Shown here piece after piece: positions 1 to 64,000 of a stretch of DNA of 64,000 bases; within the stretch, counting starts at the first letter, position 1; the number at the start of each line of letters is the position of its first letter. The stretch spans positions 20,646,001-20,710,000 of the forward strand of contig OX579635.1 of NCBI GenBank assembly GCA_951230915.1. The letters are read 5' to 3'. The stretch is from Antitrichia curtipendula. Lineage: Eukaryota > Streptophyta > Bryopsida > Hypnales > Leucodontaceae. Both the position numbers and the translations under genes were made by a program. Under the pieces are notes generated by a model. It had not been told where the DNA came from, made no database searches, and saw only the letters and a list, made by a program, of their open reading frames with translations.

Positions 1-165
1 GCCATGTTAGAGTTCAGGCTGCCAATACAGAATAAATAATTAGGCAAAAATTGAACATCTCCGACAGGATGCAAAAAATTAGTCTCAAAAATGTAAACGG
101 AATATAGAAGGTGGTTTAAGTTTATACATTTGAAATTTAATAAATCAATGGAGTACTGGATAGAC

Positions 166-3100
166 TTACTTACTGAATCGAGATTTCTTCACAATGTGGG
201 GAATTTCAAGTTCCATAGCGTCCTCATCCTCAGAATATAAAAGGATTGTTGTATTCGGATTTGGGTCAGTTGGAATTGCACGAATCATAGGGGCCAAAAT
301 ACCATTGAAAATGGCTTTGTCTTCCTCGAGTGCAACAATGTGCCTGCTCAAAATCCTAGAGGCATGGATGGAGGTTCCTAAAATTGGAAGAAAATCAAAT
401 TGGGATGTTAGAAAAACAGGTTCAAAGGTGGAAAGTCGATATAAAACGAAAGACTCAGAGAAAAAAAGCCAAGGCATCAAAAGTTACTTGTTGCAGTAGT
501 GCAGTCCAAAACAACATCATTGGGAAGTGAGCATGATTCTATCAACATTTGATAGAATCAAGGATCTTTCTCACGCGCCCCTCTCCAAGGCTTGGAGTTG
601 CTGTCCATGGTCAAAGTCTCACGCTTGGTAAAATTCTGAAGGATATCATCACGAGGGACATTCACCCCTAATTCTAGCAAGCTTGGACTCGATTGGAATT
701 TGAACTTAGGAAGACCGATCCCAGGCAACTTCCGCACAAATAAGGCAATTCCAAAAACTTGGGTCTGGAATAATGAAGGCACATAAAAATGTTAAAATGA
801 TATAACATGCAGTATAACAATCTACACGTATAAATAAAAATCAAAGGTTCATCCACAGCAATAAAAGACAAATAATTTTTGACATAAAACAGCATTATAG
901 GAAAAACTAAAATTGTCAAAAATGAAGGCATCTAGTAAAACAAAAAGAATTTAAAAAGCAATTACATACACTTCAATGAGAAAGGTAAAATGAATGTACC
1001 GTTCGTGAAGGTGACACTGGTGAGGCTAAATGTAACCAGTTCATACCCCACCAATCCTTCATCTTTTCAAAAGAGTAGATACTAGCAAATCTTAGAATAG
1101 TGGCTTTCGTAATCGCCTTGAGAGGATAAATAACAATCAAGGCGCCGTTGTCATGTAGATGACTATCAGCAAATTCGAAAACTGCCTCTAGTAAGGCTAG
1201 GTTCTCCACATTCCACATTGGAATGCTGTTAGCAGGCACAGATAATTCAGGGACAAGTAATCCCTCTGGCAAATCTGCTAAAATCAGATCATTGCGTGGT
1301 TTTTCACTCGGCGCACCCTTGAAGAAGCGTACCTTCTCACCCTTATGCTGCAAAAGAAGTTGCACGATCAAAAAACAAACATAGGAAAAGAAGTCACAAA
1401 CTAATCATGAAGAGATATGAGACTCCTTACCTTATCCATGAAATTGACAATGTCGTCGTACACTTGGGGTAGAGGATCAGCCATCACATCTGTAAGTGAA
1501 AAATTAAGGATCAACTCAAAGATATGAATCTCTAAGTCATCTAGAAACTCCACGGCTGGAGGACCATGTACCATGCCACCATCACTGAGTGACAAGTACT
1601 CCGCATCTCGCTTGGTACCTCGTGAAAAGGATCTTTGGTGTTCCGAGGCAGCGTCTTGAGTGGCTGACGGTTGCACATGCTGCTGCGTTTTCTTCCCCTT
1701 GCCCTTCTTAGTTGCTGATGCCTCCTCAGCCTGAAGTTGTTTCAAAGCCTTCTTCGTGAGTTTCTCTTTGGCCTTGTTCACCGCCTCTGAGTTCTTCAAG
1801 GCTATTTTCGAGTCAGCCTCTTCCCTCCTCTTCACAGCTTTAGCTCTCGCGTCTTCATCAAGGGCAGCAAACTCATCGTTGTACTTCTCCCTGCTATGCG
1901 AATTGAGTGAAAGCTTGAGCTCCTCCTCCAGCTCTGGCGTGAACTCCGGTGGACAGTCCAAATACCATGCATCGGACTTCAAGTGCAAACTCGTCCACCA
2001 TTGTAATTGAGATGGAGAGAATATGCAATGCTCAGAAGAAGCATCCAACCACGTAGACAAAAACAAGGGCAAATCTCGCTTAGCAATGGCACCTTTTGCA
2101 AGCAACTCATATTTGAAATATCTGCACATGCAAAACATGGCAACCGGTCTTAGTAATGCCTTACGGCCAAATATTACAGAAATCACCAAATCAAAAGAAA
2201 TGACAGAAAAAAAGGAATTCATACCGGAAATTTACACGTTTGACCACCAAGTCAGTGCCTTTGCACTTTCGGAAGTCATCTGACTTCTTATAGCCCTCCT
2301 GCCCCCTGAAATGACTTAGAAACGCCTTGTCCCAAACACGAATCCTCCATCCTTCAAGATAATCTGGAAAGGTCTCCGGCTCTTCAGGAGAATCCATAGT
2401 CAATACCAATTGGTCCTTCTTGGTAATGTCATCAAACATTTCAGACCCGAGCTCTTCAATCTGTGCAATGAAAGAATTTAGTAATGACATTGATAGAAGT
2501 CCCTGAAGTCAAAATAAACATTATGCACAAATGAAGGAAACAAATCATTTTCTAAATAAAAGACAGTCGTGATCAAAACTTATCGATGCATACCAACAAG
2601 CCTTTGCCAAGAAGGACTTCAATTCGTTTTCCCCAACTGGTTTCACTGGAAACCTTTTGGCCTTCCGTGTTTCATTTGAGCAATTCCACCATTGCAGCCA
2701 CTTGATTTTGTGCTCACTGCTGACATTTGCGGTGGCAATCATTTGCAACTTGTCCAGGGTCATTTCTGGAGCGATATTCTGGGTCCAATGCTTCTCAATC
2801 TATATCAAGAAGAATAAGGAATTAGAACCATTCAGTAATTAAGAAATGGGCAGTCAATGACATGAGTTAATCAAAGAGGTTTTACCTCTTTAAGGAAATC
2901 GCAACCAAGCTGGGGATTAGCAACTGCTGTCAACTTTTCCAACTTCTGAGTCAATCTGGATGTTGTATCCTTTGTAGCCATTCTCATGGTCGTCAAAATT
3001 CCTTCTGGTGATTGATCCTCCTCCGCAGTGTCTTCTTTGTATTTCCGAACTGCCAAATCAGTTGATGCTGCTATCTCATACTGGTCCAGAACAACGAAGT

Positions 3101-5690
3101 GAGAAAACCTCATACGTATGAGCAACTATGAATATTACATTGATGCCAACAAATCAGAAGTTGTAAGAAAAATACAAAGAAAAGCCTGAATAGAATGATT
3201 ACCCGGAAAATAAAGGATGTGAAAACTTCCACAGACATTGAATACCAACTCTTCCGAGTGTTTAAAGTGCACTGAGACATCTCTGATGCACTTAAATGCT
3301 CCACAAATTTGTCCAGTGGGAGAACTCCATATTTCTGGACACGATATAACGTGTGTACCAAATTTGTTTTGATAAACGAATTCTCAATATGTCTGTAGAA
3401 AAGAAGACATGTGATCAATATGGTAAAAAATATTTGAAAACAAATACAACGAAATGAAACCTAGGGAAAGATACACTTACTGGTTAATATCATGCATAGC
3501 ATGCATTACTTCACCGATTTTCTCCTTTGTCTCCAAAATTATTGAATCCACCGAGATGTGCCAATCCTGGTCGTTGGCATGGTGCTGAGCAATGTAAGAA
3601 GACCATGCCAACAACCTGTGGTTACCATCGCAAACAAAGAATTTGGAAGACTGATAATCTTCCAATCCTGGTGTTGCCTGTAGTGCGGCATTGAACTTGT
3701 CGTTCTCAACATTCCACAGTGGCCCCCATGCGTTTTTGTCAGCCTCAGTTACCTGCTCAATCTCACCTTGCTCGTTTGTGATTGATACATAAAACACACT
3801 GGATCCATCTCGATAGCCGTGAACAAACTCTTGCTCAAGTCTCGTCAGATCACATTGAAGCGCTGGGCGAATCATAGGCATCACTGCAAGACGACATAAC
3901 GGAATTCTCAAACGAGATATAGAATTCGGTTTCAATCGCAAAGCTGAAATGGAGGCCATAGAATTCACTTTCTGTGCCTTCCGAAAGGCGTCCTCCGTGA
4001 TGAACTCCATTTCGCGGTTCTCTCCTTCTTGCACTGACGTTGTCTTCTCTGGTTCCATATCGCCAACAATGTGAACTTCCTCCACAGCTGCGGATAGAGA
4101 GTCAGATGATTTCTCCGCCATTTCCTATAGTGGAAGAAACAAGAATCATGAGAATAAAAATTTCTTAAAGTTCGAATGAGAAGAATGAGAACATCAAGAA
4201 CAAAGAAACTAGTATAGAAATCAGTTGCAGAAATCGTCTACAACTCGGAGACATTCCACACTCAACACTAAAAGGTGGACAAGGACGCATCGCGAGGAGC
4301 TTCCCCTCGGCGCCGAAACTAATGACCCAGGGATCCAAATCAGCGAAGTAAGGTCGACACTGGCGCATCCTAAGGAAGCCCAACCTTCCCCTCGAAGCCG
4401 AGCCTTGTGACCATGGGGTTGACACCAGAGAAACCTAGTCGACAGAGGCGCACCACGAGGAAGCCCAACCTTCCCCTCGGGGCCGTGACTTGTGACCATG
4501 GGGTCGACAACAGAGAAACCTAGTCGACAGAGGCGCACCGCGAGGAAGCCCAACCTTCCCCTCGGGGCCGAGGCTTGAAAATTCGGGCGTGGACAGGTAG
4601 GTAACAAGGTCGACAGAGGCGCACCGCGAGGAAGCCCAACCCTCCCCTCGGGGCCGAGACTTGAGAGCATGGGGTCGACACCATAGAAACTTGGTCAACA
4701 GAGGCGCACCGCGAGGAAGCCCAACCATCCCCTCGGGGCCGACACCTGAAAATTTGGGGGTCGACAGGAAGGTAGCGAGGTCGACAAAGGCGCACCACGA
4801 GGAAGCCCAACCTTCCCCTCGGGGCCGAGGCTTGAGACCAAGGGGTGGACACGAGCAAAACGAGGTCAACACTAGCGCACTGCGAGGAAGCCCAACCCTC
4901 CCCTCGGGGCCGACACCTGAAAATTCGGGGGTGGACAGGAAGGTAACGAGGTTGACAGAGGCCACCGCGAGAAAGCCCAACCGTCCTCTCGGGCCCGAGA
5001 CTTAAAAATTCAGGGGTGGACAGGAAGGTAACGAGGTCGACAAAGGCGCACCGCGAGGAAGCCCAACCCTCCCCTCGGGGCCGAGACTTGTGACCATGGA
5101 GTCGACACGAGCAAAACGAGATCGACACTAGCGCACTGCGAGGAAGCCCAACCCTCCCCTCGGGGCCGAAACTTGTGACCATGGGGTCGACACGAGCAAA
5201 ACGAGGTCGACACTAGCACATTGCGAGGAAGCCCAACCCTCCCCTCGGGGACGACACCTGAAAATTCGGGGGTGGACAGGACGGTAACGAGGTCGACACT
5301 GGCGCACCGCGAGGAACCCCAATCTTCCACTCACGGTTGAGACTTGAGACCACAGTGACTCAAAAGGGAGAATATCGCACCGCAAGGAAGCTAAAACTTT
5401 CCGTCGGAGCTCAGACTGACCAGGGAGAAGTTCAAGTAAATTTACCTGTGTTAGTTCTCCATCATCACCTGTCGGGGGGGCGCTAACGCTTGTATCGCCA
5501 TTGCCTCCGCGACTCTCTGCATCGCTTCTCTGCCCCGTTAGTGCGGCACGCCGTGTTGATGGCCTCCTCGTCATATTGTTCAATCCCTAAAAATAAGATA
5601 CCAGAACCCACGAAACCCTAGGTTAATCACTGAGACTATGAACTTCCAATGCGTGTAGCGCAATCAATCAGCGGAATTGATAAACTCACC
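166..5690 (-). CDS. ParB-like domain plus methyltransferase-like protein, multi-exon
   Basis: Spliced minus-strand gene; ATG at 5574. Coding exons read from GT-AG sites: 5574-5446, 4124-3481, 3392-3203, 3125-2886, 2799-2594, 2502-2225, 2121-1431, 1347-1000, 764-575, 377-166. A 5' UTR intron (5689-5587) precedes the start exon. Exon 2 has CDGNHRLLAW (about residues 208-217) after RIPLCRL..MPMIRPAL, the ParB/Srx-type DG-x-HR signature. Exon 7 is Lys/Glu rich, probably coiled coil. Exon 8 has LILADLPEG followed by W..LLEAVFEF and DNGALIVIYPLK. Exon 10 has TSIHASRILSRHIVALEED. This order (motif IV before motif I) matches beta-class DNA amino-methyltransferases, but DPPY is replaced by DLPE and the glycine loop is poor, so catalysis is doubtful. 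Frame is kept at every junction except exon 5 to 6, which is off by one unless a weak GC donor is used. A GTAAGT overlaps the end of exon 10, so the gene may continue past the left edge. The domain calls are inference from motifs. Confidence 0.6.
4260..5430. repeat. 85-bp GC-rich minisatellite in intron 1 of the ParB-like gene
   Basis: About 13 imperfect tandem copies. The core GAGGAAGCCCAACC recurs near 4457, 4543, 4628, 4713, 4798, 4886, 4971, 5055, 5140, 5225 and 5312, a period of about 85 bp. Each unit also has CCCCTCGGGGCCGA and GTCGACA. Units at both edges are degenerate. Because 85 is not a multiple of three, long open frames appear in several frames on both strands; they are repeat artefacts, not genes. 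The array lies wholly inside the intron spanning 4125-5445. Confidence 0.92.
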
Positions 5691-7489
5691 GAGAATTGAG
5701 AACGTGTTATATCCGGACGCGATAGCACGGAATGACCGAAGAGTGACTACGGCCTTGCCGTTTCTGCGAGCAGAGGGAGACCCTGTACTCGTTGCCTTGG
5801 TTCCTTGTTTTCTCTTCCAAACTTCGTCACGGTTGCACGTTTTGGTTGCGTCGCATGTACACTCAGGTGCACACTGTGGTCGCGAGCAGATTTTCGAGAG
5901 GGATATTCTTTTAATACGGCCTGTATACGTGTCCGCAGAATTCTCTCTAAATCACACGATATTTGAGCACTTCATTCTACTCAGTTTGGTCACCTAATGC
6001 CATGCTTTCATTCTCATTAGGATTTATGTATTGAATTTTTACTGAACAGAGGAAAATAGTTTATTGTAATCTTAATACTTGGATACTCTTAGTAATGATC
6101 TTCTAAATTATGATTATAAATATTTGTGGTATATATCATATCTGCTGTTACTCTCTATGCTATAAACATACCCTACTAGGTAATAATAAAAATAAAATCA
6201 ATAATATAAATGATTATAACTTCATAATTCATTTATGCACACAATATCGACGTAGCTCCTACAACGTAATACCACAGTGATTTCAATTTGATATTTCATA
6301 CCTTTGCTTTGCCTTCTTCGTTCTTGTTGTGAACTACTTCGTCTTGATTGATGCAAAGGCTGGTACATGCCTTTAGAAGTGTCTTCTCATCCTGTCCAGT
6401 AATCCTGCCTCGAGCAACTTGGGCCTGATGCAATGCTTTCCTGGAAGAGAACAAAAGCTTTCTTCTCTTCCTCCGCTTCCTAATTGTATTTTGAAGACCA
6501 CTCTCGGTTTGATCTTCTGTAGCATGCATGAGACTAACGGATCATACTGCAGGGTGACTATATTTGAAGTGTATCTAAATTGAAGGAATGCGAAGACCAC
6601 ATACTCTAATAAGCACTTAACTCTGCTATCAGGGCATGACGTAAAATTCTATAATCAAATCCTATTGAGTTCTCTAGAATTGTTGGATATGCGTTGCAAT
6701 CTTCATTTTATAGGTTGCTATAGTGTCTGTTGTGACAAAGTTCTAATTATTAGTTCAATATACTGACCATTGGAAATATACGTTTTGATCCTTGTCAGTT
6801 TCTGCATTGAGGAATTTGATTACATAACTCTAATGTTGATCTACCAATGTATTCAACAGTCACTGGCATCTCCGAGTTTTGAATTTTGGGATACGGTAGT
6901 TGGACTATATGATTTTTCATATGTGAGGCTCTTAGATCACTAGCAGCATCATGTCAGTGATGGGAAATAAAATCTACTGAAATCAATTTTTAAATAATTA
7001 CGGTTAACCATCTTGATGGACTAAAGTCCCTATACCATGTCCCTTTAATGTATGACTCTATATAGTTCAATGAAAGCTGTGGGTACGTTTATTTGTACTT
7101 CATTGAAAATGGTAGTTTTCACCTTATGCATGCGTGCTATTTATGCGCAATATATATGGAACCTAGATCTACTATGTAGGCGAATTTATTTTGGAATTTT
7201 TGTGTACATCTGTTTATGAGTTAGGTAAGACAAACAGCTCTCTCATAGAGAATTTCATATACTTGAACATTTAAATAATGGATCTATATATTGAAAACCG
7301 GAATTTACATTAAATGTTGTTTTGTCATTAATAATATTATTTACCACATTCCGGCTCCATTATATCCATGCATAGGTTCATTTTCTCCTTTTATATTGTG
7401 TATAAGTTCCATCATTCATTTAATCTCAAACTCAACATCAAGGGCTTTTCATAAGTGACTAACCATTTCCGGTCTTACTTCTTCTTGCA
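5691..7489. promoter_or_regulatory. Shared intergenic region between divergent ParB-like and transposase genes
   Basis: About 1.8 kb lies between the 5' UTR exon of the minus-strand ParB-like gene and the ATG of the plus-strand transposase. It is mostly AT-rich. No confident TATA box or operator could be picked out. The small open frames here (for example near 6296-6600) show no family features. A divergent promoter is inferred from gene orientation only. Confidence 0.4.
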
Positions 7490-10400
7490 ATGGCATCCGT
7501 TCGAGCGGATGGCCATGAGATTCCACTTGTTCTCCCTCTTGGACCAGAAGGGTATGCTGTTGTTTCGTTACACCTTCTTCATGTGCGATTTGGTTTTGTC
7601 CAGTCTAGTGTCTACGTTGAAGAAGAGGTCATGTCCGACTCTGGCCACCTGAAGGAGTACGTCCATATGGCTAAGTTAGAACTTCATGACGGTCATGTCT
7701 GGCACCTTCAGCAAGGTCGCTTTAGAGCTTATGGCTTGTTGCCTGTCATGATGACTGCTTCAACTGAGATTTTACCTCGCCATTCAGACCATTCTACCGT
7801 GAATATGCCTCCTACTCGTCATAGTACTAGGAATTCTACAGATCCCGAAAACGTTGCCGTTGCAAGTACACCAATTCCACTTCTACGCGTGAAGCAAGAA
7901 GTCTTGGGCCCTGTCATAGATCTCTCTAGTGAGTCAGAGGGAGAGTCTCCTAGCCAACCAAATCTTCTAGCACCGCTGCCTAATAGAGTTTTGGACGATG
8001 TCTTGACAAAACCTTCCGGTTCATACCAGTCACCAACGAGAAGTCCTGCATTGTCGACCCATTCTCGCCCACCAACATATCCTCATAGTATAGGAACGAT
8101 TAGTATTGTTGGGTGCTTACGGAAGCTTGCATCAATTCGTAAATCCAGGAATGAAATTGCAGCTTTAGACTACAATTCACTGATCCATCACAAAGTACAG
8201 TATCTTCCCGCCGATTTTGATGGGGATGTAGTGTTTGAATTGCCTTCGCTTCGTGTGTCATCTTCGTCGTCTTCCGGGGGGAATCTACAGGGAATGGATA
8301 AAAAGTACGATGGTCATGCTTGGTGTAGGACCATGACAACCAACATCCACAACCAAGATGGCTTGAAGTTCAGAAAATTTTCTTGTGCAGGCCACCTGGT
8401 GTGTTGCAATTCGGACTGTGCCTACTTGAAGCGGTTCTCAAAACGCAATGAGACAGGGTGGTGTGGATATACTCTAGTTCCATTCTATGTTGGCGCTAAC
8501 CCTCCAAAGGATTCATGTCTTCTGTGCAAGATATGCAAATGTCCACCGCAGTGTCTTAGCATTTGTGATGCCAAAATATATTACATCCACAGCGATACTG
8601 CTCTAATGACTCGAGCATGCATTCACTTAGGTAATCATATGCATCATGTAGCTTCTGGAACATGTAGAGAGTCCGTAGATACTATTTCCAGTCTAATTGC
8701 ATGCGAAGTTGCCAAAACCCCGACTGCCACTAACTCAGCCATCGCCCTTGCCGCTAGTAAGCAATTTCTAGACAACTATCTGATACACAATGGAGAGGGC
8801 CCTAAGGAGATGTTGCAGGGAAAGTTGTTAGAGGATGTCATGGATAGGTTCCAGAGGCTAAGTTCACTGAACATCCGTAATATTACTACGTCGTTCCGTA
8901 GCACTAGCAAGAATGGGGTTATAGATAGTATTATGAATATAAAACGGAATTTAAAGTTTGAGTACATTCATGAGAGTGTGTTCCCTGGACAAGGAAAAGA
9001 GAAGGTATACTTGTTTAAAATGTTGGTGGAAGGGCCTGGGAGTGGAGTGGACTTGGTAAGGCGCATGCAACCAGGTGGAGATTTGGAAAATGCATGGCTC
9101 ATGTTTGATCATGTCAAACGTGTGAAGGATTGGACAACCATGGCATGCCGCGTTTATGACACAGATTGTAGGAAGGTGATGACAATTGCCGTCTGTGACA
9201 TGCAATCTGAGGACACCGAGGTGCAGAGCATCATGTGGAGATTATTGAATGATGTCATGAGACACAATGGCGTGCAAAATCCGAACTTCAAGGGCTTTAT
9301 GGCGGATAGTGCACAAGCTAATTGGAACGCTGTTCGCATTGTGTATGGAGCGGGGGATTCCAAAATAGAGATGGTCAACCGTGAGCGCACTTGTCTTTTG
9401 CATTGGAGTACTTCATTGCATCGTCATACCCAGAAGCTCATCAAACCAGATCTGCAACATCAACATCTTCGTCTATGCAAGCAATATAAAGATTCAAAGA
9501 GTATGGAAGAAGCTGAGACGCGGTACTTGGCGATTCGTTCTTGGTGGCTTTCATCTGGAGCAGCCTCTGAAGACGCATTGTGTGAATTGGAATTGTGGCT
9601 TGCGTTTTGGCACTTCCGATATCGCCAATGGGGTGGCTTCATGCAAATGGTATTTTAATCAGTCCTTCATTTCTTCTACAATATCTTCTGTAGAAGTGTA
9701 CTTTTCTTTCATAATGTTTTTATTCAAGAAGTATTTGTATTTATTTATACTCATAAGTTCCGTCAATGAAAATGAGATTTTGATCACCATAGGACGGGGG
9801 CCTTTCCCCTCGGCGCCGAAGGGACACCTTGCCTCTTAGTAGAATCCTAAACTTTTTAGTGATAGGCCAATATCAATAGTGTGGCTTTCTTTTTCGGCTG
9901 GTGATTGCAATTTGATTTGAAGTATATATTTATTTCCTTTTCAGGGGTTGAATCTCGAGGAGATGGCAGACATGCCATCATGCAATTTATTTGAAACTGT
10001 TCATAATAGATGGCTGCAGCAGTCCGGTAATCGTGGTAATGACCTCTTTGATGCCACCTGTGATGATTGCATTCGAGCCTTCATGCAAATGACGAATTAT
10101 CGAGCATTCCTTAATGGCACTACATCAAGGTCAGGACCATCAAAAGAAGAGTTGAAGTTACGAGGCGCTAGACGTAGTGGAGACCCAAAGAAGATTGCAG
10201 AGGCGTTGAATGATCTTCCAAGCCTGATTGATGTTGGAACACGTATTCCACACTTGGAAGGCGAAGAGGTGTTTGGTAGTAGCAAACGCAAGCTGGACGT
10301 CCCCATTGGTTCGGATGGTGATTCTCATCGTCCGGACAAGGTCAACTTCTCTCAGCCACGGGTGCAGAGACGATCTACTGGTACATCCACGGTGCCTTCC

Positions 10401-11351
10401 AATGATGGAGACATGTTGGTTAATTCTGTGCATGTACCACATGTCACAACTGCAATGGAGAGTGATTGTGACACCTCGCAATGGCACATCACAAGACTAT
10501 CCCATAAATCTAGCTGCAAATGTCATGCCCAACAAAAAGGTACAAACATCCGTTGCGTCGCCAAAATTGCAAAGGGATCTAAAGGGACTCCTGCCCCAAC
10601 ATATCGTGGTCGGAAGAAACAGTATGGAGGAAACAAGGAGATTATGACCGACTTCTGGTTTTGTCCAGATGATATTGAACGATGTGTACGAGGCTCTAAG
10701 CGTGCTTGGGTAATTGACTGGCCTCAAGTACCGGACATCTGGCCTGTACTAAGTGACACCAGTTTGACCCGCCAAGAAACACTACTGTTGCAAGAAGCTG
10801 GCTTTCAACTCCAAAAGCGACCTCCTATGTCACCTCGGCGTTTGTTCACAATGTTGAATGTTTTCAATGCAATCCTTTACGATGAACCTAGCCCATTGCA
10901 TGCGGATACATATCCATCAACTCGAAGAAGCAAGGCGATTCGACGTATTGCAAATGCTCCTACTACAGAGCATCGCAATAAATGGGAGAGTGCTGGTAAC
11001 GTCAAAGGAATGATCTTGGGGGTAACCATGCTCCCCTTCCCTGGACTTGGAGCCATAATCTCCCTTCAATCTGGAATGGAGCCCATGCAAAAGGTTTATC
11101 AAATCACGCTTGGCATGTACTCAGAATGCACTTGTCCCGATTTTGTAGACATGGCCGTCTCAACGATTGGTGGCCGCCATCAATATGTGAATTGCAAACA
11201 TCTTTACTACTTATTCCGTTACTTTTGCAAAATGGATCCAGTAGATGATAAGTTTATACATTCTCCAAGCTTCAGTTTTAATGAAGTGAAGCTCCTTTTC
11301 ATTAGGGCTGGTATCATTAAGACTTCCACTGAGAATCTAGAGCATGCCTAG
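7490..11351 (+). CDS. MULE-type transposase with Cys/His module, SUMO motifs and SWIM finger (intact)
   Basis: Two coding exons, 7490-9649 and 9945-11351, joined in phase 0 across a 295-bp GT-AG intron, giving 1188 aa. The N-terminal part has a psi-K-x-E SUMO acceptor motif (VKQE, residues 134-137) and a SUMO-interacting motif (VIDLSSESE, 142-150). A Cys/His-rich block at about 275-392 (SCAGHLVCC, CKICKCPPQC, AKIYYI, RACIHLGNHMHHV) is compatible with a WRKY-GCM1 or FLYWCH-like zinc cluster. The catalytic core fits the MULE pattern: D540 (LMFDHVKR), D606 (FMADSAQANW), CLLH at 635-638, and E737 in CNLFETVHN. A second Cys cluster lies at about 911-967. A SWIM finger is at C1115, C1117, C1137, H1139. 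The start ATG has a good context (GCAATGGC). It may be an active transposase or a domesticated FAR1/FHY3-like derivative; terminal repeats were not found. Confidence 0.8.
9650..9944 (+). other. Intron of the intact transposase
   Basis: Begins GTATTT and ends TTTTCAG; phase 0. It contains at about 9805 the 17-mer TTCCCCTCGGCGCCGAA, which also occurs in the edge unit of the minisatellite in the neighbouring ParB-like gene (about 4301). Confidence 0.85.
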
Positions 11352-12014
11352 AAGAGCCACAGGTGTTGAGTGATGAAAATGTGAGGGTGGGTGACTCTAG
11401 CCAAAAATTAAATATAGAGTTTCAGAAGTATGTATTTCTGTTTGGACAAATATTGTATTTGCTGCCGCATTCAGTTCAAGCCTATTTTCAATTTCAATTT
11501 CAATTTCTTGTGCTTCTATTTTTTCCTTCATAATACATCCTTTTCATATTTAAGACCTAATCCCAAAAAAAAACCCTACAACAATTGTATATACGCACGG
11601 TTATAGGTCAAGAATCCTAGTTTCCACAGTAATCGATACACAGTCATTGTTCCACGGTAATAGGGTGGTATAGTTTAAAAATTAAAATTAAAAACCAAAT
11701 TGAAATTATTATCTATTTTTATAAATATTTCTGACATTTAACGGAGAAAAAATCATTTCAAAATTCACCGCTCGCATAATACCCGCTCACCGCTCGTAGG
11801 CTCATGCTCGCAGGCTCACAATCTAGCACCGCTGCCACAAGCCGTATGCACAGCCGGAGAATCACAACGTCGTTGACAAACCCTCATTGACATTGAATTT
11901 GTAAATTCACCCTCCTGTATCACGCCGCTGCAATCCACACTCATGGCTGCCTGGTTAACTCATTTCCTTCATCACTCGCGCTAAAACCCTAATCTTGGAA
12001 ATGGAAGAACTTAC
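11352..12014. other. Intergenic, no gene seen
   Basis: AT-rich 3' flank of the intact transposase, then a short stretch with several CGCTC/GCTCGC repeats (about 11768-11820). The rest of the ParB-like gene that should follow the orphan exon to the right is not present here. Confidence 0.6.
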
Positions 12015-12254
12015 CACTGGAGGTGGTTGCACTGTAGACTCTATGTTCTCCGTTCCTTGCTTGTTTCGCCGTGACCTGAGGTTTGGTCGCTGAATCTCCA
12101 TGTCGAACTGCCAAACACTCCACCCGAATAGAAGCCTGAAAAATCGTGAGGACACAACCGCAAGCATTGACTAAGGAAATGAGAATTTGAATGAACATAC
12201 AGTGCAGTGAAGCAAGCAACACAATGAGAAAATATCACACAGGCAAATCATACC
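12015..12254 (-). pseudogene. Orphan 5' end resembling the ParB-like gene
   Basis: Minus-strand reading gives a possible 5' UTR exon ending CTCG at 12254, an intron 12253-12136 (GTATGA...TTTTCAG), and an exon 12135-12015 with ATG at 12101 followed by a strong GTAAGT donor in phase 0. The 29 codons begin MEIQRPNLRSRRNKQ. The ParB-like gene to the left has the same plan: a UTR exon ending CTCG, a 103-bp intron, then a short Arg-rich ATG exon (MTRRPSTRRAALTGQ) with a phase 0 donor. No later exons follow, so this is read as a truncated copy. Similarity is short and the call is inference. Confidence 0.4.
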
Positions 12255-13529
12255 GAGGTGCTTCTTCTTTGGCGGGTGAGGGTGGGAGATCTCAGCGATA
12301 AGCTGCTGCTTGGAACTGGAAGGATTAGGTAGCCGCCGAGAAGGGGGACATCACCAGCAATGGGTGAGGCTTCATCGGCAGGGGGATCGGGGTGTCATCC
12401 ACCTGGTGATTGGGGTGTCATCCACCTAAACTCCATATTCATTTTAATTAATACATATAACTACCACCTTTAGAAGGTAAAGCTAAATACATTGGAGGAA
12501 TTCAGTTCAGGAAATTCACTATCACAAAATCCTTCGACCGGGGGTACCCTTACAAATGACCATTCAACTTTGGGGTTCTTTACATATTGTGTGTTAATGG
12601 ATAGCACAAACTGATGAACCTGATTCGTAATAGAATTAGAATTCCAAATTACTCTCGTGTTACATCTTCAAATCCACTTTGGAAGTGACGATTACGAGTA
12701 CAGTGACGGTTATGGATGACGCCAACTTAGACTGCTCCTTGATCGTTCAGGATTTGCTACTGAGATTATTGCAAATGTCCTACGAGTTTTATAATTTACA
12801 GTATATTCAGTGGTCATGGATCTTGGAAATACAATGACTAATTTCGGATCCTTCCATTATAGAGATTCTTTTTACGTTGGACGTACTGTGGCTAACCACC
12901 CTCGAAGGGCCGGCTTTGGTTGTGTAACGTGCATTTAATTTGAGATGGGTGTGCTATTGTGCGAGTTGTAAATGATCAACCACTTATTCCGATGAGATTT
13001 TAGTAATCATTCACATTTTTTCGTATACGATTGACTGTATTTTATGAGGACATATTTAGTGAGTAGGAGTGACAATATCCTGACGGTTGTCAGTGGTTGT
13101 TGGACTTCATAGTTCGGGTTTACTTGGAAGTATACATTGTATTGCATAACATTTGGATTTAGTATTTGTATTCTGAAGTATAAGTATTCTTGCAACAGAA
13201 TTATGAATGGTACCTTTTCTCATAAATTGTTTTTTGTTATTGATTATGTTCGCTGGATTGGCGGTTGGGTATATGCCTGGATTTTCTACGTCAGTTGCCG
13301 TAATTTGCGTTATCTACCATTATGGTGGGAAAAAATTGATCACCTTCAAATGACGGGTACTAAGTAGGTGGGGGTCTTTATCAACTTGGGCGTCCTTTAT
13401 TAGGAACGGATTCAATTTGGCCACTCTCTCAATGTCCAGACCTTTGCAAATGATCCATCTCTTGCTCTTGTTTGTGATTCTTGTGTCATTCACTGATATG
13501 CTTAGTGATACTTCTCTTGTGCACTTCCG
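12255..13529. other. Intergenic, upstream of decayed transposase
   Basis: Contains a short direct repeat (GGTGTCATCCACCT, about 12390-12428) and otherwise unremarkable AT-rich sequence. No supported gene was seen. Confidence 0.5.
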
Positions 13530-16500
13530 ATGAGTGATGTCAGTTTACGCAATTCAATGGCACTTGTGCGGACATTAGGAGATGCGGTTCCGATATCTTT
13601 TCCAGTTAGGGACACGGGATTTGCGGTCGTGTGTGCATTGCGTTTGAGTATTCGTTTTTGCCTTTCTGATACCTCAATGCACATTGATGAGGAAATTTTT
13701 GATAGTACCACCAGAGAACTGTCCCATACACTAGTCCAGGAGCCTATCCAAGACCATATCCCTAGCATATGGCATCTGAAGCCGGGTTCGTATGTAGTGT
13801 ACGGCCTACCCTTGGCTAGTGGTCACTCGTCTAATGGGGAGGTTTCGCTGAAATTGTCATCGACTAGTTCGTATCAGACGCCCCTTACATCACGAGTGAA
13901 AATAGAGCCTGGAGTTGATGTTATTTTAGTTGACAGTGACGAATCAGACGACTTATCACCGCCGCGCAAGCTTCGAAAACAGATGCCGTCTCCTTGCCGT
14001 CCAGTTGCAACACCATCTTCTGTACCTGATGCAACGCTGTTGAATACCTCTACAAGTGGATCGGGCTTATCCATTATTTCATGCCTTCGAAAGTTGTGCC
14101 ACATGAAAGGGTCACGGAATCAGTTGAAGAAGATAGATTACGATTCGATTCCAGTACATCAAGTCGACTTCGTCCCTCCAGTGTTTAATGGCGATATCAT
14201 ATTTGAGTTACCAGCGCTCGGAGAGTCGAGTCAGCAAAGTCAGGTGAAGCTTCTAAGCGGGATGGAGAGACGCTATGACGGTCACGTTTGGTCCAACTTG
14301 CATACGACTAACATAAAAAATGGAGACGGGTTGACATTTCGGTTATCAGCTTGTGTTGGGCACCTTCGTTGTAGAAATGGCGACTGCGAGTATCTATCAC
14401 GTAAGCACCGTGTGGCAGTTACAAACGAAACGGAATGGGATGGATGTTCTCCTGTAGCTTTTGAGGTCGGTCCTGTCCCTCCTCCTGGTTCTACCATTTC
14501 ATGCAAAATTTGTTGTGAGGTCCCCATATGTATTGCTACTTGTTCTGCTAAGATATATTACGTAGTTGGGATGTCGGGGACGCGGCGAGCATGTGTTCAC
14601 CTCGGATTTCATAATCATCCTGTGAAAGACGGAGACTGTCGTGCATCGAAAGAGAGAACTCGGAATCTCATTTCGGATCAAGTGGAGAGGAACCCTTCTG
14701 GGACGAACTCTTCTATTATTTTGGAGGCAAGCAAGGAATTTTTGGGAGGGATGCTTCTGCGGCCGGAGGGAGCACCATCAATTAATCTTGGAATGGATGA
14801 ACTCGTGCCAATTATAGAGAAGTGCAAGTTCATGAGTTCGCCGAGCATTCGAAACGAAGTCACTACCTTCAAGTATTTTAGGAGATTTGGTGTAATGGAT
14901 AGCATTCTAAAGCTACGCGGCTGCAACAATTGGGCTTATGTTCAAGAAAACATGTTTCCTAGAATCCTGGTCAGGGCTCGGATTTGGACAAGGTCTTCAT
15001 TTTTAAAATGTCAGAGGTTGGATCGGGAAGTGGCATTGATCTGGTGGAACGAATGCAAAAGGATGGTGACCTTCAAAACTCTTGGATCATGTTTGATCAT
15101 GTCAAACGAGTGAAAGACTGGACAACTATAGGATGTCATGTATACAATCCCATTTACTGCAAGGTCATGACAATCGTTGTCTGTGACATGCAATCAGAGG
15201 ATACTACAGCACAAATTTCTTTTTGGACAAATTTGAATGCGGTTATGGAAAGGCATGGAATTCCCTTGCCTAATTTCAAGGGTTTTATGGCAGATTGCGC
15301 ACAGGCAAACTGGAATGCAGTGAGAATCGTCTACGGGGGTGGTGATCCCGCACAACCTATGGTCAATCGAGAACGTACTTGTTTATTTCATTGGACGCAA
15401 TCCATGGAGAAGCATACAAAAGCAAACATTCGTTCGGATCTTCAAGATCAGCATCGAAAACTCTGTAAGTAGTATAAGGATGCGACTTCGTTAGCAATGG
15501 CAGACATTCGATTCAATGCTATCCGAAGTTGGTGGCATTCATCCGGGGCGGCAACCGAAGCTAGGATTCATCGCCTCCAGCTATGGCTCGCTTTCTGGCA
15601 CTTTCGTTATAGACAGTGAGGAGGCTTCATGCAGATCGTAAGATTATCCCTTGATTTCATTCTTACTTTGTTTGAGGTATTCTGGATGTGCATGTACAAA
15701 TATGTTAATATGGAATTCTGGTTTGGCTTTTAATCACATCATAGAATGGCATTGACTTCTTTGACATGTACTACCGCCAAGTATAATGTAGGCGTTAGTG
15801 AATTGCTACCTACAAGCATAATGATGTCAGCATTTGTTGAAATCTTCTTTGAATCCTGGTTATCATGTTTTGTCCATAGGATTTGCCTGCTCATGAGGTG
15901 GCAGAGATGCCATCTTGCAACTTGGCAGAGACGGTCCATAACAAATGGCAGCAACAGTCAGGCAAGCGAGGAAATGATCTATACGTTGCAACGGTTGATG
16001 ATTATGTAAGAGCATTTATGCAGATGGTTCGCTATTACCAATTTTTGAAGGGTGAGAACCCCGGAACTGGTCCAGGCAAGGCAGATTTGCAGCTCCGAGT
16101 AGCGCAGCGTTATGCGCAGCGCACTGGGGATCCCAGAAAGCTAAACGATGCAATGCAAACTATCCCGGGTGCTGGTGAATACTGCAAAAGGGATCCTCAC
16201 TTACCCGGGGCGGACGCCAAACCTGCCGTTAGGGTTTGAGCATGAGTCACATCGCTCGGACAAAGTCAATTTCTCCAGACCTCGGACGGGAACGAGAAGA
16301 ACAAGGGCGAGTACATCAACTACTCCTCTTGATACAGTTATTGAAGAAGCCTCACCACAAGATACAAGGACAATGTCGGATAATCCTGGTGGCCCTGTAA
16401 ATGCGCCATCCACTTCCCAGTCTTTTCGAGTACTCAGCGTCGAGGAGACTTCATGCGATCAGTCAAAGTGGCATATTGCTAGACTGCCAAAGACTTCGTC

Positions 16501-17320
16501 GAAGGCGTGCTTTGCCTTGCAGGCTATAACAAGGAAAAAATGTGTTGCAAAGATTGTCCAAGGCAACAAAGGAACCGCTGCTCCAACTTACATTGGCGAC
16601 ATGGATTGTTACCAAAAGAAAAGAATTGAAAGAATACAATTTTTCTTCTGCAACGACGACATTGAGCGCTGCGAGAAAGGTACAAAGAGAAAATGGGTAA
16701 TGTCTAAACCCGATGTGCCTTGCATTTGGCCAGTCTTGAAAGGAACAAATCTTACGCCTGCGGAGATACTGCAGCTTCATAATGCTGGCTTCCGTCTACC
16801 CGAACGCCTTGAAATGTCACCACGCAGGCTTTTCGGTGAATTCACTTTACCGACCGATTTATCGGATATCAATGTTCCTGATTTTCCAGCACAGCATCCG
16901 AGCACCAGGTCTGGAAGGAAAATTCGGAGAAACCCAACTGCTCCTACCACGAAACAAGCGAACAATTGCGGTTCTGCAATTACCTTGATGGCTGCTGTAC
17001 GACAAATAACATTGATTCCCCATCCAGGGTTTGGATGCATTGTTACAATGGACTCTGGTATTGAGCCTAACATTCAGCAATACATACTGACTATAGGGTC
17101 ATATCCAGAATGCTCATGTCCTTATTTCAAAGAAATGTCTACTAAGGCACTAGGGAAGAGAGGACAATGGGCCAATTGCAAGCATTTGTATTTCCTATTT
17201 GTTGTCATTTGTCGCTTGGATGCAAAAGTAGATGATTTCATTCATGCTCCAAGCTTCAGCTTTAATGAGATCAAACACATTCTAGAGAGTGGGATTTTGC
17301 GGGGCACTAGCATTCTGTAG
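13530..17320 (+). pseudogene. Decayed paralogue of the MULE-type transposase
   Basis: Same two-exon plan as the gene at 7490: exon 1 13530-15637, intron 15638-15879, exon 2 from 15880. Collinear motifs are all recognisable: SUMO acceptor VKIE and SUMO-interacting VILVDSDESDD, the Cys/His block (AKIYYV, RACVHLGFHNH), MFDHVKR, FMADCAQANW, CNLAETVHN and the SWIM finger (CSCPYF...NCKHLYF). Lesions are: a frameshift near 14960-14970 where about 8 extra bases (AGAATCCT) follow TTTCCT; TAG at 15470-15472 replacing the Gln codon of CKQYKD; TGA at 15617-15619 replacing the Trp of RQWGG; and a frameshift near 16237. The copies have diverged widely at the protein level, so the duplication is not recent. 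Confidence 0.88.
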
Positions 17321-18119
17321 CTGGTAGTTCGACAAATGCGGAATGTCGTTAGGGAAGCAATGTAACCAAAGTTCCTCATGGTACTTGAATTGTTTTATAG
17401 TAAGTGTAGTGAGACTAAAAGGGCCACTATCACATTGATGTCTGAATTGGTTGAGACCATTATGTGTGCAATTCTTTCATTCTACAGCCTATTTCAAGGA
17501 CCTTTGGATTATTTTATTTACGTCAAGGTCGACATTGATGCTCGGGTTCATCCACATCATAAAGCTATGGATGCACCTGATCATCTTCTGAATCATCCTC
17601 TGTAATTTTGGATCCGCAAGGCACTTACTTCCACCATTATAGATGTCTCTACTTCTATAAGTTTCTAACCCTGGCGTAGGCCTACTACATATCCGACTAT
17701 GAATATGAGAAACGTTAGTAATCCAGTGCCACGTCCACGATCATAGGTTCATATTCGTCCCTCCATTCTTTTAGGATCCAAGTGTAGTGTGGCATGATCC
17801 AGTCTTGGTCTTACCTCCTAATCTGTAAGTTTTGAGGTTCCTAGATTCACGGCTGCACATATAGTTACAAATGAACATTTTATACTTTCATGCACATAGC
17901 TAGTAAAGCCGAATATGGTATAGGAGCCACCATATTAATGCATAGTCATGCACACATCACTTGCAATTATAGGGTTCCCATTTTTCCGACCTCAGTCTTT
18001 TCTATTTCCAAAACCATGAGCCAGGTTTGTAGTCAACGTGAAGTGAACTTCTTTCCTTTTGTTGGGCTAAATGACAATGTCGTTGTCTGCATCCAACCTC
18101 ACTTTTTTATACAGCTTGT
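17321..18119. other. Intergenic, no gene seen
   Basis: 3' flank of the decayed transposase. No supported coding region, RNA gene or clear terminal repeat was recognised. Confidence 0.5.
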
Positions 18120-18960
18120 ACTTTTTAGGCATTGTTCTGCACATCAGCATTATCCTTCTCTGTCATCCATATCCACCCTATTTTCATCCATAGGCATTGT
18201 AGTTGTCATCTACATTCATCCATTTTCATCATCGACATGCATCCTTTTTTCCATCCGAAGTCAATATCCTTAAGCGCATTCAATCCTTTTTCATCAACGT
18301 CCATCCTATTTTACACCACATCCACACTATTCTCCATCCCCAACCATTACATTTTTGGGCCACATGCATTCGTAAGTCTAAAGCGCATCCACACTCTTTT
18401 CTGTCCGTTGTCACTACATCTTTCATTCACAGTCATCTAATTTTTTCATCCGAAATCTCAATATTTTTCATCCAACTTCACATCAATTGCCATCATTCTT
18501 TTCATCCAATTTTTTCATCAACAATCATTGTACTTTTCATCCAACTTTCTCATCCATAAACTCAGTATTTTTCACCCAACTTCAAATCAACAGTCATCAT
18601 TCTTTTCATCCATTTTTTTCATCAACAGTCATCGTTCTTTTCATCCAATTTTTTCATCCCTAAACTCAGTATTTTTCATCCAACTTCACATCAACAGTCA
18701 TCATTCTTTTCATCCACTTTTTTTATCAACAGTCATCGTTCTTTTCATCTAACTTTCTCATCCATAAACTCAGTATTTTTCATCCAACTTCACATCAACA
18801 GTCATCATTCTTTTCATCCAACTTTTTCATCCAACTGTTTCATCAACAATCATTGTACTTTTCATCCAACTTTCTCATCCAAAGTCAATGTACTTATCAT
18901 CCAATTTTCCTCCATTTGGACAGACTGAAGTTGTTTTTTTCTTCATCTGCATCTTCAAAA
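18120..18960. repeat. TTTTCATCCA-rich tract with about 105-bp minisatellite
   Basis: The whole tract is built from variants of TTTTCATCCA. Within it a longer unit containing CAGTATTTTTCATCCAACTT and CAGTCATCATTCTTTTCATC recurs near 18455, 18563, 18666 and 18772, a period of about 103-108 bp. The strand is almost free of stops in several frames, which produces spurious open frames. Confidence 0.85.
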
Positions 18961-19111
18961 TTCTCTCATCCATCACTTTGCAATTTATTTTTCTCTAATC
19001 CATTCAAAATCAATACTCTACGCTCAAGATTGTATGCTCTACGCTCTACGCTCCCGCTCCATGCTCGTATGCTAGCTTCATTGGTCTTTTGCCCACCCCT
19101 CCTACAAATGA

Positions 19112-20375
19112 AGGCATAGTTAGGTTGAATCCATTGCCTACTTTGTCTTTGGAGAGCAACGAAGATGTTGTAGCACATCAATAGGATGATGATACCCCAC
19201 CTGACGATGACAATAATGACAGCAATCCTCTTCCAGGAAATCATGGCGGAAATAGAGATGACCACAACGATGGAAATGGAGGAAATGCAACAAACCATGC
19301 AACTACAAATAGAGAGGAATCTCCCCGTGATGGTTACAACAATCGCAGATCTAGTAGGGTGGCCGGCCAACATGAATATAGTACATTTGTACCAAGGCGC
19401 TCTAGTACAAATATTAGGAGTGCATCTACAAGCAGCCCTACTGCAACAAGTTCGAGGACTGTTGATGTTCCAAGGCATTGTGATCCAGAACATGTGGACG
19501 ACAAGATTTTTGAAACACACCTTCTTGCAAATGCCCCCTGTCCTACCTTGGTCTCAGTTGTTAGCCAAGGATGAGAAACATTTGCTCACCGTTTTACCCC
19601 CTCCATACGTATCCAATGGCCAAACCTAATGGACGTTTTTATTTTTGAAGAAAGATTAGGTCCTATAGGAAATGTTCATGTAGTAGTGGGTAATGCTCCC
19701 TAGGCTGCTACTAATACAGTAGGTCATGTAGGGAATCCTGGTCAGTCACAATACAATGCATCCAATGCTTGTAGAGGTGGTAGGCCCTCTCAACCTCCTC
19801 CTCATTATGACATGGGTCAGTATGGGTCACAACGTCGCGGTTCTCGTGGAGGAAGAAACACAGGTAGAGCGTTGTCATCGAGAACAACGGAAAGTCCTTT
19901 GCGCGGAATTGGAGTACCACATCCTCGCAAGGACATAGAGCCATTCGTACAAACATACACTCCAGGTCTCACCCTATTAACCCCAGCATATGTTGTATCT
20001 ACAAGTCAGAGGGGCCCAATGATAAATTCAGATGTTGAGGATCCCACTGCGAAGCGACATAAGAGGATAGTGAACAAACTGCGCAAACGTGGAATCTGGG
20101 CCAAGGAACTTAGGAATGAAAATTCAGAAATTGAGGGCGAACGGACAGCATACCACAGCGACAAAGAAGAAGTACTTGGAAGTGAAGGTGATGCATACGA
20201 CGATGAAGACGACAAGCTTGACAAGGATTGAGACAAGGCTCTAAAAGATGTGGATGTTTGCATTCGAGAGGCTCATCCAGTGGGTCCTTCTACGCAGGAG
20301 CGTTGTAGATCAAGTCGCTTGATTAATACAATGGCAATTGCAGTAGACGATGAAGACAATTTTAGCACTTAAAAA
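19112..20375 (+). pseudogene. Decayed coding relic of unknown type
   Basis: Stretches in plus-strand frames read like protein rich in Asn, Asp, Ser and Arg, for example EYSTFVPRRSSTNIRSASTS near 19370 and ESPLRGIGVPHPRKDIEPF near 19890. The latter leads to a charged tail (KRHKRIVNKLRKRG, then DDEDDKLDKD) ending at 20231. Stops and frame changes near 19180, 19575 and 19703 break it. Composition is unlike the AT-rich flanks. It probably derives from a transposable element, but no family was recognised. Confidence 0.4.
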
Positions 20376-21660
20376 AAAAGATGTAGATGAAGTGGAATGT
20401 TTCTTCAGATAACCATGTTGCGTGTTATGAAAGTATGTGTTGATTGTATTGCTATTTTTCCTTGCAAAGCACAAAATCTATATACATTTTTGGTTATCAT
20501 ATAAAAGAGTGTTTTGGCTCTAGCTTTCAATATGATATGCATGTTCAATACATTAGCCAAACATAATTGGTCTTTAATACTTTAATTTGATGGAAAAAAC
20601 AGGGTTTTTTTCCCTAAATCGTAAAGTATTTATCATCAACTAATTTGTTCGTAAATACTTACACAAAAGAATTCCTGAACCCCTTAACCTGTGATTTACT
20701 AGTTCAGCATAGCAAAGTCTCAGCTAAATTGCGCCCGTGCCCGTACACATTAACCCCTAAAGATCCATAACTATGTTTTCACCGAAAACGCTCAAGAATT
20801 GTCATTTTTAGTACAAGTACCAAATTTTTGAAAAAAAAACATTTTTTGACACATTTAACCGTAGGATCTTGTAGTATGCTGACTTGAGAACATGTGGTAA
20901 GAATTTCACAAATTTCCACAGCATGGATTGCAAGATATAAGCATTCAAATTCATTAAAATCATTTTTTTGGCGCTGCAAAAAATTGGGCAGCTGCACTTC
21001 ACAAGCTCACTTTTCTATGAAAAAATGTCCAGAATGGTGGTGCTTTTTTGGATTCATTTTTCTAGAGAAGTTTTCTACATGCTTGAAAATTTTCACATCA
21101 TTTAGAATTGTACAACATATAGGAAAAAAATAATAAGTAGAAAGAAGTAGAGAATGATTCAAAATACAAAATTGTTAAGAGTTTTATTACGGAATTGAAA
21201 AATACCAATCCCAATGGTTGCAATGTTGTAATAAACAATCTACATCCTATGATTTTATTTTTTTCCAAAAATATTGAAAATTGAGTAAGATAAAGGACTT
21301 CAAAGTTTATTTTAGAGTAGAGAATTTATAATTGCTAGCAAACTAAAACTTCTCATACTTTTGACTCATTGGTCAACATGGAATGATTAAAAGCTTTTCA
21401 CATATATATAACTCTAAAAAATCAATTTCAAATTTTTATTTACGAAAAAAGTGATTTCTTTTTATCTGCCCGGACTACCCAGTCAGAGAAAAAAGCAACA
21501 TATTAGGCCATAACTTTTGACTTGTAATTCCAAATGTCATGAACTTTAGTGCATATGAAAGATATTCCTCGTTCCCACCTTCTATTAAAATTTCAGCCAA
21601 AAATATGAAAAACTCCGGTCACAAGTACCTGCCTAAAATTTCTATACTGCCAAAAAACGC
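20376..21660. other. AT-rich intergenic DNA
   Basis: No gene seen. The stretch near 20745 begins TTAACCCCTAAAG, similar to one end of the TTAA-flanked element at 49901, but no partner end was found. Confidence 0.5.
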
Positions 21661-22100
21661 AATCTGGTTCTTTACGGGTTAGGTTTACACCCGAACTACG
21701 CAATCTACACCCACTCTATCTATGTTTCAATTCCTTTGAGTCCACACCCAGACAACTACGTCGACGCCCGTAGTGATTAAGTCCGTGCCTATACGCAGAT
21801 AGTTTCCGCCCCCTATGTCTACGCCTGTCCATGGGTGTTCATGCCCACAACAAGATGTTTGCGCCCACACTTTCCAAGACCACGCCTTCCTGAGTCCACG
21901 CCCATTCGTATACGTCCACCCCCAAATACGGACGTATCCGCCTGAACACATATGCCCCGCCCGTATGCATCCGCGCCACCCTAAAAAAGCCAACGCCCGA
22001 ACTCAAACATCCTCATCCTGTAGTGTTCGCGCCAACCCAATGACGTTTCTGCCTCTTTTAAGTCTACGCCCCATGTTTCAATTCTATCTGCATCCCAATT
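21660..22100. repeat. Degenerate short repeat with CGCCC/CACCC core
   Basis: CACCC, CGCCC and CGCCT recur roughly every 15-25 bases (as in GTCGACGCCCGTA, TTGCGCCCACAC, GTCCACGCCCATT, TGCCCCGCCCG). This makes a GC-richer island inside very AT-rich DNA. Spacing is irregular, so it is an old or degenerate array. The open frames on both strands follow from the composition. Confidence 0.6.
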
Positions 22101-24258
22101 CCAGCGTAGAATTACCAATGGTAATCATGGTAATTTTATTTTTACTTACCAAATTTCCAGCCCCTAAGATGTTCAATCTAGTCCGACCCATCTGATGTGA
22201 CAATCCTAATTGACACTACAATTGACAAAATTTGTTAAATTTCTGTCAATTAGGACATAATTTCTCTTGTAGTGATAGCACATTTTGTATGAGCGCTTGC
22301 AGTGTTGTTTCACAAATTCTAAAGCGCATCGGTCCAGATGTTAGTATTGGTATTGATCAAAGTTGTTGAAGGATGAGTGGGTCAAATCACACTCAAATGT
22401 ACCACAAAAGGGGTCAAACCCACTAAAATCTGCAATGTACTTTTTTTTAATGCTAATCTATTAATTATAGATAGTTTAGTCCTTTATTACTAGTATTTCA
22501 AGTCATATTAGGCCTAATATTTTTTTATTCATCAAAAAATCAAAAATTCTTTATTGTAGTTCTAATTGAAATTCAGATGTCAACATGTCAAATTTTTCAA
22601 TGGTAGAAAAGGGGTCTAATTTCTAATGAATAGTAATGTGATTGAATAAAAAAAATCATGTGTATATATAATCATAAGATAGACTAGAAAAGGACTATTT
22701 TTATACAATTTGAATTTTTTTTTTGAATTCCTATAATATTTAGAAGCAAAAACATGTAAACATCCTTTTTAATATATAAAATAATCCAAATGATGATTGT
22801 ACTAAAACAAAAAATGTATATATTGTTCATATCAAGGGCGCTACATAAACTATTTTTGGAATTAAATGTTTAAATCTATTTTTAGAACAAATAAATAGTT
22901 TGTCAATAATAAATTAATAAATTAATGAATTATTAAATTTTTTTTTAAATTTGATTATATAAAATCCTTTTTAATAGTTGTATGCTTGAGAGGTATAAAA
23001 AAATTAGATAAAAATATCTTTTTAAAGTGCTATATTGTAAAAAAGACACTAAATTTAGTTTTAAAATTAGTGATTTATGTCCTTCTAAGGATTTTATCCA
23101 TTAAAAAATTCTCCAACTTATTAAAGGGATGCATTGCAATACTAATCATCTATAGTTTCTTTAAAAATACAACATCAAAGTTGTTTATAGCTTTGAATTT
23201 TCAAAAAAGGACTTAAGTCCTATCCTAGCAAAGTAATCCTAATGGTACCTTTTAGTGTGGTTTGACCTGAGCTCACTTGGCAATGAAATGGTCTGCAAAT
23301 TAAGAAGCATGCATGCAATTCAAATGGGTTTACTAATTGATAATGGGTTGTAATATTTGAAATTTATCTTCATATGCCCAACAATTTAATAGAACAAATG
23401 TGGGTAGACTTTTAGAAAAGATGAATCCACTTCACCATCTGCTTGCTAATTTAGTCCAATACAAATGCTTTGGTTGGACGAGCTTACAAGTAAGTCTAAT
23501 GAACATCACAAATGCATAGTTGATGAATCTCAAGGCTCCAGTAGAAAAAATTAGTGTGTTTACATTAGTGTGTCTAGTGTTTTTACTATTAGGCGCACTA
23601 ATTGAATTGACTTGTATAATAGTTTAGTAAAAATAAATAAATAAAAGTTTATTTAATTCAAAATATATTTACATTTATATTTTATAATATTTCAAAATTA
23701 AAAATACTAAAAACTAATATATATAAATTTCAATATTTTAAAGTATCCACAATAATTTATCAATTTCTAAACTACAATGCTCTAAATGTATAAAGTTTAC
23801 ACAATATAAATTTTCAAATAAAAACTAGGGCTCCATTGCTCTCTGCACTACCAATGACAATTGTGTAAACGTTTCAAAGTTTGTTTTAGATTCTTGAAAA
23901 ATTAGGACAATAATTTTCAATACATATTTACACAAATATCGAAGGCTTATGAATTTCTTTGTCAGAATTGGCATTGTAGAACGGAATCAACTTCTTATCA
24001 TTGATTCAATTTTACCCAATGCACCCTCATTATCAAAACAATATGAATTGACATTTTGAATAGGATTTAGGACATGTCTTTGAAGTATGCAATGGCAAAG
24101 AGCAAACGCATAGATCTATTGGAGTGTTATACAACATCAACATTCCTATATGAAAAGGCTTCCAAGATACCAAGCACATCTTTAATTTAATGTAATTTAA
24201 AAAAAGTCTAATATTCAAAAATCTTAAAGTAAAAAATAAAATAAATTTTGTAAAATTT
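22101..24258. other. Very AT-rich intergenic DNA with a lone CACTA-like end
   Basis: No gene seen. Near 22200-22276 there is a local inverted repeat (CCTAATTGACA ... TGTCAATTAGG) ending in CTCTTGTAGTG, which reads CACTACAAGAG on the minus strand as CACTA-superfamily termini do. Its partner end was not found. From 22440 to 23220 the sequence is extremely AT-rich. Confidence 0.45.
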
Positions 24259-24260
24259 TA

Positions 24261-24438
24261 CTCCCTTCATTCCAAAATGATCTCCCAATTGTTCAAAAAT
24301 AATCCTTTTTGTTCTTGAAGATTCAGTGAATGGATAACAACTTCTTTGAAATACTTAGAAATGGTTGAAATAACATTATTGGCAGCCTTATCCCTGAAAT
24401 TTTTTTTTGACCAAATGATCATTTGGGAACATAGGGAG
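24261..24438. mobile_element. Stowaway-like MITE (Tc1/mariner type)
   Basis: 178 bp flanked by TA on both sides (24259-24260 and 24439-24440). The left terminus is CTCCCTTCATTCCAAAATGA; the right terminus read on the minus strand is CTCCCTATGTTCCCAAATGA. These inverted repeats match the Stowaway consensus form (CTCCCTCCGTTCC), and TA is the expected target. There is no coding capacity. Confidence 0.88.
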
Positions 24439-25039
24439 TAATATAGAAGAAGAAATAAAGAATCCCTCCTTGCAAGTGGTACCCTTGTATCCTCTTTTGT
24501 GCACACAAGAAACAACATGTGAGACAACATAGAGGCAAAGACATTTCATGGGGAGTAGAGGAAGTTTAGCACATGAATGATGGTCATGTTACATTGATGG
24601 CTTCAACGGTTACTGTTTCTAGGAATTCACTATAGGAAGCCAATGTGAGGATATACAAACAAATAGTAGGGGGTCACTTGAATTCTACATATAATTTTGT
24701 ATAGTTTTAGGTAGCCTAATATTATCATCTCCCATGTAGCTTAGAATTTGGAGGTAATAGCATCAAAATCCTCACGCTACAACATCATCTTCGAATTTGA
24801 GACTCCACCAAACAATGTCACATGAACCTACAAAGTCACGAATATTAAAATGAAAATGAGAAGGAACATGCATCTAAATGGAAATGAAGCCTTGCTTGAG
24901 CTTCATTGTAGTTGATGCCAATATCCACAATAGAGGCAACCTCTCTATAAATTTGGCAACGGACTATCCTTCACAGTCTGGAGTCACAGTTGATTGCTCA
25001 ACTCACAGCAAGGCTACCTTTGATACTTCTCTGTAACGT
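24439..25039. other. Intergenic, no gene seen
   Basis: AT-rich sequence between the Stowaway-like MITE and the CCGGA-rich element. Confidence 0.5.
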
Positions 25040-25305
25040 TACGGAACGTCCGGAAACTAAACTTAATACATAAAATAGAGATATATAGGAGAAGAACTTT
25101 GAAATTTTTGCATAAGTGTAGAAGTTTAGACGCTAGAAACCTACATTAGAAAAGATCTCTTTCGTAGGAAAGTTAAAACTCTAATTAGGTTAAAACAGTG
25201 TTCCGGAACTAGTAGCCGGATAGTCGGAAGTTCCGGATCGTAGGGGTTCCGGCTAGGGAACTTACGGGAACTCCACCGGTTCGGGAACTTAGGGTTTCGC
25301 GCCGC

Positions 25306-25312
25306 TATATAA
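25306..25312 (+). promoter_or_regulatory. TATA box of the CCGGA-element ORF
   Basis: TATATAA in a GC-rich setting (GCCGCTATATAAACCCCGCC), about 137 bp before the ATG at 25449. Confidence 0.7.
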
Positions 25313-25448
25313 ACCCCGCCGCCATTCTCATTCGGTCTCTTTTCTCTGCGGCATTTTCGCGAGTACGTTTAGTGAGAGAAAGAGTGGTGAGATAGGATCA
25401 AGGTAGGAAGCGGAAGTAAGGTCGGTGCAACTCCGGAAGACCGACAGG

Positions 25449-27356
25449 ATGACGGAAACCCGAGCCCGTAGACTAGCGGTGACCGCACGGACTGTCAGCC
25501 CGGCGATTCTGTTCGATACGGATCGCCATAGAGAGTTGCAGGAGGATTTAGAGACCATGGGCTGTGTCGGATTCTTACACCGCCCATGGGACTTGAAGAG
25601 TGAAGGAATGATTGAGGAACTCCTTTACGGAGTTCCCAATCAGTATGAGTTGACGGTGAGGGGCCGCCCGAGAGCGTGGACACAAGAGCTCTGGGCCGGA
25701 ACGTACTTTGCGCTGAACCGGGGGCATGGATGGGCCGGCCGGACGGAGAAGTTCGCGGCGGAAAGATTCCGGAACTCCGCCGACCCAAAAGAGGGGTTTG
25801 CAGCGACGGATTGCGTGTACGCCTGGGATCAGCAACTCTTAGAGTTCCTGATCCCCATCCTATATCCGGAAAAGCCTAGCCGGGTGACCACCACGGTGGC
25901 CAACACCATTTTGGGGGCATTAGGAAACAGGGTTAACCCGCCCCCAAGACCCGTAAATTGGGGCGGACTTATTCACACGATTGTGGATAAGTTAGCGAAT
26001 GGGATTTCAGGACGGAAGACCAGTTACATTAGCCCGTACTTGTTCCATTTGTACCACCGGATGGAAACCCTGAGCGAGCCGGAGCAGCTTATGTACAAGA
26101 AAAGGGAAAATCTCCTCAAGTACGGGCTGAGACCGGAACCGCAGCCGGAGGAGCCGGAATCCGAGGAGGAGGACGTTCCGGAGGAAACACAGACCACTCC
26201 GGAGAAGGCCGGAACCAGTAGGCGGAAGTCCACCGACCGGACAGCGCGAGGGAAACAAGTGGCGGAAGGTTCCGTCCAGCCGGAAAGCCCGCACGAGGAG
26301 TTGGATCCAGTCGAGAACGCCATACATTGGCTGCGAACAACAAGGACGGTGAACGACCGGATGGCAGCAGTACTCCAAGACGTTTGCCATTCGTTAGGAG
26401 TGAAGGACGAGAGAGAGATCTTGGCCGCCATCGCACGAAGACCAAATCCGGATGACGTCAAGGTTCTGTACGATCAGATCCGGAGTCTTCAGGAGGAACA
26501 GGATCAGTTCCGGAGCCAGCACCAGTGGTCGGAACGGGAGATGCACATCGCGAACCGGAAGTCCACGGAAGCGATGGCTCTAGTACGGAAGCTGGGTGAA
26601 CTGATCGACCTTCCGGCCAACACCATCTCGAGGGCCCAACTCTGGAACTCACAGATGGTGGCCCAAGGCCACATTACCGGAACGAAGGTCGTACTCATCC
26701 TTACGGATTTCAAGGCCCGGATGGAGGGAGTGCTGAAGAAGATGCGACAGCTGATTGGAAGCCTCGATCCGAACCTGCTTGACCAAGCAATGTTCGCTGA
26801 TCTTCCGGGAGGAGAGTTCCAAGAAACTCAAGGAGCCGGAACTTCAACGGGAAAGAGGAATCCGGAAATCCCGACTCACGTGGTCACTTATCCGGAGGTT
26901 AAAACGCCGAAAGAAGCAGGTACGCAGACCACCGTCCAGGAGGGGACAGCCGGAAGACAAGCGGCGGTAAACCTGTTTCCGCCTCTCCAGCTGACGGAGA
27001 CGGAAGCCGAGGCCATAGCAGCAGCAAGTGTCCGGAATCCTGCCCGGACCGATCCGGACAGGTTTATGCATATGCAGAACACTCCACCACCAGCGAATCC
27101 GGGCAACACCGTCATTAATTTTACGGAGACAAAGACGACACGGCAGCGACACACGAGGATCGAGGAGCCGCTGGAGATCGATGAGACGGAAGAGGAATCT
27201 GCGGAGTCTCACTCCCAATCGGATGGGACGGATTCTGATCCGCCTCAGATCCGGACTCGGTCGGCAACGAAGAGGACTCCAGCAAAGGTAACTGCCCGGA
27301 AGTCCACTCCAGCGAATCTTAGGGCCGGACCATCGACAAAGAAGCCTCGCAAATGA
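25449..27356 (+). CDS. Gag-like or plant-mobile-domain protein, 635 aa
   Basis: Uninterrupted 635-aa ORF; the ATG at 25449 is the first in frame after the TATA box (an upstream in-frame GTG at 25425 is less likely). The N-terminal 210 residues look globular and Trp/Arg rich (WAGTYFALNRGHGWAGR, WGGLIHTIVDKLANG, YLFHLYHRM). This is reminiscent of the N-terminal domains of plant TE-derived and gag-like proteins, but no precise family is claimed. An acidic linker follows (about 218-250), then a helical, probably coiled-coil stretch near 330-400 (LYDQIRSLQEEQDQF), and a basic Ser/Thr/Lys-rich tail ending STKKPRK, a possible nuclear signal. There is no zinc knuckle, protease or polymerase. Codon use follows the CCGGA bias of its surroundings. 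Confidence 0.6.
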   Translation: MTETRARRLAVTARTVSPAILFDTDRHRELQEDLETMGCVGFLHRPWDLKSEGMIEELLYGVPNQYELTVRGRPRAWTQELWAGTYFALNRGHGWAGRTEKFAAERFRNSADPKEGFAATDCVYAWDQQLLEFLIPILYPEKPSRVTTTVANTILGALGNRVNPPPRPVNWGGLIHTIVDKLANGISGRKTSYISPYLFHLYHRMETLSEPEQLMYKKRENLLKYGLRPEPQPEEPESEEEDVPEETQTTPEKAGTSRRKSTDRTARGKQVAEGSVQPESPHEELDPVENAIHWLRTTRTVNDRMAAVLQDVCHSLGVKDEREILAAIARRPNPDDVKVLYDQIRSLQEEQDQFRSQHQWSEREMHIANRKSTEAMALVRKLGELIDLPANTISRAQLWNSQMVAQGHITGTKVVLILTDFKARMEGVLKKMRQLIGSLDPNLLDQAMFADLPGGEFQETQGAGTSTGKRNPEIPTHVVTYPEVKTPKEAGTQTTVQEGTAGRQAAVNLFPPLQLTETEAEAIAAASVRNPARTDPDRFMHMQNTPPPANPGNTVINFTETKTTRQRHTRIEEPLEIDETEEESAESHSQSDGTDSDPPQIRTRSATKRTPAKVTARKSTPANLRAGPSTKKPRK

Positions 27357-28300
27357 CTAGTGCGGGTGGGTGTCTTTTTAGTTAGGATTTTGACTTATTA
27401 GTTATTTCCGGAAACGGGTAATCCGGACTGTGGGCCCCTAGTTCCAGACTTTTAGGCTGTCAAACGGCTTTCCGGTTTTGCCGGAACGGTTATTAGGACC
27501 GTTAGCCGGATTTGTAGTTGGCCGTTGGCCGGGTTTTGTGTGGGCCTTTTGGCCGCTTTTTGTTTGCTTTTAAGGGCAGGCCGGCTTGTTGGCCTGTCAT
27601 TCCCTTTCTTGTCATTTAATCAAAGCTTACCGGAGATCAATTTGATCATCTCTTTGCGTATCGCGTTGATGATTGAGTCGTACACTGGTTTGTGAGTGAG
27701 AGTGTGTGAGAGGGAGTCCGGATTCTTGGGTTGACGGATACATATGCTGTGACGAAAGAGCTTTAGATGTGTGAATGAGGAGCTGTGCATGGTGCCTTTA
27801 AATTGCTGGAACGGTGATCCGGTGGAAGCCTGTTACGGGTGAGGGTGCGAGTCCGGAAGTCCAGGGAGGATTCCGTGCGGAGATAAGCAACCGCCTGAGG
27901 AATTATCCCAGCCATCGGAAGGTCTGCCAACCTCTGGAGCACTCGAGAGATACGAAGTCAGCACTACAATCCGGAAAGTCTGGATCTGTCGTTGTAGTAA
28001 GGTGGATCTAACCGGGCCCTGTGTGACCTACTTTCCGGATACGTCATCTGGAAGATTGTGAGGGTACGGATTCTCCCTTTGCTATTACCGTATAATTCTT
28101 GGATATTTGTTTTGTTTGTTACGGATAGAGAGTGTGAATCAAGAGTGGCGAGTCCCTGCCCCTCGGAAAGATCAATAGTGGACCCCCTGAGGGTGAAACA
28201 GGGATATCTAAAACCAGTTACTTGAGAGAGTTGGAACCGGAATCCGGAATTGGGCGGATCCGGATTGGAATCCGGAAAATACTAGTTTCCGGAAGATAGC

Positions 28301-29409
28301 AATAGAGTGTACGGATTGCTTGGGGTGTTTTTGGAAGTGATCTGGATACCCAAAACTTGCAGCAACATACTAGAATTCTCTGGGACGATAACTCGTGTCA
28401 TCTTACCACATTTTTGTGCTAAAGATACTTACGCGCTAACTACGCGTGCGACATTCTCCATTGTAAATTTGGATATACTTTGTCTGAGAGCAACTGATTG
28501 ATCTCATCGATAAATCTATGTTTTGACCTTTTTGCCCGTCTTTCCCCCAATAATGAAGTAGGTTGGCAACTTGATGCCTAAATAAGTATCTATGCCAAAA
28601 TTTTCTAATTGAAAATGAATTAACGGCAACCTTCCAAACTAAAACCTGCATAGGGCGCTATTAGTGCTCCTAGGATACAACAAAAGTGAATGCAAGAAGG
28701 CCTGTGAATTGAGCAAGTGACATAGGAAATTGATTAAGACAATGCTTAAAATGTACAGAATGTTTCCTAAATCATGCATTGAATGTCCAAAAATAAGCCA
28801 TGCTCATTGGCAATGTCCACATTGTTAAGCTTGAAGAGCCTCACTTTATTCTAGTTTTGTACAATTGGTTTAATTGAGATGAAAGCTCTGCAATAGTTCA
28901 TTAAGAAGTAGAAACCATACATTCCAATTACTCAATTCAGCTTTGAAGTACTTCAAAACCATGCATATAGGACCTCAATCATTGAACACATTAACTGATT
29001 TGGCATTGAAAATCCTTCTGTACTATTTATGATACTTTTTAAAGGGTAGTTGGAAATGCCCAAACACTTCTCGAGCCCTCTTCTATACAATTTAACAAAT
29101 ACAAGAAGTAGCTACCCCACTTCCAAGGAAAAGTGCAGCTAGATACTTCTCCCTTTTGTGCAAGATATCTAATTCACAAATCCAAATAACTTTCGATATG
29201 GCGACCCCTATTAAGATAGCATGAAGATTGCCCAAAATGCCCACTCAAGCACATTGATTGCAATTCAAGAACAAATTCATCCTTGCACTCACTAGGTCAT
29301 CGTCTTCCCCACAATGAAATCCGTGGCTGCGCTTGTGCTGAAGCTTGTCCCTCAAGGCTTAAGAGCATCCCCACCAATGGCTTCCTATCCCTATCTCTAT
29401 GGGAATGGA
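28301..29409. other. Intergenic, no gene seen
   Basis: Ordinary AT-rich sequence after the CCGGA-rich element. No coding or RNA features were recognised. Confidence 0.5.
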
Positions 29410-29626
29410 CACTAGAAGAAAACCATGTTTTATTTGACATGTCTAGTATTTTTATGACGGATTTTCTTGGACATCTATTTCAACATCTAGTTGTTTTTAT
29501 GTCAACAATAACATCCAATGAACATCATAAACAACATAAAAACAACTAGATGTTGAAATAGATGTCCAAGAAAATCCGTCATAAAAATATTGGGCATGTA
29601 AAAAAAAACATGGGTTTCTTCTAGTG
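29410..29626. mobile_element. Foldback MITE with CACTA-type ends
   Basis: 217-bp near-perfect palindrome. The left end CACTAGAAGAAAACCATG and the right end CATGGGTTTCTTCTAGTG are inverted copies. The arms continue with GACGGATTTTCTTGGACATC and its complement, closing on a short loop near 29510-29530. The CACTAGAAGAAA termini resemble CACTA (En/Spm) elements. The 3-bp flanks (GGA and GAA) match at two of three positions. A degenerate relative may lie at about 30240-30440. Confidence 0.82.
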
Positions 29627-29667
29627 GAAGGAGCAAAGATGGGAATAGGGAAGGCAAGTACCCATTA

Positions 29668-30076
29668 ACATGTTATGCTCTAAAAGTGACCATTTAAGGG
29701 CTGGTCCACCTTTTTCATAGGCATTTATGGGCAGAAATATTTTTAGATCATTTTTTAGATAAAGAAAAATAGATGTGGAACCTAACACAAGTGATTTTGT
29801 ATTATTCCAAATATTTTTGAATTACTTCTAAATTTTCAAAGATTTGGGGCATAAACACCTATTTGTGACCATAGGTCTTCCAAAATTTGTCCACTTGCAA
29901 CTGTAAAGAGAAATGCATAAATCAAAGACAATGATTGGCTCTTGCAATAGAAAAAGAATTTTTCTTCAATGCATTCAATTGCTAAAGTGGTCCATTTAAG
30001 GATCACCCCATTTCCATTTTTCACCTAAAAATAGAGGTGGTTTGAAGAAGATGGATGCTTTTATAGCATACTACCT
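29668..30076. mobile_element. AGGTAG/TA MITE, copy 1 (left end eroded)
   Basis: 409 bp, homologous throughout to 52990-53398 in the same orientation. The right end is CTACCT followed by TA. The left end is degenerate (TAACATGTTATGCTCTAAAAG against TAAGGTAGTAGGCTCTAAAAG). The open frame on the minus strand is repeated in the other copies because of DNA similarity and is not a gene. Confidence 0.8.
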
Positions 30077-30602
30077 TAGATCTTTCCTAAATTTACAAGC
30101 ATGGAGAAGTCAAAATGAAACTATAGAAATAGTAATAAGGTCAAATGAATAGTACTTGCACAAATCAATGAAGTACAACTCATGCTGGAAGGGTGAAAAG
30201 AGGTTTAGGGAGTACTCTTTTTGAGTTCCCTATTCATGATCCTATCATTATAAGAACCCCGTGTTTTGTGTGACATTTTCATGATTTTAGAAGACGGATT
30301 TTAATGAATGTTTAATAAAACAGCTTGTGTTTTTATGTCAATAAAAATATTTAATGTAACATCCAAATAACCATATACACATATAAACATAATGAGGCAC
30401 CTGACCTATGGGACGTTTTAAGGTTAGGCTACATTTCACTCGTGGAAATACTATGAAGAAATAGAAAAAATTGTCAGGGATTCAGGGGGTCGTACAACTG
30501 GCGGGAACTGAAATTCGAATTCGAAACTCCCGCGCCACCACCCATCTAGGGTACCCGGCTCTGCTCAGACCCATCCTCCCACCGAGCCCACCCGTGCCGA
30601 AG
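30077..30602. other. Histone H4 upstream region
   Basis: AT-rich at the left, then GC-rich from about 30480 (CTCCCGCGCCACCACCC). No canonical plant histone octamer CGCGGATC was seen. Confidence 0.45.
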
Positions 30603-30609
30603 TATATAA
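30603..30609 (+). promoter_or_regulatory. TATA box of histone H4
   Basis: TATATAA, 131 bp before the H4 ATG, with a pyrimidine-rich leader between. Confidence 0.75.
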
Positions 30610-30670
30610 CGTATCCCCTTCTTCGGAATCCTCCATTCGCCATTTCCTCCATCTCTTTGCAGCTGTCTAG

Positions 30671-31051
<381 letters not shown>

Positions 31052-31580
31052 GTTGCACACTTGTGCTTGGCCTTCTTTACTTTTTCCGGTGTTACTTAAC
31101 ACCACCAATTCTGCGAACTCTTATCAAATCTACTGTCTTGCAGTGGTATACTTTGAGGGTCTTATTAATGTTGTTTTTCCTTGAGGTTGATGTAATTCGG
31201 TTTCAATGAAACGGACCGCGGCATGTTTGTCTGTATTCGTTTTATTGTTGCCTCATCATACATCTGTAGCTGCTGTGCTGTCTGAGTGAAGAGTCGTAAG
31301 CGCGTAAGATACTAGTGTTTAGGCCAGGTGGTGCATATCGGAGTTGAAGTCGGAAGGCATGCGGTTCGTTGCCTGGTACGTCCTCGGTTAATTTATTCAC
31401 TTTGGATTATTTGAGTCCCTACTTCTGCTTCTGAGAGCTGCTTTCGTCTTTGATTCGTGCGGTGTTTTGTATTTTGCACTCGATTCTCATTTTGGATCTA
31501 AATTTTTGGTCCTTTAGATGATATTTTCGAATAAAGTCACCAGTTTCATTAACACCAAAATATACCCGTTGGGACATGTA
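31052..31580. other. Convergent 3' regions of H4 and HflX
   Basis: T-rich H4 3' region, then sequence running into the 3' end of the minus-strand HflX gene. No separate gene was seen. Confidence 0.5.
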
Positions 31581-34500
31581 TTATCTCTGGACACATTTAC
31601 AAGATCTATCTATAACATGCGCAAGCCGCTTGTCAATGGTCTCTAAGAGGGCCGCCAATCCAATTCCTGTAGTTGTAGACGTGCTCAACTTTGCTACGCT
31701 TCCTTCAGACATTCCAAAACCAGAGACCACAGTTGGCTCTGGCATGTCTCCAAACGGTGTGCTACTCTTCGAAACGCCAACATGGATGTTTCTCTCGTCC
31801 GGTGTTTCCTCCACGAGTCCATACTCATCTTCGTCATCATCAGGAAATTTCATAGGTCTGTCTTCGAGCATGAGAATATTGTTCTGACAGGAGGTTTCGG
31901 AATCATCATCTAAAAGATCCACCTGTGCACAGCATATGAAATACATAGTCAATAGCTTAATTGTATCTGGCTATGAAGAATAGCCCTTCAAGTGGACATA
32001 TCACAAACATTAAACAGTCGTCAGTTCATGGAGACATATCACACACATTAAACATGCAGAGTTCATGGACAAATTTAACAGAATCTAACTGCAATAGAAC
32101 TTATTGAGCATTTGCAATTCTACTGTTTCTAAGCGAACTATTTCGCAAGAACTCTTGTATGCGCCATTGGGTGCACCACTCTTCTTGTAAAACAAACCCA
32201 TCAAACGATCGGAGATTACCTTATTCCAAGCTTCCACTATGCATGTGTCTAATTTGGCTTGGGGCACACCAATGTCTCGTAGCACTTGTAATACTGCCTC
32301 TCGCTGCTCATCCGCGTTAGAAGCGCTGCTGTCTATCACATGCTGCGAAGTATTCACGATTGTCAATAACTAACTTGCAGGCAAGACAGGAAATGAAGAT
32401 TGAGAAGTCACCGCCATGACTCTGGGATGATTACCAGCAATAAATCGGCATCGACCACTTCTTGCAAGGTTGCTTGAAAAGCCTCCACTAGCTGCAAGAG
32501 AGGGTTAAGTTAATACCATGTTACACAGCATCAATTTAAGGCCAGGAAATAATAGAGAAGTGCATCAATAAATGAAAGCATGGTCTAACGTATGCACGTA
32601 CATACCTGATGCGGTAAATCAGAAATGAATCCAACCGTATCACTCAGCAACACCTTCTTCCTGCATGCCAGAATCCTAAAAATTAGTCGATACATGTGAG
32701 CGTCAACTGCTAAGCACTAAAAACTCCCAATCTCAGTACTTGCGTGAACTCAAATTAAAGGTATATTGATCGTTAACTACCCTGTAAAGAAAGCAGAGGA
32801 ATGCAAATGAACCAACAACTGAACCAACAATATTAGGACAATCGGGTTGGTAAGAAAGGATGTACCCTGATGGAAGAATGATGCTGCGCACCCGAGAATC
32901 AAGTGTTGCAAACAACCTGAACATCCCCACACGCATACAGTTTGAGTTTCTTAAGTGAGCGTCTGCCTACTCAAAATGTTGCAGCCCTGCAAGTACGCTG
33001 AGTAGAAGTACGCAGATCTAAGGACCTGCACGTTCTGTTTCACAAGTTCTCCAAATTCATGCATATCAGAATACGATAATACACAATTCAAGCAGGAAAG
33101 ATGAGACGCGGGTACCTATCATCGACGTAGACATCGCTCTGTGACAATCTAGCCACCATAGAGGATTTTCCCTGATAGGCAATATCCCGAAATTGTGCGT
33201 CAGTTTTAACCTCTGAATGAGGTCCGTAAGATATAACCTCCGCATAAACTCCACTAAGATATTCGGTATTGATATAAGAAGTCACAAGTATCGGGGAAGG
33301 CTCTCACAACCAACCCAGTTATCTGCAACAACCACTAAGCTAGCTCTGACCTAAAGTCTCCAGCACCGACCTTACCGCATTTGTATAACCAACAACGGCT
33401 ACGAGCGGAAGCCCTGAGTCACTGCCTCCATGTCGCTGACGTGAATCACGATGCAAAGACCGAGTTCGTCGCACATCAGCGAGCAATTTTTTAAGTCGTG
33501 TTCTCCTATCTCCAATCCTGCAATAATAAGAGAATAATACAAATAACATGAAGCAACATTAAAGGTGATCTGAAAATTTTCATGACTGCTTCCATTGCTC
33601 CATGACGCTATGCACAATGCTTTCCATCAGAAAGTGCATTCTATTTCTAATTATTTCTAAATGGAATATTAATATAGCAAGTGATGAACTAAAGATCCAT
33701 GGACAGAAAAAATTGGAAGACCTTAGTTCTTAAAGGGTAGATGAGGACATAGCCCAAGAAAATTCTGTTGGCAAACTAACAAATAGAAACGCAGAGACCA
33801 AGATGTCTTACCTGCGCCGTTGCAATTGAAGTTCTGTTTCACCAGCTCCACCAATTGCACCACTTGCTCGCCTGTATGATGGTGCAACAAGGTGATCCTC
33901 CAAGTACTTAACTAGCAGTAATAATCAGAAGTTGAATATGGAAGAACCATCCTTTTCAATATGGATTTACATACATAGTTCATTGACAAAGCCCAGTTTG
34001 TTTCGAACAGCAAATCCGTTTCTCTGACACAGTCGTGTGTCTTTGGTCATCTTAGTTGTTTTCAACCAGTAATGGCATAAATATTGGTAGCTCTATTGTG
34101 TCATTGTCCTAAAGAGTCTTTTGAAAGACAACTCATTTTAGAATTTATCACAGCGCTCACAGCTTGCCGGGACAACTGTTGTCATTCACCTAAACACAGA
34201 CTAGAGTATCAGTGGATGCAACACACCTAACGTACCCTGTGGTTGTGGAGATGATTATGTCTTACTCTAATCGCGAAAGTGTACTTACAAACACGTATTG
34301 CTCATTAGCTCGTAGGAAGCTTGAGAGAAAGTTATAAGAACCAAGGAACATACCCTCGAGCACTAACCACCTCAGCTTCTCCACCAGCACCAAACCCAAG
34401 ACGAGACCCTCCTTTCCCACGAACCCGAACTAGCCGAGTTTTTTGAAAATTAAGAGCAGCCAACTCAACCTGAGGCATAAGAGAATAATTGTAATCCCGT

Positions 34501-36272
34501 CAATACCTTCCACACAAGAGATTTTCTTCACAATGCATGTATTTATTAGTTGGATGAGAAGAAATCCCAATGCAACAAAACGTCTAGAAGTGAAACAAGC
34601 TGTTACATGAACTGGTAACGTTTATATCATCATCTTTCTCAAGGAATGATTGTATGTCATGGAAAAAACACAAACACCCTCAGCTCACACCTCATTAATT
34701 ATTCGCGTCGCACAGAGAACAAACAAGCTCTGACATCCCATACATTGACTTGGAAAAGAGTTGTCAGAGGAAAACCTGTAGTTTTGCTTCCTTGGTCTGA
34801 GCGTGGGCACCAAAAATCTCAATGATAAGTCCTACGCGATCCAGGACTGGTTTGCCCCATGCGACCTGCAAAAAAGCGCACAAATTTGCCAAATGAGGCT
34901 AACCTGCTGCCCATACATAACAATCAAAAACTAAAATTCGGAGCAGAATTACAAGGGTTTAGGGTTTCGGGCTCATGACCCTAAAACCCTAGTTGCTTAT
35001 CTAACCTCGAGGTTGCGTTGCTGAACTCCAGACAGAGTGGCATTGACGAATATCGCATCTAGCTCTTCCTGTAGACAACGTGACAGAGATTTTATCGACA
35101 TTTGATTCCAAAGCAAAGCAGAAACAGAAGATCCGCTTGCAAGGGTTCAGTCGTGATGATGCTTTTTAAAATGATGAGGATATCAAACCTGAGATGCTGC
35201 TAAATCCACATGGATGCGCACAGTCTCGATCGTTCCAGCTCCAAAGTACCCTCCTGCATTATCCGCGGATTTAAAATATGAGAATTCTAAAATTGCGCAA
35301 AAAGAAGAGACGAGGATTGAAACTTGTGTTACTGGAAAACGGAATATTCTCGTTCGCACAAGATTTCAATGACGTTTGTATTGCCATACTTCGGATTTTG
35401 TTCGATTCTGTTTTTAAAGACTCTGCTCTGAAGCTGTAAGTACCCATACAAGGATTGCAAAAACGCTGAAAACCGTTCAAATAATTGCTTGAATAGAACA
35501 AGAGAACGAGACTATCGTGTTTACTTGTAACCTAAATCGAAAAAAATGTTAACATGGGAAATTAGGTCGAAAAAACGCGCATGCACACAAATCTCGTCAC
35601 AGTCCATCCGCGACACGTGCTGACATTGTATTGTTTCAAAGAAAAAGGATGAGAAAGCTTAGTACCGGCAGAAACCCGTTTATTAGACCGCGGGCTTTGA
35701 ACCAAGACAAAGGGAGACCGCTGCCGCTTCTTCATGGGCGCATCCGCTCCTCTCAGTTCTTCCAGCGAATCCACCAACCGCATCGCTTCCATCAGCTTCG
35801 CCTTCAGGATTGCACGGGGGAGAACCCGCGGCTGCACAATGAGCAGCCTGGGAAGCCGCCGTAACTCGCCTCCCATGAAGCCGTACTGCCATTGAGAAGC
35901 GGACGCGTGAAAATCTCGACTCCTAATTCCTGATGCGGAAATTTGCGTACTCCAGAGATCCTCAAACAAATCTCGAAGCGAAAAAACCGTCGACAAATCT
36001 CTTCCCCACGCAAATGCCACCCCCCGTTGAGCATTTTTCCATAATAGATGGGCTCCCACGGAAGGAATGTTCACTCTACTAATCGGCGTAAGCGCTCTGA
36101 AGCTACGACCAGAAAGGTCTCGAATACTCTTCGCAATCGAATTCATGGACTCGACTTCAGAGACAGAAACAGGAAAATCGACCACGAGAGGTCGCCAATA
36201 TTCAATCGGAACTTGCAGCCAAATTCCTCTACAGCGGAAATGTACTGTACAAGAACAAGCGTCAAACCTCAC
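31581..36272 (-). CDS. hflX: HflX-type ribosome-associated GTPase, 13 exons
   Basis: Thirteen coding exons, frame closing at every junction to 608 aa: 36272-35666, 35253-35189, 35068-35006, 34865-34776, 34469-34354, 33871-33812, 33517-33376, 33171-33116, 32916-32866, 32660-32606, 32491-32435, 32342-32220, 31922-31581. The HflX N-terminal domain is clear (VNATLSGVQQRNLE, WGKPVLDRVGLIIEIFGAHA, GGAGETELQLQRRR). The G domain has a P-loop GYTNAGKSS split between exons 7 and 8, SDTVGFI (G3), and NKVD (G4) across the exon 12-13 junction. The last exon holds an acidic insert (DDDEDEYG) and the family's C-terminal GLAALLETIDKRL. In bacteria HflX binds the 50S subunit and splits or rescues stalled ribosomes; a plant nuclear copy probably acts in chloroplasts or mitochondria. 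The long first exon probably includes a transit peptide; the true start may be the Met at residue 43. Confidence 0.9.
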
Positions 36273-37864
36273 GTATCATCTTGCAAATTCCAATGATTTG
36301 AAATTCCACTACGAAATGAAAACATGAGCAGGCATGGAGCAAAAACATTGCTGCTAGACTAAGACCGCAAGACAAGGTAGTGAGGGCACTCCTTTGTAAG
36401 CTAGTACTGTTCCTGAACGTAAGTAGATTTCTTTCACGTAACACTGCGCAGTTGTACCGTAACCTGAAATCTACTATGTTGGGATCTATAATCTACGACT
36501 GTTGTAGATCTGAATGGAACGGGAGTATTTGCTTCATTGTTTTGCTCGCAACCTGTTCTCGCATGCTTCTATGTAAGTTCAATCCATTTGTGTCTCTCGC
36601 GCTTCTGTTGAGTTCCTCGCATTGCTACAACGTTCACACACAATGTTTTAACACATCTTACTTCGTCTGTAGAGCTTCGTTGCAACTTTGTTGGACTTGT
36701 TCGCCGCTGCTTCCCGACTTTAGAAGTGAGTTATGCGAAGTTTTTGTCCTGAAATGATCTCTCCCGTGAAGTGGCGAAGAGGAAAGGGAGTGAATTGACC
36801 TTAATTATTACAAGCTCGCAACAATGCTTGAGTAAGATGATACGGAATTGAGCAAAGGTTAGGTTTAGTAGAACATAGGATTTTGTATTTCGAAAATTTC
36901 TCTACCAACTGAATCAAAGTTGTTTATAACATATGCTCCATGCCAGCTCATGTCGTACTGGCAATTTTGGTTATGTTTTTATATCATCAGACGCTGTCAT
37001 TCGCCAACGATTGCTTGAGGTTGCTGTCGGGATGCTCTCGTGCATTCTACGCAGCCAAACCTGTCACCGTTGAAGGTTTACGGGCGTATGAGCAGGAGAG
37101 TGATTCATGACACTACAATATGGTTTTGTGTACATTCTGGAGTGCATGTATGCTAGAATCCAAGTTATTATCTTATTCATAGAACCCGTTGCATGCCTCT
37201 TAGCGCTCAGGAAGGTGCTGCAATATTGCTATACCTAAGTACATGTAAAACTCCAGTTAATTCAATAAAGAATCTGTCGTTATAGGCCGCAACATTTTCC
37301 AGGTGTGTTTGTTGCAATCCTGAGTGTTTTGAAACTTCTAAGAAATCGCTACATTGTTGGCAGCAGATTTCGTGCGTACTAAAACCGAAGAGGTGCATTT
37401 CTTGAGAGCAGATTCGAAACATACAACTCTTCAAACAGCTGAGACTCCCGACACCAAGGCTGTTCGAACTTCAAATTTTGGTAGAAGTAAATTTTTTAGT
37501 TGCTGAGCGGGTACTGTGCAGAAATCTAATTTGATCTCAAAAAAATAATAACTGAAATTTTTTAGATTTGCATTATAAATCTCTGAATAATAAATATGAG
37601 TCAATCAGTAAGCAATGAAAAGATAATCTTGATGAGCTTATATGGCACAAAGATAGGTACAACATTGACAATGATAGGGACAAAATGGGCAATCACAGGT
37701 AGGATGACCATCATCGTCTTTTTGGTCATTGCACATAGTTAGATCTATCGGATTCACAGATTACACAAAACTAGCACAGAATTAACAGAGTTGGCAAAAC
37801 TCCGCCATAGCCAAGCATCCAGATGCAAGTCGCGCAGCAGCGAGGCCGCACACAAGTCGATAGC
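36273..37864. other. Upstream of HflX and downstream of the receptor kinase
   Basis: No supported gene. The plus-strand open frame near 36380-36757 has no family features. HflX regulatory sequence is presumably in the left part. Confidence 0.5.
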
Positions 37865-40509
37865 TCATCGGGGTGCAAGACGATGCGAGGATATGGTAGA
37901 GGAGAACGAAGTTTGGTAACTGCTGGAAATCGGAGTAGAATTGCTGGCGTCTGCCGAAGAATGGCGCCCGGAGAATTTTGACTCTGGCTGCGCAGAAGGA
38001 AGAGACGGCATGACCTCCATGGTCGCATTTTCATTAGCTTGGAACAACTGTTTCACCACAAGCATGGAAGGTCGCTCACTCGGATTCGGAAGGCAACACA
38101 ACAGTCCCACCTGCAGCACACGCTCGATCGCAGCCCTCTACGCTTGCAGTGCATGGGATTGGAAGCTTGCGTCCGTCATAGCCACACTCTCATTCCTCAA
38201 GAATCAGGGATCCGCCACTTCTATGAGATGACCGGTTTCGTGGGCGTGCCAGACGCTGTCAATCAACACGAAGGAGTCCTCCTGATCGGCTGGAGCTTGA
38301 TTCAAAGGCCGCCGCCCCGTCGCGATTTCCAGCACCAAGATCCCGAAGGCGTACACGTCCGTTTCCTTTGTGGCTTGTCTTGTGTGTATCATCTCTGGCG
38401 CCATATATCCCAATGTCCCTGCTAATAATGTGGTCTTCTCTAACTTGTGGTGGTCGACGAAGCGCGCGAGGCCGAAGTCGCCCAAGTAGGGGTTGAAATC
38501 CGCGTCCAACATCACGTTGCTGGACTTGATGTCGCGGTGCAAGACGCATTGAACCCACTCCTCGTGCAGATACGCCAAGCTCGACGCCACCCCTGTTGTC
38601 ATGTTCGTATAAATGTCCAAAAATTCAAGAAAATTGACACTTGAATGGCACATTGAGGCGTTTTTAGACACACAATAGGAGCATACCTGCAAGAATGAAA
38701 CGCCGCACTTCCCACGATAATGGCGCAAACTCGCCCTGAGGATGCAACCATTTATCCAAGCTGCTGTTGCACATGTAGTCATACACCAGCAGCAGCCCTT
38801 CCTTGGACTGACACCACCCACACAGCTGCAGCAGATTCCGGTGCCGGATTTGTCGCAGGCTCGTGGCTTCCGCGAGGAAGCTCTCCTCGCCAAACTCATT
38901 ATTCGCTTTAATGCGTTTCACCGCCACCATCGTTCCCGAGGGGAGCGTCCCTTTGTACACATCCCCGAATCCGCCGCTGGAAAGCCGCTCGCTTTCACTG
39001 AAATTCTTCGTGGTTCTGCTCAGCTCCTTAAACGTGAACGCGCGGCAGGTTTCCTCGAGCCGTAATTGCAGTTCGTGATTCTCTAACGACCTCTTAATCC
39101 TCCAGCGACTCCACCAAAAGAACAGGAGCAATCCTGCTAGGATGGCGACCATGACAGCTGCTGCCAAGGCGCCCCCAATCAAAGCCACCTTCGAATTCCC
39201 ATTCCCCGCAACGCTGATCACCAAGCCGCTACTGGTGAAATTCCACGCTTTAATCCTGTGAATCCGCCGCGACCTCCCTGTGCTCCTAGTCAACCCCACA
39301 AACATATCCTCATCCAAAACGCCCTGAAGCTCCAGATTCGCAACCGTTATCACGGGATCAGTCGGCTTCTCCCCCTCGCCCACCAGGAACCGAACCCCCA
39401 GCGACGCCGCGACGCTGTCATAATCAATCCACGCCGTGAAATCCTGCCCTTTGCCAACCCCACAGTAAAAATTGCACGACTGGTTCCGGGAGTTGTTCCG
39501 AAGACCGAGAAACTCCGACGTGCACAGGTCGAACGTCTTCAAGCTCGTGCTGTTGACGTCCACGCCGATGTGACTGTCGCTGGGGTCGGAGTAGTTCAAG
39601 TTGTTGTTGTAGCTGTCGAACTCCAACGCAAACACGCGATTCGCAGGGCTGCTGTCGTGGAAATCAAGCAGGCACAACCCTCCCCCGCGACGCTCATACT
39701 CCGCCTCGGTGAAGTTGTTGGACCGGAAGAAGGCGAACGCAATTCCATCGATTCGCCGCAGTAGCTGGGATCTGTTGCGAGGTCCAACACGTCGAACGTG
39801 AACGTGAAGGACATGCTGAAAGAAGCCACTTGGGTTCCGGCGCGCATCCGCAGCGCGTCGTGCCACAAGATCCGACCGCAGGAAGTGTATGCAGCTCGAC
39901 TACTCATATTGCCTAACACGTTGAGATCGTAGGATGAGAAGTCCGCGTTGTAGCTCGCGTCGCTCACCACCTGAGAGATCCAATTTTGCATTCAATTGCC
40001 AAGTTTTCCTTTAAAAATGGCAAACATTCTTGCTGCTGTACAAAACTTACAGGGGTCCATCCAGACTTGTACGACTCTTTGAGACACCAATTTCGCTCAG
40101 CTGGCAGTCTTCAGAGCGACAATATTGTGACATTGAACTGCACAAAGCTCTCAAAACTAAGAGGAGTACGTATTGAGTTAGGTTTCAAGGCTCTAACGTC
40201 TTGACTATTGCTAATGTCGTGAATATCCACCAATACAACAAATTTGACGGTCTGAACAAAGAGACACTTGCGCACCTTATTCTGATTGGAAAATTGGAAA
40301 ATTGGAAATTTGATGGGTACTGATTGTGTTACCTGGATCCACTTGTTGCCGTCGTTGGTTCGGGTGAAGCTCGGGAAGGCGAAGTTGGTGTTGATCTGAG
40401 CTTCGACAAACTGCACCAAGATCATGGCAGCAAGTACCAATTCAGTCCACATCGAGTCCTCCTTTTGTCTAGGCTCAATTTGAGACTTCAGACACTGATT
40501 CCTATCCAA
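37865..40509 (-). pseudogene. L-type lectin receptor-like kinase with broken frame
   Basis: Exons 40509-40333, 39970-38687 and 38592-37865. A signal peptide (MWTELVLAAMILVQFVEA, Met at 40452) precedes a legume-lectin domain (FSMSFTFTFDVLDLATD, DGIAFAFF, ANRVFALEFDS). A membrane span (VALIGGALAAAVMVAILAG) and a Ser/Thr kinase follow: [32 protein letters not shown]. Such receptors sense extracellular ligands at the plasma membrane. Three lesions are seen: a one-base loss between YCGE and DGIAF (39745-39760); TGA at 38204-38206, where a codon should follow VADP; and TAG at 38138-38140 in the C-terminal lobe, after which the frame continues into VLQVGLLCC and NPSERPSM. Everything else is intact, so this is either a young pseudogene or a gene with assembly errors. 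Three errors in one gene make the former more likely. Confidence 0.82.
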
Positions 40510-43500
40510 AATTAAATTGGATAATCATAAGGTGGAGTAGGCTTAGATTAAATTATTCCAGTCTAATCCTGAGCCGGTCTCGCTGTAGCTCTACTAAACG
40601 ATGCCAAACGATCTGCAAGCTGAATTTTGAAGCTGCCGGCACAAATGCAAATTGAAAAGCTTGATTTGAGTGGCTCTGCAATCAGAATTCCTCCGAAACA
40701 ATCTGACCACCTCTTCGGCAAGATTCGGACGTCTCCTTTCTGAGTCAAGTCCCAACTTGCAATCATATATATATTAAACAGTCAGATGAATAATTAGGCA
40801 AATTTTCTCAGGATCTATTCCCACTTCAGCAGAAACCGTTGTTGAGAAGTAAATTGAAAGGTTAAGTTCCTTTGCAATTGATATTGACTTCTCCTCACTA
40901 CACTCTTCTTCTATGAAATTTACATAAAGATATTTAAGTTTGGCTGAATGTTTTTTCTTACAGGTGGTTTTTTTATCTTCATGTAGGAAAATGGAAGTAC
41001 GTTGTGCACAATTTGGGAACATAACTGTAACTCGATCACGGAGCAAGAATCGTGAGGTCCGGCGCCCCCTGTTGATTTTTGGACTTGAAATGGTGAAGAA
41101 AGCCTTTTCATTACATGCAATGTAACGTTAAGGATTAAAAACCAATGTGGGCCACAGTAAATAGAACAAAACGAATAGCAGGAGATGGCTATGACATCCC
41201 ACTACCATTTGCCTTTGACATCACTTATCTAGACTGAACCAGAATCTTCCCAATCGAAGGCTGGAAAGTCTGAAGCTTCAATTAAATAACTAGACTGGCA
41301 CAGAAGTCAGTTGGAGCCAGCTCCGAGATGCCCAGGTGTGTGTCCAATACCATATGTTGACAAATTATTTAACAGTTTTTGTTGAATTGTTGCAGACCGA
41401 CCCCCTCGTCCTATGGGGTTGGAAAAAAGAGAACAACGAAAAAGATCAGCTGTGTCGGTAACCAGCTGCGGGTCCAGCTAGCGGCACTGTTCGCAATTAT
41501 TTCCTGGAGACTCATTCATCGGCTTACAGAGAGTACAGCTTTTGCTGCACATCGTCCATTAGTCAGTTTGGTGATTGTTCAACCCTCTGTAATCTGTATC
41601 TTCACTCTGGACTGAAGGCCTTCCTAGAAGGAAACTACAGTGCCAAGGTTAAAATCTTGAGTTCGGTTCTACGTTGGTTTTGCAGTCTATGGAGCTGAGT
41701 ACGTAACAAAACATGGTGCAGCTCATTCTTGATCTTTACGGGGTCCAGTTGCTTGAACTTGAACTTGAGTGGACACTGCTGCACAGATTATCACCTTATT
41801 CAAGGACTACATCTACAGAGTGAGAATTACACCCAACGCTGTGTCGATCTTAGAGCATACCAACGTAACTACCGCAAAAGAGATTCATTTATTTCATTAA
41901 AAAGATGATAAGATTCTTCTTCACTTCACAGTATTTATGCAACTCAAGGAATACACCACACCAAAGTCCTCATTGTGTATCAGCAAGCTAGATCCGGGGA
42001 TCATGATCCTCCACTTAGGATTCCATAGGTTATAACTTTGTGAGTTCCAAACTTATAGTTACCATGTGCTATATGGTATGTCCAATCTAGACTATCACTG
42101 CATCACCAATGACCTGCAGGGGAAAAAGAAAAGAAAAAGGAAGATGCATCCCGCTACAATTCCCTTGCCCATCTGTTGTGCAACTCTGCAATTGCTTGAA
42201 TTAGCAACGACTGATTGGTCGAGGGTTTTGCAATGGACAGGTCAGAGGTCTAAAAAAAGAGCATCTTATACCACAGTAGTATTAGTCCCTTCTCATCTCT
42301 TCTCCGAATCAGCCACACTTTCTGAAACTCAGAAAGTTATTCCGGCAGTCAAATAATGGGTACCAATTAAAGCGTGAAAACACCTATTGATTTTGTTGAA
42401 TTTGGACGTAGTACTCGCAATACTACAAGCTTTTGGGGAATTTTTTTATTTTTTTTCAATTAAAAACAATGAATAATTAGTAGAGCAGTACAAATATGTA
42501 TTCCCAAAAGTGAAGACCTAAAAAAAATTTACCCCAAAAGTTATGCACAAGAAAAGTCAATGAAAATTTTCATTAAAATAGAGGCTTTATTGTTTAAATT
42601 GTTAGAAAATAGTGTAAATGTAAATAAATATAAAGATAAAATCCATTTTTAACAACTTGATGGAGACCAATGTATTTCACCAAAGAATTTATAGAAAAGT
42701 GTCGTTTTTTGGATGTCTAGAAATGTACAATATATACAAAAGAGCCTTCTTTGCATTTATGTGGAGGACAAGAAATTTATTTCTTTTTAAAAATTTCCTC
42801 AAAAAATACTTGCAATCATAGTGAAGCCTGATCATGAACTTTTTCCATGTGATAATCATCGTTTTGGACCCATCACAATACTAAAAAAACTTTGAACATA
42901 AACTTTGAACTTTGAACAAACAAATTAGAAAAATTGAGTAATAAATATTTTTTTAAATATAAATTATTCAAAAATACGGATTGTCCTAGGCAATGTGTAG
43001 TACCATTCAACTCCAATGTCATTTTCAAGTATAACAAGAAAAATCCCTTAAAGTTATACTCAATTTCATGTGAGATTTGCATGTTGTGAGTTGTGTCGCC
43101 AAAACAATACAAATGTTTTATGCTTTCACCTTGATATCAACACTATTTTGCTTGATCAAGATGTAAACAACATTTGAATGACCATACTAGAGATTAGAAG
43201 CTCAAATCATACTAACTATATTGTTCAAGCACCATCTGGCTACAATTATAGTCTACCTTCTCTATATAAGTGTCTTAATTGTACCTTGCTCCGCAGCCCT
43301 GTGAGGACCCCACTAATTATATTTTGGGGGGATTAAGCAATAGTTTTTCTCCTATACCCGCTCACCTTATGTTGCAATGTCAAATGTTTGGTAGTGGTTC
43401 AAAATTCAAGTGCTAAGTGTTAAAAAATAAATCAAGATTAAGGTAATCTAATGAACCTTAACCTTGATTTTTTAACACTTTGTACTCGGAGGCACTTTGC

Positions 43501-44233
43501 ACTCAAACCAAATTGTGCAAAAAAATTAAATGTTCAAAAATAATCCAATGACCATTTACTATCTAATTTTTTTTGGATGGCAATGCAAAAGACTCACTTC
43601 ATTGACGTTTGATGAGTATGAAGGGTGAAGAAGTTGCTTTTATAAAGAAATGCATTATTCACTATGAAATCACAAAGGCTATAAGATAATTTGAAGATAG
43701 TTCATTCATTCATTGTCAAATGAGTGAAGATATATAACCTACATATTAAGTTGTTAATCCTGCCACTATACCACTTGCATAAAAAGTTCTTCTTCTCATC
43801 TTCTAACTCCAAAAAATTAAACAAGTGGCTATTGAAGTTGGTTGCTTTTGGCTACTAGCTTCAAAAATCATTTAATTTGGCTTAATTATTTCAAATTAAG
43901 ACAAATTAAGTGACTTGTATGGATTTAATTTGACTTAATTGAAACAATTATCAATTAAACATTGATTGAATTGATAAACACTTCAGATACATTTTATAAT
44001 TGCAAAAATAGTCATGGCTTTGACTATTTTCACGAAAGTTAGACCAACTAACAATACACTTTGGACCCTTTTCATAGCCTCTTTACCCATTGTTTAGTAG
44101 TTTGGTTTGGAACTCTGAAGCCACCCTCTGGAGGCCTAAGATTCCTTCTAATGATCTCAATTGTTTTTGAAAGTCCACTCTATAATGACTGAGTTCTAGG
44201 TGTTCATGATGGTAAGCTTGGCGATGTCTAGTA
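40510..44233. other. Long gene-free AT-rich tract
   Basis: A TATA-like run (ATATATATATT near 40765) could serve the receptor kinase. Otherwise there are no supported genes. A small inverted repeat (GTGTTAAAAAATAAATCAAG against CTTGATTTTTTAACAC) lies at about 43410-43480. Confidence 0.5.
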
Positions 44234-45443
44234 AGGTAGGCACTCCCAAAATGGCACCTGACCTTAAAGTGCCATCTACAGGCTGTGTACATTTTCAAAA
44301 TCAGTTATGTACCTATTTGGATGGAGTGCTTTCAGAAACAAACTTTGACCCTTAATAACTTTTGCATACGGTGTCCAAATGCCACGTTCTCTAGTGCGTT
44401 GGAACCTCCTTTCACTTGCCAACAAGAATATATGAAAATTTGACCAGTCTAATAGTAGTAACTAGGCTCAGTAGCAAAAAGTGGCGTTTTTGGGTGTACC
44501 CACCTTATTCGAGCTTCCCAAGTGCCACCAACACAATGAATGTTCCACAACCTCTTCCTTTCGGTGTGCTTACCTACAAAAATCTAGTCTTGCTCAAAAC
44601 CATGCACCTTACAATGGATAAAAAGGACCCAGCCTATGAGAACTTCCTCGTTTCGTCAGACTTCTTCCATTCCGAGGCCAGGTTGAAACCAAGATTATTA
44701 AAAGCAGTAAAGATGTTTTGAGAAATTTTTACTCTGGAAAACAGACATTGGGAAACAGAAAACGGCTACATATAAGGTAAACCTGCCTATGGCAGGTAAA
44801 ATAACTGATTTGTCATGTTGCCGTTACCAAAAAAATTCTGATTTTTTTTCATACAAAGACAAATCTGAGAAATGAAGGAAGCAACTGGAATTTTATTTTT
44901 TGGACAAAGTATGAATTTTTAATGAATTTTTGAAATGTGCTGTCCAGTTGGCCCAAATGAGTCTGTAGACTACTCCAAATCAGTCTGTAGACTACTCCAA
45001 ATCAGCAAAAAAATGTTTCTATGATGGTCATCTTGTCACCTAAATCAGTCACAACATTTTCTAACATGGCTACAAGATTTCCTATCAGACATGACATTGA
45101 AGGAATAAAAAATTAACTTTTTACTACCAGTTTACACTAGAAAGGTGTAAGTGTCCTATGACAGTCATTAATAACTCCATGACCATCTCCCAAGGCTTTA
45201 ATTATGGTCACAAATCAACCTAATGTAGTCCTAATTCCAATTATTAGGAAAAGTCTGTCATGAATTAATATTAGACTGTAATGGACAATTTCCTAGGTGC
45301 CTATCATGGGAGATTTGCATGTCATAGGCAGGTTTACCTTACATCAAAGAGCAAGAGTACAATCATGCATGTTCACAACTTGACATGGGGAAGTTGTCCA
45401 ATCAGAAATGTCAGAGTCAGGTCGCTTTTAGAGCCACCTACCT
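44234..45443. mobile_element. AGGTAG/TA element, 1.2 kb, containing a nested element
   Basis: TA target copies at 44232-44233 and 45444-45445. Left end AGGTAGGCACTCCCAAAATG; right end read inverted is AGGTAGGTGGCTCTAAAAGC, an imperfect inverted repeat shared with the smaller MITEs at 29.7, 52.4 and 53.0 kb. The interior is homologous to 53411-54110. No transposase was recognised. The element is interrupted by the insertion at 44775-45339. Confidence 0.75.
44775..45339. mobile_element. Nested AGGTAAACC/TA element
   Basis: 565 bp with inverted ends AGGTAAACCTGCCTATG and CATAGGCAGGTTTACCT, flanked by TA at 44773-44774 and 45340-45341. It sits inside the 44234-45443 element. Homologous sequence begins at 58575 with the same terminus. 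It contains a tandem pair of a 23-bp unit (GTCTGTAGACTACTCCAAATCA region, 44959-45005). Confidence 0.8.
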
Positions 45444-48400
45444 TAACTGAATATAAACTATAGGCTTTCAACCTTATTGTCAAAGCATAAATCAAATCCT
45501 ACTCATAAAATACATAGTTTTCGTTTCCATTCACCACACAATAACAGAGAGGTTCCATTCCCCATTCAACAATCTAGAAACCTGCAACATTTTTGGTGCT
45601 AATTTTAAAAAAAAAATTGCAAAATGTCAAATGATTAAATGTGACAAATCAAATCAAAGTTCACTTTTATAGTCAATGGACACAGGAAAATTGGCAAGGT
45701 GTCACCACTGGGGTATTTATATTTCACAATGCATCTTTATCTCCCCCTCTACTTTCTTAAAACAAAAAGTTTTTTTTTGGGGGGGATAAAGATGCATTCT
45801 GAAATATAAATAACCTAGGGGTGATACCCTGCGGTTCTCCCTACGAGAGTTTGTAATGTAGTGTATTGCTAATGAAGTCTCTACTTTACTGACCTATTGA
45901 GCAGCAGCCTAAAATAGGTGAGGAAACACTTGCAGTCTGGAACTTTGGAGATCAACGCATATTATTAATGGTACGCACGTCCATCACGTTGTGAGATATA
46001 TGAGCAAAATTCTCCTTCTCACTATTGATGCAAGTACCATCCCACACTTGGATCCTTCCAAAGGGTGGTTGGCAAGACACAATTGTAGTAGTCGTAATCC
46101 TATGGCTAAAAATAATGTTTTTATGACAAAAACGTTAAGTATTTCTTACAATGACCCTAAATTAGTATTATGAGCGTTGCTAAGAGGTGAAAAACTTTGG
46201 ATTAGCTAAAAAAAGATGAAAGATCAAGCAATACAAGATTAGCCAACCAAAAAGTAGGGGGCAAATTCTTTCATGTATCTCCAAATTGGAGAAAAAAGGG
46301 CTTCAAGTAACACTCTTAAGCTTATAACATTAAGGTAGTATGTCCATATTTTGCCTGTATTCTACTAACTATTCCTACTATATATATTAAATAATGAATT
46401 GTTACTACATGAATGCAAAATAGTCCAGTGATAAATTGATGTCAACTCAAAATTATTGTTGCACTATTTTATGAGTGGTTGGAGACTAAAATTGATTTGG
46501 AAATAGACAAAACTCAGTGTAATGTGGAGTTATGAGTGGTGGGACACTTTGTGCCATATTAGGCAATTACATGCACCTTGTTGTTCAAATTTAAGGTTTG
46601 CATGCCTCCATTTGCACCATTGATGGACAATTGTTTGACATTTAATGGGAGTATTTTGACCTTCAATAGCATTCTATTGCAATGAACTTTAGAAAATTAT
46701 ATCTACTTTAGTTTAAGTCTAAGAATTACAAATCAAATTTTGATGGATGTGCCCCTCTCTCTTTTCATTGAAATTTCTTAGAAAATGCTTCAATTAGCGT
46801 AGGAAAGATCCTAAGCTAATATGCTTTTAAAAGGGTAGTTTGGAAAACTCACTACACACTCCTACAAAACCACACGCTAATACCATACCCTTTTGTTTAA
46901 TCTCTGAAGAAGAAAAAATTAAACCCCCAAAATGACATGTTATACAATACGTAATTAGGATGTTGAAATATCTAGGAAAATACTTGATCTCTTAGCTTGT
47001 TGTCTCCATCTGTACTTGATTGACCCCTAAAAATTATGCAACTATAATCACCACTCTTTGTAATTCAACAAAAAAATGATTGGAATTTGGATGAGAATGT
47101 AGTGTGTGTATTTTTAGTTATTCTTGTAGAAAAAATTGCATAGTGAAGTGGAGAACTCCAGCTAAAAAATAAAGAGACATTTACTTGCAAAGTTCAATGT
47201 AGTAGAATTTCAATAAATGATAGTTCAAGCACATACACACACTAATTTATAAATACAATGAAAATCCAAATGATATTTCACATAATGACACTTATTCAAT
47301 AGCTTAGATGCCTTTTACTTTTGATAGTTTATTATGCCTTCTTTTTCATTATGCTCATTTTGTGCTTATTTTTTGAGTGTCGAATATTTAGGTAAAGTTG
47401 ACAGTTGGTGATCCTATCTTAAAAAGGAGAGATACACATGCTATTAAAAATTGCCTATGTTACTTCTTTTTTCTTGAGAAGCATTACTTATAATCCAAGT
47501 GTGACCTTTGATCCAAGTATAAACCTTAATCTAAGCATCCTATCAATAGAAAAATTATAATTTTTTAAATGATATATATATGACCATATTTTTTGCCAAA
47601 ATTTCAAAAAGAATAAGGATTCTAATGAACAGGGTTATTGCAATTACTACATCTTTTGAATACATTGTGAAGAAATGTCAATTTTCAACCAAAATGCTAT
47701 AGATTTTCAAAGGGGGTCTACGTGGCAACATCCCATTCATTGTGAACTTTTTAAAAAGGGGTACAAACTGTCACCTAGTGACCCACCCACCTAGTCATCC
47801 ACTCAATCAACCTCTCCCCCTTTGTATTTTTGGTAGGCAATTTTTTCACCATTCAATATGGGTTGTTTGCCCCCATTTGTACATCTCCGTATTCATATCA
47901 TATATTCCATGTCTTATATTTTGTATCTACATTTGTATATGTATATATATCCAACGGCCAAGATTGTTTCTAATCAACGGTGGATGTTTTTTGAAGATCA
48001 ACGACATTAGAGAAGGGGGGAAATTTTTTCATGAGAGAGATCAATAGTTTTTGATTTTTCCGGAAAAGGGTGGGGGAATTAAACATATGTTTGCATCTTT
48101 TTTGGTACGTTGGATTGTCTAAAGAAATGAAAAAAATAGATGACAATTTTTTTCAATTAATTAAAAATATATATATTTTATATGAAAAAATCCAAATTTA
48201 TTCTAAACTGAACAAAAAGCCAACATTTTGATAAGTTGTATTAGGTTTCTTTTAATTGTAACCACACAAATTCAAACTAGACATGTTAGAGATCACATGG
48301 GAAAAGAAAACACAACAATATCACTTATGGATTGAAAGATTATAATGTGTGATCATGAGGGTGTTAAAATTACGAAAGTGATTTGAAGTCTTTCAATCTT

Positions 48401-49258
48401 CTTTTCACATGACAAATCTAAAATGTTGGTCACCCAAAAAATATGAGGATAACAAAATATTCAATAGCCTTCACAGAGGTTGCCTTTTCCTCTCTAGAAC
48501 CCTCATCTACAAAATTCATCCATATATCATTAATGTAAGCATTAGTAACAAGATAGTGGCAGTACATTTATAGTATACTCCATATTTTTTTGCTAATTCT
48601 AGGACCAAACATACACATCAACAAATAATTGTAAGCTTGAAGAAAAATGGTTTGCCTAAAATCCAACAAATCAAATACCATTGCAATTTAACCATGAGCA
48701 TCAAAAACAAATTTGACAATAATACAAAGGGATTGCATCATTATCATATGTTAGAATGTAGGGCATTAGAGAAAAAATCAAGTCACCAAAGGACCACTAG
48801 AAAGTGACATGACAAGTCTATTAACAATGGAATAGGCAACTTGCCACATGTAGCAAATTTGTATTGTCAGCTTGTATGAATTTTGCAAAGGACGTCGATA
48901 TTCAATAATGAGGGTGTAGAAAAGGTATGTTTAATAATTACCTACATCAAAGTTCAAGGTGATTAATTGGCAAATGAAACAAATTAAGCCAAATGATGTG
49001 GCTTTTGAAGCTAGCTGCCAAAAAAATTAGAGAACTCTAATGTTTTTCAACTAAAGTAGTCTGCTTTTAAAGCAACCACTTAAGCCTTACCTAATTCTTC
49101 ATTGACAAGATTAAATATTTCAAGCAATATGTCACTTATTTCTAGATAGGGGTCACATTTAGAACATTGTTGCTTTTAGAGCAAACTTCCTTAGCTTGAA
49201 AATCCTATTAGTTTAGGATTAATAGGAGCTCAACTACTCATAGTGAAGTCAAAATAAT
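45444..49258. other. Gene-free AT-rich tract
   Basis: No supported gene. It holds one compact palindrome (listed separately, 45699-45828). The remainder is AT-rich with homopolymer runs. Confidence 0.5.
45699..45828. repeat. 130-bp palindrome, probable MITE
   Basis: The left arm GGTGTCACC...GGGTATTTATATTTC...ATGCATCTTTATCTCCCCC is the complement of the right arm GGGGGATAAAGATGCAT...GAAATATAAATA...GGTGATACC, with a loop of about 35 bases. Confidence 0.8.
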
Positions 49259-49642
49259 GCAAGAATTGTGTTCAAAATCGAATTTCAGACCCCATTTAGT
49301 CATAGAAGAATAACTTTTTTCAAAAAACTTTGAACTAAGATGATGTAGAGAATTAAGATAAATTTCATCTCCAAAAACTTATTTGGGACTTTGAAACTAC
49401 AACTAAAAAGTTATGGCCAAATTTAAAAGAGGATGTTTTAAAATGTCCCAAAAAATGTCCTTTCCAATCCTCTCTGAAATTTAGCCATAACTTTCAGTTG
49501 GAGTTTCAAAATCCCAACTGAATATTTGAAGATAAAATTTATCTTGATTCCACAAATTATCTTAGTTCAAAGTTTTTTGAAAAAAAAAAATTCTACTATG
49601 CCTAAATGAGGTCTAAAATTTGACTTTGAATACAATTTTTGC
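49259..49642. repeat. Foldback element, copy 1
   Basis: About 384 bp forming one long hairpin. The left arm GCAAGAATTGTG...CAGACCCCATTTAG...CAAAAAACTTTGAAC pairs with the right arm GTTCAAAGTTTTTTG...CTAAATGAGGTCT...CAATTTTTGC. The arms are about 150 bp. Related sequence lies at 51167-51526 and 58197-58482. Confidence 0.85.
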
Positions 49643-49900
49643 ATTTGATAAAGAGTGATCTATCTCCAAAATATGCCATACCCTCTAAGAATTCACCATG
49701 GACAATTGATTTATCTATAAAAACAACTTGTTCATCTTCATTCACATCAATTGTCAATGAATTACATCTTTTACATTGTCATTAAAAAATTCTTGATAGT
49801 AGATGGTCATTAGACTATTTATGACATTTGTTTTCTTTTTCCAAAACTTGGTTAGACTACAAGGTATGCAATAATTAGGGTTAGAGAGCATTGCAATACC

Positions 49901-50882
49901 TTAACCCCTCAACGCCCAAGGGGCTCAAAAGTAGCCTCTCATAGTTTGGAAGTCCAATTCAAAGTGATGTAACTTCTGCATCCAATGTCCAAATTCAAAA
50001 AAACTTGTTGGGAAAGTTGCGCATACTAGTCTAGTTTATGTGATAAAATTTTCAGACCAATCCAAGATGAATTGAGTTTGTGACAGCCATTCAAAGTTCA
50101 CAGGTTCAATTTGATTTCAGCACATTGCCTTGTCATGGCTGCAACTTTGGGGGCTTGTATCTCCTTCATCCAATGGTCGTTTTCAATAAAATTTGCTGGA
50201 TTTTGTTCCTCTAGACATCTAATTAATGTGGTAAAATTTTCATGGCAAGCCAAGTTGTTTTGAATGTTTGGGAGCAATTCGAAGTTCAAAACCCTAACAT
50301 TTTTTGGTTAGTGTGAAGTTTGTCGGCTTGTTACTTTTTCATACTATGTCCGTTTTCAAATTTTTTTGGGGGGAAAGTTGCGCATAGTTGTCTAGTTTGT
50401 GTGGCTAAAATTTTGTATCAATCAAAGAAGTATCGAGTGACTGAGAAGCATTTTAGTAGAAATAGGTTCAGCCTTAGATGTGTTTTCTGCACCCTTTTTT
50501 GCTATTTTTTTTTAACATTTCAAAGTCATTTTACAAACACAATGATTTAATTTAATGAATTTTTTTTCACCAATGTGTTTATATGTTGATTTCAAACCAC
50601 TTTCTAGTGTAAAGTTTTTTCATTTGAGTAGGTTTAGAAATCTAATCTCACCTCCAAATGTGTTTTAAGGAAAATTTCAGCATCTTTTTTCAACACTAAA
50701 ACATTATAATCTTGCAATCTATAAGGTCAAATGACTCCAAATTTGATCCACGTCATCTACAATATGCACACTACAAGATTGTACGGTTGAGATTTTGATG
50801 CCTTCATGACATGTAGATTTATAAGGCTTGAAAAGCAATGATGTTTTTAAGCCCCAAATGGCCATGGGCCTTGAGGGGTTAA
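49901..50882. mobile_element. TTAA-flanked element, piggyBac-like candidate
   Basis: TTAA at both borders (49901-49904 and 50879-50882) enclosing 974 bp. Left end CCCCTCAACGCCCAAGGGGC; right end inverted CCCCTCAAGGCCCATGGCC; GGGGCT(C/T)AAAA is also shared just inside. The interior holds three imperfect direct repeats about 175 bp apart (near 49975, 50155 and 50325), each with GTCCAATG/GTCCGTTTTC-like, AAAGTTGCGCATA and GGTAAAATTTT-like segments. No transposase was seen. Confidence 0.5.
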
Positions 50883-51166
50883 TCTTGAATATTGAACACC
50901 TTGTACTTGGATTTTGAGCCATTGATTGTCATCTGACTTAATGACGTAAGGTGAGTGGCTATAGGGAAAAAATTAATCCTTAAGCGAAATTAAATGTAAT
51001 CATGGAGGGCCTTTCAAGGAACTAGAGCAACCTTCCAAAGCCCTGTTTTTTTCCTAACGGTAGAGAAATGATTTTTATATTGAAATGAGTCCATCACGAG
51101 TCCTCAAAGGGTATAGAATAATTTGAAGATGAAAGCTTGACCGCTCATTGTCCAAATGTAAACTTT

Positions 51167-51526
51167 ATATTTGAAGTAGAATTCCAGACTTCATTTTAGC
51201 ACTGTGGAATTAAAAATGCAACAAAATTTGAACAAAAAACAGTTGATAAATTAAGAGAACATTCATCTCTAAAAATCCGTTTGAGATTTCAATTTTTTGA
51301 TCAAAAGTTATGGACAAAATTCAAAGAAGATGTTTGAAAATGTCACAGAAAATGTCGCTTCCAACCCCTCTCTAAATTTTTTCCATAACTTTTGATTAGA
51401 AGCTCAAAATCTCAAACAAATTTTGGGGTATAAAATTTAACTTCATTTAAAAAAAAAATTAGTTCAAATTTTTATAAATAAAAATTTACTATGCCTAAAT
51501 CAGGTTTGAAATTCTACTTCAAATAC
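51167..51526. repeat. Foldback element, copy 2
   Basis: About 360 bp. Arms ATATTTGAAGTAGAATTCCAG and its near complement ending GAAATTCTACTTCAAATAC. The centre (GTTATGGACAAAATTCAAAG ... CCATAACTTTTGATTAGAAG) is homologous to the copies at 49.3 and 58.2 kb. Confidence 0.82.
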
Positions 51527-52446
51527 AATTCTTGCTTTTGATTTAACTATAAGAAGGTCACTATTTCTACTATTATTTCTAATTTATATATGCCACATGG
51601 GTTGTTTCACCTCCTTCCACCTCATATGTTTATAAACAACTTGCGTTTACAATTGAAAACACAAACCACAAATAGCTTGGGAAGAAAAGTAAGTTATTTA
51701 GTTGTTGAATTTTGGTTTTTTTCAATGATTTGAATGTTTAGTTGTTTGAAGTTTTATTTAAGAGTTAAGGAGCTTGTTTTGCTATCAACCTAGTTAGTGT
51801 GTACGTGCGCTCCCACCGACTCAATTGAAATGTATTATGTTTTCTGACACATTATGACATGTGTCCTCTTAGCTACTAATGTAGATGTGGAATATTTCAC
51901 ACCATTCCATCCAAAGGAAGGCAATCCTTTTCAATGCTACTAAATGTTTTGAAAGGCCTAACATGTATAACCCCAATCAATTTATGGCTTCTCAAAATCT
52001 AGTCTACAATTTTTTTAAATGAATTTTTAATGTGATTTTTTCTCCAAGATCTAGTGTAATTGAGGCTCATTTACAAGTGCCCTAAACACTATAGAAAATC
52101 AAGATTGTAATGGACACCCTTGCACAAAATCTTTAAAAAATAAATCATAATAAATCATTTTCAAAATCAGAATTTTGATGCTAAAACTAGACTTAAAAAA
52201 AGAATTTTTCAAAAATATAAACTACTATGAATAGCAACTAGGTTAGGTTTTATTTTACTTCAAAGTATTGTTGACACCAAAATTTGATGCCTTGAGCATT
52301 TAGGGGTTAATTGAATGCTCTTGAAGGGAAAACAACAATTGGCTTGGAATCATGAGCAAAATGAAGAATTGAATTACATTACGTACTAACCTTGCTTGAT
52401 TACCCCCATGTGCGCGTGTTCCATTTCCCAAGCACCAGGCAGGGTA
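51527..52446. other. Intergenic, no gene seen
   Basis: AT-rich tract. TTTAGGGGTTAATTG near 52308 resembles a right end of the TTAA-flanked family, but no partner was found. Confidence 0.45.
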
Positions 52447-52857
52447 AGGTAGGAGGCTCTGAAAGCGAGCGGGCATTTAGAACTGCTCATGTAGACTCGC
52501 CTGAAATGGACATAAGGTGGTCTTTAAATGGATCTTCTATAGTTATTGAATGGATCGGTAAAAGAAATATTATTTATTGCAAGAGCCAATCATTCTCTTT
52601 GTTTTCCCATTTCTCTTTTGAAACTGCATCTGAACGTTTTATGGAAGACCTAGGGTCATAAATAGGGACCTATGACTCATTACGTTTGAAAATTCATAAG
52701 TAATTCAAAAATGCTTCAAAAAATACGAAACGACTTGTGTTATGATCACAATCTATTTTTCTTTGTCTGAAAAATGAGCTAATAATAATCTCATACAAGA
52801 AACCACATGAAAAAGGCAGACCAGCCCTTAGATGCTCGCTTTCAGAGCCTGCTACCT
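52447..52857. mobile_element. AGGTAG/TA MITE, copy 2 (inverted orientation)
   Basis: 411 bp with inverted ends AGGTAGGAGGCTCTGAAAGC and GCTTTCAGAGCCTGCTACCT, flanked by TA (52445-52446 and 52858-52859). The interior is the reverse complement of the copies at 29668 and 52990. The open frame ending at 52661 is a by-product of the repeat. Confidence 0.88.
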
Positions 52858-52989
52858 TATGTAGCGAGAGAGATCATATTCAGCAACTACAATTGACATA
52901 AAAAATGGAAGCCTGCCAACCCTGACAAAAGGGGGAGTGTCTGTACTAAATAGGTAATTGCAAGCAAAGAACCATAGACAAAGCCACTA

Positions 52990-53398
52990 AGGTAGTAGGC
53001 TCTAAAAGCGACCCTTTAAGGCTGATTCGCCTTTTTCATAGGTTTTCATGATTAAAAATATTTTTAGCTCATTTTTCAGAGAAAGTCAAATAGATGTCGA
53101 ATATAACACAAGTGGTTTCATATTTTTTGAAGCATTTTTGAATTAGTTATGAATTTTCAAAGATTTCTGTTGTAGGTACCTATTTGTGACCCTAGGTCTC
53201 CCAAAATCTGTCCCCTTGCAACTTCTAAAGTGATTTGAGGAAATCAAGGTCAATGATTGGCTCTCGCAATAGAAAAACAATTTTTCCTTGATGCATTCAA
53301 TAGCTAAAGTGGTCCATTCAAGGATCACCTGCAATCCATTCTACAACTAATTATAGGGTCGGTTTGAAGGAGAGGGTCGCAATTACAGCACACTACCT
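52990..53398. mobile_element. AGGTAG/TA MITE, copy 3
   Basis: 409 bp with ends AGGTAGTAGGCTCTAAAAGC and, inverted, AGGTAGTGTGCTGTAATTGC, flanked by TA (52988-52989 and 53399-53400). It lies 132 bp from copy 2 in the opposite orientation, so the two can pair into a large hairpin. Confidence 0.87.
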
Positions 53399-53410
53399 TA
53401 AGTTAAGTTA

Positions 53411-54110
53411 AGATGGGCACCCCAAAATGCGCCACGGACCCAAAACCACCATCATCACTTTGCATACATCTCCAAATCAATATGTATCCATGTGGAAGAA
53501 ACGATTCCAAAGCCTCTACCAAAATAAATTTGTAAAACAATATTCAAATGCCACGTTCTTTGGTGCATTGAAACCTCATTTCACTTGGCAACGATAAAAT
53601 ATGAAAATTTGACCACTCTTATAATACTAACGACCCAGAATAGCAAAAAGTGTCGGTTTTGGGGGGGGTGCTCACTTTATACACATCTATTGAATTCCAT
53701 CATGATTGAGTTGATGAGACTACATCTCCATTTTGTGGGGTTCTCTTTCTATAACATTGTTGAACAAGGCTGAAACAGACAAGGAGATGGGCAGGAAACG
53801 TCAAGCCTCCCCCTGGCCTCATTGTCATTGGGAGAGATAACACGGGGACTTCCGTACCAGGGCAAACTACGAGCCGGTTCACCTGAAACTATCATATATT
53901 GATGGGCAATTGATTGCAATTTTTGTGTTTGTTCAATGGTGGGTCTAAATTCCAATCTCCAAATCTTGATGAAGCTCCTAATGAATCCATATGGAATTGC
54001 TATATCGAGACTTGGGGTAAAAGGGGCTTGTGTCACATGTTCACAATTGGAAATATGAAAGTTGTCCAACCCAATATATTGGAGCATCTGCAAAATTAAT
54101 TGAGTGTGGA
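53411..54110. mobile_element. Relative of the 44234 element without the nested insertion
   Basis: Starts TAAGATGGGCACCCCAAAATGC, matching the left end of the 44234 copy. It shares ATGCCACGTTCTTTGGTGCA, ATATGAAAATTTGACCA and, at its right part, CATGTTCACAA...GTTGTCCAA with that copy. The right inverted end was not recognised, so the boundary is approximate. Confidence 0.65.
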
Positions 54111-55101
54111 ATTAGGGAGGGTTGAGTGTACTGTATTGTACCGTTCAGTAAGCTCAAATAATATTGACGGCCATCTCTGAGTCTTAGGACAAGACTAACT
54201 GCATAATTTCACTCAACTTAAGTGAGTTGGCTCAGTTCAAAGCATCGTTCCAGATGTCCAAAGCTGTTGCTTTCAGGTTAAGCAGATCGCAATTAACTTA
54301 AACCCGGCTTCGCAAAGGAAACAACTGCTAAGAAGCTTAGATTCAAGAAGCTCAAAACAGTTTCTGCAATGCTGCGAGGAACTACCAGCCAGTTCACCTG
54401 AAATTAAATTGCAGGGATACACACGTTCTTTCATTCAGCAAATTACTAAAGCTTAATGAATCTGGATGAGCAGTTTCTTCCAGATACTTTTTTTTATGCT
54501 GGTCTCTTCTGTCAGCCCCGATTCACTAGTCATTTCTGAAGGAGATGATCATACAGTATATCCATAAAAGGATGATGGCAAAAACTGCGAACATGCACAA
54601 ATCACACATTGACAGACAAAAAAAAGTTCCAAATGAATGCACATGTATTTCAGTGTGCTCTGATTAGTATTATCATAGCTGGTTGATTCTGTTTGAGTTA
54701 CCACCAAAGTAGTACACCCTTGTATTAAACTAACTGCACCAATCACAACAATCCTACCACCATGACCCTGAAATTTAAACCATCGAATCTGCACATATTG
54801 GCATGCGCACAAGACATTTCTAAACTGCTCATCTAGGAGCTTTGAACCTATAATTATGTATCTACCTGTGACCTAACTACCTCAACAACATCCAGAGAAT
54901 GTTTCGAATCCAAATGACTCTGAAGGGTTGGTCAATGCAAGCAAATTCAAGGCAGACAGAAAACAATTCAAGTATGCCTCGTCATCCGAATTTTGCAAAT
55001 TGATTTATCTACAAGATATCAAGAAAAAGCAAGTGACGATATTGTCCGTCGTGCTGGGATTAAATCAAGCCTCCCAACACGTGACGGGAGGCCCTCACAG
55101 C
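54111..55101. other. 3' flank of FNR, no gene seen
   Basis: No supported coding region. The right part is the presumed 3' UTR of the minus-strand FNR gene. Confidence 0.5.
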
Positions 55102-56238
55102 TCAATAGACCTCCACATGCCACTGCTTGTTCTTCTTCAACGCGGCCAGCTTCGGCTCCCAGCTCTCGCCCCTGGACTCCGCCACCCTCTTGAGCATGTC
55201 TTGGATGCCCGGCATCATCCCCCTCAACCCACAGAAGTAAATATGCGCGCCCTGGTCCAGCAGATTAAAAAGCTCCTCACTGTACTCCTCCATCTTGTCC
55301 TGCACATACAGCTTCCCCCCCTTGGCATTTTTCTGCTCCCGGCTCAACGCAATGTCGTATCTGAAATTCTCGGGATACTCCTTCAAGTACGAGGAAAATT
55401 CCTCGTGGTACAGCAGGCTATCAGTGTTCGCCACTCCCATGAACAGCCACGCCAGGCCATTAAACTTGAACCCCGTCTTCTCCATGAACATCCTCCGCAA
55501 GTAAGCTCTGTACGGCGCAATCCCCGTCCCTGTGGCCACCATGATATGCGTAGCTTTGGGATCGTCCTCCGGCAGTAAGAGAATCTTTCCAGAGGGCCCA
55601 ACCACTTGCACCTTGTCTCCAACCTTGGCGTCGCACAGAAAGTTGCTGCAGATGCCTTTCTTCGCAGGATCCTCTTTCCCTGTCTCGGCGTCCCAGTAGA
55701 CCGCTCTGCGAACGCACAAACTCGCCGTCTTCCCGTCAAACTCGTCACCATATCTCGTTGAAGCGATGGAGTAGAGGCGGACGGAATTCGGCTGGCCGGG
55801 CTTCTTGGGATTTTCACCAGGAGGAATGATGCCGTAGCTCTGTCCCTCCCAATACGGGACGTTCCCCTCATGGCCGATCACGATGTGGCAAGTCTCGCCT
55901 GGAGCCTTGGGTCCCACGATGCGATCTACGGACTTGATGGTGGCGAGGTAGGGGGACTTGTTCTTGAAGAGGTGCATGGGGGGGTCTTCCGCGGCTTCGA
56001 GCGACACAGGGGAGGTGGAGACCTTGGTGATGGAAGTACTGGCAGAAGATGTCACAGAGAAAGGGAAAGATCGTGCCCTGGTGGACGGGTTCGCAATCCA
56101 TCGAAGGTGATGCGGCTTTCCGCCGAAAAAACTCTTGAATTGCACAACATCTTTTGTCGACTGAAGACTCAAAGCCTCTACATGGCGGGTTTGGATCGAT
56201 GTGGTCGCTACCTGCGCAGTCAGCTGCATGGTCGCCAT
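55102..56238 (-). CDS. petH: Chloroplast ferredoxin-NADP+ reductase, intronless
   Basis: Single-exon 378-aa protein of normal precursor length. It transfers electrons from reduced ferredoxin to NADP+ at the end of photosystem I electron transport. Residues 1 to about 65 are Ser/Thr/Arg rich and look like a chloroplast transit peptide. The FAD site is present (RLYSIAS 154-160, GICSNFLCD 195-203). The NADP site is GTGIAPYR (237-244), SREQ (299-302) and FCGL (335-338). The C-terminus WHVEVY ends in the conserved Tyr that stacks on FAD. The ATG at 56238 is in frame with the transit peptide and no upstream ATG extends it. Three tandem 72-bp units lie in the leader and a TATA box is at 56619-56625. 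Seed-plant FNR genes have many introns, so the lack of introns is notable; no disabling change is seen. Confidence 0.96.
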
Positions 56239-56282
56239 TCTAAACCTCCTCGAAATTCAACTCGGTAGAAAAACGCAATGAG

Positions 56283-56510
56283 AACTGGAATAACAAAAAG
56301 GAGCGAGAGAATTGCACCAAATGTCCCGATCGCAGCCAAATTCTACACCAACTGGTACCCAATAAAAGAACCAGCAAGATAATTGCACCAAAACTCCCTC
56401 TAGCGACAAAATCCTAAACCAAATGTGTACCCAATAAAAAAGCAGCGAGACGATAGCACCAAAAGTGCCACGAGCAGCAAAATCCTAAACCAAATGCCGT
56501 ATACCCAACA
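56283..56510. repeat. Three tandem 72-bp repeats in the FNR leader
   Basis: Units at 56283-56354, 56355-56426 and 56427-56498, with the start of a fourth. Shared blocks are GTACCCAATAAAA, TTGCACCAAA/TAGCACCAAA and AAATCCTAAACCAAATG. They lie between the FNR ATG and the TATA box, so they are probably transcribed 5' UTR. Confidence 0.85.
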
Positions 56511-56618
56511 CCGGAGATCCGATCGTTCATGAGCTCACGTGACAGTCAAGACCATAAAAGTGAAGCCGTGCGATTGAATTGAAGTAGTTCACTTTAGCGA
56601 GTAGACAAAATTCACACT

Positions 56619-56625
56619 CTTTATA
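56619..56625 (-). promoter_or_regulatory. TATA box of FNR
   Basis: TATAAAG on the minus strand, about 380 bp upstream of the ATG. This implies a leader of about 350 nt that includes the 72-bp repeats. Confidence 0.6.
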
Positions 56626-58196
56626 GACGAGCAGAGCATTGACTGCAAGTAAGCCGGGCATCGAATGTGGGCGTGGCTTTCCGATTGGGGCAATGGCAAC
56701 AGGGCTCCCAGCAAAAGGAGCCCTACAACGCAGGCCGTCGCGTCGCAACGTGAAAACGAGGGAGTCTCTGTCTGTTGCTGTTCTCGCTCTCTGTCTGTCC
56801 CGTCCCGACCCTTGAGCATCGGAAACTCAGTTTTCTTGGGCAATAGACAATAGATCCCACTAGGTTTTGAAATTAGGGATCCGTAGGGGCGTAGGGCTGG
56901 TCCTGGGGCAAGTTTGGCATACACCGTCGGTACCCGATGCTCAGGGTCAGCATTCCCTGCTGCATAATTAATTAAAGTTGACAAATGTGAATTGTGCCTA
57001 AAGGTAGAAAGATTCATTAAATTCTCGTACAATGTTGTATTTTTGAAAAAATAATATCTCACAAATTTTGGCATTTATTTTTAGAAACTGTTTAATGCAA
57101 TCCAAATCATCGGGTACAGTACTATGTTATTCTTGAAATAATTGAGTTCATTAGAATTGCACTAATACCCTTAACCCTTGAAAGGCCCTTGGGGTCCTTC
57201 TATACGACCCGTATTTAGCCTTATAACTCTTCAATTGTGGTTTACTATGCGAATTGTGATACATCCTTTTTTACATACTACCATGATTATTAATTTATTT
57301 TGTACTAAACAATATTTGGTCAATGTTTTTCTAGTCAAATACCAGCGTATTCATAATATATTATACGGATGCAAAGTGCTTACAAGCCCTTCTAGGATTA
57401 AATAATTGAATTGCTTAGAAGACAATCATACTATAGGTCAAATGGTTTGAATTAGAAGGCAATGGGTTCTAGGCAATGGACTATTTGATGTGAAAGCCAA
57501 TTGAGCCCCATTATAAGAAACAATATTGTGAGCCATGGAATTAGTGAGGGATGTTATTTCTCATAACAAGCTTCAATTTGCTTTCACATTATCAAACATA
57601 ACTTGAATGGTGGATGGTTGGACCTTGGTCAATCATACTAAATCAAGGGTACAAAAGAAGGGCTAAACAAGCCCCACTTTATGCAAAAAAACATGCCTTT
57701 CCTCATTCATGGAGAGACTATTGTTTGTTTTCAAATGGGATCCACTGAGATTGTAATAGTGTGACAAGTGTATAGGATATTCTAGAATGTCACTGGAAAA
57801 AAGATCACTAGTAGAAAGTTGTGTTTTGTCTTTCTAACATATCATATTATAGGCCAATTTAACATGTCTATAAATTGGCATGCATTATATCTTGTATTTC
57901 TCACAATACAACATTTGTTTGACAAAACATGGGGTATGAATATGATTGCCTTTGTTATGCCCTTGCATTCCAATAAAGATGATAAATATTAAGCATATGA
58001 GATTTAAACAAGCATAGTGAATCTTGACCACAACATGATTTTGTTAAGCATGAGGAGAATGCTTTCTCTAAAACATCCATTACAAGCTTTCAAAGAATAT
58101 GGGATAATGGAGCAAGGGAGAAGCTTAATTAACCAATCATAGTCATAGTAAAAATGTAGTAGTTGTGTTTTTAGTTGAACTTCATGCCTTGATTAA
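56626..58196. other. FNR upstream and intergenic DNA
   Basis: FNR promoter region at the left. At 57171 TTAACCCTTGAAAGGCCCTTGGG resembles a left end of a TTAA-type element; no matching right end was found. The rest is AT-rich without genes. Confidence 0.5.
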
Positions 58197-58482
58197 GTAT
58201 GATAAATCAACTTTTCTTAAATTTTGTCCTACTAAGAAAATGTGTGAAATAAAACTAGTTTTGAGACCCAAAAATCCTTTTGTAATTTCAAGCCTCCAAT
58301 AAAACAATATGGATAAAGTTCAAAGAAGGGTATGAGGCAAATTTTCATACCCTCTCTCTTAACTTTGTTCATAACTTATTATATGAGGCTTTAAATCATT
58401 TATGGTTTTTTGGCATTGAAAGATAAATTTATTTCTCACATTTTTATATTGGAATATTTTTGGAAATAGTTGATTTACCATA
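58197..58482. repeat. Foldback element, copy 3
   Basis: 286 bp; the left arm GTATGATAAATCAACT pairs with AGTTGATTTACCATAC. The central part (ATGGATAAAGTTCAAAGAAG ... ACCCTCTCTCTTAACTTTG) is related to the copies at 49.3 and 51.2 kb. Confidence 0.7.
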
Positions 58483-58574
58483 CTTGAACAAGGTATGAAG
58501 TTCTACTAAGCACACAATTATTCCATTTTTGACACATTTTGTTTTTATTGTTGTATCTCTTACCCCCACTTGTA

Positions 58575-59042
58575 AGGTAAACCAACCAATGATATGCAAA
58601 ATGACTAGTTTGTCTTGTTGGCATTGTGATTTTTTTTTTAATTCCACATAAAGACAAATTTGAAAAATGGGGAGAACAATTGAAATTTGATATAATTTGA
58701 TAAAATATAAATTTATTATGAATTTTTGAAGTATGCTCTCCAACTCGTCCAAAAGAATATGTAGACTACCCCAAAACCAACAAAGAGTATCCATAATGGT
58801 CATCTTACTACCAAAAATAGTCACAATATTTTTTAATATGACAATAATATGAAGGTCTATAAAACTATTACTTTTGGTGATGAATTTACACTCAAAAGGT
58901 GGAAGATCCTATTGTAGTTACTACTCATTCCATTACCATCATCCAAGTTAGACATTGATTGTGGCCATTAACTCAACCTAATATAGCCCAAATCTCATTT
59001 TTTGAAAAAAGTTTGTGGCATGGGTTGTTGCAAGACTTTAAT
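58575..59042. mobile_element. Relative of the nested AGGTAAACC element, cut by the gap
   Basis: Begins AGGTAAACCAACC after TA (58573-58574) and is collinear with 44775-45339 (ACAAAGACAAAT-like, GAATTTTTGAA, GTAGACTACCCCAA, ATAATGGTCATCTTACTACC). Its right end falls in or beyond the N run. Confidence 0.7.
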
Positions 59043-59242
59043 NNNNNNNNNNNNNNNNNNNNNNNNNNNNNNNNNNNNNNNNNNNNNNNNNNNNNNNNNN
59101 NNNNNNNNNNNNNNNNNNNNNNNNNNNNNNNNNNNNNNNNNNNNNNNNNNNNNNNNNNNNNNNNNNNNNNNNNNNNNNNNNNNNNNNNNNNNNNNNNNNN
59201 NNNNNNNNNNNNNNNNNNNNNNNNNNNNNNNNNNNNNNNNNN
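59043..59242. other. Assembly gap (200 N)
   Basis: Exactly 200 Ns, a conventional scaffold-gap placeholder; the true size is unknown. Open frames spanning it are meaningless. Confidence 0.99.
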
Positions 59243-59574
59243 AAACAAAGACATTCTAGAGGTTGACACTAAAGTGTCGGAGGAAGATAATGATTTTGAT
59301 GGCACACGGGTACCTAAGCCAATACTTGTGAGGGAGTAGATTGTCCACACTACTAAAGTCCCATTTCCAAATGTCAAGGGAGCTTCATCATCACGAGGAA
59401 AGAAGACGAGACAACCTACAAAGTGCAGCGGTCTATTGTGCAGATTGGATCTGCATCAGCCTCAATAACAGATTGTGCCCCACTCTTAGCTCCACAAGAT
59501 GGTACCAACGTCTTTGACTTTGGCCCAAATGATGACATGTTTTATGATTACAAAAAATCACTATCCAATGTTTA
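59243..59574 (+). pseudogene. Coding relic beside the gap
   Basis: The plus frame reads EVDTKVSEEDNDFDGTRVPK, then a TAG at 59337-59339, then continues in the same frame (VPFPNVKGASSSRGKKTRQ). It shifts frame near 59430 and ends as TNVFDFGPNDDMFYDYKKSL with a stop at about 59574. It looks like the C-terminal end of a decayed TE protein. No family was recognised. Confidence 0.4.
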
Positions 59575-61779
59575 AATAACTCTCTAAGGATCTTGAGAAG
59601 GAGTTTTTCTTTGTTATGGTGTTAGAAAAAACTTGAGGACAAAAATCTTTGTAATCCTATAATCATACCTGAGCTTTGCTATTTTTTATACTATAAATAA
59701 TGTTCAATTTAAAATCTTGGATTTTGATGTTTGAAACTTTAAAATGTAAAGTTTGATCTTTGTACATCCATAAAGTTTCAAGTTGGCTCTTGTATAGATA
59801 TTAATGTTTGAAAAGTGTTTTTTGAAGCGGTTATAGGAAATGGAAGTTCACAACATGCCAATTTGGTCTATCCTAATGCCATAGACTTCAAGTCAATGGT
59901 AACTTTGTACATCTTCGATCCATCCAACAAAGCCATGTGGCTTTATGATTTTACAATATGATTCTACAAGATAAAAATCCAAATCTATTGTAAATACTAT
60001 CACCCTAGAAAAATTTGTAAAAAAGCACATGAAGACCTCCTATAATCTTGGGGGTGCACTTAGTTCTACTACAACAAACCACGTGCAAACAAGTGGTTTC
60101 TAATAAACTATAATTTCAACCTAAAATTTTGAGCACTATTTAATAATGACTATAGGTTTCTATTGACAAAATTTCCAACTCAAATAAAATATAAAATGAT
60201 TTTTAGAAGAGGTTGAAAATGAACTGAAATGGCATGTTTTTCAACTCAAATAATTATAGAGAACACATTTAGATGACCATTGAATTAGTATTCAACTCAA
60301 ATGAACTTTCAATAGAGATTTATTTTTAGAAATTTTTTGTTTATTTTTTAGACAAATTTTCCTTATATAATATAGGGGTGTGAAAGTTATTTTTCAGTTC
60401 TATAGTGTATCTTTTTACTTCAAAAATTTGTAATTAATTATTATTAAAAAATAAAATCATCAATAATTCAAAACATAAACTTTTGAAGTAGAAAAATCCA
60501 TTCATATTTATTTATTTATAATTTAAAATTCAAAAAATATAGAGGGGGTCCAAAGTTTTGTTTGAACGTAGTTTCTAATAGACACTCTAAATGAACTCCT
60601 TGAGCCTATAATGAGATTATAAAAAAATTCCATCTCATAAGTTACAAATTTAGAAGTTTTTTCCTTTGCTAAAAAAATTCATAATTTGAGGCCAAATTTG
60701 GGATGAGATTTTGAGAAATCCCCAGTGAGGTCTTAATTTATGTCTAACAAGGACTCTTTGCACAAAAAAATTTCCATACACCTTGGAATAGTTCCTTTTA
60801 AAATATTCTTATTCTCAAATCTAAAACTCAAATAAAACCACAAAAAAGAATTTGTAGATGCTTTAGCATGATGCCTTTGGCGGTCTAGTCCAATATTTCG
60901 GAAGTTCAAAGCTACATTGTTAATTTTTCTCTTCTTTGTAGGAAGAACTAAATTTTTTTCTCGAAAGGTATCAGTTGACGGTTGCATCCATTCCTTATCA
61001 AAATCCCTTAATTCATTTCCTCTAATAACAAATTCTCATTGGTCACTTTCCTTCAACTTCAAATTTGCTACAATCTTCTTTCAAAGACATGTTAGTTTTG
61101 AAACTAAACTCTAAATTTTATTAATTACATCGGATACATATATAGCAAAGGAAGGGCTAGCTGCCACAACCAATTCTAAAGTTCTACTCCTTGCTTGTCT
61201 AGGCACTCCAAGCCCCTCACTAGACAACCCTAAAACAATGTATGCCCTCGCCTTGTCCAAGCACTTTAAGCCCCTCAATGGCTACCTCTAAAGTGATATC
61301 CGCCTTGTCTAAAAATATATCAACCTCTAATAACTTTGGTATTAGCTTTACATTCAAAATGGCAAGCATATAATAATTGACAATTTCATGAAAGTAGCGG
61401 CTGTATATTCACCTTTTATTTTTGCACATTGGTTGCTAGTCCTAACAATTATTTTATGGATTTTGGACCCTCCATGTTTGCACTCCAACCAATTATTTTC
61501 CCAAAAGCACCTCTAGAGAAATGAACTAACCGGCGGTTCTCTCCAACATTGTTAGGGTCCCAAACGAGAACAAGGAAATACCAAGCTTACCGTAAGTCCG
61601 TAACACCACACGCACATCAGTGTACCAACTAGAGTAACTTACGCTCTTCCTGTGGCTTTCTTTGTCGCCCTCCCTCCCTCATCACTCTCTTTCTGTCACT
61701 AGTCTTGCTTGCCATTACTTCTTGCATTTCGTTTTTGCAACCTCTGGGCACCTTGCGATCGCTCCTCTCATCAGTCTCC
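59575..61779. other. Intergenic and BPA1-like upstream region
   Basis: AT-rich and gene-free to about 61500. A CT-rich leader (CCCTCCCTCCCTCATCACTC, about 61668) precedes the start codon of the BPA1-like gene. No clear TATA box was seen. Confidence 0.5.
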
Positions 61780-64000
61780 ATGGCGGTACGTGCCTCGTCT
61801 TTTTGCACGTCCTTGTCTTGATGCTGTACTCATGGCTCAGCTCGGGCTGCTACTGCTGCTGTTTTCAGTGCCCCACCTTTTCTTTGAAGATTTTGTTTCA
61901 GGGGGCTTGCTCTTCGTTCAGATTAATCTTGGAATGAGAATGGGGAGGATTCTTTTGCGGGTTTGGAAGATGGAGTGAGATTCTTGGGGTTTGGGGAGGA
62001 GTTGAGAGGAGAGGAGAGGAGAGGACAGGGGTGGCGTGTGTGAGGGGGAGTGATTAGGGTTTTGCGATGAGATCGCGGGTGCTGATTGATGCGTGTGGGT
62101 TGATTGGAGACAGACGCTGGAAGAGGTTCATACCGTTCGAGTGAGTAACGTGTCGCCGAAAGCGACCGAGCACGACATTCAGGATTTTTTCTCCTTTTCC
62201 GGGGAGATTGAGCATATCGAGCTTCACAAGTGAGTGTCGATGGGTGATCATCTGGTGAATGGATCGTATCTTGTCGATCGAACTCCTAAAATGGCGTTAG
62301 TTGAATGTGCTCTCTGATTATATGGGACATGATCCGTCGATGATTTCGATTGCTTTGAAATCTGGACTCGGTAGAATTGGCAAAATCCAGAGGGTTGATC
62401 GACCTGTGCATACAGGATCACGATGTCAGAGTATATACTGCAAATAATATTCCCTACGAACCTAATTATGTTTCAACCCTAGATGTAGGAATAGATTTGA
62501 GATTATTTACATGACTTTGATCCTCTCTTAGGGTTCTCTTTGGAGATCTAATTTTTATTTATGCGTCTGTAGAGATGGTGAATTGTCTCAGACGGCCTTT
62601 GTGACGTTCAAGGAGGCGCAGGCTCTAGAGACAGCTCTTCTGCTCTCCGTAAGTCTTGAAAGTTAACATGTATCCATGGTTTCTTGTGTTTTTATTTTTA
62701 TTTTGTGAAACGTCCACGGCAGTCTCTGAATCAGATTACAGCGAACCAGGTATGGATGTAATGTTTGTTTTGAATTTGGTTCAAACAATAACAGATTTCT
62801 GCATTGGCAGGGAGCCACAGTTGTGGATCAGGCCGTCACTATTGCACCTGCAGATGAGTCGGAGCGCCTTGCAAGAAGTGTTGATACCATCTCTCTGGAC
62901 GCGGGTTCTGCCGAATCTACGGTATGCTCTTTGAAAGCATTTGTCTGTATTTCATATATCTAACTCTGTTGTCGCAGTCATTACTACACAGAATAGGGGT
63001 ATTAAGGGGACCAAAAAATTAAAGGGACTTATTATGGAAATCTGTAGATGTTTGAAACATTATGTACAGCTCCCGGACACTCCAGTAACTATTGACGTAC
63101 AGCAAAGGTAGATATTTATATAGTGTGTAATGTTGATTAATTAGTATGGGTCCGCTTAAAACCTTATTCAGTGTAGAACGAAGTTACATTGGGTGATAAA
63201 TTTTTTTCCTACTGAAATATTAGAGGGCCATTATCTTGTATGATATTAGTGCTTCTTTGTTGGTTAGAAAACACATCTCAAGAGAACCATCCTTTAGATT
63301 ATGAAGTTAATGTTAATCTAATAGAATATTAGATCAATGTTGCGATAACGTTAAGTTAAATTAATGGGGTGCTCTTTTTTGACATATATTCACAATGGAA
63401 AATACTGCCCATGTAACCATATTCTGGTAGCTACATTAAATACTATGAGTAGTGCAGTCATGTTGAACTCATTCATTCCAAAGACTCACGGAGTTTTCTG
63501 GTTTAATCCTTGAATTCAGTGGTTTTACCCGCTGAAGGTTTGTCCTTCAGTTTGACCGTCATGTTCTACTTCTCGTTTTGGGTCAGCTCCATCCGCACTT
63601 AGATTGTAATTATTTCAAGAATGAACGAGGCAGTAATCATCTTGCTTCTCTAATAGCAGTTACTTTCCATTGGGCTCTGGGAGTCTCTTAGTGAGACGCA
63701 GTGATATGACCGGTATACTTGTACCTTTTTCCGTGTCCAGGAAGTCACAACCGCCAAGCCCGTCACTAAGAGCGCTCAGGAAGCCTTTCAAAACATGCTG
63801 GAAAAGGGTTATGTTCTCCATAACAATACTATGTCGAAGGCTAAGGCTTTTGATGATAAGCACCAGCTGACCGCCAATGCATCGCAACTAGCAGCAAATG
63901 CCCAGGCCAAGGTTGTTTTAATCGACAACAAAATTGGCATCACGCAGAAGTTTAGTGCTGGCACTGCAGCCATCAACCAGCAGGTGAAGGCCGTGGATGA
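61780..64000 (+). CDS. BPA1: BPA1-like RRM protein, truncated by the window end
   Basis: Five exons visible, frame closing at each junction: 61780-61785 (only Met-Ala), 62114-62229, 62573-62648, 62811-62921 and 63741 to the edge. The RRM-like domain covers about residues 8-80: VRVSNVSPKATEHDIQDFFS, IEHIELHK, QTAFVTFKEAQALETAL, LLSGATVVDQAVTIAP. The aromatic RNP residues are only partly kept, as in this family. The last exon has the family's C-terminal region (AFQNMLEKGYVLHNNTMSK, KAFDDKHQLTANAS, IDNKIGITQKFSAGT). In Arabidopsis BPA1 binds the sphingolipid transfer protein ACD11 and related BPL proteins modulate cell death and immunity; that role is known for the family, not shown here. The two-codon first exon is unusual but has good splice sites (GCG/GTACGT). 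The 3' end lies outside the window. Confidence 0.9.

Follow-up and report, generated by a model that had tools for sequence, protein, structure and literature searches.

A MULE-like transposon in the moss Antitrichia curtipendula joins a transposase to a methyltransferase-related partner gene beside a fast-changing minisatellite

The window, a stretch of 64,000 nucleotides from Antitrichia curtipendula (assembly GCA_951230915.1, contig OX579635.1, positions 20,646,001 to 20,710,000), holds towards its left end two genes that diverge from a single region: a minus-strand partner gene with its ATG at 5574 and a plus-strand transposase gene with its ATG at 7490. A preliminary description had presented them as a head-to-head pair of a ParB/methyltransferase-like gene and a MULE-type transposase, apparently present twice and forming one mobile unit. 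The divergent arrangement is seen directly, and the features of the locus are as follows.

1 to 11834 in the window, no strand: element A, whose true left end lies 1,021 bases outside the window and whose right end, ...GGCTCACAATCTAGCACCGCTG, is at 11834
166 to 5574, minus strand: partner gene of element A, 10 coding exons, 1045 residues
166 to 1347, minus strand: partner exons 8-10, beta-class DNA methyltransferase-like domain, with ADLPEG in place of motif IV (D/N/S)PP(Y/F/W) and a motif I-like LDC...
3481 to 4124, minus strand: partner exon 2, ParB-like motif region (IPLCRL ... VCDGNHRLLAW), homology by motif only
4272 to 5352, no strand: GC-rich minisatellite (85-bp unit, about 11.7 copies) within partner intron 1
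5575 to 7489, no strand: divergent region between the genes, including the partner 5' UTR exon (ending CTCG at 5690) and a 103-bp intron (5689-5587)
6299 to 6529, minus strand: conserved stretch with a 77-codon basic ORF, core RKRRKRRKLLFSSRK, between the two genes
7490 to 11351, plus strand: transposase of element A, exons 7490-9649 and 9945-11351, 1188 aa
9650 to 9944, plus strand: transposase intron, holding one copy of the inverted repeat described below
11955 to 12170, minus strand: exon 1 region of the element B partner (ATG 12101); the subsequent exons of that gene are beyond the left end of element A, at about -7.9 to -11.8 kb
13530 to 17320, plus strand: transposase of element B, decayed; B is the older element and received the insertion of A

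Elsewhere the window contains a GC-rich open reading frame of 649 codons (25407-27356, plus strand; no Pfam match at E up to 0.1), a legume-lectin receptor kinase gene and one further gene, presumably ferredoxin-NADP-reductase-like.

The partner model was derived from reading frame, splice signals and other copies, and is thus a prediction made without transcripts; its coding exons are 5574-5446, 4124-3481, 3392-3203, 3080-2886, 2799-2584, 2460-2225, 2121-1431, 1347-1000, 764-488 and 377-166. In the window copy, exon 9 is broken by one premature stop, and the splice donor that follows exon 5 is altered. When eight family A copies were compared exon by exon across exons 2-10 of this model, every one had at least one stop and two had a frameshift as well, leaving no intact partner among the copies compared. 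In the divergent region, the stretch at 6299-6529 is matched in families L029, L030 and L031 and unmatched in B. A third gene was considered here and is not claimed, because other reading frames give matches to the diverged families that equal or exceed those of the ORF; judged by its sequence, the stretch may be regulatory DNA.

The transposase reading frame is open across all 1188 codons of its two exons. Candidate catalytic residues are D540, D606 and E737, together with C635/H638, and a SWIM-like CxC...CxH pattern (CTCPDF...CKH), itself without a Pfam match, begins at residue 1115. Neither exon matched a Pfam transposase family at E up to 1. A Foldseek search with a model of exon 1 returned, as its top three matches, chains of ISCth4 (prob 1.00, 0.92 and 0.82), which we take to be a member of the IS256 family, and the modelled fold appears, less firmly than the characters of the element ends, to be IS256/MULE-like.

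We scanned the 400-Mb genome (303 contigs) and set the limits of element A from its dispersed copies. The element measures 12,856 bp in all, from 1,021 bases left of the window to 11834. Its end sequences, CAGGGTTGCTATTTTGTGAGCC and, reversed, CAGCGGTGCTAGATTGTGAGCC, form imperfect terminal inverted repeats (TIRs) that are alike at 30 of their first 36 bases, and they are flanked by a 10-bp target site duplication (TSD), ccacaagctg / ccacaagccg, the right copy at 11835-11844. Nine further copies were aligned to the window copy: three span -1021 to about 11834 with minisatellite differences as their sole breaks, four more are cut only by the limits of the stretch taken for alignment, and two (C2:31.9 Mb and C10:12.8 Mb) match in part. 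Both ends are present at 10 of 12 loci examined, comprising eight of family A and one each of the diverged families L030 and L031, whose loci contain N filler that makes element lengths there inexact; C10:12.8 Mb retains the right end only and C2:31.9 Mb neither. The 10-bp duplication agrees at all positions in eight of the two-ended copies, at 9/10 in the window copy and at 8/10 in one, while flank registers of 8 and 9 bp gave no match at these copies. Alignment of copies, as the preliminary description had advised, thus found TIRs and TSDs, and the ends enclose the partner along with the transposase. We regard the identity of element A as a DNA transposon, with its imperfect TIRs, 10-bp TSDs and two divergently transcribed genes, as nearly certain.

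Two marks of MULEs are a TSD of 8-11 bp and TIRs (the latter absent in some groups), and element A has TIRs and a TSD of exactly 10 bp. We call the elements MULE-like by TSD, by TIR and, less firmly, by fold, and place them outside any named MULE group because no Pfam transposase model matches. Filing under the Kyakuja-Dileera-Zisupton (KDZ) elements was dropped, as these are expected to have TSDs of 7-8 bp, against the 10 bp found here.

The pair is indeed present twice at this locus. The second transposase, from 13530, is a diverged and frameshifted copy with 35-64% protein identity to the first in matched pieces. Upstream of it, the exon at 12101 follows the same plan as the start of the first partner, as had been noted: a UTR exon ending CTCG, a short intron (103 bp at 5689-5587 in A, 118 bp from 12253 in B) and a short Arg-rich ATG exon (5574 and 12101). 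This exon had been taken for an orphan, but its later exons exist, at about -7.9 to -11.8 kb, parted from it by the insertion of element A; five of their pieces are 42-51% identical and two C-terminal pieces 33-35%. Between these later exons and the exon at 12101 there is also a repeat of 27 copies with a 224-bp unit, and element A sits against its right edge. Because partner exons and repeat flank element A, the second copy is an older element B, with its own transposase and partner, and element A is inserted in intron 1 of the B partner, splitting that gene. No TIR/TSD pair was found for the ends of B.

The divergent pair recurs when the genome is searched with both proteins. We scored the best 62 of 1868 candidate places for transposase exon 1, the best 150 of 1333 for a 166-aa conserved core of the transposase and the best 150 of 1290 for partner exon 2. 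A partner lies divergently upstream within 20 kb in 54 of the 62 best exon 1 matches (2.4-19.2 kb, median 4.1 kb). Among the other eight, four have a partner in the right orientation 24-64 kb off, C2:31.9 Mb retains a remnant, C1:41.745 Mb has one in the opposite orientation, and two are without any among the matches listed. With the core, a partner is found divergently upstream within 25 kb in 120 of the 150 best matches (104 of 133 outside one amplified cluster), and 119 of the 150 best partner places are paired with a transposase. Random placement gave a mean of 0.67 pairs of 150 over 200 trials, in which three chromosome lengths were rough guesses. Transposases that regularly lack the partner, the pattern named beforehand as telling against a single unit, are not what is seen, as most of the best-scored matches keep the neighbor. 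L029 was at one point treated as a family without the partner, none lying within 9 kb, and this was abandoned because a correctly oriented partner exon is present farther upstream, at about 34 kb. If the genes were chance neighbors and the transposase alone were mobile, places such as the 30 of 150 best transposase matches without a listed partner within 25 kb would be expected (31 of the 150 best partner places are likewise unpaired). However, the 120 divergent pairs far exceed the random mean, and units bounded by TIRs and TSDs hold both genes; for the copies examined, we consider chance excluded.

At C1:41.4-42.1 Mb, 16 copies of one element have near-equal scores and identical stops, and several lie about 40-48 kb apart; these copies look like large-segment amplification.

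Both genes are under purifying selection between families. Relative to element A, the partner has pN/pS of 0.20/0.70 in L031 (959 codons), 0.25/0.81 in L030 (930 codons) and 0.36/0.85 in B (826 codons), and the transposase has 0.21/0.59 and 0.19/0.62 against diverged families (333 codons each) and 0.38/0.79 against B (1129 codons). dS was computable in only three of the six comparisons because synonymous sites are near saturation. Within family A, mean dN/dS is 0.44 over 28 pairs, a value that includes post-insertion decay and for which copies with frameshifts were read in the register of the window copy. Given the TIRs, the 10-bp TSDs, the recurring divergent pair and purifying selection on both genes, we conclude that the two genes form one mobile unit, as had been proposed.

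The C-terminal half of the partner is homologous to beta-class DNA methyltransferases such as CcrM and DpnA, which bears out that part of its original label. A profile of five partner sequences matches DpnA (3.3e-5), CcrM (5.7e-5, over most of the methyltransferase domain) and, weakly, MboIIA (0.015), and a fern homologue, P0066, clears the PF01555 cut-off (27.2 bits vs 26.7). Window exons 8 and 10, each alone, gave no Pfam methyltransferase match; exons 2, 4-8 and 10 scanned singly gave no Pfam match, DUF1985 and DUF287 included; and PF01555 run against the genome produced 30 sub-threshold matches anywhere, the best at 21.3 bits. The catalytic motif IV of beta-class DNA methyltransferases is (D/N/S)PP(Y/F/W). 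In all five partner versions compared, the fern included, this motif is altered, to ADLPEG, ADMPEG (two), VDVSEG and ADLPTH, so that the DPPY position reads D[LM]PE-like. The GxG of motif I is lost in the four versions from this genome, and motif I is nearly canonical in the fern proteins (LDCLAGCG). A partner that still methylates DNA bases and so marks the element would accord with this fern motif I and with homology to adenine-specific beta-class enzymes across most of the domain, but with motif IV changed in every version and GxG gone from four, we regard it as highly improbable. The suggestion that the partner modifies DNA is unlikely on these motifs.

ParB, the other half of the label, was not confirmed. 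The evidence for it is the pattern IPLxRL...GNHRLxAW. The ParBc domain (PF02195) matched neither exon 2 nor six aligned members, and ParB was sought with Pfam, PHROGs, NCBIfam and PDB profiles and found with none of them, no ParB chain appearing in the PDB profile search. Because these profile searches gave nothing, 'ParB' stays a motif-level label. A tblastn search of phages with the fern homologue P0001 gave weak pieces (best E 0.6), with all 15 matches listed falling under methyltransferase genes, and no ParB fusion was present in three phage methyltransferase genes scanned from two phage regions. An AlphaFold model of P0001 was discarded (pLDDT 47.9). The fern Adiantum nelumboides has 42 partner-like proteins (P0001, P0052-P0092), several of them with unrelated or retroelement Pfam domains, as though the partner family were likewise dispersed or mobile in that genome.

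Between partner exon 2 and the transposase, Tandem Repeats Finder reports a large minisatellite in eight families or subfamilies. Its unit is 85 bp in A, 84-86 bp in C6 and C4:37.3, 64 bp in L029, 141 bp in L030, 107 bp in L031 and 224 bp in B, with further units of 117 and 255 bp; the A, C6 and C2:31.9 arrays are mutually related. The array occupies intron 1 in A and B, lies 5' of exon 2 in L030 and L031 (where exon 1 was not identified) and in L029 is placed by its distance from the transposase. In element A it contains 11 CTCGG-NN-CCGAG sites with up to one change, five of them exact, spaced 85-86 bp apart, and these five are the only exact sites in the window, where 0.01 would be expected. 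Across 15 array stretches, the inverted repeat is exact in 11, present with up to one change in 14 and absent from one; the L031 array has one-change sites only, and three of six short extra stretches have no exact site. When every 4+4 gapped word was compared across six arrays without reference to the motif, 11 words proved common to at least four families, all of them pieces of CCTCGGNNCCGAGAC and two including a spacer base, and no gapped word reached four families in 60 permutations. The 10-base core of the inverted repeat is CTCGGNNCCGAG. The minisatellite 5' of partner exon 2 is fast-evolving, its units varying by family in length and sequence, and CTCGG-NN-CCGAG is kept. One array, at C3:5985935-5995647 (L028 and leftward), extends for about 10 kb at 117-bp spacing and has at least 53 extended inverted repeats.

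In ten copies taken together, the arrays (14,550 bases) contain 70 sites, and the 178,351 bases outside them contain 10. Six of these 10 occupy one fixed place in the transposase intron, three are at array edges and one is elsewhere; the intron site is a perfect CTCGGCGCCGAG in six of ten copies examined and reads CTCGGCGCCGAA in the window copy. Genome-wide, the extended motif has 203 matches, compared with six for a reversed control. Among the first 100 of the 203, 91 are situated 5' of a listed partner exon at a distance of up to 12 kb, eight more are within 4 kb of a transposase and one is elsewhere. As 53 of the 100 belong to the single C3 array, we also considered the remaining 47, of which 46 are beside such elements. 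Among the sites listed, almost all extended motifs are thus in the company of these elements.

This distribution bears on what binds the array. A host transcription factor might do so, or the array might be a by-product of recombination-prone GC-rich sequence, the partner having an unrelated function. The arrays are GC-rich and unstable, some of the conservation may be inherited through shared family ancestry, and binding by the partner is something we infer. Nevertheless, 99 of the first 100 extended sites are beside these elements, and otherwise different units have only this motif in common, which makes both versions rather unlikely. We favor an element-encoded binder because a site used by a host factor would be expected at host genes as well, yet the sites are almost only in elements, and a dimeric binder would suit the motif because it is an inverted repeat. 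The binder of the array may instead be the transposase.

As the best overall explanation, we propose that the partner is a catalytically degenerate, sequence-specific DNA-binding protein that acts on the array and counters silencing as VANC does on VANDAL elements, a proposal we judge to be evenly balanced as a whole. Its ancestor would be a beta-class DNA methyltransferase whose catalysis was lost and whose recognition of DNA was retained or newly acquired; the partner would bind the inverted repeats of the array as a dimer or higher assembly, might spread along the element, and would open, or keep open, the promoter region common to both genes in the face of host silencing, to the benefit of copies of the element itself. 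Of the two activities first suggested for the partner, binding fits the conserved inverted repeat beside its gene, whereas modification is unlikely given the altered motif IV. That the partner acts through the array strikes us as reasonably probable, and anti-silencing as the outcome as plausible, if slightly short of an even call. A related and somewhat more doubtful idea is a self-recognition system, evolved independently of VANDAL/VANC, in which a degenerate methyltransferase with a ParB-like N-terminal part binds hypervariable, near-element-specific palindrome arrays by its own gene, these serving as a parS-like site array for anti-silencing or copy recognition.

The partner could instead be a transposition cofactor, for end bridging, target choice or target immunity, with the array as an internal enhancer or transpososome assembly site. 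Co-conservation of the partner with the transposase and the inverted repeat in the transposase intron are in line with this, and there is a precedent in mudrB, which in the part of the source consulted is thought to serve MuDR in this way (PMC6446971). Against it, the array is kilobases away from both ends, and CTCGG is absent from the terminal sequences shown, which bear repeats of their own (GAGCCTGYGAGC-like). We consider a cofactor role unlikely, though less so than a host factor or by-product.

The element and its partner can be set beside several known systems. ParB-parS partition has an array of parS sites near its gene, and the inverted-repeat array near the partner recalls it, although the ParB part here is motif-level only. 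Bacterial CcrM and DpnA share methyltransferase homology with the partner, in which the catalytic motif is altered. SET-domain proteins, which are histone methyltransferases, are a different kind of companion. In the part of one MULE survey covered, they occur in 14 Phytophthora members, and the tabulated ORFs include no DNA-methyltransferase- or ParB-like one (PMC6446971). The same part describes the MULE superfamily (MuDR with mudrA/mudrB, Mutyl with mutB) as having TSDs of 8-11 bp, a SWIM-type finger in many groups and sometimes a second ORF (PMC6446971). A literature search at title level, with subscription papers and Repbase outside its scope, found no transposon with a ParB/methyltransferase-like partner.

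The nearest precedents are VANDAL elements and fungal TET/JBP transposons. As far as the parts of the sources seen go, VANDAL21/Hiun of Arabidopsis, with its VANA transposase, VANB and the anti-silencing protein VANC, is like element A in being Mutator-like with an extra gene, and in having fast-diverging tandem arrays in introns or near genes that share one short motif (PMC5735166, PMC10398659). VANC21 motifs are described there as contained in tandem repeats, which occur within introns of both VANC21 and VANB21 and also upstream of VANA21 (PMC5735166), and the moss array, which adjoins the partner and lies about 2-5 kb ahead of where the transposase starts, would resemble this target placement. 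The partner here is methyltransferase-like, whereas VANC has DUF1985/DUF287 (PMC5735166, in part); the TSD is 10 bp rather than the 9 bp given for the VANDAL group (PMC6446971, in part); and TIRs are present, while VANDALs have none or degenerate ones. The motif is the inverted repeat CTCGG-NN-CCGAG and not YAGTATTAY, and anti-silencing is put forward here by analogy. Fungal DNA transposons that carry TET/JBP genes (KDZ and others) likewise pair their transposase with a protein related to a DNA-modifying enzyme, with escape from silencing proposed, according to the portion of the source consulted (PMC12730594). Theirs is an oxygenase, found in several superfamilies, with TSDs of 7-8 bp in Kyakuja and Zisupton (PMC12730594, same portion), whereas here a methyltransferase relative with an altered catalytic motif sits in a MULE-like element with 10-bp TSDs. 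What is new is a fast-changing minisatellite by the partner that keeps CTCGG-NN-CCGAG. If the partner acts on these arrays, a former DNA methyltransferase would have been reused as a binding protein, and transposons would have twice evolved, from unrelated proteins, the same solution of an element-coded DNA-binding factor and a fast-changing intronic tandem array with one motif kept, making sequence-specific self-recognition a general transposon strategy that could be tested outside Arabidopsis.
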